Assembly: GCA_022711595.1 (NCBI GenBank)
Contig: JAKLET010000019.1
Coordinates: 1 to 64,000 of the forward strand
DNA: 64,000 bases
Reading direction: 5' to 3'
Origin: Deltaproteobacteria bacterium
GTDB lineage: Bacteria; Desulfobacterota; Syntrophorhabdia; Syntrophorhabdales; Syntrophorhabdaceae
The notes beneath the pieces were generated by a model, which did no database searches, had not been told where the DNA came from, and saw nothing but the letters and a program-made list of their open reading frames with translations. Positions 1 through 64,000 of this stretch are shown here, piece after piece (positions within the stretch are counted from its first letter, which is position 1; the number at the start of each line of letters is the position of its first letter). The position numbers were made by a program, and so were the translations under genes.

Positions 1-71
1 TTGCGGCCTATACCATTTTCGCCAACCCCATCGGGTAGAGCGTTCGTGATGTCCAGTGTTATGGTGTTCAT
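1..71 (-). CDS. 5' end of a gene, possibly glucose-6-phosphate isomerase (partial)
   Basis: Only the first 23 codons lie in the window; the gene runs off the left edge. Its ATG overlaps the accA stop as ATGA, so it is the next member of the guaB-guaA-dnaE-accA operon and probably translationally coupled. The N-terminus, MNTITLDITNALPDGVGENG, has the L-D-x-x-N-A-L-x-x-x-V-G pattern found near the start of many bacterial glucose-6-phosphate isomerases. That identification rests on very few residues and is a guess; the existence of the gene is well supported by the overlap and the open frame. Confidence 0.45.
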   Translation of the reverse strand, partial: MNTITLDITNALPDGVGENGIGR

Positions 72-1027
72 TTCTTCTCCTCGAATATACCCATGTTGCG
101 GAATTTATCGTACCGTGCCTTTTTCAGTGCCTCCGGGCCGAGGGCCGTCAGTTCCCTGAGGTGCTTTCCGAGTGTCCCGCGGGCGTTCTCGAAGGTCTCC
201 TGCCAGTTGCGGTGAGCGCCGCCCGGAGGTTCCTTGATGATCTCGTCGACGACCTTGAGCTTCAGGAGGTCGGCGGCGGTCGGCTTCATGGCGTCTGCCG
301 CCAGCGGGCCTTTTGTACCGTCCCTCCAGAGGATGGCGGCGCAGCCTTCAGGGGATATGACGGCGTACGTCGAGTTCTCGAACATGAGTATCCTGTTGCC
401 GACGCCTATGCCGAGCGCGCCTCCGCTGCCGCCTTCCCCGATAACGATGGAGATGACGGGCACCTCCAGGGAGAACATGAAGAGGATGCTTGACGCGATG
501 GCCTCAGCCTGCCCGCGTTCTTCGGCCCCGACACCGGGGAACGCGCCGGGCGTGTCGATGAATGTGATGATGGGCCTTCCCCAGCGTGATGCCATGTCCA
601 TGACACGCATCGCCTTGCGGTAGCCGTCAGGGTGGGCCATGCCGAAATTCCTGTGCGCCATCTCGCGGACGTCCTTGCCTTTCTGATGTCCCACGATGGC
701 CACGTTGGTGCCTTCGAAGCGGGCGAAGCCAGTGACGAGGGCGGGATCGTCCTTGAATTTCCTGTCGCCGTGAAGCTCCACGAAATCTGTAAAGATGCTG
801 TGAATATAATCCAGGGTGTGGGGCCTGTTAAGATGACGTGAGAGCTGGGAACGCTGCCAGTTCGTCAGTTCGCCGTATATCTCCTTTTCCATCTTTGAGA
901 TCTTCTTATGCAGCGAGGCAAGTTCCCTGGCGTAATGGGGGTCTTTCGTGTCATAGAACCGTTCTATCTCGAGGACCCTCTGTTCCAGGGGTTCGAGCTT
1001 TTTTTCAAAATCAAGATAGTATCTCAT
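68..1027 (-). CDS. accA: Acetyl-CoA carboxylase carboxyltransferase subunit alpha
   Basis: With AccD this subunit transfers the carboxyl group from carboxybiotin to acetyl-CoA, giving malonyl-CoA for fatty-acid synthesis in the cytosol. The protein has about 319 residues, the normal AccA length. It carries the N-terminal helical segment (DFEKKLEPLEQRVLEIE), the crotonase-like core with GDR, FIDTPGAFPG and IGEGGSGGALGIGVG, and a C-terminal helical tail. I chose the ATG at 1027, preceded by AGAGGT, over the TTG at 1030. The start lies inside the 3' end of dnaE (about 17 nt overlap) and the stop overlaps the next gene. accD is not in the window. Confidence 0.96.
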   Translation of the reverse strand: MRYYLDFEKKLEPLEQRVLEIERFYDTKDPHYARELASLHKKISKMEKEIYGELTNWQRSQLSRHLNRPHTLDYIHSIFTDFVELHGDRKFKDDPALVTGFARFEGTNVAIVGHQKGKDVREMAHRNFGMAHPDGYRKAMRVMDMASRWGRPIITFIDTPGAFPGVGAEERGQAEAIASSILFMFSLEVPVISIVIGEGGSGGALGIGVGNRILMFENSTYAVISPEGCAAILWRDGTKGPLAADAMKPTAADLLKLKVVDEIIKEPPGGAHRNWQETFENARGTLGKHLRELTALGPEALKKARYDKFRNMGIFEEKK

Positions 1028-4000
1028 CAATGACCTCTACTTCCATTCCTTGCGCAAAATGCTTCAGGAGGATGTCCTTTTTTTTGTGATCGATCCTGAC
1101 GTTGCGAAGGGCCAATGACTGCTTTTCCCCGTTGAGCCTGAATTCGAGGAGCACGCCCGATCTGCCCCGCACGCTGAAGAGGATGTCTTTCAATGTCCTC
1201 AAGTCCTCTTTCCTTATTATCTCGCACTGTATCTTTATTTTCACCGTTTTCTGAAGCTCGCCCGTCAACTCTTCGAGGAGGGTGACGGCCTTTGCCTTGA
1301 TCTTTGCCCCGGAATCCTCTGTTTTTTCCAGTGAGCCTGTCACCATGATCGGTTTCCCGCTCTGGATGACGGAATAGCTTTTATTATAAAGATCGGGGAA
1401 AAATATTGTCTCCACGGCGCCCTTCGTATCTTCGAGGGTGATGTATGCCATCCTGTCGCCCCGTTTCGTTGTGATCTCTTTCAGGACGCTCACGATGCCT
1501 GCGATGCTGACGTCCTCCGCCGTGTCGGTTTCTTTCAGCCTCTGGCTGTCGTAGGGGGTAAGCTCGGCGATGAGCCCTTCGAAGGGCTTGAGCGGGTGTT
1601 TGCTGAAGTAGAAGCCGAGAGACTCCTTTTCACCGTTCAGGATGTCATCGTGTGAGAGTTCTTCCATGTCGGGGATGTCGAAGGACATCGTTGTTTCCTG
1701 CATGTCTGAGTCCCCGAATATGTTGCCCTGTTTGATGTTGTTCTTCGTGTCGCGCCTGGTCAGCTTGTCCAGCATTTCCTGCGCCAGGTAAAGTATCTGC
1801 GACCTCCTGAGGCCGAGGCTGTCGAAGCAGCCCGCCATGGCAAGGCTTTCGATGACCTTCTTGTTGACCTTGCGGGAATCGATGGCGCTGCAGAAATGAA
1901 CGAAGGTCTTGAATCCCCCGGCCTCTTCGCGGGCCTGGATGATGCTTTCTATGGCCGCGTCCCCGACGTTCTTGACGCCGGCAAGGCCGAACCGGATCTT
2001 TGAATCGACAATGGTGAAATCGCGCTGGCTCATGTTGACATCGGGAGGAAGGATCTCGATGCCCGACTCCCTGCATTCGGTGATGTATTTGACAAGCTTG
2101 TCCGTGTCGCCTACCTCGGTGGTCAGCATGGCGGCGAAATAGTGGATAGGGTAATGGGCCTTGAGGTATGCCGTCTGGTAGGCGATGAGACCGTAGGCCG
2201 TGCTGTGGGACTTGTTGAACCCGTATTCGCCGAAGCGCTGTATGACGTCGTAGATCTTCTCGGCCACATCCCTGGGAACGCTGTTCGCGATGGCTCCATC
2301 GACGAACTGCTGTTTGTAGCGCTCGAGCTGTTCGGGGATCTTCTTGCTCATGGCCTTGCGAAGCGCGTCGGCGTCCTTCATGGAGAAGCCGGCGAGCACC
2401 GAGGCGATCTTCATGATCTGTTCCTGGTAGATTATGACGCCGTAGGTGTCGTGGAGGATCTCCTCGAGCTTCGGCGTCTCGTACTTGACGAGCGAGGGAT
2501 TGCTGCGCCGCTTGATGAACTCGTCGACCATGCCGCTCTTCAAGGGCCCCGGCCTGTAGAGGGCGATAAGGGGCATGATGTCGTCGAAGCGCGAAGGCCT
2601 CAGTTTTGTCAGCAAGTCGCGCATTCCGCGGCTCTCAAGCTGGAAGACGCCCGAGGTGTTGCCCGACGAGAGCAGATCATATGCCATTTTGTCATCGAGG
2701 GGTATCCGGGAGATGTCCACCTCCACTCCCTCTTCGGCAAGGAGCTTCACCACGGTGTTTATCAGCGTCAGCGTTTCGAGCCCGAGAAAGTCGATCTTGA
2801 TCAGGCCGATCTTCTCGATCATCTTCATGTCGTACTGGGTCACCGTTTCATCGTGTTTGCCCCTGTAGAGCGGAAGGTATTCGGCAAGGTGCTTGTTGGC
2901 GATGACGATGCCCGCGGCGTGCGTGGACGCATGCCGGGCAAGGCCTTCCACCACGCTGGCATTGTCGAGGAGCTCCTTTATCTGCCCGTCCGTGTGGTAG
3001 AGCTCCCGTATCTGCGGTTCGTCGTTTATGGCCCGCTCTATGCCGTGATCGGCGGAAGTGATCAGCTTGGCTATCTTGTCCACCTCGGCGTAAGGCATTC
3101 CGAGGGCCCTTCCCACGTCGCGCACCGCGGCCTTGGACTGCATGGTCCCGAAGGTGGTGATCTGGGCCACGTTGTCCTTGCCGTATTTCTCGGTGACGTA
3201 CCTGATCACCTCGTCGCGGCCGTTCTTGCAGAAGTCGACGTCAATATCGGGCATGCTGATGCGCTCGGGGTTAAGGAAGCGTTCGAAGATGAGGTCGTAT
3301 TTGATGGGGTCGATGTCGGTGATGCCCAGGCAGTAGGCGATGAGGCTCCCGGCGGCGGAACCCCTGCCGGGCCCCACGGGGATGTCATGCGTCTTGGCGT
3401 AGTTGATGAAATCGGCGACTATGAGGAAGTATCCCGAAAAGCCGGTCTTCCTGATGACGCCAAGCTCGTAGGCGAAGCGCTCGCGATATCTGTCGTAGAG
3501 GCCCTCACTGAAGGAATCGTAGGCGCCGCGCACCTCGGGCATCCTCTTGTCGAATCCTTGTTTCGAGAGGTCTTCGAAATAATCGTTGAGGTCCATGCCG
3601 TCGGGGACGTGGAAGTCGGGGAAATGGTACCCGCTTTCGTCTGCGACCTCGATGGCGACGTTGCACATCTCGGTAATCCTCAACGTATTTTTGAGCGCTT
3701 CGGGGTAGCGGGAGAAGGCGACGGCGATCTCCTCGGGGGATTTGAAGTAGAACTGGTCGCTGGAAAAACTGAGACGGTCCTTGTCGTTCATCGTTTTCCC
3801 GGTCTGGATGCAAAGCAAAAGCTCATGCGCCTTGGCCTCTTCACGGCGCAGGTAGTGGCAGTCGTTTGTCGCCACGATCGGCACGCCGTAATGGGATGAA
3901 AGCTCTATGAGCCGCTCGTTCACTATTCTCTGTTCGTTAAGGCCGTTGTCCTGAAGCTCGAAAAAGAGCCTGTCTCCGAAAAGGGAAAGGTAGTAATCGA

Positions 4001-4478
4001 CATTCTGACGGACCATCTCGTCTGTGCCCTTGAGGATGGAATTGGGTATCTCCCCCTTAATGCAGGCGGTGAGGCAGATGAGCCCTTCGTGATACTGCGT
4101 GAGTATCTCGCGGTCGATGCGCGGCACATAATAGAACCCTTCAAGATGGGCAAGGCTGATGAGCTTGAGGAGATTATGGTAGCCGATATTGTTCATGGCA
4201 AGAAGAACCACGTGATAGGCGTTGTCCTCACCCTTGACCTTCTTCTGGTCGTGGCGCGATCTCGGCGTGATGTACGCCTCGCAGCCTATAAGGGGTTTGA
4301 GCCCCTGTTTTTTGGCTTCGAGGTAGAACTCGACGGCTCCGAACATGTTGCCGTGGTCGGTGATGGCGCAGGCCGGCATGCCGTAGGCCTTTGCGGCGTT
4401 GAAAAGGCGGTCGAAGCGGATCGCCCCGTCAAGGAGGCTGTACTGGGTATGAAGGTGGAGATGGACGAAATCATTCAC
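1011..4478 (-). CDS. dnaE: DNA polymerase III alpha subunit (replicative polymerase)
   Basis: Catalytic subunit of the replicative DNA polymerase, 1155 residues, the normal DnaE1 length. It starts with a PHP domain (HLHLHTQYSLLDGAI, then ITDHGN, GCEAY, CLTACIKGE and TNDCHY). The polymerase palm shows PDIDVDF near residue 411 and a third carboxylate in IKIDFLGLETL near 563. A tandem helix-hairpin-helix follows, then an OB fold near 1000-1075 (VSIAGIVSVLKEI). The PHP domain keeps most of the metal-ligand pattern, unlike the decayed E. coli version, so metal-dependent proofreading is possible; no separate epsilon subunit is nearby. It lies 3 nt after guaA and overlaps accA, so it is expressed within the operon. 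Confidence 0.98.
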   Translation of the reverse strand: MNDFVHLHLHTQYSLLDGAIRFDRLFNAAKAYGMPACAITDHGNMFGAVEFYLEAKKQGLKPLIGCEAYITPRSRHDQKKVKGEDNAYHVVLLAMNNIGYHNLLKLISLAHLEGFYYVPRIDREILTQYHEGLICLTACIKGEIPNSILKGTDEMVRQNVDYYLSLFGDRLFFELQDNGLNEQRIVNERLIELSSHYGVPIVATNDCHYLRREEAKAHELLLCIQTGKTMNDKDRLSFSSDQFYFKSPEEIAVAFSRYPEALKNTLRITEMCNVAIEVADESGYHFPDFHVPDGMDLNDYFEDLSKQGFDKRMPEVRGAYDSFSEGLYDRYRERFAYELGVIRKTGFSGYFLIVADFINYAKTHDIPVGPGRGSAAGSLIAYCLGITDIDPIKYDLIFERFLNPERISMPDIDVDFCKNGRDEVIRYVTEKYGKDNVAQITTFGTMQSKAAVRDVGRALGMPYAEVDKIAKLITSADHGIERAINDEPQIRELYHTDGQIKELLDNASVVEGLARHASTHAAGIVIANKHLAEYLPLYRGKHDETVTQYDMKMIEKIGLIKIDFLGLETLTLINTVVKLLAEEGVEVDISRIPLDDKMAYDLLSSGNTSGVFQLESRGMRDLLTKLRPSRFDDIMPLIALYRPGPLKSGMVDEFIKRRSNPSLVKYETPKLEEILHDTYGVIIYQEQIMKIASVLAGFSMKDADALRKAMSKKIPEQLERYKQQFVDGAIANSVPRDVAEKIYDVIQRFGEYGFNKSHSTAYGLIAYQTAYLKAHYPIHYFAAMLTTEVGDTDKLVKYITECRESGIEILPPDVNMSQRDFTIVDSKIRFGLAGVKNVGDAAIESIIQAREEAGGFKTFVHFCSAIDSRKVNKKVIESLAMAGCFDSLGLRRSQILYLAQEMLDKLTRRDTKNNIKQGNIFGDSDMQETTMSFDIPDMEELSHDDILNGEKESLGFYFSKHPLKPFEGLIAELTPYDSQRLKETDTAEDVSIAGIVSVLKEITTKRGDRMAYITLEDTKGAVETIFFPDLYNKSYSVIQSGKPIMVTGSLEKTEDSGAKIKAKAVTLLEELTGELQKTVKIKIQCEIIRKEDLRTLKDILFSVRGRSGVLLEFRLNGEKQSLALRNVRIDHKKKDILLKHFAQGMEVEVIDEILS

Positions 4479-4481
4479 AGG

Positions 4482-6041
4482 CTATTCCCATTCTATCGTG
4501 CTTGGCGGTTTTGAGGAGATATCGTAGACAACCCTGTTGACGCCCGGCACCTCGTTTATGATCCTCCGGGCGACAGCGTCGAGTGTTGCGTGCGGCAGGC
4601 GCGCCCAGTCAGCGGTCATGGCGTCCTCGCTCTCCACGACGCGCAGGGCGATGACATTCGCGTAGGTGCGCTCGTCGCCCATGACGCCCACCGTCTTTAC
4701 CGGTATCAATATGGCAAAGGACTGCCAGATGTGCTTGAAGGCCGGGTTGTGTTCGACCTCCTCGCGTATGATGCTGTCAGCTTCCTTAAGCACATCGAGC
4801 CTTTCTTTCGTTATGTCGCCGATGATCCTGATGGCAAGGCCCGGGCCGGGGAACGGCTGCCGGCTTACAATGTTCTCGGGAACGCCCAGTTCGCGGCCCA
4901 CGATCCGCACCTCGTCCTTGAAGAGCTCCCGCAGCGGTTCGATGAGGGCCATCTTCATCCTTTTAGGCAGACCGCCCACGTTGTGGTGGCTTTTGATGGT
5001 TGCCGACGGACCCTTGGAAGAAACGCTTTCAATGACATCAGGGTAGAGCGTTCCCTGGGCAAGATAGCGGACATTGCCGATGTTGCCGGCCTCTTCCTCG
5101 AATATTTTGATGAAGAGCCTGCCGATGATCTTGCGCTTGCGCTCCGGGTCTTTCACGCCCTTGAGGGCCTTGAGGAAGGTGTCTTCGGCGTTTACGTATT
5201 TCAGGTTGAGATGGAGCGCGTTCTTGTATGCCGAGATGACCTCTTCCGCCTCGTTCTTACGCAATACCCCGTTGTTGACGAAGACGCAGCGCAGATTCTT
5301 GCCGATGGCCCGGTGGATGAGGGCGGCCACGACCGTTGAATCGACGCCCCCGCTCAGGGCGCAGACGACCTTTTCTTTCCCCACTTCCTCGCGGATCCTC
5401 TGGGTGGCGATCTCGACAAAGGAGCGCGGCGAAAAGAGGCCCTTTAATTTACATATCCCGAAGAGGAAGTTCTTGAGGATGCGCTTGCCCTTGGGGGTGT
5501 GATGGACCTCGGGATGGAACTGCACGCCGTAGATGGTGCCTTTTTCATTGCGGATGGCCGCATGGGGGGAGTTGTCCGACCGGGCAAGGGTGATGAAGCC
5601 TTCCGGCATGGCGAGGACCTTGTCCTGGTGGCTCATCCAGACGATGTCGCCGTCCCTGACGCCTTCCAGGAACCTGTCCTTCTTTTCGATATAGATATGG
5701 GCCTTTCCGTATTCGCGCTTGGGTGATTTCTCTACCCTGCCGTGAAACAGGTGGGCCGTGAGCTGCAGACCGTAACAGATGCCGAGCACGGGGGCGCCGA
5801 GGTCGAAGACCGCCCTGTCGCACAGGGGGGCGTTCTCCTGGTTGATGCTGCTTGGCCCCCCGGAAAGGATGATCCCCCGGGGCTTCATGGACCTGACCGT
5901 TTTAAGGTCAAGATCGTGCGGGTAGATCTCGCAGTAGACGCCAAGCTCGCGCACCTTGCGGGCTATGAGCTGGGTGTACTGGGAGCCGAAATCGAGGATG
6001 AGGACAAGCTCCTTGTGATAGTCGCTGAAATGGCTTTCCAT
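4482..6041 (-). CDS. guaA: GMP synthase (glutamine-hydrolysing)
   Basis: Converts XMP to GMP using glutamine and ATP, the last step of GMP synthesis. The N-terminal class I glutamine amidotransferase domain has the nucleophile in LGICYGLQL near residue 88 and the His-Glu pair in VQFHPEVHHT. The ATP-pyrophosphatase domain carries the P-loop ALSGGVDSTV, and the C-terminal dimerisation domain ends in PPSTIEWE. I set the start at MESHFSDYHKE (519 residues), because AAGGAC lies just upstream and this gives the usual length; a longer open frame would add 19 atypical residues that overlap guaB. It follows guaB by 4 nt, so the two GMP-branch enzymes are coupled. Confidence 0.97.
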   Translation of the reverse strand: MESHFSDYHKELVLILDFGSQYTQLIARKVRELGVYCEIYPHDLDLKTVRSMKPRGIILSGGPSSINQENAPLCDRAVFDLGAPVLGICYGLQLTAHLFHGRVEKSPKREYGKAHIYIEKKDRFLEGVRDGDIVWMSHQDKVLAMPEGFITLARSDNSPHAAIRNEKGTIYGVQFHPEVHHTPKGKRILKNFLFGICKLKGLFSPRSFVEIATQRIREEVGKEKVVCALSGGVDSTVVAALIHRAIGKNLRCVFVNNGVLRKNEAEEVISAYKNALHLNLKYVNAEDTFLKALKGVKDPERKRKIIGRLFIKIFEEEAGNIGNVRYLAQGTLYPDVIESVSSKGPSATIKSHHNVGGLPKRMKMALIEPLRELFKDEVRIVGRELGVPENIVSRQPFPGPGLAIRIIGDITKERLDVLKEADSIIREEVEHNPAFKHIWQSFAILIPVKTVGVMGDERTYANVIALRVVESEDAMTADWARLPHATLDAVARRIINEVPGVNRVVYDISSKPPSTIEWE

Positions 6042-6045
6042 GTCC

Positions 6046-7521
6046 TTACTCGATCCTGTAATTTGGCGCTTCCTTTGTGATAATGACGTCGTGAACATGG
6101 CTTTCCCGCAGCGCGGCGGATGTTATGCGGATGAACCTGCGTTTCGCCTGAAGCTCCTCGATGGTCCTGGTGCCGGTGTATCCCATGCCGGCCTTGAGGC
6201 CTCCGACCAGCTGATTGATGGATATGGAGAGGGACCCGCGGTAGGGTACCCTGCCTTCGATGCCCTCAGGGACGATCTTGGACTCTATTTCGTCTTCGGG
6301 GATGCAATAACGGTCACGGGTCTTTCCTTCCCGCATTGCCTCCATGGAACCCATCCCGCGGTAGACCTTGTAGGTCCTGCCCTGGTAGAGCACTGTTTCC
6401 CCGGGTGTTTCGTCAGTCCCGGCGAAGAGGTTCCCGATCATTACCGTCTGGGCGCCGGCGGCCAGCGCCTTGGTTATATCACCGGAGAACTTGATGCCCC
6501 CGTCGGCGATGATGGGTATATTGTATCGCTTCGCGACGGTAGCCGCGTCTATGATGGCCGTGATCTGGGGGACGCCGATGCCTGCCACTATCCTTGTCGT
6601 GCAGATGGAGCCGGGGCCGACCCCGATCTTGACGGCATCGCACCCTGCCTTGATGAGGGCCTCGCAACCTTCCGATGTGGCAATGTTGCCGGCGATGAGC
6701 TGGACGTCGGGGAAGTTCTTTTTTATGGTCTTTATGGACTCCAGGACATTTCTGGAGTGGCCGTGTGCCGTGTCGACGATAATGACGTCGCACCCGGCCC
6801 TGATGAGGGCCTCCACGCGCTCGTCCCTGTCGGGGCCGACACCGACGGCGGCGCCGACGCGAAGCCTTCCCAGCTGGTCCTTGCAGGAATTGGGGTACTT
6901 GCGCATTTTTTCGATATCCTTGATGGTGATAAGGCCTTTCAGGTTGAACCCCTTGTCGACGACGAGGAGTTTTTCTATCTTGTGTTTGTGGAGGATCTTC
7001 TTCGACTCTTCCAGCCCGATGCCTTCCTTGACGGTGACAAGGTTGTCCTTGGTCATGACATTCTGGACCTTCCTGTCCAGGTTGGTCTCAAAGCGCAGGT
7101 CCCTGTTGGTGATGATGCCGACGAGCCTGGTCCCCTTGGTAACGGGTATGCCGGAGATGCGGTATCTGGACATGAGATCAAGTACGTCCTTGATCCTGTA
7201 CTCGGGCGAGATGGTGATGGGGTCCACTATCATGCCGCTTTCAGATTTCTTGACCTTTTCAACCTCGTGGGCCTGCTCTGGTACGGTCATGTTGCGGTGG
7301 ATGATGCCGATACCCCCTTCCTGTGCGAGGCATATGGCGGTCTTTGATTCAGTGACCGTGTCCATGGCCGCGCTCAATATTGGGATGTTGAGCTTGATCG
7401 ACGCCGTGAGGCAGGTCGAGACGTCCACGTCGGCGGGCATTATACCGCTCAGGGCCGGAACGAGCAAAACATCGTCAAAGGTCAGTCCTTCCCTGAAATC
7501 AGTCGGCTCTTTTTGTGGCAT
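6046..7521 (-). CDS. guaB: IMP dehydrogenase
   Basis: Oxidises IMP to XMP with NAD+, the committed step of guanine nucleotide synthesis. The 491 residues show the N-terminal barrel segment ([11 protein letters not shown]), an inserted pair of CBS domains (about 95-210, with [19 protein letters not shown]), and the catalytic loop [15 protein letters not shown] whose Cys forms the XMP adduct. The flap region carries [14 protein letters not shown] lies 5 nt upstream of the ATG. It is the first gene of the minus-strand operon guaB-guaA-dnaE-accA. I do not see a strong promoter upstream. Confidence 0.98.
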
Positions 7522-7842
7522 GATTCACCTCATTGGATAATAGATATAGATGTTTTTATGGTGCTCCCTGTATGAAATGGCCTCGTCCTTCATATTCGTT
7601 CTTCAGTGTATTTCGCGAAAACGGGTGACCGGTCTTTTATTAAGGGTGGGAGACCCGATGATATCTTTCTGGCTCGCCTGACAGTTTCCCTTTTCCCTTC
7701 TTAAGTACCATATACAAAAATATGTATGTGCCGTCTGAAATGAGCTCATACATAAAAGGCTTGCCATTTTATAATGGTTTAGTATAATGCATAAGGTTCA
7801 AATAATCAAAAAAATTTTCTTGCAGGTACAAGCCGAACATCC
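7522..7842. other. Divergent intergenic region between guaB and the ABC ATPase pair
   Basis: This 321-nt gap separates guaB (minus) from the peptide-type ABC ATPase gene (plus). Its right half is AT-rich and holds a good sigma70-type promoter for the plus-strand genes, listed separately. An imperfect palindrome, catatacaaaaatatgtatg, lies near 7710-7730. No small gene or RNA was recognised, and no convincing guaB promoter was found. Confidence 0.6.
7761..7788 (+). promoter_or_regulatory. Predicted sigma70 promoter for the dppD/dppF-like pair
   Basis: TTGCCA at 7761-7766 and a perfect TATAAT at 7783-7788 are separated by 16 nt. Transcription would begin near 7795, about 48 nt before the first ATPase start. 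Confidence 0.65.
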
Positions 7843-8823
7843 ATGGTCATTACAAACGATAAAACGCTCCTCGAGGTAACCGGTCTTACGACCTCGTTCT
7901 TTACCGGCGAAGGGACCGTGCACGCCGTCAATGATGTGGCATTCACGGTTGGCAGGGGCGAGATCTTCGGTCTCGTCGGGGAGAGCGGTTCAGGCAAGAC
8001 GGTCACCGCCCATTCGATCATGAGACTGGTCCACCAGCCGGGAAGGATAACGGGAGGCAGGATCGTCTTTGAAGGCAGGGACCTGCTCGGTCTTAATGAG
8101 AAACAGATGGAAGAGGTCCGCGGCAGCCGCATCGGGATGGTCTTTCAGGAACCCATGACGGCCCTGAACCCTGTCCTGAGGATCGGTGAACAGATATCCG
8201 AGACGCTGGAGATACACCGGGCGTCCGGCGGGAACGGGATCAGGCAAAGGGTTATGGAGCTTTTAAACAAGGTGGGGTTCGATGATCCTGAAAAGCGCCT
8301 CATCCAGTATCCCCATCAGCTCTCCGGCGGTCAGCGCCAGAGGGTGCTCATGGCCATGGCGATCGCCTGCGGCCCTTCCCTTGTCATCGCCGATGAACCG
8401 ACGACGGCCCTCGACGTGGCCACGCAGTCACAGATACTGGGCCTTCTTGAAGGGCTCGTGGACACCCTGGATATGTCGATGATATTCATAACCCACGACC
8501 TCAATATCGTCAGGTCGCTGGGCCATTCGATCGGCCTGATGTACGCGGGGAGGATGCTTGAGCTCAGCAGGGTCGAAAATTTTTTCAAACAGCCCCTCCA
8601 CCCTTACGGCAGGGGGCTTCTGGGATCGATAGGGGGGTTTTCGGGCAGTGCCAGGCGGCTCACGGCCATACCGGGCAGTGTTCCAAGACTTTCGGAACTG
8701 CCAACGGGCTGCACCTTTCATCCAAGGTGCCCTTATATAATGGATATGTGCAGGGTCAAAGAGCCCGTCATGAAAGAGGTGGAAAAGGATCAATGGGTCC
8801 GCTGTTATCTGTATCAGAACTGA
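7843..8823 (+). CDS. Oligopeptide/dipeptide-type ABC transporter ATPase (DppD/OppD-like)
   Basis: ATPase of a peptide/nickel-type (PepT family) importer, acting on the inner face of the membrane. The 326 residues contain Walker A GESGSGKTVTA, the signature LSGGQRQRV, Walker B LVIADEPTTALD and the H-loop ITHDLN. The C-terminal oligo-HPY extension carries GCTFHPRCPYIMDMC, which in some homologues binds an iron-sulphur cluster. AGGT is 17 nt before the ATG, so the ribosome binding site is poor. The partner ATPase follows with a 31-nt overlap. No permease or binding-protein gene is adjacent, so the substrate cannot be inferred from context. Confidence 0.93.
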   Translation: MVITNDKTLLEVTGLTTSFFTGEGTVHAVNDVAFTVGRGEIFGLVGESGSGKTVTAHSIMRLVHQPGRITGGRIVFEGRDLLGLNEKQMEEVRGSRIGMVFQEPMTALNPVLRIGEQISETLEIHRASGGNGIRQRVMELLNKVGFDDPEKRLIQYPHQLSGGQRQRVLMAMAIACGPSLVIADEPTTALDVATQSQILGLLEGLVDTLDMSMIFITHDLNIVRSLGHSIGLMYAGRMLELSRVENFFKQPLHPYGRGLLGSIGGFSGSARRLTAIPGSVPRLSELPTGCTFHPRCPYIMDMCRVKEPVMKEVEKDQWVRCYLYQN

Positions 8824-9734
8824 AAAAGTACTACGAGATCAGAAGGTCGGTATTTTCCGTTGAAAAAGAGACCATAAGGGCCGTTGACGGCGTTACTTTT
8901 GAGCTTGAGGCAGGCAAGACCCTCGGTATCGTGGGGGAGAGCGGCTCGGGCAAGAGCACCTTGGCGCGGTGCGTCCTCCTGCTCGAGAGGCCCGACAGCG
9001 GCGGGGTGGTTTTCTGCGGCACCGACCTGCTCAAGGCCGGAAGGGAGGGCATAAGGGATTTGCGCCGGCAGATGCAGATAATCTTCCAGGACCCCTATTC
9101 GTCCCTGAACCCGAGGATGAAAGTGCTCGACATCATTGCCGAACCGGTCGTGTACCACGGAATAGCGAAAAAGAGGGACGCGAGGGAGAAGGTCATGGAG
9201 ATCTTAAGGAGCGTCGGTCTCGATGAGGATTTCCTCGGAAAATACCCCCATGAGATGAGCGGCGGCCAGAGGCAGAGGGTCGCCATCGGCCGGGCCCTCG
9301 CGACGGATCCGGCGCTCATTATCGCCGACGAGCCCGTATCGTCCCTCGATGTCTCCATACAGGCCCAGATCGTCAATCTTTTCCTCGATATACGCGAACA
9401 ATCGGGTATCTCCATGATCTTCGTCTCCCACGACCTGAACGTCGTCCGCTTCCTCTCGGACCACATCCTTGTCCTTTACAGGGGGAAGGTGGTCGAGGCA
9501 GGCGAGCGCGACGAGGTCTTTTTCAACCCCCTTCACCCTTACACGAGGATGCTCCTTAGCGCCTCGAGGGGAGAATTTTTTCTCGAAACAGACCCGGCCG
9601 ACGGCGAAAACGCCGCCCTGTGCCCCTATTATAATAAATGCAAGGAAAAAACCGCCCGCTGCGGCGAACAGGCACCCGTTCTGGCAGGTGAAGAGAAGCA
9701 CAGGGCCGCATGCCTGCGAAATGGTTTATTTTAA
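8793..9734 (+). CDS. Oligopeptide/dipeptide-type ABC transporter ATPase (DppF/OppF-like)
   Basis: Second ATPase of the heterodimeric peptide-importer motor, 313 residues. Walker A is GESGSGKSTLA, the signature MSGGQRQRV, Walker B LIIADEPVSSLD, and the C-terminal cysteine cluster CPYYNKCKEKTARC is typical of the oligo-HPY tail. I chose the ATG at 8793 (MGPLLSVSELKKYYEI), which has AAGGA just upstream; a longer frame from 8727 lacks family-like sequence. It overlaps the 3' end of the upstream ATPase by 31 nt, implying coupled translation. The permeases are missing on both sides: guaB lies upstream on the other strand and the pilin gene downstream. Confidence 0.93.
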   Translation: MGPLLSVSELKKYYEIRRSVFSVEKETIRAVDGVTFELEAGKTLGIVGESGSGKSTLARCVLLLERPDSGGVVFCGTDLLKAGREGIRDLRRQMQIIFQDPYSSLNPRMKVLDIIAEPVVYHGIAKKRDAREKVMEILRSVGLDEDFLGKYPHEMSGGQRQRVAIGRALATDPALIIADEPVSSLDVSIQAQIVNLFLDIREQSGISMIFVSHDLNVVRFLSDHILVLYRGKVVEAGERDEVFFNPLHPYTRMLLSASRGEFFLETDPADGENAALCPYYNKCKEKTARCGEQAPVLAGEEKHRAACLRNGLF

Positions 9735-9865
9735 ATGGATCGACAAAAAGCGAAAGAGGCCCCTCATTGCCAGGCATCCGCAACATGGCGGAACAAAAAG
9801 CTTTTTGATACCGTAAGGGTGGCAGGCAACAACGGTTGTCATTTCTCAAAAGTGTGACAAAAATC

Positions 9866-9880
9866 ATTTACAATGTAAAT
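9866..9880. promoter_or_regulatory. Perfect 15-nt palindrome overlapping the pilA -35 box
   Basis: ATTTACAATGTAAAT has 7-nt arms around a single central base and covers the -35 hexamer of the predicted pilin promoter. The geometry suits a dimeric repressor site. The binding protein is unknown. Confidence 0.5.
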
Positions 9881-9894
9881 TATTGTGCTAAAAT
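9867..9894 (+). promoter_or_regulatory. Predicted sigma70 promoter of the major pilin gene
   Basis: TTTACA (9867-9872) and TAAAAT (9889-9894) are separated by 16 nt, with the start codon 45 nt downstream. I looked for a sigma54 GG-N10-GC motif, common at pilin promoters, and did not find one in this gap. Confidence 0.55.
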
Positions 9895-9939
9895 AGCGAT
9901 AATGGTATTACTAACTTACATAATTTCAGGAGGTGTAGT

Positions 9940-10404
9940 ATGTTGAAGCTTCACAGGAACACCAAAGGTTTTACGTTGATCGAGCTCTTGATCGTTATCG
10001 CGATCATCGGCATCCTCGCGGCCATAGCCCTTCCGGCCTATATGGATTACACGAGGAAGACAAGAGTCACGGAAATTGTCAACTCAATGGGCGCAGTTAA
10101 GACAGGTATCATCGCGTGGGCAGCCGAGCATTCACCCGCAGGGGCAGTCGCCGATATGGCAGACAGGGATGCCGTGGCGGCGACCCTCGGTATCACCGTA
10201 CCGAACAAGTATGGTACGATCTCAGTTACTGGCCTTGACAATTCAGCAGGTACCGCCACGATCATCTGGACGATGAACGCCGCCATCAACGGAATAACTG
10301 CAGGAGATACGCTTACTCTTGCATGCGCCGGACCGGCCACCGACAACTACCAGACCTGGACCTGGACTTCCACAGGTACAATGGCTAAATACCAGCCTAA
10401 ATAA
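9940..10404 (+). CDS. pilA: Type IV major pilin (PilA-like prepilin)
   Basis: Structural subunit of a type IV pilus. The 10-residue leader ends in KG just before [20 protein letters not shown], giving the canonical prepilin peptidase site, Glu5 and the hydrophobic alpha-1 helix; the mature protein would be about 144 residues. Aromatic residues are sparse in the globular part apart from a C-terminal YQTWTWTS stretch. Only one cysteine is visible (LACAGPA), so the two-cysteine D-region of classical type IVa pilins is absent. A near-perfect AGGAGGTG precedes the ATG, fitting high expression. A strong hairpin follows the gene before the next pilin-like gene. Confidence 0.93.
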
Positions 10405-10424
10405 GTAAAGGCTAACGATCGGAG

Positions 10425-10451
10425 GATAGGGGGCCCGCAAAGCCCCCTATC
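10425..10451 (+). terminator. Stem-loop after pilA (attenuator or mRNA-stabilising hairpin)
   Basis: GATAGGGGG (10425-10433) and CCCCCTATC (10443-10451) form a perfect 9-bp stem around a 9-nt loop, followed by ttataaaa rather than a clean U run. It sits between the major pilin and the next gene and could stop most transcripts or protect the 3' end of pilA mRNA. Confidence 0.7.
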
Positions 10452-10464
10452 TTATAAAACAGTC

Positions 10465-10830
10465 ATGAAAACAAAAGGTTTCACAATAATTGAACTGCTG
10501 GTAGGCGTGGTTGTGATATGCGTGGTACTGGCGATAGCCTTTCCCATGCATGCAATGAGAGTGAAGAAAAAGGAACAGGTGAGCGTGAGGAGCCAGCTGC
10601 AGTGTATTTTTGAATCTGAGAGGGCCTACCGGTCCCTCCATGGAACATACACTGACGATGTCACAAAGCTCGCGCAGTGGAAGAACAGGACCAGGAAGTA
10701 TCATTTCAGCATACGTCATGCCGATTCAAAGGGGTTTGTGGCGGAGGCGAACGGCGATCTCAATAATGACAAGGTCTATGATGACCGCTGGACCATCGAC
10801 CAGAACGGAACGCTGGCAAACGTAAAGTGA
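10465..10830 (+). CDS. Second type IV pilin-like protein (PilE-like minor pilin)
   Basis: A 121-residue prepilin with a very short leader (MKTKG) before FTIIELLVGVVVICVVLAIA, including Glu5. The C-terminal part, GDLNNDKVYDDRWTIDQNG, matches the acidic loop common in PilE-type minor pilins and looks able to bind calcium through its spaced Asp/Asn residues. It starts 13 nt beyond the strong hairpin after pilA, so it is probably made at a lower level than PilA. The start codon has no good Shine-Dalgarno sequence; the stem-loop bases occupy that region. It is likely a tip or priming component, or an alternative pilin. Confidence 0.88.
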   Translation: MKTKGFTIIELLVGVVVICVVLAIAFPMHAMRVKKKEQVSVRSQLQCIFESERAYRSLHGTYTDDVTKLAQWKNRTRKYHFSIRHADSKGFVAEANGDLNNDKVYDDRWTIDQNGTLANVK

Positions 10831-10842
10831 GTCTGAAGAACG

Positions 10843-11625
10843 ATGCATACCATATATTCCATAGTTGCTTTCATCTTCGGCGCGGCCATCGGCAGCTTCC
10901 TTAATGTCTGCATATACCGCATACCAAGGAAAAAATCCATTATACACCCTCCTTCATCATGCCCCGGGTGTGAAAAACCTGTAAGATTCTACGACAATAT
11001 ACCGCTTGTGAGCTATATCCTGCTCAAGGGGAAATGCAGGGACTGCGGGACAAGGATCTCTTTCCGGTACTTCCTTGTGGAATTGATCACCGCCGTTATT
11101 TTCATGATGATCTACCGCAGGTGGGGATTAACATACGAATTTTTAATTCAGGTATTCTTCGTTTCCATTCTGATCGTCGTATCCTTTATAGATTATGACT
11201 TTCAGATCATCCCCGATATCCTGAGCATCGGCGGGATGGCCGCGGGATTGATCATATCTTTTATGAGGCCCGGTTTCAGGGTCATGGACGCGGTGTACGG
11301 GGTTCTCATCGGAGGGGGCGTACTTTTCGTCATTGCCTACGGATACCAGTTGATCACGAAGCGGGAAGGCATGGGCGGAGGCGACATAAAGCTCCTTGCC
11401 ATGATAGGCTCCTTCAGCGGTCTCAAGGGGGTCATTTTCTCGCTCATAGGCGGCTCTCTTGTTGGAACACTCGTGGGTATCCCGCTCATGTTCATGAAAG
11501 GCAGGGAGGAGGGCACGAAATACGCCATACCCTTCGGACCCTTCCTGTCGCTCTGCGCGGTGCTGTATCTTTTTTTGGGCCCGGGCGTGATCCGTGCCTT
11601 CAATGAATTCCTTTTGCATAGATAG
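10843..11625 (+). CDS. pilD: Prepilin peptidase / N-methyltransferase
   Basis: Bifunctional inner-membrane enzyme that cleaves prepilin leaders after glycine and methylates the new N-terminus. The 260 residues start with AAIGSFLNVCIYRIP, typical of the family, followed by the zinc-binding cysteine pairs CPGC and CRDC in the cytoplasmic methyltransferase domain. The aspartyl protease residues lie in SFIDYDFQIIPD and GGGDIKLLAMIG. Several hydrophobic transmembrane helices follow. It lies between pilin genes, so its substrates (at least six prepilins here) are encoded alongside it. Confidence 0.96.
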   Translation: MHTIYSIVAFIFGAAIGSFLNVCIYRIPRKKSIIHPPSSCPGCEKPVRFYDNIPLVSYILLKGKCRDCGTRISFRYFLVELITAVIFMMIYRRWGLTYEFLIQVFFVSILIVVSFIDYDFQIIPDILSIGGMAAGLIISFMRPGFRVMDAVYGVLIGGGVLFVIAYGYQLITKREGMGGGDIKLLAMIGSFSGLKGVIFSLIGGSLVGTLVGIPLMFMKGREEGTKYAIPFGPFLSLCAVLYLFLGPGVIRAFNEFLLHR

Positions 11626-11638
11626 GGGGAGATGATAC

Positions 11639-14600
11639 ATGAGAAAGGTCTTTTTAATAATTGCCTGTTTGATCGCGCTGGGGAGCGCCTCCTTTTCAAA
11701 CGCTGCAACCATGACAAACACCGATTACTGCGTGTTCCCCATCTTCGCGACGAACGCCGTGAAACCGAGTGTCATGGTCGTAATGGACGCATCGGGCAGT
11801 ATGCAGTTCTCGGCTTACATGGCCTGCGACCTTTACGCATACCGTTCATCACCCAACTACAGCGCCCGGTGCGGTGTCCCCAAGACAACTCACTCGGACT
11901 ATGCCAACCAGAAATACAACACAGCGAAGACATATTACGGCTACTTCGATTCGACCAAATGTTATCAGTACAGCACCACGAACGCCCGTTTCGAGGTCAA
12001 TTCCGCAGGGACCTGCACCGACATGATAGGCACGGCCACCGCGATCTCCGGGAACTTTCTCAACTGGATAGGGACGACAAGGATGGACGTTGTACGCAAG
12101 GCCCTCACCGGCGGCAGAGTAAACTCCAGCCAGACGGACACCCTGCAGAGCGAAGGCAACGAGTTCTATAATACCGGCGGCAGCTATCAGGACACCTTTG
12201 TCGATACTACCACGAACTGCACATTTAAGATATCCAACGACACCTATCTGTACAACAGGCGGCTCACACAGTCCAACGCGGCATGCCCGCTCGGCACTTT
12301 TACCAACTACAACATCAGGGTAAAAGTGGAGGATTCATCAACCATCAGGGGCATTATCGATGATTTCTACAATAAGGTCATCTTCACATTCATGGACTTT
12401 AACGATAACGGCGGTCTGGACGGAAAGATCTACTCCGGCAAGCTCGATTCCCTTGCTGTTCTGAAAACCATGGTCAACACCAGGGTTGCCATCAATGGCA
12501 CACCGACAGGCCAGGCCATCCGCAGCGCCAATAACTTTTACCGTCAGAGCACCTATTATACCGTTGATGCCAACAACAGCACCTATATCTCCAAGGCAGA
12601 CGGGGATAAGGACCCTTTTTATGACAAGGTGAGCGGGTCCAATGTCGCAGTGCCCTGCAGAAGGGCCTTTGTTCTCATATTTTCCGATGGTCAGTGGAAC
12701 TCGGGCAATGACCCGGCGCAGACCGCCAACGAGATCCACACCAACGACCTGCGGTCAGACCTTACGGGAACCCAGAATGCCAACGTATATGCCGTTTATG
12801 CTTTTGGTGATCAGGACGCCACGGCAAAGCTCCAGGGCAGGCGCGCCATGATCACGACGGCCATATTCGGCGGTTTCGATTTTTCCAGCACCGACAAGAT
12901 CCCCTATAGTTTTACAGGCGTGCCGTCGGACAGCAGGAACGTGGTTTACCCCCGTTCCGATTGCGATCCTGCCGGTACCTGGAACGAGGGCTGCCGCGAA
13001 TGGGACAAGAACAAGACGGGACTGCCATATAATTTCTACGAAGCCGACGAAGGCGACACGATCATAACGAGTATTTCCAACGCCTTGAACGACATGCTCC
13101 GCAAGTCTTCATCAGGTACGGCGGCTTCAGTCCTTGCCTCTGCGGAAGGCAGCGGCGCCAATATCCTTCAGGCCTTGTTCTTCCCGAAACGCAAGTTCGA
13201 TAATGCCGAGATCGACTGGACGGGGGAGATGCAGAACCTGTGGTACTATATCGATCCCCAGATAGCCAGCAGTACGATCCGCGAGGACACGGCCGCGAAC
13301 AAGACCCTCGATATTTACAGCGATGATATCCTGGGCTTTGAGTTCGATGTCGGCCTCGGCAAGACGATGGTTCACAGGTACCAGCCTGACGCGTACGGTT
13401 TGGCGGGCGCCGAGGATACCCCGTCCCCCGTCGATGTCGACGAAGTGAAGAACCTCTGGGAAGCGGGTATCATGCTCTGGGCGAGGGACATCACTGCATC
13501 GCCGCGGACAATCTACACGACGGTTGATGGAAAGACCCTCATTAATTTCTCGGCCGCCGAGGCGTCATCGAACGCGACGCTTCAGACCTATCTTCAGGCA
13601 GCGGATGCCGCTGAGGCACAGAATATTGTGAATTATCTCCATGGCTATGACATAGCGGGCTACCGGAACAGGACGGTGAAGACAACCTATCAGGGCACAA
13701 CGGACACGCGGGTGTGGAAGCTTGGCGATATCGTTTCATCCACGCCCCGTCTCAAAGGGTCATTCCCCCTCAATTCTTACCACAAATATCAGCCTGACGG
13801 TTACAACGACAGGACATATTACCAGTTTGTCAACGATGTTGACGCCTCGGGGAACCCGACGGGCAGTTACAAGCAGCGCGGCATGGTCTTTGTGGGCGCA
13901 AACGACGGTATGCTCCACGCCTTTGAACTGGGCAAACTGATCTTCAGCGGATTGTCGTCAGGCCAGGCAGCGAAACTGGAAACGGTGGACACGCCTCTCG
14001 GCACCGAGAGATGGGCCTTTGTGCCAAAGGGGGCACTGCCGTACCTCAAGTATCTCACAAGCTCAAACTACTGCCATATGTACCTCGTAAACCAGCCTGT
14101 CACCATATTTGATGCAAGTATGAACGCGGGCGGCTCTCTGGTGCAGGACCCCAACTACACAAAGACCAGGGGGAGCTGGAGGACCATTGTGGTAGGCGGC
14201 ATGGGTTTTGGAGGGGCGTGCAGGGACAATGCAAGCACCTGCACGGACTGTGTGAAGACGCCGATCACCGGCGCTGGCTACTCTTCGTATTTTGCCTTTG
14301 ACATCACCGACCCCGTGAACCCGAAACTACTCTGGGAATTTTCCCGCAGTGACCTTGGGTTTTCAACGACAGGCCCGGCGATCATCCGGATCGGCGACCC
14401 CGCGAAGAACGGGAAGTGGTTCGCGGTATTCGCGAGCGGTCCCACCGGTCCCATAAACACCACAGACAACCAGTTCATGGGGTCCTCCGACCAGAACCTG
14501 AAGCTCTTTGTTCTCGACCTGATGACCGGACCGGATTCGACGGTATATTCCATTGACACGGGAGTCGCCAACGCCTTCGGCGGATCGCTCAGCCAGGCCA

Positions 14601-15445
14601 CCATCGATATCGACAAGGGCGACCAGACCAAATCAGGGGCAACTCCTTACAGCGACGATATTTTGTACCTGGGATACACAAAAAAGGACGGTACGACCTG
14701 GACGAAGGGCGGGGTCATCCGTGTTATGACCAAGAACGATACGAACCCCAACAACTGGATCGTCAGCAATGTGATAGACAACATCGGCCCTGTCACGGCA
14801 GGTATATCAAAGCTGCAGGACAGGAAGAACGGCAATTTGTGGCTCTATTTCGGCACGGGCAGGTTCTTTTACCGCAGGGACAGCGGTCTGACCCTTGACG
14901 ATCCTGATACTCAGCAAGCCTTTTACGGGGTCAGGGAACCGTGCTATTCCTCGTCGAATGCCCTCGATACGGCGTGTACCACCCAGGTCCTGATCGGAGA
15001 CCTCCAGGACCAGACCGGTTCATCGTCCGCCCTGGGCTCCACCAAGCTGGGCTGGTACATCAATTTTCCCGCTCCCGAAACAGGTTATAAGGCCCACAGG
15101 GTATTATCACAGCCGACGGCATCGTTCAACGGTCTTGTTTACTTCATGACAAGCTCACCCTCAACGGATGTCTGTTCCTTCGGCGGTTACTCCTATATAT
15201 GGGCCGTATGGTATGCAAACGGCGGCGCTCCGCCGACCTCGGCGTTGTCCGCGCGTATCCTGACACAGCTCTCAACCGGTATGATCGCGAACCCGTCCCT
15301 GCTGAATGACGACGGGACATCAAAGTTGACCCTGGGCGGAGGTAAAGGCGCCGCACTGGCACCGGGCATAGTCCCTCCGGACGGTCTTTCCGTCATTGCA
15401 CCTCCAAGGCCGATGAGAAAGATATTGCATATGAAGGAAAAATGA
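11639..15445 (+). CDS. pilY1: PilY1-like pilus tip adhesin / assembly protein
   Basis: Large secreted protein of 1268 residues with a signal peptide ending near NAA at residues 21-23. A von Willebrand A domain follows, with a complete MIDAS: DASGS (Asp50, Ser52, Ser54), the Thr in NGTPTGQAI near 289, and the Asp in IFSDGQWN near 350. The C-terminal half is the PilC/PilY1 beta-propeller (GMVFVGANDGMLHAFELGK). Acidic loops such as DFNDNGGLD may bind calcium. In other bacteria PilY1 caps the pilus, primes assembly and mediates adhesion or surface sensing. Its stop overlaps the next minor pilin start, so it is the second half of a pilin-priming complex operon. Confidence 0.93.
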   Translation: MRKVFLIIACLIALGSASFSNAATMTNTDYCVFPIFATNAVKPSVMVVMDASGSMQFSAYMACDLYAYRSSPNYSARCGVPKTTHSDYANQKYNTAKTYYGYFDSTKCYQYSTTNARFEVNSAGTCTDMIGTATAISGNFLNWIGTTRMDVVRKALTGGRVNSSQTDTLQSEGNEFYNTGGSYQDTFVDTTTNCTFKISNDTYLYNRRLTQSNAACPLGTFTNYNIRVKVEDSSTIRGIIDDFYNKVIFTFMDFNDNGGLDGKIYSGKLDSLAVLKTMVNTRVAINGTPTGQAIRSANNFYRQSTYYTVDANNSTYISKADGDKDPFYDKVSGSNVAVPCRRAFVLIFSDGQWNSGNDPAQTANEIHTNDLRSDLTGTQNANVYAVYAFGDQDATAKLQGRRAMITTAIFGGFDFSSTDKIPYSFTGVPSDSRNVVYPRSDCDPAGTWNEGCREWDKNKTGLPYNFYEADEGDTIITSISNALNDMLRKSSSGTAASVLASAEGSGANILQALFFPKRKFDNAEIDWTGEMQNLWYYIDPQIASSTIREDTAANKTLDIYSDDILGFEFDVGLGKTMVHRYQPDAYGLAGAEDTPSPVDVDEVKNLWEAGIMLWARDITASPRTIYTTVDGKTLINFSAAEASSNATLQTYLQAADAAEAQNIVNYLHGYDIAGYRNRTVKTTYQGTTDTRVWKLGDIVSSTPRLKGSFPLNSYHKYQPDGYNDRTYYQFVNDVDASGNPTGSYKQRGMVFVGANDGMLHAFELGKLIFSGLSSGQAAKLETVDTPLGTERWAFVPKGALPYLKYLTSSNYCHMYLVNQPVTIFDASMNAGGSLVQDPNYTKTRGSWRTIVVGGMGFGGACRDNASTCTDCVKTPITGAGYSSYFAFDITDPVNPKLLWEFSRSDLGFSTTGPAIIRIGDPAKNGKWFAVFASGPTGPINTTDNQFMGSSDQNLKLFVLDLMTGPDSTVYSIDTGVANAFGGSLSQATIDIDKGDQTKSGATPYSDDILYLGYTKKDGTTWTKGGVIRVMTKNDTNPNNWIVSNVIDNIGPVTAGISKLQDRKNGNLWLYFGTGRFFYRRDSGLTLDDPDTQQAFYGVREPCYSSSNALDTACTTQVLIGDLQDQTGSSSALGSTKLGWYINFPAPETGYKAHRVLSQPTASFNGLVYFMTSSPSTDVCSFGGYSYIWAVWYANGGAPPTSALSARILTQLSTGMIANPSLLNDDGTSKLTLGGGKGAALAPGIVPPDGLSVIAPPRPMRKILHMKEK

Positions 15446-15978
15446 AAAATATAAAAGGTTTTACATTAGTCGAACTCCTTATAGTGATGGCCATTATCGG
15501 CATAGTGGCTGCCATAGCGGCCCCGAGCATGTCAGGCCTGGTGAGGAAGAACAAGATCCAGAACCAGACCAGGAAGCTCTATTCCGATATCATGAACATG
15601 CGGATAATGGCGATGAACAACAACAGGACCCATTTCATGGTCTTCACCCCGCCGAACCAGTACCAGGTGATAGAAGATACCAACGGTGACGGTTCTCCCG
15701 GTGCGACCCCGCCTGATACTCTACGGCTGGCGAGAGCGGCGGATATCATATTTTCTGCGAGCGATTCGACACCCCAGAACGAGACGATGGAGCAGACCTT
15801 TACGAATAACAGGGTCGTTTATGATGCCCGGGGCATCGCAACGCAGCAGGGAGCTATCTGCATACCGGCGCCCAACCTGGGGGAGCTGACGAATTGCATC
15901 GTGGTGGCACCGACCAGGATCAGGATGGGCAAATTCACGGGAGGAGCAGGAGGGTGTAATGTGGCGTCTTGCAACTAA
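15442..15978 (+). CDS. fimT: GspH/FimT-type minor pilin
   Basis: Minor pseudopilin of 178 residues. The prepilin signal is MKNIKG before FTLVELLIVMAIIGIVAAIA with Glu5 present, followed by the GspH/FimT pattern (YSDIMNMRIMAMNNNRTHFMVF). FimT/GspH proteins belong to the priming complex and in some species bind DNA for uptake. The start overlaps the pilY1 stop by 4 nt (ATGA), and the 3' end overlaps pilV by 20 nt. The C-terminus carries GGAGGCNVASCN, a possible disulphide-bonded end. Confidence 0.9.
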   Translation: MKNIKGFTLVELLIVMAIIGIVAAIAAPSMSGLVRKNKIQNQTRKLYSDIMNMRIMAMNNNRTHFMVFTPPNQYQVIEDTNGDGSPGATPPDTLRLARAADIIFSASDSTPQNETMEQTFTNNRVVYDARGIATQQGAICIPAPNLGELTNCIVVAPTRIRMGKFTGGAGGCNVASCN

Positions 15979-16357
15979 CAAAAAAGGATTTACCCTCATC
16001 GAGCTTCTGGTCTCGATGCTGGTGCTTTCCATCGGTATGATGGCAATACTCGATGGATTGGGAAACTATATACGGATCAATATTGACAACTCCATTCGAA
16101 ACGAGGCGATGCGCATATCCGAGTCAACACTTGAAACACTTCGCAATTCCCGTTTCGATGAAGTGCAGTCGGGGACCGTGGTGATCAATTCCACGGAGCA
16201 GAGAAAGATCCGGAATTTTGATATCACTTATAATGTGAACTGGGTAAGGCAGAACGTTTCAACAAGCAGTGTCGCGATCCAGGTGAACGTGACCTGGACC
16301 CACAGGGGTTTGAACCACCGGCACGACGCGGCGACTATCATCAGTACAGAAGCGTGA
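15959..16357 (+). CDS. pilV: PilV-like minor pilin
   Basis: Minor pilin of 132 residues. The leader MWRLATNKKG precedes FTLIELLVSMLVLSIGMMAI, the PilV pattern, with Glu5. It belongs to the FimT-PilV-PilW-PilX set that, with PilY1, primes pilus growth. It starts within the 3' end of fimT (20-nt overlap), so translation is probably coupled; an AGGAGGGTG motif inside fimT serves as its ribosome binding site. It is followed 13 nt later by pilW. Confidence 0.9.
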   Translation: MWRLATNKKGFTLIELLVSMLVLSIGMMAILDGLGNYIRINIDNSIRNEAMRISESTLETLRNSRFDEVQSGTVVINSTEQRKIRNFDITYNVNWVRQNVSTSSVAIQVNVTWTHRGLNHRHDAATIISTEA

Positions 16358-16370
16358 GGTTGAAGCTTAT

Positions 16371-17492
16371 ATGCGAAAGCACGGCAAAGAGAAGGGATTC
16401 AGTTTACTGGAGATAATCATCTCCATAACGATCATGGGCATCATCATGGCGATGAACAGCCAGTTGCTGCAGAGCATGATATGGGGACAAAGGCAGCAGG
16501 CGTCGCTGGTATCATCGCAGTTCGAGACCGCCCTTGGCCTTGAGATATTAAGGAGTGATCTTGCAAATGCAGGTTTCGGACTCGCCGACGAGTTCCAGTC
16601 CACGCCGGGAAGTTATGCAGAGGCAGCGGGCAATCCCGCGCAGCAGTACAATGATGCGCCTAATATTCCCAGGGCCCTGGTCCACAGCAACGATGTCAGC
16701 GCCTTTGCCACGTATCTGGCCAATTCGGATTACCTGGTTATAAGGTCCCCCGCCGTGGGTATGAACAGTGCGGCGGGAAAGTGGACCCATATAAACGGTT
16801 CGACAGTCCATGTCTGGAATGATCTCGGCCAGGACATGGTGACCGGTACGGATTATATGATAGTCGTCAAACCCCGTTCAAGCCTTGGCGGCAGGTCTAA
16901 ACTGATCGTCGATTCTTCATCGGGTGCCTACGCCCTTCAGTACACTACCGCGGCATTGTCGCCTGCTTTTGTGCCGACCGGCTCAGGTGAGAGATTCCTT
17001 GCTTTCGGCGTTGAGCAGAACACGATGCCTGCCATGCCCTTTAACAGGGCGGATTATTATGTGAGGCAAAATCTGGCGAACCCGAGCTGCGCGGCAGGGA
17101 CCGGCACATTTATAAAGGCCACGGTAGACCACACAGGCGGAGGCGGCGGGACGCTCACAGAGTTTCCCCTGATCGAGTGCGTTGCAAACATGCAGGTCGT
17201 GTTCAGGCTTGACACGAATGGTGACGGGATACCCGACAGCAGCGCAAACAGCATAACGAGCCTCGACGCGCTTTCGGTCAAGGAACAGGTCAAGGAAGTG
17301 CATGTTTATATTCTCGCGCATGAGGGTACAATGGACAGGACGTTCACGTATGGAGGGGCAAACCCGGTTACGATCGGTCCAACCGTAGCGCTTGGCACGT
17401 CAGTGAACCTTACCGGGTTCGGCGGTGCCGATTGGAACCACTACCGCTGGAAAATATATACGCTTATTGTAAAACCAAAGAGTTTTTATTAA
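16371..17492 (+). CDS. pilW: PilW-like minor pilin
   Basis: 373-residue prepilin with the leader MRKHGKEKG before FSLLEIIISITIMGIIMAMN, with Glu5. The following ETALGLEILRSDLANAGFGL segment is characteristic of PilW. It is the longest minor pilin here and carries an Asp-rich segment, DTNGDGIPDSS, that resembles a calcium-binding loop. The codon after position 17492 merges closely with the pilX ribosome binding site. It is a predicted part of the tip/priming complex together with PilV, PilX, FimT and PilY1. Confidence 0.88.
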   Translation: MRKHGKEKGFSLLEIIISITIMGIIMAMNSQLLQSMIWGQRQQASLVSSQFETALGLEILRSDLANAGFGLADEFQSTPGSYAEAAGNPAQQYNDAPNIPRALVHSNDVSAFATYLANSDYLVIRSPAVGMNSAAGKWTHINGSTVHVWNDLGQDMVTGTDYMIVVKPRSSLGGRSKLIVDSSSGAYALQYTTAALSPAFVPTGSGERFLAFGVEQNTMPAMPFNRADYYVRQNLANPSCAAGTGTFIKATVDHTGGGGGTLTEFPLIECVANMQVVFRLDTNGDGIPDSSANSITSLDALSVKEQVKEVHVYILAHEGTMDRTFTYGGANPVTIGPTVALGTSVNLTGFGGADWNHYRWKIYTLIVKPKSFY

Positions 17493-17509
17493 GAATGAGG
17501 ATGAAAAAA

Positions 17510-18148
17510 ATGTCTCATTATAACGAAAAGAACAAAGGCGTGGCCCTCGTTTCGGTCCTGATCGTAGTTTCCATTGCGGCCGGTATATTCGCGGCGATCA
17601 TGTATTATACAATGTCAAGTACCGAAATATCAGGGATGCAGAGAAAATATCAAAGTTCAAAAGAGGCGTCAATTGGCGCCATAGAAGTCATGACAAAAGA
17701 CATATTGCCGAGGGTGATCACCGGGAGCACATTGTCAGGCGTTGTCAGCGGTCTTGCCATATTGCCGGACATAGTCCCGTCCGTCACTGCAAACTCCGCA
17801 AGGGATGTATGTTTTAGAACAAAACTGACAAGCCTTACGGGAAGCTGGCCGGGGGGTATCTGCGACAGCAACCCCGACCCCACGGTAAACAGCGATATCG
17901 TTTTCAATCTGAAAGGGGTTGGCGGCTCCAGCAGACCCTTTGTTGTCAGCATGAAGATAATAGATACAGTACCGGGAAACTCCGACAAGAGCGGAACAGT
18001 CCTCGAATTGGCCTCGGGCACCGTTGACAACGCCTCAGGCATGATAAGCGTACAGCATTTCCCTTTCCTCTATACGCTCATGACCGATGCGAGACCGCAA
18101 AACAGCACAACGGAGCGCGCCAATATTGAAGTCCTCTATGCCTACTAA
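17510..18148 (+). CDS. pilX: PilX-like minor pilin
   Basis: 212-residue protein with a PilX_N-type N-terminus: NKG followed by VALVSVLIVVSIAAGIFAAI and the downstream STEISGMQRKYQSSKEAS, where PilX proteins keep a conserved polar helix. It lacks Glu5, as GspK/PilX-type pseudopilins often do, which fits a tip position. The ATG at 17510 has GAGG nine nt upstream and is preferred to the ATGs at 17495 and 17501; a longer frame from 17432 would read into pilW. The next gene begins inside its last codons (11-nt overlap). Confidence 0.85.
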   Translation: MSHYNEKNKGVALVSVLIVVSIAAGIFAAIMYYTMSSTEISGMQRKYQSSKEASIGAIEVMTKDILPRVITGSTLSGVVSGLAILPDIVPSVTANSARDVCFRTKLTSLTGSWPGGICDSNPDPTVNSDIVFNLKGVGGSSRPFVVSMKIIDTVPGNSDKSGTVLELASGTVDNASGMISVQHFPFLYTLMTDARPQNSTTERANIEVLYAY

Positions 18149-18950
18149 GCCTGCTAAGCCGCTATCGAAAAAGGCCCAGGCTCAAAAAGAAGCCCTGAAG
18201 AAGCAGCGCATAAAGGATAAAGTCGTTTTTGCCTCGATCATAATCGTCATTGTTATCGTAGTTATCGTTCTCTATTTTGTGCTGAGAGGAAGATCATCGG
18301 AAACAGATGTTGCCGGTGTGCCTAAAAATATCCCGGGGCAAACAGGAAGCGCACTGCAGGGGACAGGATTGCCTCAGGAGGTCCAGGCGGTCTTATCAAA
18401 GGCAAAATTGAAACTCGAATCGGTCAATAATAAAGACATTGTAAAGGTCATTGTCGAAAAACCGCCCGGAAGGGACGGCGTTGAGATGATCTATCGATAT
18501 GACTGGTCAATAAACGGCCAGCCGGCAGGTGATGGAAGCGACAGCCTGAGCGGATTCAAGCGGGGTGACAAAGTGGCGGTGAAGGTCACGCCGTTTGAAG
18601 GCGAAAAAGCATTACAGGCGAGGGTCCTTGAGTTTTCGATTCAAAATACCCCGCCGCATGTTTCAGAAGACAAGCAGTTCAAATATGACGGAAAATCATT
18701 TTCCTATCAGGTCAAGTGCACCGATCCTGATGGTGATACCCTGACATATGAACTGACCGAGGCGCCGCAGGGTATGTCGATAGACCCTAAGACCGGGACG
18801 ATAAACTGGCAGCTCACAGAGAATGATTACGGACAGCACAACGTCAAGGTAAAGATCTCCGATAATAAAGGCGGAGTGGCAATGCACCCGTTCAAGATCG
18901 ACCTCCCCAAACCAACCGAAGAAAAGAAACCTGCAGAAAATAAAAAATAA
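18138..18950 (+). CDS. Membrane-anchored cadherin-like (putative Ig) protein in the pilus operon
   Basis: I do not recognise a named orthologue. From the ATG at 18138 the protein has 270 residues: a basic lysine-rich cytoplasmic tail, one transmembrane helix (FASIIIVIVIVVIVLYFVL), a Gly/Pro linker, an all-beta segment with YDWSINGQPAGDG, and a C-terminal cadherin-like/He_PIG domain (DPDGDTLTYELTEAPQGMSI, then TGTINWQLTENDYG). The topology puts both beta domains in the periplasm. It overlaps pilX by 11 nt and ends the first pilus block, so a role in the pilus machine is likely: a periplasmic bridge, or a PilY1/minor-pilin chaperone. That role is inferred from position only. Confidence 0.75.
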   Translation: MPTKPAKPLSKKAQAQKEALKKQRIKDKVVFASIIIVIVIVVIVLYFVLRGRSSETDVAGVPKNIPGQTGSALQGTGLPQEVQAVLSKAKLKLESVNNKDIVKVIVEKPPGRDGVEMIYRYDWSINGQPAGDGSDSLSGFKRGDKVAVKVTPFEGEKALQARVLEFSIQNTPPHVSEDKQFKYDGKSFSYQVKCTDPDGDTLTYELTEAPQGMSIDPKTGTINWQLTENDYGQHNVKVKISDNKGGVAMHPFKIDLPKPTEEKKPAENKK

Positions 18951-19357
18951 TATTCAAGCGATTTCTCTTATACGCAGGAGGATGCTTTGAATTTATTGAA
19001 ATAAACGATCTTGCAGCACATATTGGCAATTGAATGAAAGGTGTGTATTAGTTAATAATATCAATAAGATGAAACGAATACTTGAGTAAACAGCATGAAA
19101 ATGTGAGCTAACCTGAAAAAATATGTTGACAAAAAAAAGTGCTTCTGTTAAATTTTTCAACATGATAGGCACAAAAAGGATAAATCTCTTTCCCTTATAT
19201 GCTTATAACGCATCGAACATATTGCCGTTATTTGGCAACGGCAAGCCCGGTAAGGGTCGCGGTGAGTATAATTGTTTAAGGCAGAACATAATGTCTATTG
19301 TGTCAAGCGGGGGTTTGAGCGGGCGGCCGGTATTTCCGGATCGTACGTAACGAAAAT
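18951..19357 (+). other. Leader region upstream of the pilMNOPQ block
   Basis: A 407-nt gap between the two pilus blocks. It contains a promoter candidate (listed separately), then about 200 nt of untranslated leader. The leader has a perfect hairpin, TTGCCGTT (19222-19229) with AACGGCAA (19237-19244) around atttggc, followed by a G-rich stretch. A 75-codon frame at 19123-19350 overlaps the promoter and has no family resemblance, so I do not call it a gene. I tried to fit the leader to known cyclic-dinucleotide riboswitch cores and could not. Confidence 0.6.
19126..19153 (+). promoter_or_regulatory. Predicted sigma70 promoter for pilMNOPQ
   Basis: A consensus TTGACA (19126-19131) is followed after 16 nt by TTAAAT (19148-19153). 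It would produce a leader of about 200 nt before the pilM start. Confidence 0.55.
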
Positions 19358-21004
19358 ATGACAAATCCATTCGAGATCTTTGGACTTGTAATTATTTTAG
19401 TGTACATAGTGATGTATCTTTTTGGCGCTTATGTGGCGTACCGTATAGGCAGCAAGTTCGGAATAGGCGCATTCTGGGAATATCTGATCCCTTTTTACAA
19501 TATAGTCCTTCTTTGCAGGTGCGGCGGGGTGTCCGCGTGGAACGTGCTGGGATTGATGATACCCATCGTAAATATTTATTCAACGGTGAGTATATGGGGA
19601 AGCATCGCAGAAAAGCTGGGCAAGAGCTACTGGCTCTACGGCATAACGATACTTCTTTTCGGGATACCGATATTAATACTCGCCTTTGACAGCTCGACGC
19701 CCGAAGGCGAAATGACCATCATCCGCGAACCCATCTTCGAACAGCAGGCGGAAGACACGACTCCTTCCGCAGGATACGGGTATGTCGAACCGGATGCCGG
19801 GATGCAAAGGGCTGTAGAAGAGCCCCTGCCGGAAGAAGTTGAAAAGGAAGAGGGCCTGCCCGAATTCAGGCATGATGATATTCAGAAATCCGAGGCGGAG
19901 AAGCCGGCGAAGATAAAAGCAAAGAAGAACATGTTCGAGTCTCTCAAACAGTCCGGGATGTTCAGCAGCTTTGTCGTAAAGCAGATAACGGACCTGGTCG
20001 GCGTCGACATCGGTACAACCTCTATTAAATTATGCATACTGAAGAATCTGAAAGGATCCTTTTCAATACAGAATGTTATCAAAAAAACCTATGAACAGGA
20101 GCTTATAAGCGACGGCCATATCGTCGACATAGATTTCCTTTCGCAAGAGCTGCGGGACATCTTCAATGAGAACAATATCAAGACTAGGAACGCGGCCTGC
20201 GCCCTTTCAAGCTACTCGGTGATCTCCAAGAAGATCGGCGTCCCTTTTATGGATGATGACGCGCTGGAAAACATGATAAGCGTTGAGGTCGAGAACGCCA
20301 TACCATTTCCGATCAAGGACATTTATTACAGCTATTATGTACAGGGTGTCGATCCGGAAAAACAGAACATGATGAACGTTAAGATAGTCGCAGTTAAAAA
20401 AGAAATCGTTGACGCGTATATAGCAACGTTCAATATGGCCGGCCTTAGTTTGCAGATACTGGATGTGGACATGTTCGGCATCTCAAATGTGGTCGAACAG
20501 GTCTATGCGCCGAAAGAGAACTCTGTGCTGATAGTGGACATCGGCGCATCGGTGACAAACATAGCCATTCTGAACGGTGAGAACATAGAATTCACCCGTG
20601 AGATCCTCATGGGTGGGAAATACCTGACGGGCCAGATACAAAAATCAATCAAGGTAAAATACAAGGACGCGGAGCAAAAGAAGCTGACGGCCAACTCCGA
20701 TGTCGTCTATCTTTTTGAGGACTTTATTTTCAACATCTCTTCGGAAATAAACAAGACGGTGAGGTTCTATCTCGCGACGAAGCCGAAGGAGAACATCGGC
20801 AAGATATATGTCACGGGAGGCTCTTCACTTTTACCGGGGATCAAGGAAAAGATCGTGGATGAAACAGGCATAACGGTTGAAGTGATCGATCCCTTTCTTT
20901 TGATCGAGGGTGGCAGTGGGCAGGCGGGCATGTACGATGAAATGAAGGAGTTCATGGTCGTACCGGTCTATCTGTCAACTCGAATAACGGATCTGATGGC
21001 GTGA
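19358..21004 (+). CDS. pilM: PilM fused to an N-terminal multi-pass membrane domain
   Basis: 548 residues against about 350 for ordinary PilM. Residues 1-110 form a hydrophobic domain with about four transmembrane segments and motifs IGSKFGIGAFWEYLIPFYN and MIPIVNIYSTVSIWG, resembling the DUF5684 family of small membrane proteins. An acidic Pro/Glu-rich linker (about 111-205) follows. Residues 206-548 are a complete actin-like PilM: GVDIGTTSIKLCIL, VENAIPFPIKDIYY, VLIVDIGASVTNIAIL and VTGGSSLLPGIKE. PilM normally sits in the cytoplasm bound to the PilN N-terminus; here it would be membrane-tethered. No good ribosome binding site is seen at either 19358 or a possible internal start near 19931. 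It is followed by pilN after 1 nt. Confidence 0.9.
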   Translation: MTNPFEIFGLVIILVYIVMYLFGAYVAYRIGSKFGIGAFWEYLIPFYNIVLLCRCGGVSAWNVLGLMIPIVNIYSTVSIWGSIAEKLGKSYWLYGITILLFGIPILILAFDSSTPEGEMTIIREPIFEQQAEDTTPSAGYGYVEPDAGMQRAVEEPLPEEVEKEEGLPEFRHDDIQKSEAEKPAKIKAKKNMFESLKQSGMFSSFVVKQITDLVGVDIGTTSIKLCILKNLKGSFSIQNVIKKTYEQELISDGHIVDIDFLSQELRDIFNENNIKTRNAACALSSYSVISKKIGVPFMDDDALENMISVEVENAIPFPIKDIYYSYYVQGVDPEKQNMMNVKIVAVKKEIVDAYIATFNMAGLSLQILDVDMFGISNVVEQVYAPKENSVLIVDIGASVTNIAILNGENIEFTREILMGGKYLTGQIQKSIKVKYKDAEQKKLTANSDVVYLFEDFIFNISSEINKTVRFYLATKPKENIGKIYVTGGSSLLPGIKEKIVDETGITVEVIDPFLLIEGGSGQAGMYDEMKEFMVVPVYLSTRITDLMA

Positions 21005-21005
21005 T

Positions 21006-21542
21006 ATGATAAAGGTAAACCTGTTACCATATAAGAAAACAAAAACGAGCGCGTTGAAGGTCAACCTCGTTACCTTCTGCCTGCTCCTCTTTATCGGCAA
21101 CATACTCTTCTGGAGTATCTTCTTCTATAACTGGAAGGATATAAGCGATTACCGGAAGAACATCGCCTATACAAAGACAGAGCTTGCAAGCCTGCAGCCG
21201 TATTATCAGGAGTATCAGAGGATCCAGCAGGCGAAAGCGGAGATCGAACGCAGGATAAAGGTTGTCAATAAGCTCAAATCGGGAAGGGCCCTGGCTGCAC
21301 GGTCGCTTTTTGACCTGTCCACATCGATAAAGGAAGGGGTCTGGCTGAAGACATTCAAAAAGACTGAAGACAAATTCGAGATCGAAGGGAGATCGCTTGT
21401 CAACGAATCCATATCGGATTTCATGGAAATGCTCGCGAAGCTCCCATATATAAAGAACCTTGAATTGAAGAGCATTCAGGATGTGACGGAAGAAGGCCTC
21501 GTTATCAAGAAGTTCATAGTTCAGGGGAATATGTCATTATGA
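21006..21542 (+). CDS. pilN: Type IV pilus inner-membrane alignment protein PilN
   Basis: 178-residue bitopic membrane protein. The short cytoplasmic N-terminus has the VNLLPY motif that binds the PilM groove, followed by one transmembrane helix (FCLLLFIGNILFWSIFFY), a coiled coil (about 50-90) and a ferredoxin-like periplasmic domain. Together with PilM, PilO and PilP it connects the cytoplasmic motor to the outer-membrane secretin. It begins one base after pilM and overlaps pilO by 4 nt. Length and motif are normal, so the unusual membrane-bound PilM apparently keeps the standard partner peptide. Confidence 0.94.
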   Translation: MIKVNLLPYKKTKTSALKVNLVTFCLLLFIGNILFWSIFFYNWKDISDYRKNIAYTKTELASLQPYYQEYQRIQQAKAEIERRIKVVNKLKSGRALAARSLFDLSTSIKEGVWLKTFKKTEDKFEIEGRSLVNESISDFMEMLAKLPYIKNLELKSIQDVTEEGLVIKKFIVQGNMSL

Positions 21543-22198
21543 GAGTAGGCTTCGAACCAAAGACCCTTGGAAAAAAGATAGAGAAGATACCGCAAAAGTA
21601 TATTCTCATTGTCATGGTTGTCATCGTGCTCGCCATTCTGGGAGCACTGTATTATTTCGTTATGATCCCTCAGCTGGAGACAAAAAGCAAGCTCGTTCAG
21701 GAGTACGCGAAATTGCAGGCGGAGCTTAAGAAACTGCAGGACATTAAGAAGAACATAGACAAACATCGAAAGGAATATGCGCAGATGCAGGAACTGCTCC
21801 AGGACGTGATGCGCCAATTGCCTGAGTCAAAGGACCTGCCAAATCTGCTCAGAAGCGTTACGGGCGTGAGCGAAGAGACAAGGCTGAAGATAAAACAGTT
21901 TGAGCCGAAACAAATAAAGAACAGGGATTTTTATTCAGAACTTCCCTTTGATATCAAGTTCCAGGGTAAGTTCGGTAACCTGGCATCTTTTCTGGATGGT
22001 GTGAGGAAACTGGAAAGGATCATAAGCATCAACAATTTTTCAATAGAGTCAAAAGGTCCCCCGAATAAAGCGGTCCTCGAGGGTTCATGCGGGGCAAACG
22101 CATATGTTTATTTACGGGAGCCGGTGAAAAAAGCTGAACCGGCACCGAAAAAAGGTGCAAAAAAGGCAGGAGATGATGCAGCATCTAAGAAAAAGTAG
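21539..22198 (+). CDS. pilO: Type IV pilus inner-membrane alignment protein PilO
   Basis: 219-residue bitopic protein: a short basic N-terminus, one transmembrane helix (ILIVMVVIVLAILGALYYFV), a long coiled coil (about 43-85) and a periplasmic ferredoxin-like domain with FKGKFGN-like sequence (FQGKFGNLASFLDGVRKL). The C-terminal lysine-rich tail is a low-complexity extension. PilO dimerises with PilN. The start codon overlaps the pilN stop as ATGA, and the 3' end overlaps the start region of pilP, so the three are coupled. Confidence 0.94.
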   Translation: MRVGFEPKTLGKKIEKIPQKYILIVMVVIVLAILGALYYFVMIPQLETKSKLVQEYAKLQAELKKLQDIKKNIDKHRKEYAQMQELLQDVMRQLPESKDLPNLLRSVTGVSEETRLKIKQFEPKQIKNRDFYSELPFDIKFQGKFGNLASFLDGVRKLERIISINNFSIESKGPPNKAVLEGSCGANAYVYLREPVKKAEPAPKKGAKKAGDDAASKKK

Positions 22199-22667
22199 CG
22201 CCATATTCTGCGCCTGCATTCTGTTCTGTGCGTCCTGGGCATCAGCCCAGAGCACCAGGGCGCCGCAGCCTGTTCAAAAACCTCAGGAACAAAAGACGGA
22301 GATGAAATATAACGTGGAAGATTTTTCTTATGCGAGCGAAGGGACCAGAGATCCCTTTGAACCGATCCTCCTTATGAAGGCAAAGACATCCAGAGGGATG
22401 ACGGTAAGGACATCGAAAGACAAGAAGGAACCTCAGGAAAAGATAGGATACGAGCTTGAGGCCCTGAGGCTTGTCGGAGTTATAAAAAGCGATAAAGGAA
22501 TGATAGCAATGATGGAAGATACACAGGGCAAGGGCATCTTTTTCAAAAAGGGTGACCACCTGAACAAGAATATGTGGGTTATTGATGTTACGACCAGCAA
22601 TGTTGTGTTGGGTTACAAATCAAAAGGGGAAACAAAGAAGGTTACCGTTGATATCCCCAAGAACTGA
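22173..22667 (+). CDS. pilP: Type IV pilus assembly protein PilP
   Basis: About 164 residues. PilP links the PilN/PilO heterodimer to the secretin PilQ in the periplasm. The protein has a signal sequence ending at WASAQ, a proline/glutamine-rich linker (RAPQPVQKPQEQK), the conserved SYASEGTRDPFEPIL segment and a small beta domain (LRLVGVIKSDKGMIAMMED, then GIFFKKGDHL). Most PilP proteins are lipoproteins; no lipobox cysteine is evident here, so this one may be soluble or retained by its signal anchor. I prefer an ATG at 22173 or 22176, next to AGGAG, over the upstream GTG at 22155. Confidence 0.92.
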   Translation: MMQHLRKSSAIFCACILFCASWASAQSTRAPQPVQKPQEQKTEMKYNVEDFSYASEGTRDPFEPILLMKAKTSRGMTVRTSKDKKEPQEKIGYELEALRLVGVIKSDKGMIAMMEDTQGKGIFFKKGDHLNKNMWVIDVTTSNVVLGYKSKGETKKVTVDIPKN

Positions 22668-22677
22668 AGGGTGAACT

Positions 22678-24132
22678 ATGAGTAGAAAAATAATGCTATT
22701 ATTTTTTCTGTTACTTTTAATCATACCCTTGTTATGCTTCAGCCAGTCAGCGAAAAAAAGTACCCCGTCAACGAAGGTTTCCTTTGATTTCATGGATGCT
22801 GATGTCAGGAACGTTATACGGATACTTGCCGAAGTGTCTTCAAAGAACATAATTATTTCGGACGCTGTCAAGGGCAAGATAACAATGAAGCTCGAAGATG
22901 TCTTTTGGGATGAAGCCCTGGACCTCGTTGTCGAAACGGGGGGATTGAGGAAGGTTGAGGCAGACAATGTTATCCGGGTTGTAACCGTAAAAGAATTTGA
23001 TGACGAGATCAAAAGGAAGATAGGAGAGAGGGAATCATTCAGAAAAGAAAGGCTCGAAAAACAGAAAATTGGTGAGGAGTTTGTTACCGAAACTGTTTAT
23101 CTGAGCTATGTCAGCCCGGTGGATATGGAAAAGATGCTCAAGGGCGGTGAAGGAACAACAGCTCCGGGAGCATCAAAGAAAGGGTTCGTTTCAGAATTCG
23201 GGACCATCACCCAGGTTTCCTGGAATAACGCGCTCATAATAAGGGATACGAAAGAGAACGTATCCAACATGATAAAGATCATTCGCGAGCATGATAAGAA
23301 GCCGACCCAGATACAGATAGACTGCAAGATCGTCCAGGCTGACTCATCGTTCGCACGGGACATCGGTATACAATGGGGCACCCGCTACAACCAGACGTCA
23401 GGACAGCTTGGAAATAAAGAGGTCATGCTTTCAGGAGGCACCGGTTACACAAGCGCCACCGAGGGCGGGTCAGGCACACTCGTGTCCCCTGTGGATAAAT
23501 ACGGTTTCAGGACCGGTGGCTATATTGTACCCTACAATGTAAACCTGGGAGCGGCTGTCGCAAAAGACGCGGGCGGTATCTTCGGAATGTTCATAGGCGG
23601 AGCGGATGATTCTTTCCTGATCGACATACAGCTGTCGGCGCTTGAGAATGAAGGGAAGGGCAGAATACTGTCAAATCCAAAGGTGGTCACTTCGGACAAT
23701 AAAAAGGCGATTATTCAGCAGGGCAAGTCAATACCTTACAAGACATACTCCCAGTCGGGTACGCAGACACAATTTGCAGAGGCAGTTCTCGGGCTGGAGG
23801 TCACACCTTCGGTAACAAAAGACGGCTTCATAAGGCTTGACGTACTTGCAAAGAAGGACCAGGCAGACTTTACACTGACATCTGAAGGTGTGCCAACGAT
23901 CGATAAGAAACAGGCGACGACGATCCTTTATGTCAAAGACGGGGAAACGGCTGTTATCGGCGGTATATATGAGCGTACAGAAGGTGATTCAGAGAAGGGG
24001 CTGCCGGGATTGAGGAATATTCCGCTCCTCGGGTGGCTTTTTAAAAGACAGACCTCCCAGGACTCTAAGACAGAGCTTCTCATATTCATTACGCCGAGAA
24101 TAGTTAAAAACCTTTATAAGAACGAGGGCTAA
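22678..24132 (+). CDS. pilQ: Type IV pilus secretin PilQ (short form)
   Basis: Outer-membrane secretin through which the pilus leaves the cell. It has a signal peptide (residues 1-22), an N0/STN domain (FDFMDADVRNVIRILAE), an N1-like domain (TETVYLSYVSPVDMEKML) and the secretin core with VTPSVTKDGFIRLDV-like sequence, GGIYERTEGDSEKGLPGL and the C-terminal LLIFITPRIVK. At 484 residues it is well below the roughly 700 of many PilQ proteins and has no visible AMIN (peptidoglycan-binding) repeats. A helical, charged insertion (about 108-135) precedes N1. It is followed directly by a FlgT-like periplasmic protein gene. Confidence 0.94.
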   Translation: MSRKIMLLFFLLLLIIPLLCFSQSAKKSTPSTKVSFDFMDADVRNVIRILAEVSSKNIIISDAVKGKITMKLEDVFWDEALDLVVETGGLRKVEADNVIRVVTVKEFDDEIKRKIGERESFRKERLEKQKIGEEFVTETVYLSYVSPVDMEKMLKGGEGTTAPGASKKGFVSEFGTITQVSWNNALIIRDTKENVSNMIKIIREHDKKPTQIQIDCKIVQADSSFARDIGIQWGTRYNQTSGQLGNKEVMLSGGTGYTSATEGGSGTLVSPVDKYGFRTGGYIVPYNVNLGAAVAKDAGGIFGMFIGGADDSFLIDIQLSALENEGKGRILSNPKVVTSDNKKAIIQQGKSIPYKTYSQSGTQTQFAEAVLGLEVTPSVTKDGFIRLDVLAKKDQADFTLTSEGVPTIDKKQATTILYVKDGETAVIGGIYERTEGDSEKGLPGLRNIPLLGWLFKRQTSQDSKTELLIFITPRIVKNLYKNEG

Positions 24133-25473
24133 ATGAAAACGATTACTGCAGTCATCATATGCATATCGATTTTTATATCAGTTAACTGCATTGCAGCGGA
24201 TGAGAAGAACCTTCCCGTTAATACGAACGACACTACCATCGGGCAGGTGACAGGGAACCTTGACGGGAAGTTCAAGATCCTTCTCGGTGACAAGGCGATA
24301 ACCAATCTCGGCAAGAAAAGCGGTGTAATAAAAGGGGACATATTCAAACTGTACGACAAAAAAGACCCCAAGATGATGGACACTATTGGAAAATGCGCCG
24401 TAGTTGATATCTATGACATGTCGAGCGTATGCGAAATCATAGAGATGAAGCGGGAGATCGGAGTTGATAATGCAACGATAAAAAAATTGAAATATGAAGA
24501 CGCAAATCTGTTGCCACCCATATTTGCTTTATTGACAAAGATAGTGGAGCCCTATCCTCCCCATAAAGAAATCAGAGTGTTTATTTATGATATCTTCGAT
24601 GAGAACAGGAATGTTACGAAGTTTTCAGAGAAGGTCAAGAGTGAAATGAAGAAAATCTTTTTTCAAAAGAAAAGGATTAAGTCCGCAGGAAGAGGAGTCT
24701 CATCTTCTTTGTTCGCATATCTGCCGGGGGAATACAGCGAATATAACAAGGAGATCGAGGAGTACCTGGAAAAAGACCAGATTGATGTGATCATCTCGGG
24801 AACATACAAGATAAAAGAAGATAAGGAAAAAGGAAAAAGGATTGAGCTGTCGTTCTACAAGATCGACAAGAACTGGGAGGATCTGGCACTTGACACGATG
24901 ATCCCGGCCGCTCCTTATACGCAGCTTGTTTCAGCCGTCACCGTGCCGTTCACAGAAAGAAAGAAAGAGAAGACGGTAAATTGCCAGATCATCTATAAGC
25001 CTGTGCATCACAAGACCACAAGCCGCGATGAACGCAACGATATCATAAGCTATGAAACAAGGAACAATCCTATACTGGAATACACGCTCAGAAGGGCAGA
25101 GTTCAATATAGTTACTCCAACAGATTTTACAGTTACGATCGACAAGAACGAATTCAGGTTCGACAAGCAAAAGGAGTATATAATACCACTGTCAACTGGC
25201 AACCACACGATAAAGGCATCCTTTAAGAAAGGTTTCTATTATAATGATACATTTCTTGTCGCGCTTTCCGATCAGGATAGAATTGCTCAGAAAGATGCGA
25301 TCCTTACGATCGACAGACCGGAAGATCTTGTGATAGAGATCGAGGCAAATCCGCTTCCAAGGAAAGAGAACATCGTATTCAAGATCTATCGGAAATCCAC
25401 GAGAAGCGCGACGATGATGAAACCGGTTCTGCAAAGGGAGATCCTGAAGCCTGTCGAGACATACAAGGATTGA
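24133..25473 (+). CDS. Periplasmic FlgT-like protein of unknown function, downstream of pilQ
   Basis: I do not recognise an orthologue. The 446-residue protein has a signal peptide (about 1-21, ending CIAA). Then comes a small beta-barrel segment with NLGKKSGVIKGDIFKLYD, like the SH3-like domain of flagellar FlgT. A middle region (IRVFIYDIFDENRNVTKFSE, then IDVIISGTYKI) resembles FlgT/CsgG-type alpha/beta modules that act near outer-membrane channels. The C-terminus is beta-rich (STGNHTIKASFKKGFYYNDT). The ATG directly abuts the pilQ stop, so co-expression is very likely. A plausible role is stabilising the secretin or replacing the missing AMIN/peptidoglycan-anchoring function; this is inference. 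Confidence 0.75.
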   Translation: MKTITAVIICISIFISVNCIAADEKNLPVNTNDTTIGQVTGNLDGKFKILLGDKAITNLGKKSGVIKGDIFKLYDKKDPKMMDTIGKCAVVDIYDMSSVCEIIEMKREIGVDNATIKKLKYEDANLLPPIFALLTKIVEPYPPHKEIRVFIYDIFDENRNVTKFSEKVKSEMKKIFFQKKRIKSAGRGVSSSLFAYLPGEYSEYNKEIEEYLEKDQIDVIISGTYKIKEDKEKGKRIELSFYKIDKNWEDLALDTMIPAAPYTQLVSAVTVPFTERKKEKTVNCQIIYKPVHHKTTSRDERNDIISYETRNNPILEYTLRRAEFNIVTPTDFTVTIDKNEFRFDKQKEYIIPLSTGNHTIKASFKKGFYYNDTFLVALSDQDRIAQKDAILTIDRPEDLVIEIEANPLPRKENIVFKIYRKSTRSATMMKPVLQREILKPVETYKD

Positions 25474-25498
25474 TGACGGGTATGAAGAACCATGCCTG

Positions 25499-26188
25499 AT
25501 GGAGAGCCTGCTTAAGTTTCTTTCGCGTGAAAGTGCATTTTCACGGCGCCATTCCGAAGAGCTGATAAGGGAAGGCCGCGTAAAGGTCAATAAAGAAAAA
25601 GTCACTTCGCCCACCTTCAGCGTTTCACCGCAGGACATAATAACCGTTGATGACAAGGTCGTAAGACAGGGGACTATCTTTGTTTATATAGCCCTCTACA
25701 AACCGGCCGGATATTTGTCTGATCTCAAGGATCCCAGGGGAAGAAAAATGGCGAGGGACCTTATAAAGCATGATCTGAAATTGTTTCCCGTTGGAAGGCT
25801 GGATTACAGTTCTGAAGGTCTCATGATATTCACAAATGACGGGGAAACGGCGAATTACATAATGCACCCGAGATATGGAGTGACAAAGGAATACCTGGTA
25901 AAATTCAAGGGCATCCCTTCAAGAGAAACCATAAAAAAGATGAAAAAAGGGATCACCATAGATGGTGAACTTTATCGTGCCGATGATGTCAGGCCCTTTA
26001 AAATATCTGTTAGCAACGCATGGTTTAAGGTCACCGTGAACGAAGGGAAGAACCGCATGATAAGGAAGATGGGGGAGGCGGCGGGCCACCCGGTCCTGAA
26101 GCTCAAACGTGTGCGCATCGGAAAGCTTTTGCTGGGAGATCTGAATCCCGGTGAATACCGGCATGTGGAAAAGAACGAGATAATTTAA
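25499..26188 (+). CDS. RsuA/RluB-family pseudouridine synthase
   Basis: Isomerises a specific uridine in rRNA to pseudouridine. The 229 residues start with an S4 RNA-binding domain (LLKFLSRESAFSRRHSEELI, then GRVKVN). The catalytic domain carries the nucleophile in VGRLDYSSEGLMIFTNDG, with conserved KEYLVKFKG and EGKNRMIRKM. The length fits RluB/RsuA rather than RluA types, but I cannot tell which uridine it targets. The ribosome binding site is weak. It follows the pilus block by 25 nt and may be read from it. Confidence 0.93.
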   Translation: MESLLKFLSRESAFSRRHSEELIREGRVKVNKEKVTSPTFSVSPQDIITVDDKVVRQGTIFVYIALYKPAGYLSDLKDPRGRKMARDLIKHDLKLFPVGRLDYSSEGLMIFTNDGETANYIMHPRYGVTKEYLVKFKGIPSRETIKKMKKGITIDGELYRADDVRPFKISVSNAWFKVTVNEGKNRMIRKMGEAAGHPVLKLKRVRIGKLLLGDLNPGEYRHVEKNEII

Positions 26189-26201
26189 AGTAGAATAAAA
26201 A

Positions 26202-26295
<94 letters not shown>

Positions 26296-26740
26296 TGGCC
26301 TTGAAGAACTGTTTTAAAAGGCGCTGGCACTTATCTTTCAGAACACCGCCTGATACTGCGAGCTTATGGTTGAGAGGCAGGGCGTTCACATCGACAACAG
26401 AGCCGAAAGCACCGCCCTTTGCATCATGGCATCCAAAAATGAGCCTGCTGATGCGGGCTTCGATCATTGCGCCGGCGCACATGATGCATGGTTCCATGGT
26501 CACGAACAGGCTGCATCCGGTGAGGCGATAGTTGCCGATATTGCGGGATGCTTCTTCAATGGCGATGATCTCGGCGTGAGCGGTGGGGTTGTTGAGGGAC
26601 CTTGTCATGTTGTGGGCACGGGATATGATCGTGCCGTCTTTTGCCGCAATGAGCGCTCCAACCGGGACCTCATCCTTCCGGCGTGCTTTGTGCGCCTCCA
26701 AAAGGCATAATTTCATGTATTCTTCGTCCTGCACCAATCA

Positions 26741-26769
26741 AGTATACTGATTACGGCCGCTGAAATCAA
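26741..26769 (-). promoter_or_regulatory. Predicted promoter for tadA
   Basis: On the minus strand TTGATT (26769-26764) and TATACT (26746-26741) are separated by 17 nt. Transcription would begin near 26734, inside or just after the GTG start, which argues for the downstream ATG at 26716 or a near-leaderless message. Confidence 0.45.
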
Positions 26770-26815
26770 CATAACGGTGATGAAAAAACTGCGCTGTATC
26801 GAAAGAGATTAGTGG

Positions 26816-26844
26816 TTTACAAAGACCGGCCATCCTGTTATGAT
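26816..26844 (+). promoter_or_regulatory. Predicted promoter of the ruvCAB operon
   Basis: TTTACA (26816-26821) and TATGAT (26839-26844) are separated by 17 nt, with the ruvC ATG 44 nt downstream. No LexA-like inverted repeat was recognised here. Confidence 0.55.
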
Positions 26845-26888
26845 GAATATCGATCAACGGCATAAAAAAATGGTGAAAATGGTGGACA

Positions 26889-27374
26889 ATGATCATTCTG
26901 GGCATTGATCCGGGACTTGCAAGCACCGGTTTCGGTTTGATTCGATGCGATGGTCCTTCTCCCGTGCTCTTGAGATGCGGCTCGATCAGGACACCTGCCC
27001 ATGATGCCATACCAGACAGGCTGATGCAGATCCATGAAGACATGAACAAGATCATCGATCAGGCCCGGCCTGACCTCGTTGTGCTGGAAAATGTCTTCTC
27101 TCTTGTCCGTTATCCCAGGGCGGGAATACTCCTCGGCAGCGTTATAGGAGCCCTCTACCTTACGGTAAGGCAAAGAGGCCTGCCCGTACATGAGATATCG
27201 CCGAAAGAGGTCAAAAACGCACTCGTGGGTTTCGGGAACGCAGGAAAAAAACAGATAAAAAACGCTGTGCAGAGCATGCTGAAGACCGGTGAGCTTCCTT
27301 CTTTCCATGCGGCGGACGCGCTTGCCGTCGCGCTCACTGCTTACTATCGTAAAGACCAGAGGAGAGCGGTATGA
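26889..27374 (+). CDS. ruvC: Holliday junction resolvase RuvC
   Basis: Endonuclease that cuts four-way DNA junctions symmetrically. The 161 residues have the RNase H fold signature ILGIDPGLASTGFGLI with the first catalytic Asp. The second acid lies in LVVLENVFS, and the C-terminal pair in SFHAADALAVALT, where His-Ala-Ala-Asp replaces the E. coli Asp-Ala-Ala-Asp, as in Thermus-type RuvC. The ATG at 26889 is preceded by GGTGGA. It overlaps ruvA by 4 nt, forming ruvCAB with no yebC gene in front. Confidence 0.96.
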   Translation: MIILGIDPGLASTGFGLIRCDGPSPVLLRCGSIRTPAHDAIPDRLMQIHEDMNKIIDQARPDLVVLENVFSLVRYPRAGILLGSVIGALYLTVRQRGLPVHEISPKEVKNALVGFGNAGKKQIKNAVQSMLKTGELPSFHAADALAVALTAYYRKDQRRAV

Positions 27375-27985
27375 TCGCCTATCTCGAGGGTGTTTTGAAA
27401 GGGATCTCCGATGAGCGGCTGACCCTGCTCGTTGGCGGGATCGGATATGATGTCCTGATCCCGGCCTTCGTGATGAGCGAGCTAAGGCGATCGAAAAAGA
27501 TCAATGACGCGCTCAGCCTCTACATATCGTTCCATCAGACGGAAAGACAGCCCAAACCCGTTCTGGTGGGGTTCAACCATGAGCTGGACAGGGAGTTTTT
27601 CGAGCTTTTCATAACAGTTGAGGACATAGGCCCTCTTGCCGCAGTAAAAGCGCTCACAAGGCCAATACGGGAGATAGCGCGCCATATCGAGGAGAAGGAC
27701 GTTAAGTCCCTGCGTAAATTGAAGGGGATAGGCGAGAGAAAGGCGGAAAAGATAGTTGCCACACTCAAGGGCAGGGTCGCCAAATACGCCCTCATGCCGG
27801 AGATCGCCGGGGCCGTTGAGGTGGTGGAAGACTTCGTTAAGGATGTGGAGCACGTGCTCATAACCCAGCTCGGCCACAAGGCGCTCGAGGCAAGGCGGAT
27901 GATCGAAGAGGCGATGAAGCGCGCCCCGGGAATCAGCTCATCGGAAGAGCTTTTTGAAGAAGTGTACAGGGGTCAGAAACTATGA
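27371..27985 (+). CDS. ruvA: Holliday junction DNA helicase subunit RuvA
   Basis: Tetrameric protein that binds Holliday junctions and loads RuvB. The 204 residues include the N-terminal OB fold ([20 protein letters not shown]), tandem helix-hairpin-helix motifs ([16 protein letters not shown] and [20 protein letters not shown]) and the C-terminal RuvB-binding helical domain ([16 protein letters not shown]). It overlaps ruvC and ruvB by 4 nt each, consistent with coupled translation of the resolvasome. Confidence 0.96.
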
Positions 27986-29046
27986 TACATGAGGAAAGCG
28001 GAGATCTTTCCGAGCTTTACAGGAAAGAGGATGCGGTTGACGGTGAAAGTGTTGTAACGCTGCGGCCCGGCAGGCTCTCTGAGTATGTCGGACAGGACAC
28101 GATCGTTGAAACGCTCCAGATAGCCATAGAGGCTGCCCTTAAAAGGGGCGAGCCGCTGGAACATATCCTGTTCAACGGCCCTCCCGGACTCGGCAAAACC
28201 ACCCTCGCGCATATCATAGCCAACGAGATGGGGACCCGCATTGTCACTTCATCGGGACCGGCGCTCGAAAAAGGCGGCGACCTCATGGGGCTTTTGACAC
28301 ACCTTGAACGGGGCGATGTGTTCTTCATCGACGAGATCCACCGCATTCCCAAGATAGTTGAAGAATTTCTCTACCCCGCCATGGAAGATTTTGCCGTCGA
28401 TTTTATCTTCGACAAAGGCATTCACGCGAGGACCCACCGTTACCGCCTTGAGCAGTTCACGCTCATAGGCGCCACAACCCGTTCGGGACTTTTGTCTTCG
28501 CCCCTTAGGGAGCGTTTCGGCATTGTGCGAGACCTTGATTTTTATATCGAGGAAGACCTCGTGAAGATCATAAAAAGGTCGGCTTCAATACTGGATGTGA
28601 CAATAGACGATGCGGGCGCGCATGAAACGGCAAAGCGCGCAAGGGGGACCCCGAGGGTGGCGAACAGGCTTCTCAAGCGTGTCCGGGATTATGCCCAGGT
28701 GAGGGCCGAGGGAAAGATAACGAAACACGTGGCAATCGACGCATTGACCCTGGAAGGCATAGACGATCACGGGTTAAGCGAAACGGACCGGAAGCTCCTG
28801 AAGACGATCATCTTCAACTATAAAGGCGGTCCTGTCGGCATAGAGGCACTGGCGGCAACCCTGCAGCTTGAATCCGACGTGCTCATTGAAGTGGTGGAGC
28901 CCTTCCTGCTGAAATCAGGCTTTATCATCCGGACGTCGCAGGGAAGAAGAGCCTCCGAAAAAGCCTTTGCCCATATCGGTGTCCCTTACGGGGTGATGCC
29001 GCCGGCCGGAGGGCTTTTCGACGGCATTGGAGACAAGAAAACCTGA
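27982..29046 (+). CDS. ruvB: Holliday junction branch migration ATPase RuvB
   Basis: AAA+ motor driving branch migration. The 354 residues show [12 protein letters not shown], Walker [15 protein letters not shown], Walker [10 protein letters not shown], sensor 1 [20 protein letters not shown] and a C-terminal winged-helix domain ([12 protein letters not shown]). Length and motifs are typical. It is the last gene of ruvCAB; the following 113 nt lead to purA. Confidence 0.97.
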
Positions 29047-29105
29047 CAGTTCCATTTCTTTTCAAGTATCCCCCGCATTGAATTCCCGATTAGGCTTGAT
29101 TTTAG

Positions 29106-30449
<1,344 letters not shown>

Positions 30450-30526
30450 GGCGCGGCGCCTGATCCGGACCCCTGTTACCGCCTTCCCTGCCCCGATGTG
30501 CAATGATCCGGAATTCTTTATAGCCG

Positions 30527-30564
30527 CCGCCCCGCTCCTGTCAGAATCCCGACAGCAGGGGCGG
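30527..30564 (+). terminator. Predicted terminator after purA
   Basis: CCGCCCC (30527-30533) pairs with GGGGCGG (30558-30564), with an inner CTGTC/GACAG stem. A short T run lies about 10 nt downstream, so efficiency is uncertain. Confidence 0.5.
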
Positions 30565-30617
30565 AAGACTCATATCTTTTTATGACATCCATTCGATAAC
30601 TCCTGAAAATTCCAAGG

Positions 30618-31349
30618 GTGGCACGGTTGTTGCAATATTTGCCTGACATGGCCACTTACCTCGATATAGCGCAAAACACGTTTATGCTTCAGTATCTGCA
30701 GAATGTTCAAAAAAAACCGCTTAACTTTGCGGCCAATCCCGAAGCAAAAGGGGCCTTCGAAGACATCCTGTCACGCAGTCTGACAAACGGTGTCATGTCT
30801 ACCATGGGCACACAGCCGCAGCAGGCCGAGATGGGTATCGACCTTGCGGATTACACCGATGAGGAGATCAAGTTCCGGAAGTGTTTCAGGTTTGTCATTG
30901 AGAAGGAAGGAAGCCGGCTTGTCAAGGAAGACGCGGGAAAAGGCGCCTCCAGATACGGCATACTGCAATCTACGGCAAGGGCATTCGGCTATAAGGGAAA
31001 TATCAGGAACATCACGAAAGAGCAGGTGGAAGGCATTTACCGCAAGCTCTGGGAGCGCTCCGGGGCGGCTTCGCTGCCGTACCCCCTCTGTGTTGTCCAT
31101 TTTGACACCTATGTGAACAGTCCAGCGGCAGCCGGCAAGATACTGGAAAAGTCGCAAGGCGATATCGATACATACCTGAAAATCCGGGAGCAGCGTTATG
31201 TGCGGCTTGCCACCGCGAAGCCGCAGGTCTATGCAAAGTACCTGAACGGGTGGAAGAACAGAGTGAACAGCCTCAGGACCATGGTGGCCCAGCACATGAA
31301 AGAGGAAATGTTTGCCGGGAATGACCCATCGTCTATCAAAAAAGGATAG
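30618..31349 (+). CDS. GH108-like muramidase (peptidoglycan hydrolase)
   Basis: About 243 residues from a GTG; an ATG at 30648 is also possible. The core resembles GH108 lysozymes: FVIEKEGSRLVKEDAGKGAS with the candidate catalytic Glu, YGILQSTARAFGY, and YPLCVVHFDTYVNSPAAAGK. A C-terminal segment (YLKIREQRYVRLATAKPQ) is similar to the PG_binding_3 module that accompanies this family. There is no clear signal peptide. GH108 enzymes are frequent in phages, but no other phage gene is nearby; it stands alone between purA and rpsU. The N-terminal 70 residues match nothing I know. Function is inferred from motif similarity. Confidence 0.7.
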   Translation: MARLLQYLPDMATYLDIAQNTFMLQYLQNVQKKPLNFAANPEAKGAFEDILSRSLTNGVMSTMGTQPQQAEMGIDLADYTDEEIKFRKCFRFVIEKEGSRLVKEDAGKGASRYGILQSTARAFGYKGNIRNITKEQVEGIYRKLWERSGAASLPYPLCVVHFDTYVNSPAAAGKILEKSQGDIDTYLKIREQRYVRLATAKPQVYAKYLNGWKNRVNSLRTMVAQHMKEEMFAGNDPSSIKKG

Positions 31350-31466
31350 CAATCTCCGACCACTTCAATGCTTTTCGCAAACGGGATGTCTTCCATGTTC
31401 CCCCGGGTTTATCGGTGCCATGTTTGTCCCGATTGACTATTATCAATGCCTGAACCCTAAATTCTG

Positions 31467-31496
31467 TTGACTTTGGCGGTTTATTCGGGTTTTAAT
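31467..31496 (+). promoter_or_regulatory. Predicted promoter of the rpsU-yqeY-mutS2-dnaG-rpoD operon
   Basis: TTGACT (31467-31472) and TTTAAT (31491-31496) are separated by 18 nt, 43 nt before the rpsU start. Confidence 0.5.
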
Positions 31497-31539
31497 AAGT
31501 ATCTTAAATTAACGGATCAATGGAGGGAGGGAAGAATGG

Positions 31540-31749
31540 ATGCCAGCAGTTATTATCAGAGAAGGTGAATCCTTCGAGAGCGCCCTCAAAAGATTTAAAA
31601 AACAGTGCGAGAAGACCGGGATACTCTCCGAGATCAAAAAAAGAGAACATTACGAGAAACCGAGCGTTAAAAGGAAGAAGAAGATCCTCGCCGCCAAGAA
31701 GAGGGCTCTGAAAAAACTCAAAAGAACGATGGATAAAGGTCTTTATTAA
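31540..31749 (+). CDS. rpsU: 30S ribosomal protein S21
   Basis: 69-residue basic ribosomal protein of the small-subunit platform, needed for initiation. [20 protein letters not shown] and the lysine/arginine-rich C-terminus ([18 protein letters not shown]) are diagnostic. GGAGGG lies upstream. It is the first gene of the macromolecular-synthesis operon leading to dnaG and rpoD. An overlapping +1 frame is a shadow. Confidence 0.96.
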
Positions 31750-31756
31750 AAGGTAA

Positions 31757-32203
31757 ATGGACTATAGATCCAAAATCGAAGAGGGTTTGAAAGAGGCTTT
31801 AAAAAAGAGGGACAGCATAAGGGTGTCCGTTCTGAGGATGCTTCTTGCCGCTGTTAAGAACAAGGAAGTTGAAAAGATCCGGCCTCTGACCGACGATGAG
31901 TTCTATTCCATTGTCAAAACATCGATCAAGCAGCATAACGATTCCATCGACAGCTTCAAAAAAGGCCAGCGTCTTGAACTGGCCGAAAAAGAAGAGAAGG
32001 AACTTGAGATCCTCAAGGAATTCCAACCGTCCCAGTTAACGGAGGACGAGATCCTCAAGGCAATAGAGGAAGCGGTCAGTACTGTCGATGCGAAGAGCCA
32101 GAAAGACATGGGGAAAGTTATAAAACACCTCATGGAGAAATTCCCCGGGAGGATTGACGGCAAAGTGCTTAGTGCAATGGTGCTTAAAAGACTATCTTTA
32201 TGA
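31757..32203 (+). CDS. yqeY: GatB/YqeY-domain protein
   Basis: 148-residue protein of the YqeY family, related to the tRNA-binding tail domain of the amidotransferase subunit GatB. Features are SVLRMLLAAVKNKEVEK, an acidic helical centre with EKEEKELEILKEFQPSQLTE, and the end motif KDMGKVIKHLMEKFPGRIDG. The stand-alone protein is probably involved in tRNA or amidotransferase biology, but its exact role is not established. It lies 7 nt after rpsU and before mutS2. This gene order, rpsU-yqeY, is widespread. Confidence 0.93.
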   Translation: MDYRSKIEEGLKEALKKRDSIRVSVLRMLLAAVKNKEVEKIRPLTDDEFYSIVKTSIKQHNDSIDSFKKGQRLELAEKEEKELEILKEFQPSQLTEDEILKAIEEAVSTVDAKSQKDMGKVIKHLMEKFPGRIDGKVLSAMVLKRLSL

Positions 32204-32222
32204 CCGGTAGTCGAAAGCCCCT

Positions 32223-34517
32223 ATGATCGACAAGACACTCTTATACCTCGACTATACCAGGCTTCTGGACATAGTATTCCAATTTTCATCAACACCTTTT
32301 TCCCGCGATTCCCTGCAGCATTTGAGACCGCTCGATGACATTGAAAAGGTGTACGAGCGTCATGACCGTATAGAAGCGGTGATGGATGTCATCAAATGGG
32401 ACGGCCGCATCCCCTTTTCAGATGTTCCCGATATTGCCGAAATGCTCAAAAGGATCTCCATCAGGGACTCCGTCCTTGAGACATCGGATTTCCTCCTGAT
32501 AACAGGTTTTCTCAGGGCTTGTGATGATATCGCCGCCTTTTTGAAAAAGGCATTCAAAAAGGGCGCGTTCATCGAGGAATCGCTTGCCGGGATCGCAAGG
32601 CTGCCTGAACTGTACAAGCGTATTTCCCGATCGGTCAACGTGGAAGGATATCTCGAGGATAGTGCGTCATACGAGCTTTCCCGCATCAGGTCTGAACTGT
32701 TCATGGACAGGGAGAGGATAAAAAAGCACCTCGAAAGGATCATGGGCCGTGAAACGGTGCGCCCCATTATCCAGGACGATTACATATCTTTGAGGAATAA
32801 CAGGTATGTTATCCCCCTCAAGCCGAATTTCAATGAGGCTATTTCTGGTATCGTCCATGATTATTCCCATTCGCTGAAGACATCTTTCGTTGAACCCGTG
32901 GAATGCGTGGAACTGAACAACGCGATCAACATTCTCGTCAATGAAGAGCAGGAGGAAGAAAAGAGGATACTCAGGGAGCTCACCGGGTTTGCGAGGGACT
33001 ACATCGACGTCCTGGAAAAGAACATGCAGTGCCTGGGCGAGCTCGATTTCTTTCATGCCCTGGCGCTTTTTTGCCACGAATTCAAGTGTGTAAAGCCTGA
33101 TGTAAAAAAGGGCGGAGTCCTTGAGATCAAAGGCGCGGTCAACCCCTTCATCGCCATTTCGAAAAAGAACGATGCCGTGCCGATCGACATAGTCATGAAC
33201 GAGGACGCAAAGGTGATGATCGTGAGCGGTCCCAACGCCGGCGGGAAGACGGCCGCCCTCAAGACCATAGGACTTTTGTCACTCATGGCGAAGACGGGTT
33301 TTTTTGTCCCGGCCTCCGGCAGGCCCGAGATACCTTTCTTCTCCGATATCTTTGCCCTTATCGGCGATGAGCAGGACATCTCCATGGAATTGAGCAGCTT
33401 TACCGCCCACATGTATGCGATAAAAGATCTGTACTTGCGTGTGAAAGGGGATGAGCTTATTCTGATCGATGAGATCGGCGGCAATACAGAGCCCCAGGAA
33501 GCGTCCGCTCTCGCCATGGGTATCATAGATGCCTTTGTTGAAAAAGGGTGCCGTGTTGCGGTCACGACGCACCTTAACCTTATAAAGGCCTACGGTTATA
33601 TGAAGCCCTTCGCAATGAACGTGGCAACTTCCTTCGATGCGAAAAACCTAAAACCTCTTTACCAGCTTGTATATGGAACGGCAGGCTACAGCAACGCCAT
33701 AAACGTTGCCAGAAAGATCGATGTTCCGCAGGCGATCATAGAAAAAAGCTATGCCTATTTCAATGAGCAGGAATTCATGCTCAACGACCTTATAACCAGC
33801 CTCGAAGAGGAAAAGGCAAAGACGCAGGAGGAGAGAAAGGAGCTTGCAAAGATAAGGGATGAGGCACACAGCCGCCTTTCTCTTATCAGGGAAAAGAAAG
33901 AGGAATATCTGAAAAAATGGGAAGATAAATGCCAGGAAAAGCTCCTTGAACTGGAGATCCAGATCGAAGAAATAAAAAAAGAGGTTGCAAAAAAAGAAAG
34001 AACGTCTATAACAAAGAGTAGGGATAAATTGCGAGTCCTTAAGGAAAGAATGGGGGGACCCGCCAGAGGGGTTAAGGAGGACATCCGTATAGGCGACTGC
34101 GTACTGGTGAAAACACTGGGCAGCAAAGGGTTTGTCGTTGATATCGACAAAGAAGGAAGTGTTTTCGAAGTTGCCATAGGCAGCGCAAGGACGAAACTGA
34201 AACGGATGTTTCTTGAGAAGGCCATTGAGGGCCCAAAGCAGGGGTTATCGAAAGAAAAAACACAGATCGATGTAGACCGGATAGAACAGCCGGAGTTGAA
34301 CATCATCGGCATGCGGGTTGAAGAGGCCTTGCGCAGTGTCGATAAGTTCCTCGACAGGGCTGTTGTCCAGGGTGTTCCCCATGTGAGGATCCTTCACGGT
34401 GTTGGTACGGGAAGGCTCATGCAGGCCGTCAGAGGCCGCCTTGCCGATACGAGCTATGTCAGGGCATTCCATGGCGATGAGCGAAACAGCGGTGTTACGA
34501 TCGTGGAGTTTGCATGA
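32223..34517 (+). CDS. mutS2: MutS2 (Smr-domain DNA/ribosome-rescue ATPase)
   Basis: 764 residues, typical MutS2. An N-terminal lever/clamp helical region is followed by the ABC-type ATPase core with Walker A SGPNAGGKTAALKT, DEIGGNTEPQEASALA and VTTHLNLIKAYGY. A long coiled coil (about 520-600) follows, then a KOW-like segment (IRIGDCVLVKTLGSKGFVV) and a C-terminal Smr nuclease domain (ELNIIGMRVEEAL, RILHGVGTGRL). It lacks the mismatch-recognition domain of MutS1. Known roles are suppression of homologous recombination and splitting of collided ribosomes. It overlaps dnaG by 4 nt, placing it inside the macromolecular-synthesis operon. Confidence 0.96.
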   Translation: MIDKTLLYLDYTRLLDIVFQFSSTPFSRDSLQHLRPLDDIEKVYERHDRIEAVMDVIKWDGRIPFSDVPDIAEMLKRISIRDSVLETSDFLLITGFLRACDDIAAFLKKAFKKGAFIEESLAGIARLPELYKRISRSVNVEGYLEDSASYELSRIRSELFMDRERIKKHLERIMGRETVRPIIQDDYISLRNNRYVIPLKPNFNEAISGIVHDYSHSLKTSFVEPVECVELNNAINILVNEEQEEEKRILRELTGFARDYIDVLEKNMQCLGELDFFHALALFCHEFKCVKPDVKKGGVLEIKGAVNPFIAISKKNDAVPIDIVMNEDAKVMIVSGPNAGGKTAALKTIGLLSLMAKTGFFVPASGRPEIPFFSDIFALIGDEQDISMELSSFTAHMYAIKDLYLRVKGDELILIDEIGGNTEPQEASALAMGIIDAFVEKGCRVAVTTHLNLIKAYGYMKPFAMNVATSFDAKNLKPLYQLVYGTAGYSNAINVARKIDVPQAIIEKSYAYFNEQEFMLNDLITSLEEEKAKTQEERKELAKIRDEAHSRLSLIREKKEEYLKKWEDKCQEKLLELEIQIEEIKKEVAKKERTSITKSRDKLRVLKERMGGPARGVKEDIRIGDCVLVKTLGSKGFVVDIDKEGSVFEVAIGSARTKLKRMFLEKAIEGPKQGLSKEKTQIDVDRIEQPELNIIGMRVEEALRSVDKFLDRAVVQGVPHVRILHGVGTGRLMQAVRGRLADTSYVRAFHGDERNSGVTIVEFA

Positions 34518-36226
34518 AAGCGTCGCTTGACGAACTGTTGCAAAGGGTCAACATCATTGATGTCATATCGCCGTATGTCAAGCTGCGAAAGGCAGGCAAG
34601 GACTATATGGGGTTGTGTCCTTTCCACAAGGAGAAGACGCCCTCTTTCACTGTAAGTATTGAAAAGCAGATATATTATTGTTTCGGCTGCAGGGAAGGCG
34701 GCAATGCCGTCAACTTCCTGATGAAGTATGAAAACCTTACCTTCGTTGAGGCCATCGAGGACCTTGGCCGTCAATACGGTATAGAGGTGGAAAGGAAAGG
34801 TGACAGGAAGAAGACCGGACATTATGACGCCCTTTCGAAGCTGTGCGAGTATTATCAGGGCGGACTCGCGCGCGCGGGTTTTGCGCGGGAGTATCTTGAA
34901 AAGAGAGGCATCGGTTCCGGTGTGATCGAAGAGTTCAGGATGGGCTATTCCGACCGTTCCCGGGGTGCGCTGAAGAACCTTCTCAAGACGGCGGGTATTC
35001 CAGGCGACATCTTTCTAAGCACCGGCATAGTGAGGATGAAGGACACCGAATTCTACGATATGTTCGCAGGCAGGATCGTCATCCCCATCATCGATGTCAA
35101 CAAAAGGATCATAGGTTTCGGCGGAAGGACGCTCGATAAGGACGGCATGCCGAAATATGTCAATTCACCAGAGTCTTCTGTTTTCTCGAAACGGTCAGCC
35201 CTGTTCGGCATTGACAAAACTAAAAAGCACATCACCGATCAGGATGAAGTGTTTATCGTCGAAGGATATTTCGATCTCATCACCCTGTATGCAGGCGGTC
35301 TCAGAAATGTTGTTTCCACTCTCGGGACCTCGGTGACGGAAGGACAGATATCAAAGTTGAGAAACTATACGGAGAACATTACGCTGATGCTTGACGGGGA
35401 TGAGGCCGGCATTAAAAGTGCGCTCAGGCTCATCGGGCTTTTTGCTGAAATGGATATCAACGGCAACATGGTTGTCCTGCCCGAAGGCCACGACCCCGAC
35501 AGTTTCATCCGCGAAAAGGGAATCGAAGGAGTTTTGAAGACGGCGGCGAAAAAAAAGCCCATCCTCGATTACTATTTCGATTATTGCGCCGAAAGGCAGG
35601 ATCTGGGGACGGTCCAGGGAAAGCAGGCCTTTATAAGGCAGGTGGTCCCTCATATCGATGCCATCCGCAACGGCGTGAAGAGAAGGCTCTATGTGAAGAG
35701 ACTTTCGGAGTTGACCGGTGTCGAGGAGGGACATTTTGCCGGGCGGGGGTCATACGTAATGAGTGAAGGGCCGGCCCCGGCGCAAGGGGCAAAAGGGGTG
35801 ATCGAAAAGAGGGTCATCAGCGCCTGCTTTACACACCCCGATCTTCTTGAACAGTTTAAGGAAAAGGAGGTGCTGCGTTATATAAAAGACATTGACGTGA
35901 GAGAAGTGATCTCAAAGATGGTTGCCTGTTTTGAAGAAGAGAGGTGCCTTGAAGTCAGGGGCTTTATCGAAAAGCTCGACAAGGAGGCATTGAAAACGCT
36001 TGTGCTTGACGCGGTCTTTGACTCGGTTGAGTCGGGCCCGGGCGAGCCGGATAAGGTGCTCTCGGATTATTTCAAACACATAGAGGGACAGTTTTTCAAG
36101 GAAGAATCAAAAAGGATCACCGAGAAGCTTGCCGACGCGGAAGAAAGGGGGGACGATGAGGCAATTGCCGAACTCCTGAAACAGAAAAGGCAGGTATTGA
36201 CGCATATAAAAAATAATTTTTTATAG
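34514..36226 (+). CDS. dnaG: DNA primase
   Basis: Synthesises RNA primers at the replication fork. The 570 residues have an N-terminal CHC2 zinc finger ([13 protein letters not shown], then [10 protein letters not shown]), the RNA polymerase core with GFGGRTL, and the TOPRIM domain ([17 protein letters not shown] and [13 protein letters not shown]). A less conserved C-terminal domain for helicase binding starts around residue 430. The ATG overlaps the mutS2 stop by 4 nt, and rpoD follows after about 10 nt, the classic dnaG-rpoD arrangement. Confidence 0.97.
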
Positions 36227-36236
36227 AGAGGTGACC

Positions 36237-37784
36237 ATGCCTGAAAAAGTAAGGAGATATTATCCTTATGAAGAAAACCTTGAGAAAAGGGAGCTGTACA
36301 CATTCATATCTCACGGCGAGAAACAGAACAACATCCTCGATGACATTGAGCTCTTCGAGATCGAGCATCAGGACAGCCTTGGCACGACAGGGGATGCCGA
36401 AGGCGAAGAGGCGCTCGAGGGGGACCTTGAAGAGGTCTATGATGATGAGCTGATCAATCCGATTCGTCATTACATCAAGGAAATGGGAAGCATGGCCCTC
36501 CTTACAAGGGAAGGCGAAAAGGAAATAGCCCGATTGATGGAGGACGCAAAAGAGGAGATCAAGCAGGTGCTCCTGTCTTTCCCGGGCACGGTCAAGGAAC
36601 TGCTTGGCGCGCTCATGGCCCTTAAAACTTCTAAGGCCGCTGTCAGGGATATTACTCTGGAAGTGGATGACGAGGAAGAGGGCGATACGGAGCTTGAATA
36701 CCAGAGAGAAAGGGTTATAGCGCTTCTGGAGAGACTCAAGGAAGAGCATGACCTTATGAAGCAAAGCGGCAACGGCAAAAAGAGCGGCCATGGCAGAGAG
36801 ATGCAGAAGATCATAACAGAGATCAACCTCAGCAAGAAGATCACCGAAAAGATCATCACGCGAATGAAACGATACGTGGATCGCATTGAAAAGATCGATG
36901 CCGAGATCGCCAGATTTAAAAAGATGAAAGAAAAAGGGAGCAGGAAACACCTCGAGACACTGGTGACGCGAAAAACGAGGATCGAGGAAGAGACGGGGAT
37001 CTCCTCGAAGATGCTCAGGCTCTATCTGAAGCGTATAGAGAAGGCCGAACACAGCTTCTCCGGTGCGAAGAATGAATTGGTGAAGGCGAATCTCAGGCTT
37101 GTTGTGAGCATTGCCAAGCGTTACATAAACAGGGGCCTTTCCCTTCTTGACCTGATCCAGGAAGGAAATATCGGCCTTATGAAGGCGGTAGACCGTTTCG
37201 AATACAAACGGGGCTACAAGTTCAGCACCTATGCGACATGGTGGATAAGGCAGTCCATCACGCGCGCCATAGCCGATCAGGCGAGGACGATCAGGATACC
37301 GGTCCATATGATCGAGACGATCAACAAGATCATCAGGGTTTCCAGGGGGCTTGTACAGGAATTGGGCAGGGAGCCTTATCCTGACGAGATAGCCGAGAGG
37401 ATAGGTTTTTCGTCTGAAAAAGTGAGAAGGGTCCTGAGGATAACCAAGGAACCTATCTCCCTCGAGACACCTATCAACGACGACGAGGATACCCATCTTG
37501 CTGATTTCATCGAGGACAAGAACATCCTTACGCCCCAGGATTCGGCCATTTACGAGGACCTTATCACAAACCTCAACAGCATCCTTGCCACGCTTTCCCC
37601 GCGCGAGGAGAGAGTCGTGAGAATGCGTTTCGGTCTCGGAGAAAAACATGACCATACCCTGGAAGAAGTGGGACAGGTTTTTGAGGTGACCCGCGAAAGG
37701 ATCCGGCAGATCGAGGCGAAGGCGTTGAAGAAATTGAGGCATCCGACGAGGGCAAAGATGCTTCGCTCGTTTGTAGAAGTGTAG
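36237..37784 (+). CDS. rpoD: RNA polymerase primary sigma factor (sigma70)
   Basis: 515 residues. Region 1.2 ([11 protein letters not shown]-like [18 protein letters not shown]), a charged non-conserved insertion (about 100-260), region 2 with [19 protein letters not shown] and [15 protein letters not shown], region 3 ([12 protein letters not shown]) and region 4 with the helix-turn-helix [18 protein letters not shown] are all present. Region 1.1 appears short, about 75 residues with an acidic stretch. I chose the ATG at 36237, which has AGAGGTGA directly upstream, over the GTG six bases earlier. It is the last gene of the operon started by rpsU. Confidence 0.97.
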
Positions 37785-37873
37785 AGCTGCAATTTAAAAA
37801 CAAAGCGCTATCTTTACTTGGTCCATCACAGCTCTCCGCTGTTTGGGGGATTAGCGTCTGTCACACCGTCGGC

Positions 37874-37925
37874 GGCGGGGCGGCTCCGTGAACAAAGTCC
37901 ATGGGCCGCCCCGCCCGGCTTGATT
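37874..37925 (+). terminator. GC-rich inverted repeat after rpoD
   Basis: GGCGGGGCGGC (37874-37884) and GCCGCCCCGCC (37915-37925) are perfect 11-nt arms around a 30-nt loop that itself has weak pairing. There is no following T run, so it may act as an mRNA 3'-end structure rather than an intrinsic terminator. Confidence 0.45.
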
Positions 37926-38033
37926 CAATTTCGCTTCCCCGGCAGTTGTTTCCTGCCGCCCGTATACCATCTTTAGTTTTGAATTGGAAGGGCAGGGGCG
38001 TTTAACGCAGGCGTTCACGTTGCCAATTTTTCC

Positions 38034-38062
38034 TTGACAAACGGATACCATTAAAATATTTT
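38034..38062 (+). promoter_or_regulatory. Predicted sigma70 promoter of etfBA
   Basis: A consensus TTGACA (38034-38039) and TATTTT (38057-38062) are separated by 17 nt, about 70 nt upstream of the etfB GTG. Confidence 0.65.
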
Positions 38063-38133
38063 ATGCAAAAATTTCCACAATCCTTTTTCATTGCCAATTG
38101 TGAAATGTCAGGATATCAAAGGAGGAGAAACTG

Positions 38134-38925
38134 GTGAATATCTTGGTGTTCATTAAACAGGTGGCCGATACGGAAGCGCGTATTATTGTAAGCTCCGACC
38201 ATAAAGCTCTTGAGATCGAGAATAAATACGCCGTTAATTTCTTTGATGAGTTTGCCGTCGAAGAAGCGATAAAGATCAAGGAAACACACAAAGATGCTGA
38301 GATCACCGTCTGCACTTACGGACCCGCCCGGGCGACAGAGGCCTTGAAAACGACAATTGCCATGGGTGCCGACAGGGCCTTTCTCATCGACAGCGCGAAC
38401 ACAGAGGCCGACGACCCCCTTGTTGTTTCAGGGTATCTGGCCGGGTTTGCGGCCAGGGAGAAGTTCGATATCATCCTCTGCGGCCGTCAGGCCATTGATG
38501 ATGAAAACGCCAGCGTCGGCGCAATGACCGCAGAGCTGCTCGGCATACCACACGTAAGCATGGTGACAAAACTTGATGTTATTGATGGAACCGGCGTGCG
38601 GGTGCAAAGCGAGATAGAGGGTGCCAGAAAGATATCGGAGGTTGCCCTGCCGGCGCTCTTTACCACGCAAAAGGGTCTTAATGAACCAAGGGTGCCGCTC
38701 ATTACCGGTGTTATGAAAGCCATGAAGACCCAGATACCCGTTATCGATCCGGCCTCTATCGACACCCCCTTTGGTCCCGCCACGGGAGGAGCATCAAAGA
38801 TAAAGGTTCTTTCCTATGAATCGCCCGCCCAGCGGCCGGCAGTGCGCATCATTGAAGGCCAGACACCCGTTGAAAAGGCGAAAAACCTTGTAAAGTCGTT
38901 GAAGGAAGAAGCGAAGGTGCTTTAG
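38134..38925 (+). CDS. etfB: Electron transfer flavoprotein beta subunit
   Basis: With EtfA it carries electrons from acyl-CoA dehydrogenases; in syntrophs this links beta-oxidation or aromatic-acid degradation to a membrane redox chain. The 263 residues begin MNILVFIKQVADTEARI (GTG start, preceded by GGAGGAG) and include the AMP/FAD-contacting ICGRQAIDDENASVGAMTAE segment and the ETF-dehydrogenase recognition region. The beta signature lies around VEIEGARK-like QSEIEGARKISEVALPALFT. It is followed 15 nt later by etfA under the same promoter. Confidence 0.96.
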   Translation: MNILVFIKQVADTEARIIVSSDHKALEIENKYAVNFFDEFAVEEAIKIKETHKDAEITVCTYGPARATEALKTTIAMGADRAFLIDSANTEADDPLVVSGYLAGFAAREKFDIILCGRQAIDDENASVGAMTAELLGIPHVSMVTKLDVIDGTGVRVQSEIEGARKISEVALPALFTTQKGLNEPRVPLITGVMKAMKTQIPVIDPASIDTPFGPATGGASKIKVLSYESPAQRPAVRIIEGQTPVEKAKNLVKSLKEEAKVL

Positions 38926-38940
38926 AGGAGGGGAATAAAC

Positions 38941-39921
38941 ATGACCAGGGACATTTTCGTATTTGTCGAATACAGGGATTCTACCGTGAGAAAAGCATCT
39001 CTTGAACTGCTCTCCAGGGGCAGGCAGATGGCCGGAAAATTCTCATCAAGCCTTTGCGCCGTCCTGATGGGATCGGGCGTGAAGGAACTGGCCCAGACAC
39101 TGAAAGGGTTTGCCGACAAGATCATTTTCACAGACAGCGAAGAGCTGAAGGACTACGGCTGGGACACGTATGGATCGGCGCTGGAACAGATATTGAAAAA
39201 ATATGATCCCATGATCGTTCTGGGCACTTCATCGATGATCGGCAAGGACCTTTTTCCCCGGATAGCGGCACGTATGAGGGCCACCATGATATCCGATGCG
39301 GTGGGGATGGATTTTCACGAAGAAGGAGTAAAGGTCAAAAAACCGCTCTTCGGCGGCAAGGTGGTCTCATGGCTCGCGCCTGATGCCGCTTCCATGTCAT
39401 TTATCACCTTCAGGCCCAATTCTTTTGCCGTTGAAACGGCAGATGCGCAGGGCGAGATCATGGAAGAGGGCCTGACGATAGAAAAAGACCCGAGGATGAA
39501 GACAGTCTCTCTCGAAAAAAGCGGATCGAAGAAAGTGGACCTCCAGGAAGCGGATTTCATTATCTGCGGTGGAAGGGGGATGAAGGGCCCCGAGCATTTC
39601 GATGCCCTCGAAGAGATAGCCGGCCTGATGGGCGGCCGTGTCGGTGCATCCCGGACCGTCGTGGACAGCAAATGGAGAGAATACGACGACCAGATCGGCA
39701 AAAGCGGGAAGACAGTCTCCCCAAAGCTTTATATCGGCTGCGGCATATCAGGCGCTCTTCACCACATAATGGGCATGGATACATCAAAAGTGATAGTCGC
39801 CATAAACAAGGACCCGAACGCCCCCATATTCCAGTATGCCGATTACGGGATAGTGGATGATCTGTTCCAGGTCCTCCCCGCCCTGAAAGAAGAGTTGAAG
39901 AATACAAGGGAAGAAACCTGA
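38941..39921 (+). CDS. etfA: Electron transfer flavoprotein alpha subunit
   Basis: FAD-binding partner of EtfB, 326 residues. The N-terminal domain is Rossmann-like. The C-terminal FAD domain has GRVGASRTVVDSKW, QIGKSGKTVSPKLYIGCGIS, GALHHIMGMDTSKVIVAINK and PNAPIFQYADYGIVDD, all canonical. No N-terminal ferredoxin domain is fused, so this is not the long clostridial form. AGAGGAGGGG precedes the ATG. No acyl-CoA dehydrogenase or ETF:quinone oxidoreductase gene is adjacent. Confidence 0.97.
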   Translation: MTRDIFVFVEYRDSTVRKASLELLSRGRQMAGKFSSSLCAVLMGSGVKELAQTLKGFADKIIFTDSEELKDYGWDTYGSALEQILKKYDPMIVLGTSSMIGKDLFPRIAARMRATMISDAVGMDFHEEGVKVKKPLFGGKVVSWLAPDAASMSFITFRPNSFAVETADAQGEIMEEGLTIEKDPRMKTVSLEKSGSKKVDLQEADFIICGGRGMKGPEHFDALEEIAGLMGGRVGASRTVVDSKWREYDDQIGKSGKTVSPKLYIGCGISGALHHIMGMDTSKVIVAINKDPNAPIFQYADYGIVDDLFQVLPALKEELKNTREET

Positions 39922-39924
39922 CCC

Positions 39925-40060
39925 GTAAAGCGTGAAGTGTGAGACCGTGAAGTGTAAAAACTGCACACTCGTGCAGATAAGAGATTCCTTTTCTTTTCTG
40001 TTGAACATGGAACCTGGAACAATCTTTTAAACGCCTTACACCCGACGTTTCACGCTTTAC
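39925..40060. repeat. Degenerate intergenic repeat cluster with 12-nt inverted arms
   Basis: GTAAAGCGTGAA (39925-39936) and its exact complement TTCACGCTTTAC (40049-40060) bracket a region of related gtgaagtgt and accttacgccttac-like units. The units cgtgaagtgt and ccgtgaagtgt are repeated in tandem at the left end. This style of short, gene-free repeat is common between genes in related genomes; no coding potential is seen. Confidence 0.5.
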
Positions 40061-40105
40061 CGTCCTTAACACACCTTACGCCTTACAATTCACACCTAAC
40101 GGTCT

Positions 40106-40120
40106 TTTATACTGTCTAAT
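40106..40120. promoter_or_regulatory. Upstream operator-like site of the MerR-cyclase gene
   Basis: TTTATACTGTCTAAT matches the perfect downstream palindrome at 13 of 15 positions and lies exactly 33 nt (about three helical turns) before it, just upstream of the -35 box. Confidence 0.5.
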
Positions 40121-40127
40121 TATTTTC

Positions 40128-40155
40128 TTGACAATTAGTTTATACTGTATAAATA
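40128..40155 (+). promoter_or_regulatory. Predicted promoter of the MerR-adenylate cyclase gene
   Basis: A consensus TTGACA (40128-40133) and TAAATA (40150-40155) are separated by 16 nt. The -10 region lies inside a palindrome, which suggests repression or MerR-type distortion. Confidence 0.55.
40139..40153. promoter_or_regulatory. Perfect 15-nt palindrome over the -10 region (operator candidate)
   Basis: TTTATACTGTATAAA has 7-nt arms around one central T. It covers the spacer and -10 of the predicted promoter and has a second, 13/15 copy upstream. Autoregulation by the MerR domain of the adjacent gene is a natural explanation. Confidence 0.6.
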
Positions 40156-40199
40156 TGTAATCTATTGAGGGAGCTTTCCTTAGGCGGGGTGAATGAGAG

Positions 40200-41789
40200 A
40201 TGGGGGAGAAAGAGAAACAGAAATTAATAGACAGTAAAGAGCTTCTGAACAGGTCAGATATATCGAGGGCCACTCTCAACAACTACATTAAGCTTGGCAT
40301 CATACCGCGGCCCCTTGTGAAGAGTCCTGCGGGCGGATTAAAGGGGACGAAGAAGATCGGGTATTTCCCGGAAACTGTCTTAGACACTATCAGCGAGATC
40401 AAGAAGATGAAAGGTGAAGGCAAGTCCATGGGGTCCATAGCAAGAAAGGTCCGGGCTGTCACGGATGAACGTACTTCATATGCAGGCCCGGAGCGCAGAG
40501 AGCCCGATCCGTCATCTGGCGGACCTCAGGATGCAGGCACCGCGATACAGATGGAGGATGACTGCCTGAAGCTTACCCTTGACGAGATAAAGACCCCCGC
40601 CTATCTCCTCAACTATCAGTTTGAGATCGAATGGATAAACGAAACTGCGGAACACAGCATATTCGGCAAGCCCATAAAGTCCATAAGGAACGTTGAGCTC
40701 AGAAATGTTTTCAGGCTTTTTTTGAGCTGGGAGTTCAGCAGCTTCGTCAGGAACTGGGAAAATTTTCTTGATTACCACATGGCATTCTACAAGGTTAAAA
40801 TGGAGAAGGAAAATCTTTCACAGCTCTATACGGGCATGTCCAGAAGGGAAACGCAATACCTGCATACCGCTTACGACAGAGTGCAGAAGATACCGATGGA
40901 AAAGATATATCAGCACGTGGTCGATATTGAGGGGTCTTCCGGCACCAAGGACAGGTATATTGTCTATACGACTTTTTTCAGGGAAGGAATGTTCTTTCTC
41001 TATACACATGCGGATACCGTTACGGAGGGCATCACGGAATTTCTGTCCAACCGTGAGGTTGTCGTAAGAGACCTTCTGCAGCAGCGGCTTCCGACCCTTG
41101 TTTCCTTCAGCGTCCTTGTCGCCGATCTCCAGAACTCGGTGCGCATCTGCGCGGAGCTTCCCCCGGAAGAGTATTTCGAGCTTATAAATTCCATGTGGCG
41201 GATACTCGAAGAGTCCTTCAGGCAGTATAACGGCATATACGGCAAGAGGATAGGTGACGGAGTCGTTTACTATTTCCTTAAAAAACAGGACCCTGACTAC
41301 ATCATGAACTCGATCAACTGCGCCCTTGCGATCCGTGAAAGGATGACGGGATTTTCCAACGAATGGAAGGCAAGGAAAAAATGGCTTAACGACCTGTACC
41401 TGAATATGGGGATCAATGAAGGACAGGAATACTTCAGCACAACCGCACCTTCATCCACCAACGTGGAGTTCACCGCCCTCGGCGACACCATCAATTACGC
41501 ATCCAGACTTTCAAACCTTGCCCGTTACGGCACGATACTGACGACAAAGAACCTGATGAACCAGCTTGACGATCCTCACAGGGGCAAGTTTCGTTACGGT
41601 ATCAGGAAGAAAGCTGAAGACCGCGAGGTTTTCATCGAGAACGTTTTTTCCCGTGTCGATGACCTGCTTAAGGGCAACGAAACGTGGCGCCAGCGCTTCG
41701 CTGATATATCCACATTGCCCATAACGGAGATAGTGGACAACAAGGCGGGAATCTCCAAACAGCAGGGAACAGGAAACGGCAATACATAA
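40200..41789 (+). CDS. MerR-type DNA-binding protein fused to a class III adenylate/guanylate cyclase
   Basis: 529 residues in one continuous frame. Residues 10-85 form a MerR-like winged helix (SRATLNNYIKLGIIPRPLV, then GYFPETVLDTISEIKKMK). Residues 120-200 look PAS-like (TPAYLLNYQFEIEWINETAE), followed by a helical sensor or linker. Residues 295-480 are a class III cyclase: VLVADLQNSV with metal Asp near 309, KRIGDGVVYYF with the second Asp near 352, and EFTALGDTINYASRL with the transition-state Asn and Arg near 430. It should therefore be active, making cAMP or cGMP. Glu stands where adenylate-specific enzymes usually have Asp, so the nucleotide is uncertain. Palindromic sites lie in its promoter, and an ABC exporter gene follows. 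Confidence 0.88.
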   Translation: MGEKEKQKLIDSKELLNRSDISRATLNNYIKLGIIPRPLVKSPAGGLKGTKKIGYFPETVLDTISEIKKMKGEGKSMGSIARKVRAVTDERTSYAGPERREPDPSSGGPQDAGTAIQMEDDCLKLTLDEIKTPAYLLNYQFEIEWINETAEHSIFGKPIKSIRNVELRNVFRLFLSWEFSSFVRNWENFLDYHMAFYKVKMEKENLSQLYTGMSRRETQYLHTAYDRVQKIPMEKIYQHVVDIEGSSGTKDRYIVYTTFFREGMFFLYTHADTVTEGITEFLSNREVVVRDLLQQRLPTLVSFSVLVADLQNSVRICAELPPEEYFELINSMWRILEESFRQYNGIYGKRIGDGVVYYFLKKQDPDYIMNSINCALAIRERMTGFSNEWKARKKWLNDLYLNMGINEGQEYFSTTAPSSTNVEFTALGDTINYASRLSNLARYGTILTTKNLMNQLDDPHRGKFRYGIRKKAEDREVFIENVFSRVDDLLKGNETWRQRFADISTLPITEIVDNKAGISKQQGTGNGNT

Positions 41790-41888
41790 TAATTAATAAC
41801 CGAATATTTGGCCGCTGGCGCCCGGTTGTTTTGATCTCCGGCACCTGTTCCCTCTCATCGGCTTTTCTGTTATGATTATAGACCTGTC

Positions 41889-42620
41889 ATGGAGATAATC
41901 ACAGCAAGTGGCCTGACCAAGAACTACGGCAGTTTCAAAGCCGTCGACAATGTCAGCTTTTCCATCCTTTCGGGGGAGTGCTTCGGTTTTCTCGGCCCCA
42001 ACGGCGCGGGAAAGACAACGATCATGCGCATGATCTATTGCTTCATGCCTCCGACCCGCGGGGAGGTGACGGTTTTCGGTCACAGCGTCACAAGGGATCC
42101 GGGCCATATCAAGTCGAGGATCGGCGTCGTGCCCCAGGAAGAAAGCCTCGATCTGGACCTTACGGTACTCGAGAACATCATTGTCTACGGGAGATATTTC
42201 GACATACCGAGGAAAAAATCGCAGCCCATCGCGATGGAGCTTCTCTCTTCCGTCGGTCTTCTCGAAAGGATGAACGAGAACATCAAGAACCTTTCGGGGG
42301 GAATGAAGAGGAGCCTCCTGCTTGTGAGGTCCCTCGTGAATGACCCCGAGCTTCTTGTCCTTGATGAACCTACGACCGGTCTTGACCCGCACAGCAGGCA
42401 GATGGTATGGCACGGACTGAAGCAGCTCCAGGAGCGCGGCAAGACACTTCTGTTGACGACGCACTACATGGAGGAGGCACAGAGGCTCTGCAACAGGGTG
42501 GCCATAATGGACAGGGGCAAAATAGTCGTTGTCGCCTCGCCGAAAGACCTCATGGAACAATACGGCGGGGACCTTGAAGAGGTATACCTGAGGCTCACCG
42601 GGAGGAAGCTTGAAGATTAA
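41889..42620 (+). CDS. ABC-2 exporter ATPase (NodI/CcmA-like)
   Basis: Cytoplasmic ATPase of a two-gene ABC exporter, 243 residues. Walker A GPNGAGKTTIMRMI, signature LSGGMKRSLLLVRSL, Walker B LLVLDEPTTGLD and the H-loop LTTHYMEEAQRL are present. The NLSGGMKRSL variant resembles NodI-type ATPases that export lipo-oligosaccharides or lipids, but substrate prediction from sequence is not reliable. The permease gene starts 10 nt before this gene ends, so the two are coupled. About 100 nt separate it from the MerR-cyclase gene upstream. Confidence 0.93.
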   Translation: MEIITASGLTKNYGSFKAVDNVSFSILSGECFGFLGPNGAGKTTIMRMIYCFMPPTRGEVTVFGHSVTRDPGHIKSRIGVVPQEESLDLDLTVLENIIVYGRYFDIPRKKSQPIAMELLSSVGLLERMNENIKNLSGGMKRSLLLVRSLVNDPELLVLDEPTTGLDPHSRQMVWHGLKQLQERGKTLLLTTHYMEEAQRLCNRVAIMDRGKIVVVASPKDLMEQYGGDLEEVYLRLTGRKLED

Positions 42621-43365
42621 AAGGGCCATGCGTGTCTGGCAGAGGCATTTCATGGTGTATACCAAGCTTTACAAATCGAGCATAGCCCTGAATTTCGTGG
42701 AACCGGTAATGTATCTCGTGGCGATGGGTTTCGGCCTCGGGGGTTATATCAGCGAGATAAACGGAAAACCTTACATCAACTTCATAGCTCCCGGCATCAT
42801 CGCTTCTTCGTCGATGTTTGCCACGGTGTATGAATGCACCTATGGAACATATGTCCGGATATTCTTTCAGAAGACCTTCGATGCCATCCTGGCCACTCCC
42901 GTCAACATCGATGACCTCATAGCGGGAGAGATCATATGGGGAGCAACGAAAAGCACCCTCTACGGCATCATCATAATAGGCACTATAAGCGCCTTTCACC
43001 TCGTGGATTCATTTTTTGTGCTTCTGATCATTCCCGTTGTTTTCTTAAGCGGCCTTGTTTTTGCCGAGATCTCGCTCATATGCGTGGCCCTTGTCCCCGG
43101 CATAGATTCGTTGAACTATTTCTACACCCTTTTTTTGACCCCCATGTTCCTCTTTTCAGGCATTTTCTTTCCCCTTGACGCCTTTCCGGTCTTTGTCGGC
43201 AAGATAGCTTATTTTACACCGCTTTTTCATCTCACGAGTATCTGCAGAGCCCTTTCGGCCGGGAATCCAGCGGGCGCCGTTGAGGGTGTCGTGTGGATAC
43301 TCGTCGTTGCCGTACTCCTGGTCCCTTTCACTTTCCGGTTCATGCGGAAGAAGATAATCAAGTAG
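42610..43365 (+). CDS. ABC-2 type exporter permease (NodJ-like)
   Basis: 251-residue integral membrane protein with six predicted transmembrane helices, for example NFVEPVMYLVAMGFGLGGYI and IPVVFLSGLVFAEISLICVA. The ABC-2 signature is in FLTPMFLFSGIFFPLDAFP, followed by TPLFHLTSICRAL, as in NodJ. The start is a TTG at 42610 with GGGAGG upstream, overlapping the ATPase gene. It is the last plus-strand gene before the convergent dacB and probably forms a homodimeric channel with the upstream ATPase. Envelope genes on the other side hint at a cell-surface substrate, but this is only proximity. Confidence 0.92.
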   Translation: MKIKRAMRVWQRHFMVYTKLYKSSIALNFVEPVMYLVAMGFGLGGYISEINGKPYINFIAPGIIASSSMFATVYECTYGTYVRIFFQKTFDAILATPVNIDDLIAGEIIWGATKSTLYGIIIIGTISAFHLVDSFFVLLIIPVVFLSGLVFAEISLICVALVPGIDSLNYFYTLFLTPMFLFSGIFFPLDAFPVFVGKIAYFTPLFHLTSICRALSAGNPAGAVEGVVWILVVAVLLVPFTFRFMRKKIIK

Positions 43366-43383
43366 CGGGCGCTTTTGCCGTTA

Positions 43384-44910
43384 TCATCCGGGGCGGCCGA
43401 GAAGCCTGAGGATGATCCTGTCGATCGCGCTGTCAATTGCTGAAACAGGCGCATCGTGGTTGTTGCACAGGATCGAAAAGATGAGCGTTTCATTGTCGTT
43501 TGTCGTTACATATCCCGACAGGTTTCTGACGTGTACCATTGTGCCTGTTTTTGCCCGGACCCTGCCTCCGGCGGCGGAGCCCTTGAGCCTGTTTTTAATA
43601 GTGCCCTCTGCGCCGATTGCAGGCAGCGATGCGATAAATTGCGGAGCGTAAGGGCCGTTTGCCATGACCTTCAGCAGTTCAACGACAGACCCGGGGGTGA
43701 TAAGGTTGTAGCGCGAGAGCCCCGACCCGTCTGTCATGGTAAGCCCGTTCGTGTCAATGCCGGCATCGCGCAGGACGGAAAGGGCGGCGGCGATCGCTTC
43801 CTGCGTGGCGGCGGCATTCGCCTGCGTTTTTCCTGCCGCGAGGAGGACCAGTTCAGCATAGAGGTTGTTGCTCAGTTTATTGACGACCTTGATGATCTCC
43901 GAGAGCGCCGGGGAACGATAGACCGCTATTCTCCTCCAGGGCCTTCCCCTCTTTTCGACCGGAGGCGGGGCCACAACGGGACAATTCCGGGCGCAGACGA
44001 TATCGCCTTTCACGGTGATGCCTTTTGACGCGAGAGCTTCCCTGAACACGTAGCCGCCGAAATGCGCGGGATGGCGGACGGCTATGTAATGGGTGCTTGC
44101 CGTGCCCGATGGGGCGACGGTGCCGTTCACGCGGAGCACACCCGGTGATGTGTATTCGAAGCTCATGGTTTCGCCGGTCTGACCTTTTCCTGTTGTCGCG
44201 GTGTTCATGATCTTTATGAACCTGGTGTCCGGCTCCATGATGATCTTCGGCGACCCGCCGGTTTTCCCCGCGGGGATGATGTCGAGCTGTACGCAATTGT
44301 TGTTGAACGAAAAGGCGTCCCTGGGGGCCGAGTAGCAGTGCACCCTGTCGTCGGTGTTCCAGCCTGCGCCGTAAGGCGGGCTGGAAAATATCGAATTATC
44401 GATCATGATATTGCCGCGGACCTCGCCGACCCCCATTTCTTTGAGCTTTACCGCCCATTGCTGGAACACATAAAGCGGGTTATTATCGTTGAAATAACCT
44501 GATATGGTAGGGTCGCCTGACCCTCTGATGATGAGGTTCCCGCGAAGCACCCCTGAATGCACCGTGCCGTCGGTGAAAAGGCCAGTTTCATATCGGAAAT
44601 CCGGTGTCAGGGCGAGAAGGGCCGCCGCCGATGTGAAGAGCTTCATGTTGGATGCCGGAACGAAAAGTTTTCCGCCGTTATGCTCGTAAATCCTTTTGCC
44701 CGTTGAAAGAGATTCAATGACTATCCCCACATGGGCGGGCCTGAGGGCCGTTTCATCAAGTATGGCATTGAGGTCTCGCCGCAGTGCCTCTCCTGGACCG
44801 GTATCGGCCTGTGAATGTGCGGTACAGGCGAAGGCCGGCATAAAAAGGGCGATCAGGAGGACAATGGCCGTCATGAGGGAACGCGCATTATTGAAAGGTA
44901 TACTGTCCAT
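43384..44910 (-). CDS. dacB: D-alanyl-D-alanine carboxypeptidase/endopeptidase (PBP4, peptidase S13)
   Basis: Periplasmic penicillin-binding protein that trims peptidoglycan cross-links. The 508 residues have an N-terminal signal peptide (cleavage near FACTAHS; a lipoprotein-type Cys is also possible). The three active-site motifs are SxxK in PASNMKLF near residue 87, SxN in KLSNNLYAE near 347, and KTG in RAKTGTMVHV near 455. The large S13 insertion lies between the first two. No strong ribosome binding site is visible at 44910. It is the last gene of the minus-strand run after two ArnT-like glycosyltransferases. Confidence 0.94.
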   Translation of the reverse strand: MDSIPFNNARSLMTAIVLLIALFMPAFACTAHSQADTGPGEALRRDLNAILDETALRPAHVGIVIESLSTGKRIYEHNGGKLFVPASNMKLFTSAAALLALTPDFRYETGLFTDGTVHSGVLRGNLIIRGSGDPTISGYFNDNNPLYVFQQWAVKLKEMGVGEVRGNIMIDNSIFSSPPYGAGWNTDDRVHCYSAPRDAFSFNNNCVQLDIIPAGKTGGSPKIIMEPDTRFIKIMNTATTGKGQTGETMSFEYTSPGVLRVNGTVAPSGTASTHYIAVRHPAHFGGYVFREALASKGITVKGDIVCARNCPVVAPPPVEKRGRPWRRIAVYRSPALSEIIKVVNKLSNNLYAELVLLAAGKTQANAAATQEAIAAALSVLRDAGIDTNGLTMTDGSGLSRYNLITPGSVVELLKVMANGPYAPQFIASLPAIGAEGTIKNRLKGSAAGGRVRAKTGTMVHVRNLSGYVTTNDNETLIFSILCNNHDAPVSAIDSAIDRIILRLLGRPG

Positions 44911-44932
44911 CAGGGTATATCCGCCTTTTTCG

Positions 44933-46579
44933 TCAATAGTTCGCAGCGAGACAGCGGTCGTTCCGGCACATTCTCACATTGATGCGTTCAGGAAAGAGCC
45001 CTTTCAACCTCTCGATCCTTTTTTCTTTGGTTACAAAAAGGACCTTTGTCTGCGAACCCAAAAGCTGCAGAAATTCCTCTTCGCCGATGAATATCTTTTT
45101 CGCGTCATCGTATTTCGATCCCATTGCAAGCTCTCCTTTGTAAGAGGCGATAACGACGGGTTGTCCCAGGTAAAAGGGCAGGGTCAGGTCGAGGGATGAA
45201 TAGTTGACGACGATCCCGGGTTTTTCCTTTGCGTTCTTGATCGAAAGTGCGATCTCTTTTGCCGTGTTGGCCCTGTCGAGCACGTCAAAATGAAGGATGA
45301 TCGCGACGATGATGGAAAGGGAAAAGAGGAGCAGCAGGCCGAAGACGCGCCCGGTCTTGCGCAGTCCCTTGAAGAAAAGGAGGGCGAAGCACAGCGCCGA
45401 AGACAGGGAAAGCCAGAGTGAAAAAAACTTAAGGTCTTTCATGATGCCCGGCGCGTCATCGGTAACGGTCGCTATATAGCTGACGAAGCCTTCGTGGAGG
45501 TAGAGAAGGCAGGATAGGGCAAGTACTGCCAGAAATACCATCAAGATGATGATCTCAGCCGGACGGCCTAACCTGGAATCCCATTTTTCACGAAAGAGCG
45601 CGGCTACAACCATGGAAACAGCGGGAAAGACGGGAAGGATATAGGGCGGAAGCTTGGAGCCTGACACGCTGAAGAAGACGAAGACCAGCGCCGACCATAT
45701 GAGAAAGAGCCGGCACTCAGGTCTTTTCCAGGCTGTCTTCGCGGCCCGGGGTATGAAAAAGGACCAGGGAAGCATTCCGCCGAGAAGCACAGGTATGAAA
45801 TAGTAGATGGGCCCGCTTCGTTTGTGTTTTGTCGATACGAAGCGGAGAATGTGCTGGTCTACGAAAAAGAAATCGAAGAAACCCTTTTCTCTGACCGAGA
45901 TAATGACGAACCACGGCGCGGCGATGGCAAGATAAAGGATCAGGCCGCTGAAAAGCCTCATACGTTTCACGAAGGCGAGGTTTTTTTCGGTCAGCAGAAA
46001 CAGAAAGACAGCTGCGCAAAGGAGGACAGGGGCGACCGGCCCTTTCGTGAGCGTCGCGAGCGCCATGGAAACATAGAAACCGTAAATGAAAGAGGCCTTG
46101 TTTTCCCGGTAATAACCGTAAAAACACAAAAGCGACAGGAAGAGCCATGATGTAAGGACCATGTCCGTCGTCACGATCCGGGCCATGGCAAAGAACCCCA
46201 GCGACGATAAGAGGACCAGTGAGCCGAGGAAGGCCGTCTGTTCATCCGCCCATCTGCGGACGAAGAAGAACAGGGCAAAGACGCACAGAAGCGCGGCTAG
46301 GGCATTGGGGAGGCGAAAGGACCATTCGCTTATCCCGAAGACCTTGTATGAGAGGGCGGCGGCCCAGTAAAGAAGGGGAGGTTTCTCGAAATACCTTACG
46401 CCATTGAGGCGCGGCACGGTGTAGTCGCCGCTTTCAACCATTTCCCTGGGGATCTGTGCATACCTGCCTTCATCGGGCTCTTTCAGTGAATAGCCCCCCA
46501 TGCCGTGAAGCATGAAGATATAGGAAAAAAGAAGCAGGACGATGATGTGCCTGACGAGCGTTTTCTTGTTAGGGTCCAT
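44933..46579 (-). CDS. ArnT/PMT-like glycosyltransferase (GT83), copy A
   Basis: 548-residue integral membrane protein of the dolichyl-phosphate-mannose mannosyltransferase superfamily. The first periplasmic loop carries KEPDEGRYAQIPREM with the catalytic Asp-Glu, followed by NGVRYFEKPPLLYWAAA, and there are about twelve hydrophobic helices before a soluble C-terminal domain. ArnT enzymes transfer sugars (for example aminoarabinose) from undecaprenyl phosphate to lipid A; the true donor and acceptor here are unknown. It follows a second paralogue by 6 nt, with AAGG as ribosome binding site. Confidence 0.88.
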   Translation of the reverse strand: MDPNKKTLVRHIIVLLLFSYIFMLHGMGGYSLKEPDEGRYAQIPREMVESGDYTVPRLNGVRYFEKPPLLYWAAALSYKVFGISEWSFRLPNALAALLCVFALFFFVRRWADEQTAFLGSLVLLSSLGFFAMARIVTTDMVLTSWLFLSLLCFYGYYRENKASFIYGFYVSMALATLTKGPVAPVLLCAAVFLFLLTEKNLAFVKRMRLFSGLILYLAIAAPWFVIISVREKGFFDFFFVDQHILRFVSTKHKRSGPIYYFIPVLLGGMLPWSFFIPRAAKTAWKRPECRLFLIWSALVFVFFSVSGSKLPPYILPVFPAVSMVVAALFREKWDSRLGRPAEIIILMVFLAVLALSCLLYLHEGFVSYIATVTDDAPGIMKDLKFFSLWLSLSSALCFALLFFKGLRKTGRVFGLLLLFSLSIIVAIILHFDVLDRANTAKEIALSIKNAKEKPGIVVNYSSLDLTLPFYLGQPVVIASYKGELAMGSKYDDAKKIFIGEEEFLQLLGSQTKVLFVTKEKRIERLKGLFPERINVRMCRNDRCLAANY

Positions 46580-46585
46580 AGAGCC

Positions 46586-48160
46586 TTATCCGTCCCGTTC
46601 TCTTGTGTAATGAAAAAGGGCCATGTCTGTTTCGCCGACGCGCTGCTCAAGTTTTAGCCTGATGCCGGGGACGGAACTCTCGACTTCTTTCGCGTCACGT
46701 TCACGGGTCAGGAGAAAAAACTCCTTTTCACTGCCTGCGTAGCTTTTCAGGCGGGTTGTGTCATGCTCATCGATGTGGACCGCGAACTTCCCCGTGTAGT
46801 AAACGTAAACGCCGCGCATGCTCCCGTAATAGACCCACGGGATATTGTCCCCGGTAAGGGCGCGTATTTTCACGCACAAAGGTTTTGGTGACTTGTAGAG
46901 GTTCCATTTCCCGAATATGGAGATGTTTCCGGCCATGTATGCGAGGGCCATGAAGACGGTGATACAGGCGAACGCTGTCCGGACCCTGCGTATCCCGACA
47001 GATACAAAGACAAGGATGCCGCATGCAAGACCGAGGGACCCGATTACGATCCGTTCGGTCCGGAATTCACTGTAAAGAGACGGCCTGTAAACAAGGAGGA
47101 TGATCCCCATTGCGCACAGAACGGTACCGAGCAGGGGATAGGCTATTTTGTTGTAGCGTATCTTTTCGTCGGTTATGCATCCCGATGCTATCACCGCGAG
47201 GGCCGGCAAGGCGGGCAGCATGTATTTACTGATCTTGCCTGATGAAAGAGATAGAAAGAAAAAGAGCCAGAAGAACCATATGGTGAAGAAACGCATCCGG
47301 TGGTTGCCGCCCCATCCCCTGATCGCCGCATAGAGGCCCATGGGCAGAAAAAGGCTCCAGGGAAAGAAATCAAGGGGGAGTGTCGTGAAATAATAATAAA
47401 AAGGTCTTTTATGGCTCCAGGCGTCAAAGAAGCGCAGGAAGTTCTGCCGGAGTATGTTTTCATAGAGGTAGGGGAGCCCTTCCCGGAAGTAGACGGCCAG
47501 GTACCAGGGGACGACGATGGCCAAAAACAGAATGAGGCCCACCCAGGTGTGCTTCATCGCGAGAAGGGAAAGCTTTTTTTCCGAGGCGCAGTAAAAAAGA
47601 GCTGCCGGAACGGCCAGCGCCACGGCAAGAGGGCCCTTTGTCATAAATGCGAAGGCAAGGAGCACAAAAAAGAGATAGTAATATGCCGTCCTGCCGCCCT
47701 GTGTGAACCGGAAGAATGAGAGAAGCGCCAGCACCAGGGCTGCCGAGAAGACCATGTCCACCTGGAGGTAGCGCGCCTGCCAGTAGAAGAGCGGCGACAG
47801 CGCCAGTATGACACAGCTGATCACGGCCCGCTGGAGGCCGAAGGACCTCAGGACAACAAAGAAGAGGGCCATGATCGTGGCAAGCGCCGCGATGGCGGAG
47901 GCAAGTCGCATGGACGTTTCATCCGGTAAAAACGGGAAGGTTTTGGCAAAGGCAAAGACGGCATAATAAAAAAAAGGGGGTTTTTCTCCGTAGGCGGTGT
48001 TGTTCAGATGAGGGACCACAAGATCGTTGTCCAGCTCTTTGACGATCTGGGCAAAATCCCCCTCATCAGGAGCCCAGAAATCCCTTGCACCGAGGCCCGT
48101 GAGAAAGAGCAGGCAGCAGGCGGCCAGTATCAAAAAGAGTGTGGTCCGTTCACCTTTCAC
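46586..48160 (-). CDS. ArnT/PMT-like glycosyltransferase (GT83), copy B
   Basis: 524-residue membrane glycosyltransferase with the same layout as its downstream neighbour: WAPDEGDFAQIVKEL with the Asp-Glu pair, YGEKPPFFYYAVFAFAK, multiple hydrophobic helices and a C-terminal soluble domain (VYYGSMRGVYVYYTGKF). The start is a GTG preceded by GGGAGAG. The tandem pair differ enough in sequence that they probably have different acceptors or donors rather than being a recent duplication. Both are likely involved in envelope or lipid modification; substrates cannot be assigned. Confidence 0.88.
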   Translation of the reverse strand: MKGERTTLFLILAACCLLFLTGLGARDFWAPDEGDFAQIVKELDNDLVVPHLNNTAYGEKPPFFYYAVFAFAKTFPFLPDETSMRLASAIAALATIMALFFVVLRSFGLQRAVISCVILALSPLFYWQARYLQVDMVFSAALVLALLSFFRFTQGGRTAYYYLFFVLLAFAFMTKGPLAVALAVPAALFYCASEKKLSLLAMKHTWVGLILFLAIVVPWYLAVYFREGLPYLYENILRQNFLRFFDAWSHKRPFYYYFTTLPLDFFPWSLFLPMGLYAAIRGWGGNHRMRFFTIWFFWLFFFLSLSSGKISKYMLPALPALAVIASGCITDEKIRYNKIAYPLLGTVLCAMGIILLVYRPSLYSEFRTERIVIGSLGLACGILVFVSVGIRRVRTAFACITVFMALAYMAGNISIFGKWNLYKSPKPLCVKIRALTGDNIPWVYYGSMRGVYVYYTGKFAVHIDEHDTTRLKSYAGSEKEFFLLTRERDAKEVESSVPGIRLKLEQRVGETDMALFHYTRERDG

Positions 48161-48342
48161 GGCAATAAACTCTCCCGTTCACGTAAAAAAGATTAAATGA
48201 CCAATAACCAAATTTCAATAACCAAAGCAAAAAAGATAATAACCTGTAACCAGATCAAAAAAACTGATTAAATGCCGTTCCTGACGTTCTATTCCATTCG
48301 GTCATTGGTTAATTGGTCGTTTTCGGTTGTATCATAAAAAAA

Positions 48343-48706
48343 GGGTAGACTGTAAGCCGGGTTCTGTATCCCGCCGATGGGCGGAAGCGGTGATCATTTC
48401 TCTAAGGGTCCGGGTTTCCCCGGACCTCAAGCGGCCTACCCGGGTAATGGACGGGCCATCCATGCCGTCTTGAAGGACGGCACCCTCTTTGGCCTTGCAT
48501 CGGATGGGGTTTACAAAGCTCCCGTGTCGCCACGGGACTGGTGAGCTCTTGCCTCGCCATTTCACCCTTACCCCTGCCTGAGCGGGGCGGTATCCTTTCT
48601 GTTGCACTTTCCCTGGGGTTGCCCCCGGTTCCCGTTAAGAACCATCCTGCCCTTCGATGCCCGGACTTTCCTCCCCGCATGAAGCGGAGCGACCACCCGT
48701 CTACCC
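48343..48706 (-). ncRNA. rnpB: RNase P RNA (bacterial class A)
   Basis: On the minus strand this about 364-nt RNA has matching ends (GGGTAGAC at 5', GTCTACCC at 3'), the conserved GAGGAAAGTCCGGGC block (48659-48673), ACAGAAA and GGGTGAAA elements, and the terminal ACAGAACCCGGCTTACAG (48351-48368). A T run follows at 48335-48342. It is the catalytic part of RNase P, which matures tRNA 5' ends. The 5' end touches the rnhA stop codon. A weak promoter (CGGACA-16-CATAAA) lies inside the 3' end of rnhA. Confidence 0.97.
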
Positions 48707-49099
48707 TTTTTTTATGGCGTCCTTTGCGAGTTTGTCCGCCACTCTGTTTTGTTCCCTTGGTACATATTGTATCGCAAAATGCTCGAAATTGCTTGCGATA
48801 TTTTTAACCTGCTTTACGTAGCTGAACAGTGTGGCGTTCTTGATCTTGTAAACGCCGGTGACCTGGTTTGCAACAAGGAGTGAATCGGTGTACACAGTTA
48901 TCTCCCTGACAGACCGGTCAATGGCAATTTTAAGTGCGTGTATAAGGGCTTCATATTCAGCCATGTTGTTTGTCATTTCACCGAGAAAGACCGCCTCTTT
49001 GAGCAATTCGCCGCCTTCTTCGTCCTGAACGAAGATGCCGGCCCCTGACCTGCCGGGATTGCCCGAAGAAGCGCCGTCAACATGAACGTGCCAGCGCAT
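48701..49099 (-). CDS. rnhA: Ribonuclease HI-family protein
   Basis: Cleaves RNA in RNA-DNA hybrids. The 132 residues hold the DEDD catalytic set: VDGASSGNPGRSGAGIF (first Asp), NMAEYEALIHAL (Glu), VYTDSLLVANQVTG (second Asp) and NRVADKLAKDA (fourth). The length and GASSGNPG motif match the short RNase HI type without the E. coli basic handle. I set the start at the ATG 49099, which overlaps the stop of the zinc-ribbon gene (TGATG); an upstream extension is unlike the family. The TAG stop lies within the first bases of rnpB, a 6-nt overlap. Confidence 0.93.
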   Translation of the reverse strand: MRWHVHVDGASSGNPGRSGAGIFVQDEEGGELLKEAVFLGEMTNNMAEYEALIHALKIAIDRSVREITVYTDSLLVANQVTGVYKIKNATLFSYVKQVKNIASNFEHFAIQYVPREQNRVADKLAKDAIKKG

Positions 49100-49809
49100 C
49101 AGTCGTTTTCTCTGAAGAAAAGGATCCTGTTGCAGCTCGGACACTGTATGAGTTTTTTGTTCTTGGTTACCTCGATAAAAAGCTGGGGAGGGATATTCAT
49201 GTGACATCCCATGCACACCCCGTTTTTGACGTTCGTCACCGCCACGCCGCCGCGCCTCTCCCGGAGAATGCCGTAGATGTTTCGAAGATTGTCGCTGACA
49301 ACGGACAGCAGGTTGTCCCTTTCGGTTGTGAGCCTGGTTATGATCTCATCCATCGATTGGATCTCTTTTTCGATCTCTATCTTTTCGACCTCTGATTCTT
49401 TCTCACGTTTCTTCAACTGCTCTGTCGATGCTTCGTTGTCCTTCCTGAGGTCTTCGATCTTGTCCATGAGCACGAGCACATCTTCTTCGGTGCGGTCGTT
49501 TGTTTCCTTTGCGGCCTCGATCTCCTTGAGAAGGGCCTGGTATTCCTTGTTTGTTTTCACGTCATAGAGCTTGACTTCAAGCTTCTTGATCTTCTCCTTG
49601 TCAGTTTCCAGTTCCTTTTCCTTCTTGCGTCTCTCCTTGTCGAGCTCCTCTATGATCTCTTTTTCCTTTTCGATCTTCTGCCGCACCATGGACATCTCTT
49701 CCTCCATGGTTTTCAGCTTAATTGGAGCCTGGAGAAGCTTTTGTTCGTTCTCCATTATCATTGATTCTATTTTTTGTGCCTCGAAAAGAGTTCCCAGTTC
49801 CTGCTCCAC
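49099..49809 (-). CDS. Zinc-ribbon coiled-coil protein (CT398/DUF164-like)
   Basis: 236-residue protein with a long coiled coil (about 15-175, rich in Lys/Glu) and a C-terminal zinc ribbon: CMGCHMNIPPQ and CPSCNRILFF supply four cysteines. Members of this family occur widely in bacteria and form hairpin-shaped coiled coils; the function is unclear, with suggested links to nucleic-acid handling and secretion. It uses a GTG start with GGAGGGC upstream. It is translationally coupled to RNase HI through TGATG, and RNase P RNA follows, so the context points to RNA metabolism. Confidence 0.9.
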   Translation of the reverse strand: MEQELGTLFEAQKIESMIMENEQKLLQAPIKLKTMEEEMSMVRQKIEKEKEIIEELDKERRKKEKELETDKEKIKKLEVKLYDVKTNKEYQALLKEIEAAKETNDRTEEDVLVLMDKIEDLRKDNEASTEQLKKREKESEVEKIEIEKEIQSMDEIITRLTTERDNLLSVVSDNLRNIYGILRERRGGVAVTNVKNGVCMGCHMNIPPQLFIEVTKNKKLIQCPSCNRILFFREND

Positions 49810-49829
49810 TTTATGCCCTCCAAAATGCT

Positions 49830-49859
49830 GAGGGGGTGTACCCGATGGTACACCCCCTC
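49830..49859 (-). terminator. Strong 13-bp hairpin between the CAU tRNA and the zinc-ribbon gene
   Basis: GAGGGGGTGTACC (49830-49842) and GGTACACCCCCTC (49847-49859) form a perfect stem with a 4-nt loop. On the minus strand it lies after the tRNA and 20 nt before the zinc-ribbon gene's GTG, covering its upstream region. Without a good T run it may be a processing or attenuation element. Confidence 0.55.
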
Positions 49860-49914
49860 GCTATAAGTTCAAGATCCCGTTCTATAAGAAATTTTATCAA
49901 CATTTAGTTTTAAA

Positions 49915-49987
49915 TGGGCCCACCTGGGTTCGAACCAGGGACCTACCGGTTATGAGCCGGTGGCTCTTCCAGCTGAGCTATGGGCCC
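49915..49987 (-). tRNA. tRNA with anticodon CAU (elongator Met or Ile2)
   Basis: On the minus strand the 73-nt gene has the acceptor stem GGGCCCA/TGGGCCC, the anticodon loop CTCATAA and the T-arm CCTGGTTCGAACCAGG. The first base pair is G-C, so it is not the initiator. It could be elongator Met or the lysidine-modified Ile2; sequence alone does not decide. CCA is not encoded, unlike the tRNA-Ser gene in this window. Confidence 0.93.
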
Positions 49988-50260
49988 AACATTTCTAATA
50001 AAATAAACGATTTTGACCTGCTTTGTCAATGAATGAAAACCGGAGAGAGGCAACAGAAAAACAATTACCGATCCTCCAATAATTAATAAGCAATAAAAAA
50101 ACAACGTGAACAGCGTTCCATTGGCCGTTGGGGTTTGATTATTGATCATTGCTTCTCTGTTTTGTGTCCGGTGACCCCCTGTATTTTTTATTCCATTTTC
50201 CTGCGGATCTATACTAAAATGTCGACACAAGGCAAATTGTGAGAGTCAAGGAGGGGACCC

Positions 50261-51607
50261 ATGAGTGATGAGAGGGTTACGAAAGAACAGCTTATTGAAA
50301 AGGCAAAGAAGCCGGCACTTGATGCAATGAAAATGCACCCCTTTTACAAAGGCAAGATCGAGATTGTTCCCAAGTGCGTCATCAGGGATTTCAACGATTT
50401 CGCAATATGGTACACGCCCGGTGTAGCGGAGCCGTGCATGGAGATCAACAGGGACCCCGAGAAGGTCTTTGAATATACCAACAAGGCCAATATGGTGGGG
50501 ATAGTGACTGACGGCACGAGGGTGCTGGGCCTTGGCGATATCGGGCCGATGGCGGGGCTGCCGGTGATGGAAGGAAAGGCGCTTCTGTTCAAATATCTCG
50601 GAGGTGTCGACGCATTCCCGATCTGTCTCGACACAAAGGACCCGGAAGAGATCGTCAGGACCGTGAAGATCATTGCCCCGGTCTTCGGCGGTATCAATCT
50701 TGAGGACATCGAGAACCCGAAGTGCTTTTATGTGCTGGAGAAGCTGAGGGCCGAATCCCCTATCCCCGTCTGGCATGACGATCAGCAGGGAACGGCGGCG
50801 GTCACCCTCGCGGGTCTCATCAATGCCCTCAAAATTGTGAACAAACGGATCGAGGACGCGAAGATCACGATGATCGGCATAGGCGCGGCCAATGTCTGCA
50901 TTGTCAGGATGCTCATAAAAGCCGGCGCGGACCCGAAAAAGATCATCGTCGTCGACAGTAAGGGCATACTTAACCGGAAACGTGACGATATAAAACCAAC
51001 ACACAGGGAAAAGCTCGAGTTTGCACAGATAACCAACGGTGAGAACCGCCACGGGGACACTGCCGATGCCCTTAAGGGCCAGGATGTCCTCATAGCCCTC
51101 TCGAAGTCGGGACCCGATGTCATACAAAAGGACTGGGTCGCCTCCATGGCCGATAATTCCATCGTCTTTGTATGTGCCAATCCGATACCGGAGATGTGGC
51201 CCTGGGACGCGAAAGAAGCCGGGGCCCGTATCGTGGCGACGGGACGGAGCGATTTTCCGAACCAGGTCAACAACTCCGTGGGTTTTCCCGCCATATTCCG
51301 CGGGACACTTGACGTCATGGCCCGGACCATCACCGACGAGATGTGCATCGCGGCGGCCCGGGAGCTTGCAAGGTGCGCAGAGGACAGGGGGCTTGCCGAA
51401 GACTACCTCCTGCCGACCATGAGCGAGTGGGAGGTCTTTCCGAGGGAGGCCGTAGCCGTCGCGAAGATGGCCATGCAGCAGGGAGTGGCCCGGTTGAAGA
51501 TAGATGAGAAGGAGCTGTACAATATGGCGGTATCGAAGATCAGGCGGGCGCAGGAAGAGGTGGGCCTTCTCATGGAGAAGGGAGTTATAGCGCCGTACAT
51601 TGAGTGA
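50261..51607 (+). CDS. NAD(P)-dependent malic enzyme
   Basis: Oxidative decarboxylation of malate to pyruvate (or the reverse) in the cytosol. The 448 residues are the short bacterial malic enzyme: AIWYTPGVAEPCMEI with catalytic Tyr, FEYTNKANMVGIVTDGT with catalytic Lys, metal site in VWHDDQQGTAAVTLAGLIN, and the Rossmann dinucleotide site IGIGAANVCIVRMLIKAG. No phosphotransacetylase domain is fused. AAGGAGGGG lies before the ATG. The stop overlaps the fumarase leader, placing malate next to fumarate conversion in one operon. Confidence 0.95.
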   Translation: MSDERVTKEQLIEKAKKPALDAMKMHPFYKGKIEIVPKCVIRDFNDFAIWYTPGVAEPCMEINRDPEKVFEYTNKANMVGIVTDGTRVLGLGDIGPMAGLPVMEGKALLFKYLGGVDAFPICLDTKDPEEIVRTVKIIAPVFGGINLEDIENPKCFYVLEKLRAESPIPVWHDDQQGTAAVTLAGLINALKIVNKRIEDAKITMIGIGAANVCIVRMLIKAGADPKKIIVVDSKGILNRKRDDIKPTHREKLEFAQITNGENRHGDTADALKGQDVLIALSKSGPDVIQKDWVASMADNSIVFVCANPIPEMWPWDAKEAGARIVATGRSDFPNQVNNSVGFPAIFRGTLDVMARTITDEMCIAAARELARCAEDRGLAEDYLLPTMSEWEVFPREAVAVAKMAMQQGVARLKIDEKELYNMAVSKIRRAQEEVGLLMEKGVIAPYIE

Positions 51608-51621
51608 GGGGCGAAGAAACC

Positions 51622-52461
51622 ATGAGGGATATACATACAGACGAGATCATATCGGCAATTGAGAACCTGTTCATAGATGCCAACATCAACCTTCCGGAAA
51701 ATGTCTACAAGGCGATCAGCGATGCCGTAGAAAAAGAAAGATCGCCCGTCGGCAAAGAAGTCTTGAAGGAGCTGCTCAGGAATGCGGACGCGGCCCGTCA
51801 GGAACACATGCCCATATGCCAGGACACGGGTGTGGCAGTCACGTTCCTTGAGGTAGGACAGGATGTCCATATTGTCGGCGGCGGCCTGGCAGAGGCGGTC
51901 AGTGAGGGTGTGCGGAGGGCCTATAAAAAGGGTTACCTGAGAAAGTCCTGCTGTCATCCCTTCAGCAGGAAGAACACCGGGGACAACACCCCGCCTGTCA
52001 TTCACGCAAAGATCGTGCCGGGCGATAAATTGAAGATCACCGTTCTGCCCAAGGGCGGAGGCAGCGAGAACTACGGGGAGGTCCGTATGCTGGTGCCGGC
52101 CCAGGGCAGGGACGGGGTGAAGACCTTCGTGCTTGAAATGGTGAAAAAAGGCGGTCCCAACCCCTGTCCGCCCATTATTGTGGGTGTGGGCATTGGGGGG
52201 AATTTCGAAACCTCCGCGATGCTTTCCAAGGAGGCCATCATGGTCCCCATTGGAGAGCGCAATGCAGATGAAGAGCTCGCCGCGATGGAGATGGAACTGC
52301 TTGGCGAGATCAACAGGACCGGCATAGGGCCCCAGGGATATGGCGGCACGGTCACCGCCCTCGACGTCCACATCAGGATGGTGCCATGCCACCTCGCTTC
52401 GTTGCCTGTGGCGGTGAACATTCAGTGCCATGCGCACAGGATCAGGGAGATGGTATTATGA
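51622..52461 (+). CDS. fumA: Class I fumarate hydratase, alpha subunit
   Basis: Iron-sulphur subunit of two-part class I fumarase (fumarate to malate). The 279 residues carry the three [4Fe-4S] cysteines in MPICQDTGVAVTF, KSCCHPFSRKNTGDNTPP and GPNPCPPIIVGVGIGG, and end in LASLPVAVNIQCHAHR. I set the start at MRDIHTDEIISAIENLF, which matches family length; a GTG at 51604 would overlap the malic enzyme stop. It overlaps the beta subunit gene by 4 nt. Oxygen-labile class I enzymes suit an anaerobe. Confidence 0.95.
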   Translation: MRDIHTDEIISAIENLFIDANINLPENVYKAISDAVEKERSPVGKEVLKELLRNADAARQEHMPICQDTGVAVTFLEVGQDVHIVGGGLAEAVSEGVRRAYKKGYLRKSCCHPFSRKNTGDNTPPVIHAKIVPGDKLKITVLPKGGGSENYGEVRMLVPAQGRDGVKTFVLEMVKKGGPNPCPPIIVGVGIGGNFETSAMLSKEAIMVPIGERNADEELAAMEMELLGEINRTGIGPQGYGGTVTALDVHIRMVPCHLASLPVAVNIQCHAHRIREMVL

Positions 52462-53066
52462 CAGGTAAGGCACGCCGGACTGACGGGAAGAGAAACTCTT
52501 ATTCCATGGAAAAGAAGATTAGAACTCCCCTTGAAGGGGATGTCATACGGCTTCTGGGGGCAGGAGAGAAGGTGCTTCTGAGCGGCTATATATATACCGC
52601 CCGTGATGCCGCCCATAAGAGATTCGCCGAGACTATTAAGGCCGGAGGCCAGCTTCCGCTGGAGCTCAAGGGCCAGGTCATATATTACTGCGGTCCCTCG
52701 CCCGCGCCGCCGGGCAGGGTGATAGGCTCGTGCGGGCCGACCACGAGCTCCCGTATGGATGCCTATGCCCCAAAACTGATCTCTTTGGGCCTTAAGGGCA
52801 TGATAGGGAAGGGAAGGCGTTCTCCCGCCGTGAGGGATGCGATGAAACAGCACGAGGCGGTTTATTTCGGCGCGACGGGAGGGGCCGGGGCGCTGATCTC
52901 CCGCAGCGTGGTTTCCGCCGAAGTTATCGCGTACGAGGACCTGGGGCCGGAGGCAGTTGTCAGGCTGGAAGTCAGGGACATGCCGCTTTTTGTTATAAAT
53001 GACATTTACGGCAATGACCTGTATGAGACCGGTGTGGAACGTTACAGAAGCGGCCCGTTATATTGA
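52458..53066 (+). CDS. fumB: Class I fumarate hydratase, beta subunit
   Basis: Completes the two-subunit fumarase. The 202 residues carry KIRTPLEGDVIRLL, YYCGPSPAPPGRVIGSCGPTT-type sequence (CGPSPAPPGRVIGSCGP), and the Gly-rich YFGATGGAGALISRSV. I prefer the ATG at 52458, which overlaps the alpha stop as ATGA, over MEKKIRTP at 52506; the N-terminal 16 residues are not conserved and the shorter form is possible. The gene ends about 65 nt before myo-inositol-phosphate synthase and a separate promoter lies between. Confidence 0.94.
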   Translation: MTGKARRTDGKRNSYSMEKKIRTPLEGDVIRLLGAGEKVLLSGYIYTARDAAHKRFAETIKAGGQLPLELKGQVIYYCGPSPAPPGRVIGSCGPTTSSRMDAYAPKLISLGLKGMIGKGRRSPAVRDAMKQHEAVYFGATGGAGALISRSVVSAEVIAYEDLGPEAVVRLEVRDMPLFVINDIYGNDLYETGVERYRSGPLY

Positions 53067-53079
53067 TGGACCATATCTT

Positions 53080-53108
53080 TTGACTTTTTGAAGCAAATAT
53101 TTTAAAAG
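53080..53108 (+). promoter_or_regulatory. Predicted promoter of the inositol-phosphate operon
   Basis: TTGACT (53080-53085) and TAAAAG (53103-53108) are separated by 17 nt, 24 nt before the start codon. The -10 box is a 4/6 match, so this is tentative. Confidence 0.4.
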
Positions 53109-53131
53109 AGAGAATTATACAAGGAGATGCG

Positions 53132-54223
53132 ATGCCTGAGATTCGTATTGCCGTTGCCGGTGTCGGAAACTGTGCAAGCTCGCTGGTTCAGGGTATATCT
53201 TATTATTCACGGAAAAGGAAAGATGTTGTCGGGCTTATGCACCATGATGTCTGCGGATATAGACCCGGGGACATCAAGCTCGTGGCGGCTTTCGATATTG
53301 ACGGACGTAAGGTCGGAAGCCCCCTTGAAAAGGCCATTTTTGCGCCTCCCAACTGTACGAAGACCATTGAGGCGAAGATCCCTCCCACCGGGGTCAGGGT
53401 CCTCATGGGCCATGTTCTTGACGGTGTTGCGCCGCACATGGGTCTCTACCCTCCTGAAAGGTCATTTGTTATATCAAAGGCCAGACCCGTCGATGTTGCC
53501 AGGGTCCTCAAGGAACGCGGCGTCGACATCCTTGTGAACTACCTCCCCGTCGGTTCAGAGAAGGCGACAAGATATTACGCCGAATGCTGTCTTGAGAGCG
53601 GCGTTAGCCTCATAAACTGCATTCCTGTTTTCATCGCATCTGACAAAAGCTGGGCCGGACGTTTCGAAAAAAAGGGCATACCTGTTATCGGCGACGACGT
53701 CAAATCGCAGATCGGGGCCACTATCATTCACAGGAGCCTCGCGAAGCTTTTCAACGACCGCGGCGTGAAGCTGGACAATACATACCAGCTCAATACCGGC
53801 GGGAATACCGATTTTCTCAACATGCTCAACCGTGAGCGGCTTGTATCGAAAAAGATATCAAAGACGGAGGCGGTGCAATCCATGCTGGACATCCCCATTC
53901 CTCCGGACAACATTCATATCGGCCCTTCCGATTATGTTCCCTGGCAGAAGGACAACAAGGTCTGTTTCATGAGACTCGAAGGCAGGATATTCGGCGATAT
54001 ACCCATCAACTGCGAATTAAGACTTTCCGTCGAAGACTCGCCAAACAGCGGCGGGTGTATCATTGACGCCATACGGTGCTGCAAGGTGGCCCGCGACAAG
54101 GGCATCGGAGGGGTGCTCGAATCCATATCCGCCTATACCATGAAGCATCCCATCAGGCAATATCCCGATGAGGTAGCCAGGAGCATGGTGGAAGAATTCA
54201 TCCGGGGAGAGAGGGACCGGTAG
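53132..54223 (+). CDS. ino1: myo-Inositol-1-phosphate synthase (Ino1-type)
   Basis: Converts glucose-6-phosphate to inositol-1(3)-phosphate using NAD+. The 363 residues match the short bacterial/archaeal form: RIAVAGVGNCASSLVQGISYY (NAD site), VLVNYLPVGSE-like DILVNYLPVGSEKAT, FIASDKSWAGRF, GDDVKSQIGATIIHRSLAKLF, YQLNTGGNTDFLNML and DYVPWQKDNKVCFMRLEGR. AAGGAG lies upstream. It is followed 10 nt later by a CDP-alcohol phosphotransferase gene, together suggesting synthesis of an inositol phospholipid or an inositol-based solute, unusual for this bacterial group. Confidence 0.95.
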   Translation: MPEIRIAVAGVGNCASSLVQGISYYSRKRKDVVGLMHHDVCGYRPGDIKLVAAFDIDGRKVGSPLEKAIFAPPNCTKTIEAKIPPTGVRVLMGHVLDGVAPHMGLYPPERSFVISKARPVDVARVLKERGVDILVNYLPVGSEKATRYYAECCLESGVSLINCIPVFIASDKSWAGRFEKKGIPVIGDDVKSQIGATIIHRSLAKLFNDRGVKLDNTYQLNTGGNTDFLNMLNRERLVSKKISKTEAVQSMLDIPIPPDNIHIGPSDYVPWQKDNKVCFMRLEGRIFGDIPINCELRLSVEDSPNSGGCIIDAIRCCKVARDKGIGGVLESISAYTMKHPIRQYPDEVARSMVEEFIRGERDR

Positions 54224-54233
54224 GGGGCTTATC

Positions 54234-54824
54234 TTGATAAGCTCGAAGATAGGCCACCGTCTTGATCCTGTCATCCTGGCACCGTACCGGCTTTTCTTCA
54301 GAAAAAAAGATATATCGCCGAACATCATAACTGCCGCGGGTACTCTTTTCGGTTTTCTTTCAGCCTTCCTGGTGTACGTACAGTCCCTGACACTCGGTGC
54401 CTGCGCGTTGGTGATAGCGGGCTTTCTTGACCTTCTCGACGGGGCCATCGCGCGTTCGAGCGGGCAGGTCACACGCTTCGGCGGTTTTTTCGATTCAGTG
54501 CTTGACCGCTACACCGATCTTGCCGTCATGGGAGGGATACTGTTCATCTATGTCCGGCACGACAATACGGGATACGCGATAGCGGCCTTTGTCGCCACGG
54601 CCGGGGTTGCCCTTATACCTTACGCGCGGGCAAGGGCGGAGGCGGCCTCACTTTCGTGCAAGACAGGCATCCTTGAGCGTCCGGAGCGGCTTATCCTGCT
54701 CGTCATCGGGCTGTTCTTTCCTTTTCTGCTTGGATATATAATGGTGGCCCTCGCAGTGCTGACCCATGTAACGGTGATCCAGCGGATCCTGTATGTAAGG
54801 AAACAAACAGGTAAAGAGGGTTAG
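54234..54824 (+). CDS. CDP-alcohol phosphatidyltransferase (candidate inositol-phospholipid synthase)
   Basis: 196-residue inner-membrane enzyme with six hydrophobic helices. The CDP-alcohol motif is complete: DGAIARSSGQVTRFGGFFDS then LDRYTD, with the spaced Asp/Gly/Arg/Asp residues. Position directly after Ino1 (10 nt) suggests the acceptor is inositol phosphate, as in actinobacterial and archaeal PI-phosphate synthases, but the family also includes PgsA and others. The start is a TTG with GGGGG upstream. Confidence in the fold is high; the substrate is inference. Confidence 0.85.
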   Translation: MISSKIGHRLDPVILAPYRLFFRKKDISPNIITAAGTLFGFLSAFLVYVQSLTLGACALVIAGFLDLLDGAIARSSGQVTRFGGFFDSVLDRYTDLAVMGGILFIYVRHDNTGYAIAAFVATAGVALIPYARARAEAASLSCKTGILERPERLILLVIGLFFPFLLGYIMVALAVLTHVTVIQRILYVRKQTGKEG

Positions 54825-54930
54825 GGGCTGTTCGAATGCCTCGAACCGCTTGAGCCGCTTGAAGGTGAGAGACAACTTTCCTGTAAATGAAACTTTATAG
54901 TTTTCTAATATTCAAACTGTCAAACTGTTT

Positions 54931-55992
54931 TTATTCGTTGACCATGTTGAAGATCTCTTCCTTGAGGATGTTCTTCGCCATTTCCCTTGGGATCCCCGAC
55001 TTGATAACGGTCCCCTTCTTGAAGAGCATGGCGCTGTTTGCGCCGAAAGCAAGGCCTATATCGGCTTCTTTCGCCTCTCCCGGTCCGTTGACCTCGCAGC
55101 CCATTATAGCGACGTCAAGATAGTGATCGAACTGGTTGATCTCCTTCTCGAACTCTTCGACTATCCCTGCGAGCTTGACCTTGCATCGGCCGCAGGTCGG
55201 ACACGATATGATATTGATGCCCCGTTTTCTGAGGCCAAGGTCGCGAAGGATATGGTAAGCAGCGATCACCTCGTAGACCGGGTCTCCCGTCAGCGAAACC
55301 CTGATGGTGTCGCCGATCCCTTCATTGAGGAGTATGCCGATCCCGATGGCCGATTTAATGGCGCCGGAAAAAACAGGTCCCGCCTCGGTGATGCCGACGT
55401 GCAAGGGATAGTCGGAGATCTTCGCAAACTTTTTATAAGCATCGACCGTTTCGCGGATGTCAGAGGCCTTGAGCGAGACCTTGAGCTGGGTCCAGCCGGT
55501 GTCTTCAAAAAGCTTGACGTAGTACAGCGCGCTTTCGACCATGGCCTGCGCGTTGGGCCGCGTGTATTTCTTGAGGACCCTTTTTTCCATGGACCCGATG
55601 TTCATCCCCAGCCTGACGGGTGTTTTTGTCTCCAGGGCCATGTGGGCGATCTGCCTGACCCGGGGTATGTTGTTGATGGTCCCGGGATTGATCCTGATCG
55701 CATCGATGCCGAGTTCCATCGCTTTCAATGCTATCTTGTGGTTGAAATGGATGTCGCCGATGATGGGTATGTCCACTTCCTTTTTCAGGAAAGGGATGAT
55801 CTTGCAGGTGTCCTCATGGGGGAGGGCGATCCTGACCAGTTCGCAGCCGGCTTTTTTAAGCTGCCTTGTCTGTTCGAGGGTTTCCCGGAAGTTCTCAGGG
55901 TCGGTCTTGAGCATGGACTGGACGATGATCGGACCGGCCCCGCCAATGGGAACGCTGCCGACGGTGATCTTTCTTGTTTTCTTTCTCTTCAT
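54931..55992 (-). CDS. ispG: (E)-4-Hydroxy-3-methylbut-2-enyl-diphosphate synthase (MEP pathway)
   Basis: Iron-sulphur enzyme of non-mevalonate isoprenoid synthesis, converting MEcPP to HMBPP. The 353 residues begin with KITVGSVPIGGAGPIIVQSM (TIM-barrel domain with DIHFNHKIAL). The C-terminal domain carries the cluster ligands in ISCPTCGRC, and GCEVNGPGEAKEADIGLA includes the catalytic Glu. The E. coli-type short form lacks the plant insertion. AAGGAAC precedes the ATG. It converges on the inositol operon. Confidence 0.97.
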   Translation of the reverse strand: MKRKKTRKITVGSVPIGGAGPIIVQSMLKTDPENFRETLEQTRQLKKAGCELVRIALPHEDTCKIIPFLKKEVDIPIIGDIHFNHKIALKAMELGIDAIRINPGTINNIPRVRQIAHMALETKTPVRLGMNIGSMEKRVLKKYTRPNAQAMVESALYYVKLFEDTGWTQLKVSLKASDIRETVDAYKKFAKISDYPLHVGITEAGPVFSGAIKSAIGIGILLNEGIGDTIRVSLTGDPVYEVIAAYHILRDLGLRKRGINIISCPTCGRCKVKLAGIVEEFEKEINQFDHYLDVAIMGCEVNGPGEAKEADIGLAFGANSAMLFKKGTVIKSGIPREMAKNILKEEIFNMVNE

Positions 55993-56120
55993 TGTTTTGT
56001 TCCTTATGAATGAATGACCGAATGTTTCTTATCATATCGTGCCCGTCTGCCGCATGTCAATCGTCACGTTTTAGAAAAAATTGCTTTTCCCGGGATGAAC
56101 ATATGGTATATTGGAAAATC

Positions 56121-56465
56121 ATGGACAGGCAGAGAAAAATCGCCGTCATCCTCATGATCATAGGGGTTTGCATCCCTTTGACCGCCCTTCCTTTTGTTTC
56201 CGGCTATGACAAGGATAAAGGCTTGTGGAAAAATTTCCTGGATGTCGGTATAAAGATAACAAAAGATACGCCCGGAAAGGCCCCGAACGTACCGGATGCG
56301 AAGGCCGTCGATCAGAAGAAGGGTCTTATCAAGAAGGTGCCTGACAGGATCCCCTTCAGGCTGTTCCTGGTTCCCATGTTCCTCCTGATATTTATCGGCA
56401 TCGTCATGATAGACAAGGCGAAGACAAGAGCGGGGGACGCAGCTTCGGACCCCGGGGACATGTAG
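56121..56465 (+). CDS. Small membrane protein, function unknown
   Basis: I do not recognise a family. The 114 residues comprise two transmembrane segments, IAVILMIIGVCIPLTALPFV near the N-terminus and FLVPMFLLIFIGIVMI near the C-terminus, with a hydrophilic Lys-rich loop between them (DKDKGLWKNFLDVGIKITKD) and an acidic tail. The ATG at 56121 is preferred to an upstream start within a frame lacking family character, but no good ribosome binding site is visible. It lies between ispG (divergent) and the sodium-pump genes, and might be a partner of the decarboxylase; there is no direct evidence. Confidence 0.6.
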   Translation: MDRQRKIAVILMIIGVCIPLTALPFVSGYDKDKGLWKNFLDVGIKITKDTPGKAPNVPDAKAVDQKKGLIKKVPDRIPFRLFLVPMFLLIFIGIVMIDKAKTRAGDAASDPGDM

Positions 56466-56615
56466 GGCCGGCGGTTCAGGGCGGAAGCGCCTGGGAAAGA
56501 TGTTTTTTTGCTTTTTTCCGTACCGGCTTTCCCTTGTGATCAGCCCTCTATCGGTCATCCTGCAGGCGCTGATTTCCCCGTATTTATGGTGTTCTATTTT
56601 TGTTAAATATTTCAC

Positions 56616-56644
56616 TTGACTATCGTGAAGTGGTGAGATATTAA
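56616..56644 (+). promoter_or_regulatory. Predicted promoter of the oadG/gcdB-like pair
   Basis: TTGACT (56616-56621) and TATTAA (56639-56644) are separated by 17 nt, about 70 nt before the 44-residue gene. Confidence 0.55.
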
Positions 56645-56713
56645 TGTCTAACGTAACGTACTAACTTACGGCCTTTAATTCAAAAAATCAGGAAGCTGGG
56701 AGGACAGGTAACT

Positions 56714-56848
56714 ATGGACAAATGGACCTTTGGCTTTACGATGGTTGTTGTCGGGATGGGCGGTACCATCTGCACGCTCATTGTTTTCAGTCTTATTATG
56801 TCCGCTTTGAAGAAAGTTTTTCCGTATAGAAAAGAAGAAGATAAATAA
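56714..56848 (+). CDS. OadG-like small subunit of a sodium-pumping decarboxylase
   Basis: A 44-residue protein that standard gene finding may miss. It has one transmembrane segment starting after WTFGFTMVVVGMGGTIC and a basic then acidic tail (KKVFPYRKEEDK). The W-x-x-G-x-x-x-x-V-V-G-M-G pattern matches the gamma/delta subunit of oxaloacetate, methylmalonyl-CoA and glutaconyl-CoA decarboxylases. It sits 15 nt upstream of the beta-subunit gene, with AGGACAGGT before its ATG. In known systems this small subunit anchors the carboxyltransferase and biotin carrier to the membrane; those soluble subunits are not in the window. Confidence 0.8.
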   Translation: MDKWTFGFTMVVVGMGGTICTLIVFSLIMSALKKVFPYRKEEDK

Positions 56849-56863
56849 AGGGAGGATGAGGGC

Positions 56864-58006
56864 ATGTTTGCTGATTCTGTATTGAGCGGTTTAAACGGAC
56901 TTACGGCTGGTTTCGCGAACCTGCACTGGTCAAACCCTGTCATGATGGTGATAGGCGGGCTTTTGCTCTACCTGGGGATCAAGAAGGACTGTGAGCCTCT
57001 GCTTCTCGTCCCCATCGGGTTCGGGTGCATCCTGATCAATATACCACTCGCGGGACTCATGGATAAAGAGGGTTTTCTCCGCATCATTTACGATGCCGGT
57101 GTCATCACGGAGCTTTTTCCGCTTTTCATATTTGTCGGCATAGGCGCCATGACGGACTTCGGCCCCGTTCTTGAGAACCCATACACGTTCCTCCTCGGGG
57201 CGGCCGGGCAGTTCGGCATATTTATCACCCTGCTCCTTGCCCTGGCGCTCGGTTTTCCTCCCAAGGATGCCGTGACCATCGGCATCATCGGCGCCTGCGA
57301 CGGACCAACGGTCATATATGTGGCCTCGCAGTACGCTCAGCACCTTCTGGGGCCGGTGACAGTGGCGGCCTACTCGTACATGGCGCTTGTGCCGGTGCTT
57401 CAGCCGCCCATCATGAGAATGCTGACGACCGATAAGGAACGTACCACCGTCATGAAAACACATGCGAAGTCTGTTTCCAAAACGACCAAGATGCTTTTCC
57501 CCATCGTCATAACCATAATCGGCGGGCTCATAGCCCCCAAGGGCCTCCCCCTGCTGGCGACGATCATGCTCGGCAACCTCATGAAGGAGTCGGGTGTGGT
57601 GGGCAGATTGACAAAGGCTGCCGAGAACGAGATAGCCAACATCGTCACGCTGCTTCTGGGCATCTCCATAGGCGCCACCATGAGCGGCCCCGTGTTCGTT
57701 CAGACACAGACGCTTATCATCCTTATCCTGGGGCTCCTCGCGATATGTCTCGACACCGTTTTCGGTATCCTTTTTGGAAAGATCCTCTACCTTGTTACCG
57801 GAGGGAAGATCAATCCCCTCATCGGTGCATCGGGTATCTCCGCATTCCCGATGGCTGCCAGGGTCGCCCAGAAAGAGGGGATGAAATACAACAAGAAGAA
57901 CTATCTCCTCATGCACGCCATGGGGGCCAATGCGGGCGGGCAGGTGGGTTCCGTCATGGCCGCGGCGGTCATGCTCTCCGTTCTCAATGGAATGGGCATT
58001 ATTTAG
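56864..58006 (+). CDS. gcdB: Sodium-ion-translocating decarboxylase beta subunit (OadB/GcdB family)
   Basis: Integral membrane subunit that couples decarboxylation of a biotin-bound carboxyl group to export of Na+. The 380 residues have about ten hydrophobic helices, the conserved FIFVGIGAMTDFGPVLENP, and IGIIGACDGPTVIYVASQ containing the ion-binding Asp. The C-terminal Gly/Asn-rich segment ends in HAMGANAGGQVGSVMAAAV. Whether it pairs with glutaconyl-CoA, methylmalonyl-CoA or oxaloacetate decarboxylase cannot be told here; glutaconyl-CoA decarboxylase is favoured only by the presumed syntrophic lifestyle. GGGAGG precedes the ATG. A clean terminator follows. Confidence 0.93.
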   Translation: MFADSVLSGLNGLTAGFANLHWSNPVMMVIGGLLLYLGIKKDCEPLLLVPIGFGCILINIPLAGLMDKEGFLRIIYDAGVITELFPLFIFVGIGAMTDFGPVLENPYTFLLGAAGQFGIFITLLLALALGFPPKDAVTIGIIGACDGPTVIYVASQYAQHLLGPVTVAAYSYMALVPVLQPPIMRMLTTDKERTTVMKTHAKSVSKTTKMLFPIVITIIGGLIAPKGLPLLATIMLGNLMKESGVVGRLTKAAENEIANIVTLLLGISIGATMSGPVFVQTQTLIILILGLLAICLDTVFGILFGKILYLVTGGKINPLIGASGISAFPMAARVAQKEGMKYNKKNYLLMHAMGANAGGQVGSVMAAAVMLSVLNGMGII

Positions 58007-58033
58007 ACGGAGCATTTAACTGGAAAGCAACAA

Positions 58034-58067
58034 ACAGGCCGGACGGGGAAGACCTTATCCGGCCTGT
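58034..58067 (+). terminator. Intrinsic terminator after gcdB-like gene
   Basis: ACAGGCCGGA (58034-58043) pairs with TCCGGCCTGT (58058-58067), and seven T residues follow directly. This is the clearest rho-independent terminator in the window. Confidence 0.9.
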
Positions 58068-58097
58068 TTTTTTATCATAAGACCGCATGGATATTTC

Positions 58098-58125
58098 TTG
58101 CACATGGCAATTGAGTTGTTATATA
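58098..58125 (+). promoter_or_regulatory. Predicted promoter of the permease/kinase-like operon
   Basis: TTGCAC (58098-58103) and TATATA (58120-58125) are separated by 16 nt. It would give a leader of about 110 nt before the permease start. Confidence 0.5.
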
Positions 58126-58181
58126 GTAGGTCAGTGTCTGTTACAAATCAAATTATGGGCAGGGTTCGGAATCACCGGGTG

Positions 58182-58208
58182 AATTAAGGGCGGCTGTCGC
58201 CTTTAATT
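58182..58208 (+). promoter_or_regulatory. Leader hairpin upstream of the permease gene
   Basis: AATTAAGGGCG (58182-58192) pairs with CGCCTTTAATT (58198-58208) apart from one G-T wobble, with a 5-nt loop, followed by a run of G residues and a T-rich stretch. It may mark a regulatory leader; no known riboswitch was matched. Confidence 0.4.
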
Positions 58209-58242
58209 GGGGGGTTATTCTTTTTAAGGGGGTTACAAGCTT

Positions 58243-59574
58243 ATGGATTTCGTTCAGACTGCGTCAATAGTGATCTTTCTCGCAAGCATCATCCTCGTTA
58301 TCACCGGCTGGATAGACAGTGTCCTTGCCGCGCTGCTGGGCATCCTGTTCATGGTCTTTTTCGGCATCATGTCCGATATTGATGCCTTCAAGATCGTCGA
58401 CTGGAACGTTATCATCATCCTGCTGAGCATATGGATCATCTCAGGTTATTTCGGGAAATCGGGGGTGCCCGATTTTCTCTCCGCGGTCATACTCAAGGTA
58501 TCGAAAGGAAATGTTGCGCTTTTCGTAACATACATCGGGGTGCTGGCCGGGTTCGTTTCAATGCTCATCGATAACGTGGTCGTTGTCCTCATGTTCGCGC
58601 CTGTTATCTTCCATGCCTGCAGGAGGTTCGGTTTCCCGGCGTTCGCTCCCATACTTTTCCTTGCGCTTTGTTCTAACTTCATGGGTACCGCCATGCTCCT
58701 CGGCGACCTTCCGCCGCAGATGCTCCACAGTGTCTCGGGTATCGAATTCGCCGGTTTCATCTGGCAGCTCGGCAGACCTTCATCATTCTTTATCCTCCTC
58801 ATCTCTTATGCCGTGACCTGCTGGATGTTCTACCTGATATTCAAAAAGAAATACAAGGGGATCACCATGGACGTGGCCTCCATGGACGAGCGGCCCCTTG
58901 ACCATATCAAGGACAAACCCTTTGCCATAGTGGTCTGCGTTGTATTCGCGCTCACCATCCTGGCCATGGCCCTTCGCCCGATCTTCGGTTACCACCTCGG
59001 GTTCATCGCCATGTGGGGCGCCCTCGCACTCATCCTCATCTTTGAGATCATGAAGGACCGCTTCACGCTTGAGATACCCAGCCTCGAACACGTTCTGTCG
59101 GAGCTTGACTGGCGTGCCGTCTTCTTCTACGTAGCCCTCTTCGCACTCGTCGGAGGCCTTGAGCACTCCGGGGTCATCAAACTGGTCTCAAACCTGATCA
59201 CACCGCTTATCAAGGAGAGCCTCGTGGTGGGAAGCACACTCCTTTTCTGGGTGACGGCGCCCATCGTCGGTATTGTGGAGCACGATGCCTATATCCTGAC
59301 CATGCTCTATGTCATACGTGACCTGGCGAAGGACACGGGCATGAACCCCTGGCCGCTCTACTGGATGCTCCTCTGGGCGGGAACGCTCGGCAGCAACCTG
59401 ACCATCGCCGGCGCGCCGGCGCTGTTTGTGGCAAAGAACCTCGGTGAAAAGGAAGACCAGAGAAAGGTGCCCCTTAAGGAGTTCCTGGGAATAACGTTTC
59501 CCTATGTTATCGTGTCGCTCATTGCATGCTATATCCCGGCCATGCTCATCTGGGTCTTTCCGTTTGTAAAATAA
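58243..59574 (+). CDS. Ion-transporter-superfamily permease (ArsB/NhaD/CitMHS-like)
   Basis: 443-residue membrane protein with about eleven transmembrane helices. The conserved DNVVVVLMFAPV, SNFMGTAMLLGDLPPQM and, in the second half, VEHDAYILTM and GTLGSNLTIAGAPALFVAK are hallmarks of the ion transporter superfamily (NhaD, ArsB, SLC13 relatives). Substrate could be Na+/H+ or a small carboxylate; sequence does not decide. Nearness to the sodium decarboxylase and ATPase makes Na+ handling plausible. The cytidylate-kinase-like gene follows 10 nt later in the same transcript. Confidence 0.88.
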   Translation: MDFVQTASIVIFLASIILVITGWIDSVLAALLGILFMVFFGIMSDIDAFKIVDWNVIIILLSIWIISGYFGKSGVPDFLSAVILKVSKGNVALFVTYIGVLAGFVSMLIDNVVVVLMFAPVIFHACRRFGFPAFAPILFLALCSNFMGTAMLLGDLPPQMLHSVSGIEFAGFIWQLGRPSSFFILLISYAVTCWMFYLIFKKKYKGITMDVASMDERPLDHIKDKPFAIVVCVVFALTILAMALRPIFGYHLGFIAMWGALALILIFEIMKDRFTLEIPSLEHVLSELDWRAVFFYVALFALVGGLEHSGVIKLVSNLITPLIKESLVVGSTLLFWVTAPIVGIVEHDAYILTMLYVIRDLAKDTGMNPWPLYWMLLWAGTLGSNLTIAGAPALFVAKNLGEKEDQRKVPLKEFLGITFPYVIVSLIACYIPAMLIWVFPFVK

Positions 59575-59584
59575 GGAGGCAGAC

Positions 59585-60433
59585 ATGGCAATACTCACCA
59601 TATCACGGCAGTTCGGGAGCGGGGCAAAGCCCATAGGGCTTCAGGTGGCAAGCGAGCTCGGATACGAATACATAGACCGCGCGACCATGTTCAAGGACAT
59701 CATGTCGAAGGGCACGAGGTGGGAATCCTTTGCCAAGGACTTCGACGAGCACTATCCCAACGTGTGGGAGCGCAACGACTGGTCCTTCAAGGCATTTGTC
59801 GCCCTTATCCAGAACATGATCTTCGAATATGTCCAGAGGGACAAGGTCATCATAGCGGGTACGGGCGCGACCTTCCTCCTCAAGGGCGTTCCCCACGTTC
59901 TGAGAGTACGTATAGAGGGCAGCGTTGAAGACCGGATAAAGAGGATACAGGGCGACCAGGTCATCAACGAGGGCACGGCACGGTGGATAATAGAAAAGAT
60001 CGACGGCGACATGTCACGCTCCATGTACACGATATACGGGAAGCAGTGGAACGACCCGGGAGAATACGACAGGGTCTTCAATACCTCTGCCCAGACAAAT
60101 GAAGACATCGTGGATGAGATCAAGAAAGGCCTCGCGGAAAAGGAGGCCCGTAATAACGAGAAGGCGCACAATATCCTTGACTTAAGGGCAATAGCCGCAA
60201 AGGTGAAGGCTGCCATCCTCACCGATCCGGGCTTTACCGTTTCCTATCTCGATGTAACACCCAAAGAAGAAGGGATGCCGAAGTACGGCCTTATCGTGAG
60301 GGGCTTCGTGCATGAAAGGGACGACACATCGGACATCAAGGACGCGGTGAAAAAAATAGCCGGTGATCTTCCGCTGGAGTTCGGCATCACTTACCAGATG
60401 CTGCCGCGGTTCGGTCACTGGGATTTTAAGTAG
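59585..60433 (+). CDS. Cytidylate-kinase-like (AAK) protein with C-terminal BON-like domain
   Basis: 282 residues. Residues 1-195 match the Cytidylate_kin2 family: ISRQFGSGAKPIGLQVA in place of a canonical P-loop (no Gly-Lys-Ser/Thr), YEYIDRATMFKDIM, VIIAGTGATFLLKGVPHVLR and GSVEDRIKRIQ. Residues 200-282 (LRAIAAKVKAAILTDPGFTV, then GLIVRGFVHERDDT) resemble a BON-like regulatory fold. The altered Walker A, a family trait, raises doubt about kinase activity; sensing of a nucleotide is an alternative. It is co-transcribed with the ion permease (10-nt gap), suggesting that it regulates transport. Confidence 0.82.
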   Translation: MAILTISRQFGSGAKPIGLQVASELGYEYIDRATMFKDIMSKGTRWESFAKDFDEHYPNVWERNDWSFKAFVALIQNMIFEYVQRDKVIIAGTGATFLLKGVPHVLRVRIEGSVEDRIKRIQGDQVINEGTARWIIEKIDGDMSRSMYTIYGKQWNDPGEYDRVFNTSAQTNEDIVDEIKKGLAEKEARNNEKAHNILDLRAIAAKVKAAILTDPGFTVSYLDVTPKEEGMPKYGLIVRGFVHERDDTSDIKDAVKKIAGDLPLEFGITYQMLPRFGHWDFK

Positions 60434-60454
60434 GCTTGACAGGTTATGGATTGC

Positions 60455-60494
60455 AAATGCCCCACGGCAGAGGTGCTGTCTGCCTGGGGCATTT
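60455..60494 (+). terminator. Intrinsic terminator between convergent operons
   Basis: AAATGCCCCA (60455-60464) pairs with TGGGGCATTT (60485-60494), with an inner GGCAGA/TCTGCC stem. It ends the kinase-like operon and could also end the V/A-ATPase operon from the other strand. Confidence 0.85.
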
Positions 60495-60523
60495 TATTGT
60501 ATGCCCGGGTTTAGAAAAAGTTT

Positions 60524-61159
60524 TTATGATGATTCCCGCGCCAACCGCTGTGCTTTGATTTTCATGAGAGAGCTTGTTGTGGAGCGTTCCATTTCTTCAA
60601 GCTTGCTCGTGATGAATCTGATCGTTTCATGAAGGCGGGGAATGAATGAATACTCCAGGGCGTTCACGCGTCTGCGTGTTTTTTCCACTTCCTTGCTCAG
60701 CCGGCGTACGGCGTCTTCCGTTTCAGCCATCAAAAGCAGTTTGGGGAGGAACTCGCGCAGTGTTGAAATGGCAATGTCGAGTTCCGGCGACGTGTGCACA
60801 AGGCTGTATCGGCCCGTAGCTTCGCCGTAGGTTATTTCAAGTTTCATGACATTGACGCTCATGAGCCTCCTGGGATTGACCGTGACCTCGAGGTCCTGCC
60901 GGACAGATTCAAGGGCGTTTTCCGTGATGGCCCTTGATGAGGTTATCTCGGCGAGGACAAAGAGTTTCATGACATAGGGGAGTTCATCGTCGACGGCCAT
61001 GCGAAGTTTGCGGTATTCTTCCGCGATCTTCATGAATTCCTTTATGAGGCCGTCGAGCTTGTCTTTCAGGAGCTTGTGCCCGCGGCGAGCGACGACAAGA
61101 CGCCTTCGCAGTTTCAGAAGCTCCATTCTTGTCGGGTTTACAGCGAGTCTCACGGCCAT
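60524..61159 (-). CDS. atpD: V/A-type ATPase subunit D (central stalk)
   Basis: 211-residue central-rotor subunit that transmits torque between the catalytic head and the membrane ring. The pattern VNPTRMELLKLRRRLVVARRGHKLLKDK and the C-terminal RRVNALEYSFIPRLHETIRFI are diagnostic (given here in two short parts: NPTRMELLKLRRRL, and EYSFIPRLHETI). It lies downstream of subunit B by about 10 nt and is the last gene of the operon in this window, facing the terminator near 60455-60494. Confidence 0.95.
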   Translation of the reverse strand: MAVRLAVNPTRMELLKLRRRLVVARRGHKLLKDKLDGLIKEFMKIAEEYRKLRMAVDDELPYVMKLFVLAEITSSRAITENALESVRQDLEVTVNPRRLMSVNVMKLEITYGEATGRYSLVHTSPELDIAISTLREFLPKLLLMAETEDAVRRLSKEVEKTRRRVNALEYSFIPRLHETIRFITSKLEEMERSTTSSLMKIKAQRLARESS

Positions 61160-61168
61160 CCTCCGGTA

Positions 61169-62554
61169 TTACGAACTCTTCGGGTAATAGTGTTCGATGA
61201 ATTCATCACGGACACGCTTCAACAGGTTCTTCGGCAGCATACCAAGCAACTCCCAGCCGATTCGGAGACTTTCCTCTATGGTGCGGTTCTCATATTCACC
61301 CTGGCGTATAAAGCGGTCCTCAAAGGCGTCGGAGAACTTCACGAAAAGGATGTCTTCATCGGTGAGGGCAGATTCGCCGAGGACGACCGCGAGTTCCCTG
61401 GCGTTCTTGCCCTGGGCGTATGCGGCATAGAGCTGGTTCATGACATCCGAATGGTCCTCTCTTGTTTTCCCGGCCCCGATCCCTTTGTCCTTGAGGCGAG
61501 AGAGGGAGGGGAGGACATCGACGGGGGGGTAGATGCCCTGGGCGTGGAGCGTGCGCAGGATGATGATCTGGCCTTCCGTGATGTACCCTGTCAGGTCGGG
61601 GATGGGATGGGTCTTGTCATCCTCGGGCATGGTGAGAACGGGTATCTGCGTGATGGAGCCGTTCTTTCCCTTGATGCGGCCGGCGCGTTCGTAGATAGTT
61701 GAGAGGTCGGTGTAAAGGTAGCCTGGATATCCGCGCCTTCCCGGGACCTCTTTACGCGCGGCAGAGATCTCCCTCAGGGCCTCGCAGTAGTTCGTTATGT
61801 CCGTGAGGATCACGAGGACGTGCATGTCCTTTTCAAAGGCGAGGAACTCCGCCGTTGTCAGTGCCATGCGGGGGAGTGTGAGTCTTTCTATGGGAGGATC
61901 GTCGGCAAGGTTTATAAAGAGGACGGAACGTTCGATGGCCCCGGTCTTCCTGAAATCTGCGATAAAAAATTCCGCTTCTTCAAAGGTGATACCCATAGCG
62001 GCGAAGACAACGGCGAATTTTTCCCCTGTCTTGAGGACGGCCGCCTGCCTGGCGATCTGCGCGGCGATCCGTGAATGGGGGAGGCCTGATCCGGAAAAGA
62101 GAGGGAGCTTCTGGCCGCGGACAAGAGTATTTAAGAGATCAATGGTTGATATGCCTGTCTGTATGAACTCGTTGGGATAGTCGCGTGCATAGGGGTTGAT
62201 CTGGTTGCCGTTGACGTTGAGGTATTTTTCCGGGATGATAGCAGGCCCGTCATCGATGGGCCTGCCGGAGCCGTCGAATACACGGCCGAGCATATCGACG
62301 GACATCCCGAATTCCATCCCCTTCGCGAGGAATTTGACCTTTACCTCCTCCGGAGAGAGGCCCCGGGTGCCTTCAAAGACCTGGACCATGGCTTTTTTGC
62401 CGTGGACCTCAAGGACCCTGCCCCTGCGGACGCTCCCGTCCTCCATCTTAATGTCGGCCAGTTCACCGTAGGTCACGCCCTCGACGTCATCGACAAGCAT
62501 GAGGGGCCCCACGATCTCTTTTATTGTCCTGTATTCCCGAATGATGTTTCCCAT
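61169..62554 (-). CDS. atpB: V/A-type ATPase subunit B (regulatory, non-catalytic)
   Basis: 461-residue non-catalytic nucleotide-binding subunit. The degenerate P-loop region reads [19 protein letters not shown], where catalytic subunits have GxxxxGKT. Other conserved segments are [59 protein letters not shown] and [15 protein letters not shown]. It is followed by subunit D and preceded by subunit A, the usual A-B-D order. V/A-type enzymes in anaerobic bacteria may synthesise or hydrolyse ATP and can use Na+. Confidence 0.97.
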
Positions 62555-62575
62555 GTTCTCCCTACCTTTTTGTGA

Positions 62576-64000
62576 TCACCATATCAACGCGCGGATGCTG
62601 TTCACGATGTCTGCCTCGATCTCCGAGAACCGACCGGGATCGTCCTCGGGGATGAGCTTTGCCCTTGATATGTCTTCGAGGACATTCAATTTCAGAAGGG
62701 CGTCAAGGGTTGCCCCATCGGCAAGGCCTGTTCTTATCTCATCATAGTAACGCAGGATCAGGTTAAGGAGCCTGAACTGTTTATGAAGTGATGTGTATGT
62801 ATCGCGGTCATCAAAGGCATTTTGATGGAGGAAATCTTCCCGGATTATTTTGGCCGCCTGCATGAGGAGCCTGTCCTCATAGGAAAGGGCATCGATGCCG
62901 ACGAGCCTGACGAGCTCATCCAGTTCCGCTTCTTTCTGCAGGATCGTCATGGCCCGTTTCCTGTTGGTCGACCAGGCGCCATCTATGGATGAGTCCGAAT
63001 CTGTATCTGCGATGTCCTGGTAGAGGGAATAGGATGTTAGCCAGTTTATCGCCGGGAAGTGGCGCGCGAAGGCCAGTTTGTCGTCAAGTCCCCAGTAGAC
63101 CTTTACCACGCGCAAGGTGGTCTGTACAACAGGCTCGGAAAGGTCCCCTCCGGGGGGCGAAACAGCCCCGATGATGGAGACGGACCCCCGGCGGTCATCA
63201 GATCCGATGCAAATGACCGAACCGGCGCGTTCGTAAAAACCGGCGATCCGTGAACCGAGGTACGCGGGGTAGCCTTCCTCGCCGGGCATTTCCTCGAGAC
63301 GCCCCGAGATCTCCCGCATGGCCTCGGCCCACCGGCTGGTTGAGTCGGCCATGAGGGCGACGGAATAACCCATGTCGCGGAAATACTCTGCTATGGATAT
63401 TCCCGTGAAGACGCTTGCCTCGCGTGCCGCGACAGGCATGTTCGACGTGTTGGCAATGAGCACGGTGCGTTCCATGAGGGGCTGCCCGGAGGCCGGATCT
63501 TTCAGGTGAGGGAACTCCATAAGGACATCGGTCATTTCATTGCCCCGTTCACCGCAGCCGACATAGACGACGATCTGAGCGTCGGCCCACTTGGCAAGCT
63601 GGTGCTGGACGACTGTCTTGCCGCTGCCGAAAGGCCCGGGAACACATGCTGTCCCTCCTTTTGCAATGGGGAAGAACATGTCTATGATGCGCTGACCCGT
63701 TGTCATTGTTTGGGTCGGAGGTATCTTTCGTTTCGCGGGACGGGGGTCGCGTACCGGCCATCTCTGGACCATGGTGATGTCAAATGTCCCTTCGGGGCCC
63801 TCAATGACTGCGACCCGGGTGTCCACGTTGCCCGTTACAGGCCCGATCTGCCTGACGGTTCCCGACCGGCCCGGCGGGACCATGATGCTGTGAATGACCA
63901 GCGCGCTTTCCTGGACGGTCCCGAGGACGTCTCCTCCTTTGACGGTGTCGCCCACGCCGGCGACCGGTTTGAAGTCCCACGTTTTTGTCCTGTCAAGGGC
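62576..64000 (-). CDS. atpA: V/A-type ATPase subunit A (catalytic), truncated at the window edge
   Basis: The frame is open to the right edge of the window, so the true start lies outside; at least 474 of about 580 residues are present. The catalytic P-loop is [19 protein letters not shown], with the inserted A-subunit domain before it ([14 protein letters not shown], then WPVRDPRP). Other conserved parts are [40 protein letters not shown] and the helical C-terminus. An internal GTG at 63955 must not be taken as the start. The remaining subunits (I, K, E, C, F) are presumably encoded further right. Confidence 0.95.

Follow-up and report, generated by a model that had tools for sequence, protein, structure and literature searches.

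Can an enzyme that makes a second messenger also be the transcription factor of its own gene, and if so, which promoters does it bind? The question is raised by one gene in the window, i.e., the 64,000 nucleotides of Syntrophorhabdaceae contig JAKLET010000019.1 that were analysed. A first-pass annotation had described this gene as encoding a one-protein circuit, in which a MerR-type winged helix, a PAS-like segment and a class III nucleotide cyclase lie in a single 529-residue frame and could tie promoter binding to the production of cAMP or cGMP. The three domains are indeed encoded in one open reading frame of that length (Table 1); the start given previously, position 40106, includes the promoter, and the reading frame proper begins at 40200. 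A search of NCBIfam with the protein gave no match. The whole chain was modelled with AlphaFold2 (pLDDT 82.2) and, because the cyclase domain filled the fold lists of the whole protein, the N-terminal part (residues 1–282) was also modelled separately (pLDDT 83.9).

Table 1. Positions in the window of the promoter elements, the gene and the domains that it encodes.
Feature	Position	Strand	Basis
Operator O1 (putative), dyad TATACTGTCTA	40108..40118	+	Exact TAKACWGTMTA match; just upstream of -35
Probable -35 hexamer TTGACA, between the two operators	40128..40133	+	Sequence; promoter role inferred
Operator O2 (putative), 15-nt palindrome TTTATACTGTATAAA	40139..40153 (core 40141-40151)	+	Overlaps spacer and -10 region
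Gene for MerR-type winged helix / PAS-like / class IIIb nucleotide cyclase protein	40200..41789	+	Open reading frame, 529 aa
MerR/GlnR-type winged helix, residues 8-91; recognition helix SRATLNNYI, residues 22-30	40221..40472	+	Homologue profile matches, fold
PAS-like sensor domain, residues 125-275; resembles MltR/MmyB ligand-binding domain	40572..41024	+	Fold; PF17765 in homologues
Class IIIb cyclase domain, residues 297-517	41088..41750	+	PF00211, CyaB match, residue conservation

Profile searches for both the MerR and the guanylate cyclase domains had been proposed in the first-pass annotation. For the former, 40 of the 46 full-length homologues match MerR_1 (PF13411), at E values down to 9.4e-8, though Pfam did not detect it in the window's single sequence. 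A profile search with the N-terminal region found MerR of Bacillus megaterium (4ua1; E 0.0032), the sole match with an aligned stretch that passed independently; the three remaining matches are named as designed or unnamed constructs. In fold comparison, the predicted N-terminus superposes on the winged helices of SoxR bound to DNA (Z 10.7), PbrR691 (10.5), TnrA (4r24; 10.5), GlnR bound to DNA (4r4e; 10.3) and CarH (5c8d; 9.5), and on those of CueR and MtaN within the same range (Z 9.5–10.7). By its N-terminal winged helix, the protein is a member of the MerR superfamily. In the alignment of the 46 homologues, residues 21–40 have a mean identity of 0.86 and are the most conserved block of 20 residues aside from gap-filled C-terminal columns, and the conservation of the recognition helix equals that of the catalytic core. 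The long, antiparallel coiled-coil dimerisation helix of MerR is absent in both models, in which residues from about 90 to 122 form a low-confidence coil or linker that is followed by the PAS-like domain. The description “MerR-type” applies to the winged helix and does not extend to the dimerisation helix.

The PAS-like segment was recovered by its fold: residues 125–275 align with MltR (3pxp) over 144 residues with a Z of 10.1. The corresponding family, PF17765 (MLTR_LBD), was found in 11 of the 46 homologues at E<=0.1 (best E 6.4e-5), and scored 13.3 bits in the protein of the window, under the cut-off of 26.3.

In the C-terminal part, PF00211 (Guanylate_cyc) spans residues 303–466 (E 5.4e-9; 36.3 bits vs a cut-off of 21.9). 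Among proteins of known structure in the PDB, CyaB of Pseudomonas aeruginosa is the nearest in sequence (E 9.8e-10), and the predicted model has the class III cyclase fold, matching CyaB (Z 22.2 over 186 residues) and CyaC (Z 21.5). Both metal aspartates (D309 and D353) and the Asn/Arg pair (N432 and R436) that had been read from the sequence are confirmed, and together with a Lys/Thr pair (K349 and T425) they are the residues of a class III cyclase of subclass IIIb. D309 and D353 are found in every one of the 46 full-length homologues, K349, N432 and R436 are each missing from a single one, and T425 is kept in 33; both aspartates with the Lys, Asn and Arg are all kept in 45. Catalytic residues in the large majority of the family are under clear constraint. 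From established knowledge of class IIIb, the Lys/Thr pair is presumably that of ATP specificity, which would narrow the earlier “cAMP or cGMP” to cAMP. This specificity is less sure in the betaproteobacterial homologues, because 12 of them, which are the only homologues to do so, have Ala, Val or Met in place of the Thr; one further homologue (L049) has Arg.

Searches for homologues gave about 50; rather than a fusion that arose by chance, this is a genuine protein family, with members in Desulfobacterota, Polynucleobacter, Mariprofundus and Gammaproteobacteria. The species-level genome collection holds 50 loci, which belong to Desulfobacterota/Syntrophales, Polynucleobacter and other Betaproteobacteria, Mariprofundus, Gammaproteobacteria and one Rhodospirillaceae MAG. 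Full-length orthologues are present in 7 of 12 searched genomes of the genus and in 8 of 25 other genomes of the taxonomic family, and these are 47–76% identical (71–76% within the genus). The distribution is patchy, with a homologue in 13 of 395 genomes of the phylum (lacking the cyclase domain in two) and in 5 of 299 in a sample of Burkholderiaceae. The host genome of the window (G000) has eight PF00211 matches, yet a winged helix of this type only once.

One homologue lies on a MAG contig labelled Bacillota (L046; JAKPZU010000313.1) but nests among those of Desulfobacterota in the tree, and the contig is probably misbinned. A phage-borne family was considered and rejected, the match to viral contigs being single and partial (L167). 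A conserved gene neighbourhood was likewise rejected: the neighbours are etfBA in close relatives and genes of c-di-GMP signalling in Polynucleobacter, a pattern that was read as lineage synteny. The flanks in Polynucleobacter (L070–L082; e.g. L078:2864-5860 and 7594-9186) carry a MASE1-PAS-GGDEF-EAL gene and a convergent GAF/HD-GYP gene, and genes of HD-GYP type are also near the gene in L054, L056 and L086. A link between cAMP and c-di-GMP, or mere shared synteny, is possible behind these flanks.

Which DNA would the winged helix bind? The 15-nt palindrome that had been noted upstream of the gene is present, and it is accompanied by a second dyad (Table 1). In Desulfobacterota, two dyads of the form TAKACWGTMTA flank the -35 hexamer and overlap the -10 region. 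The motif emerged as a recurrent element when the upstream regions of the homologues were read, and there are 33 exact dyads in 45 family promoters, vs 0.12 expected from dinucleotide shuffles. Of the 53 family promoters, 47 contain the half-site CTGTMTAA, in 104 copies, vs 2 of 224 neighbouring-gene promoters (Fisher 7e-44), and there are 8.4 half-sites per kb of promoter vs 0.056 per kb over the remainder of these loci. The control promoters, which offer the strongest comparison, are those of other genes at the same loci and have a G+C content of 43% vs 34% in family promoters; the shuffle control preserves composition. The top 8-mers in de novo counts were ACTGTCTA (25/53 vs 0/224) and CTGTATAA (41/53 vs 1/224), both of which are parts of the half-site.

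The placement of the sites in the window follows that in the family. The centre of O1 is 15 bp before TTGACA, and outside Betaproteobacteria it is 12–16 bp before in 18 of the 22 family promoters with an upstream site; the centre of O2 is 18 bp after the start of TTGACA, compared with 18–21 bp in 16 of the 26 non-betaproteobacterial promoters measured. The hexamer TTGACA itself is found in 31 of 38 family promoters outside Betaproteobacteria. Betaproteobacterial promoters have half-sites more than full dyads, and have no TTGACA. When all sites were tested for helical phasing with a period of 10.5 bp, the result was not significant (p 0.11).

Taken together, the protein is probably an autoregulated homodimeric adenylyl cyclase which is also a sequence-specific DNA binder, limits its own synthesis, and has cAMP as its outward signal. 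The two-fold symmetry that palindromes call for is assigned to the catalytic homodimer, because the MerR coiled coil is absent: the class III catalytic dimer would at the same time set two winged helices on each palindrome. Protein bound at O2 (over the -10 region) and at O1 (beside the -35) would block RNA polymerase, and the enzyme would thereby curb its own synthesis. Through a ligand or a change of redox state, the PAS-like domain may shift both DNA binding and cAMP output, and the cAMP would act on receptors of the CRP/FNR type. The DNA-binding part would set the dose of the cyclase, and the product of the cyclase would be the signal to the outside of the circuit. Candidate cNMP-binding proteins number 12 in G000 and 3–6 in Polynucleobacter genomes. 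In Polynucleobacter finlandensis (G062) and Polynucleobacter sp. 71A-WALBACH (G063), which have three and six of these respectively, this protein is the sole class III cyclase found in a search for that class.

The regulation would most likely be repressive. This is judged from operator placement, and a MerR-like activator could occupy the same place, in which case binding between the -35 and the -10 would remodel the promoter, the PAS-like domain, when loaded, would switch it on, and the gene would be a one-gene bistable switch with cAMP as output. The winged helix is of MerR type, O2 is located between TTGACA and the -10 region, and the 14 bp from TTGACA to TATAAA in the window is a poor spacing that could need distortion. 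However, promoters of MerR regulators proper have spacers longer than normal (19–20 bp), whereas those of the present family, which O2 overlaps together with the -10, are short to normal, i.e., about 14–17 bp to a -10-like sequence where this was read. Furthermore, a second site upstream of the -35 and near-consensus hexamers are a better fit to a strong promoter that is repressed, so that positive autoregulation is rather unlikely.

Repression by an active cyclase also has to be weighed against a role in which DNA binding comes first and the cyclase domain is mainly a sensor of ATP or nucleotides, or a dimerisation unit, that tunes DNA binding, with cAMP being secondary. Some members of the family are of interest here. 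Two complete open reading frames of 280–281 amino acids in two genomes (L140, 1492-2334, in G373; L141, 1492-2337, in G233) have only the winged helix and the PAS-like domain; both copies in G186 (L139 and L142) have an intact winged helix and have lost both metal aspartates; and in G023 (L049/L022) the winged helix is intact and the Lys, Thr, Asn and Arg positions of the cyclase domain are lost. The half-site is absent from the promoters of L142 and L049 and is retained at those of L139 and L140, which therefore supports this role in some lineages; there, DNA binding seemingly can persist after catalysis is lost. For the family as a whole such a role is unlikely, as 45 of 46 homologues keep catalytic residues that a mere binding domain would not need, and the degenerate forms, few in number, sit on long branches of the tree.

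Does the protein then regulate other genes? A single double half-site (gap of 12–40 bp) is present in the 3.5 Mb of G000, and it is located at the promoter of the gene itself. In 20 genomes, 18 of the 19 matches listed stand before the cyclase gene, as read from coordinates, leaving one off its own promoter; with the reversed pattern as control, eight matches arose by chance. Exact dyads were no commoner than the reversed control pattern in any of the genomes searched. Beyond its own promoter, G000 has four other exact dyads. Two of these are copies of a longer palindrome, GTATACTGTATAC (G000:C3:46787-46797 and 48391-48401; L096), which flank a TRAP-like transporter, upstream of a CoA-transferase-like gene (the neighbours being named from sequence reading only); they probably belong to another regulator. 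The remaining two look coding or due to chance. A global regulator of many genes, rather than of itself, would be consistent with these four dyads and with genome-wide scans that covered exact dyads and double sites rather than single half-sites; the control-level frequency of the dyads, the nature of the four extra dyads in G000 and the single double site off its own promoter make it improbable, and the regulon hypothesis was rejected. The DNA-binding domain appears to be dedicated to its own gene, perhaps with some weak additional targets at single half-sites. The one-protein circuit proposed at the outset is thereby well supported and becomes sharper: its target, as far as sequence can tell, would be chiefly its own promoter and not a set of regulated genes.

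The protein and the sites also vary together. Genes whose product has the recognition helix SRAT[LM]NNY have the half-site at 47 of 49 promoters, vs none of the four with a changed helix (L062, L065, L138 and L043; Fisher 5e-5), and L015 (SRSTLNNY), examined separately, is also without it. The two promoters that lack the half-site despite a normal helix belong to L049 and L142, in each of which the cyclase domain is damaged. The four helix changes are on separate tips of the tree, and a tree-aware sign test gave p 0.125, four pairs being too few for significance. From these sequence comparisons, the protein very likely binds its own operator. Look-alike altered motifs are present upstream of L015, L043 and L138 (CTGTATAT, TTATTCTATATAAAT and CTGTAAAT); perhaps the operator specificity has shifted. 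That a different regulator binds the operators, with the winged helix serving protein contacts or nothing, would accord with a protein–site link drawn from sequence and a tree-aware test short of significance, but is highly improbable given that the sites stand almost only before this cyclase gene, across phyla that share little other regulation, that recognition helix and catalytic core are conserved to the same degree, and that all sampled proteins with a changed helix are without the half-site. A further step, to a closed circuit of a single gene, in which operator binding and catalysis are allosterically coupled via the shared dimer and the PAS-like sensor essentially no other promoter is bound, and one protein would sense, set its own dose and emit cAMP, can be taken only tentatively.

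Each part of the protein has known relatives. The fold of the winged helix is common to GlnR and TnrA, members of the MerR superfamily without the coiled coil; these have no cyclase or PAS domain, act in nitrogen control and have a different operator. CarH/LitR resemble the present protein in the fusion of a MerR-type winged helix to a sensor, which in their case binds cobalamin, and they have no enzyme domain. In MltR of Chloroflexus aurantiacus (MmyB-like), a PAS-like ligand domain is beside a DNA-binding domain, as here; it has no cyclase, and its helix-turn-helix (HTH) is of a different kind. The structure of MltR was solved with myristic acid (PMC3406030). The class IIIb cyclases CyaB (P. 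aeruginosa) and CyaC (Spirulina) have the catalytic fold and the Lys/Thr set in common with the present protein but, unlike it, have no DNA-binding domain.

A close parallel is found in the mycobacterial Mclx proteins (Rv0386, Rv1358 and Rv2488c), which have a class III cyclase and a LuxR HTH in one chain, are described as nearly exclusive to mycobacteria and as lacking physiological and functional study, and include members without canonical cyclase residues (PMC4452763). What they share with the present family is the joining of a class III cyclase to a DNA-binding HTH in a single chain. The order of domains differs: in Mclx, the cyclase is N-terminal, AAA/NB-ARC lies between, and the LuxR HTH is C-terminal, whereas here the MerR-type HTH is N-terminal, the PAS-like domain follows and the cyclase is C-terminal. 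Profile searches of the protein and its homologues reported no LuxR match. Set against Mclx, a conserved operator at its own promoter is a feature of the present family. A literature search, with subscription journals largely outside its coverage, found no paper on the architecture of MerR-type domain, PAS and cyclase, so that the earlier view of the combination as a regulatory class not previously described stands for the exact domain order; it does not stand for cyclase–HTH fusions, which are known as Mclx (PMC4452763). The fusion of a cyclase to an HTH is already known; the new element is the dedicated self-operator.

Cyclases that bear an HTH have been listed before, and in the literature found their DNA targets are not given. 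The present family offers a conserved, almost unique operator at its own gene, which occurs also in cultured Polynucleobacter. With it, experiments can ask if an enzyme that makes a second messenger also acts as the transcription factor of its own gene, and if its catalysis is coupled to binding at the operator; a compact, self-limiting cAMP module of this kind would be useful in synthetic biology.
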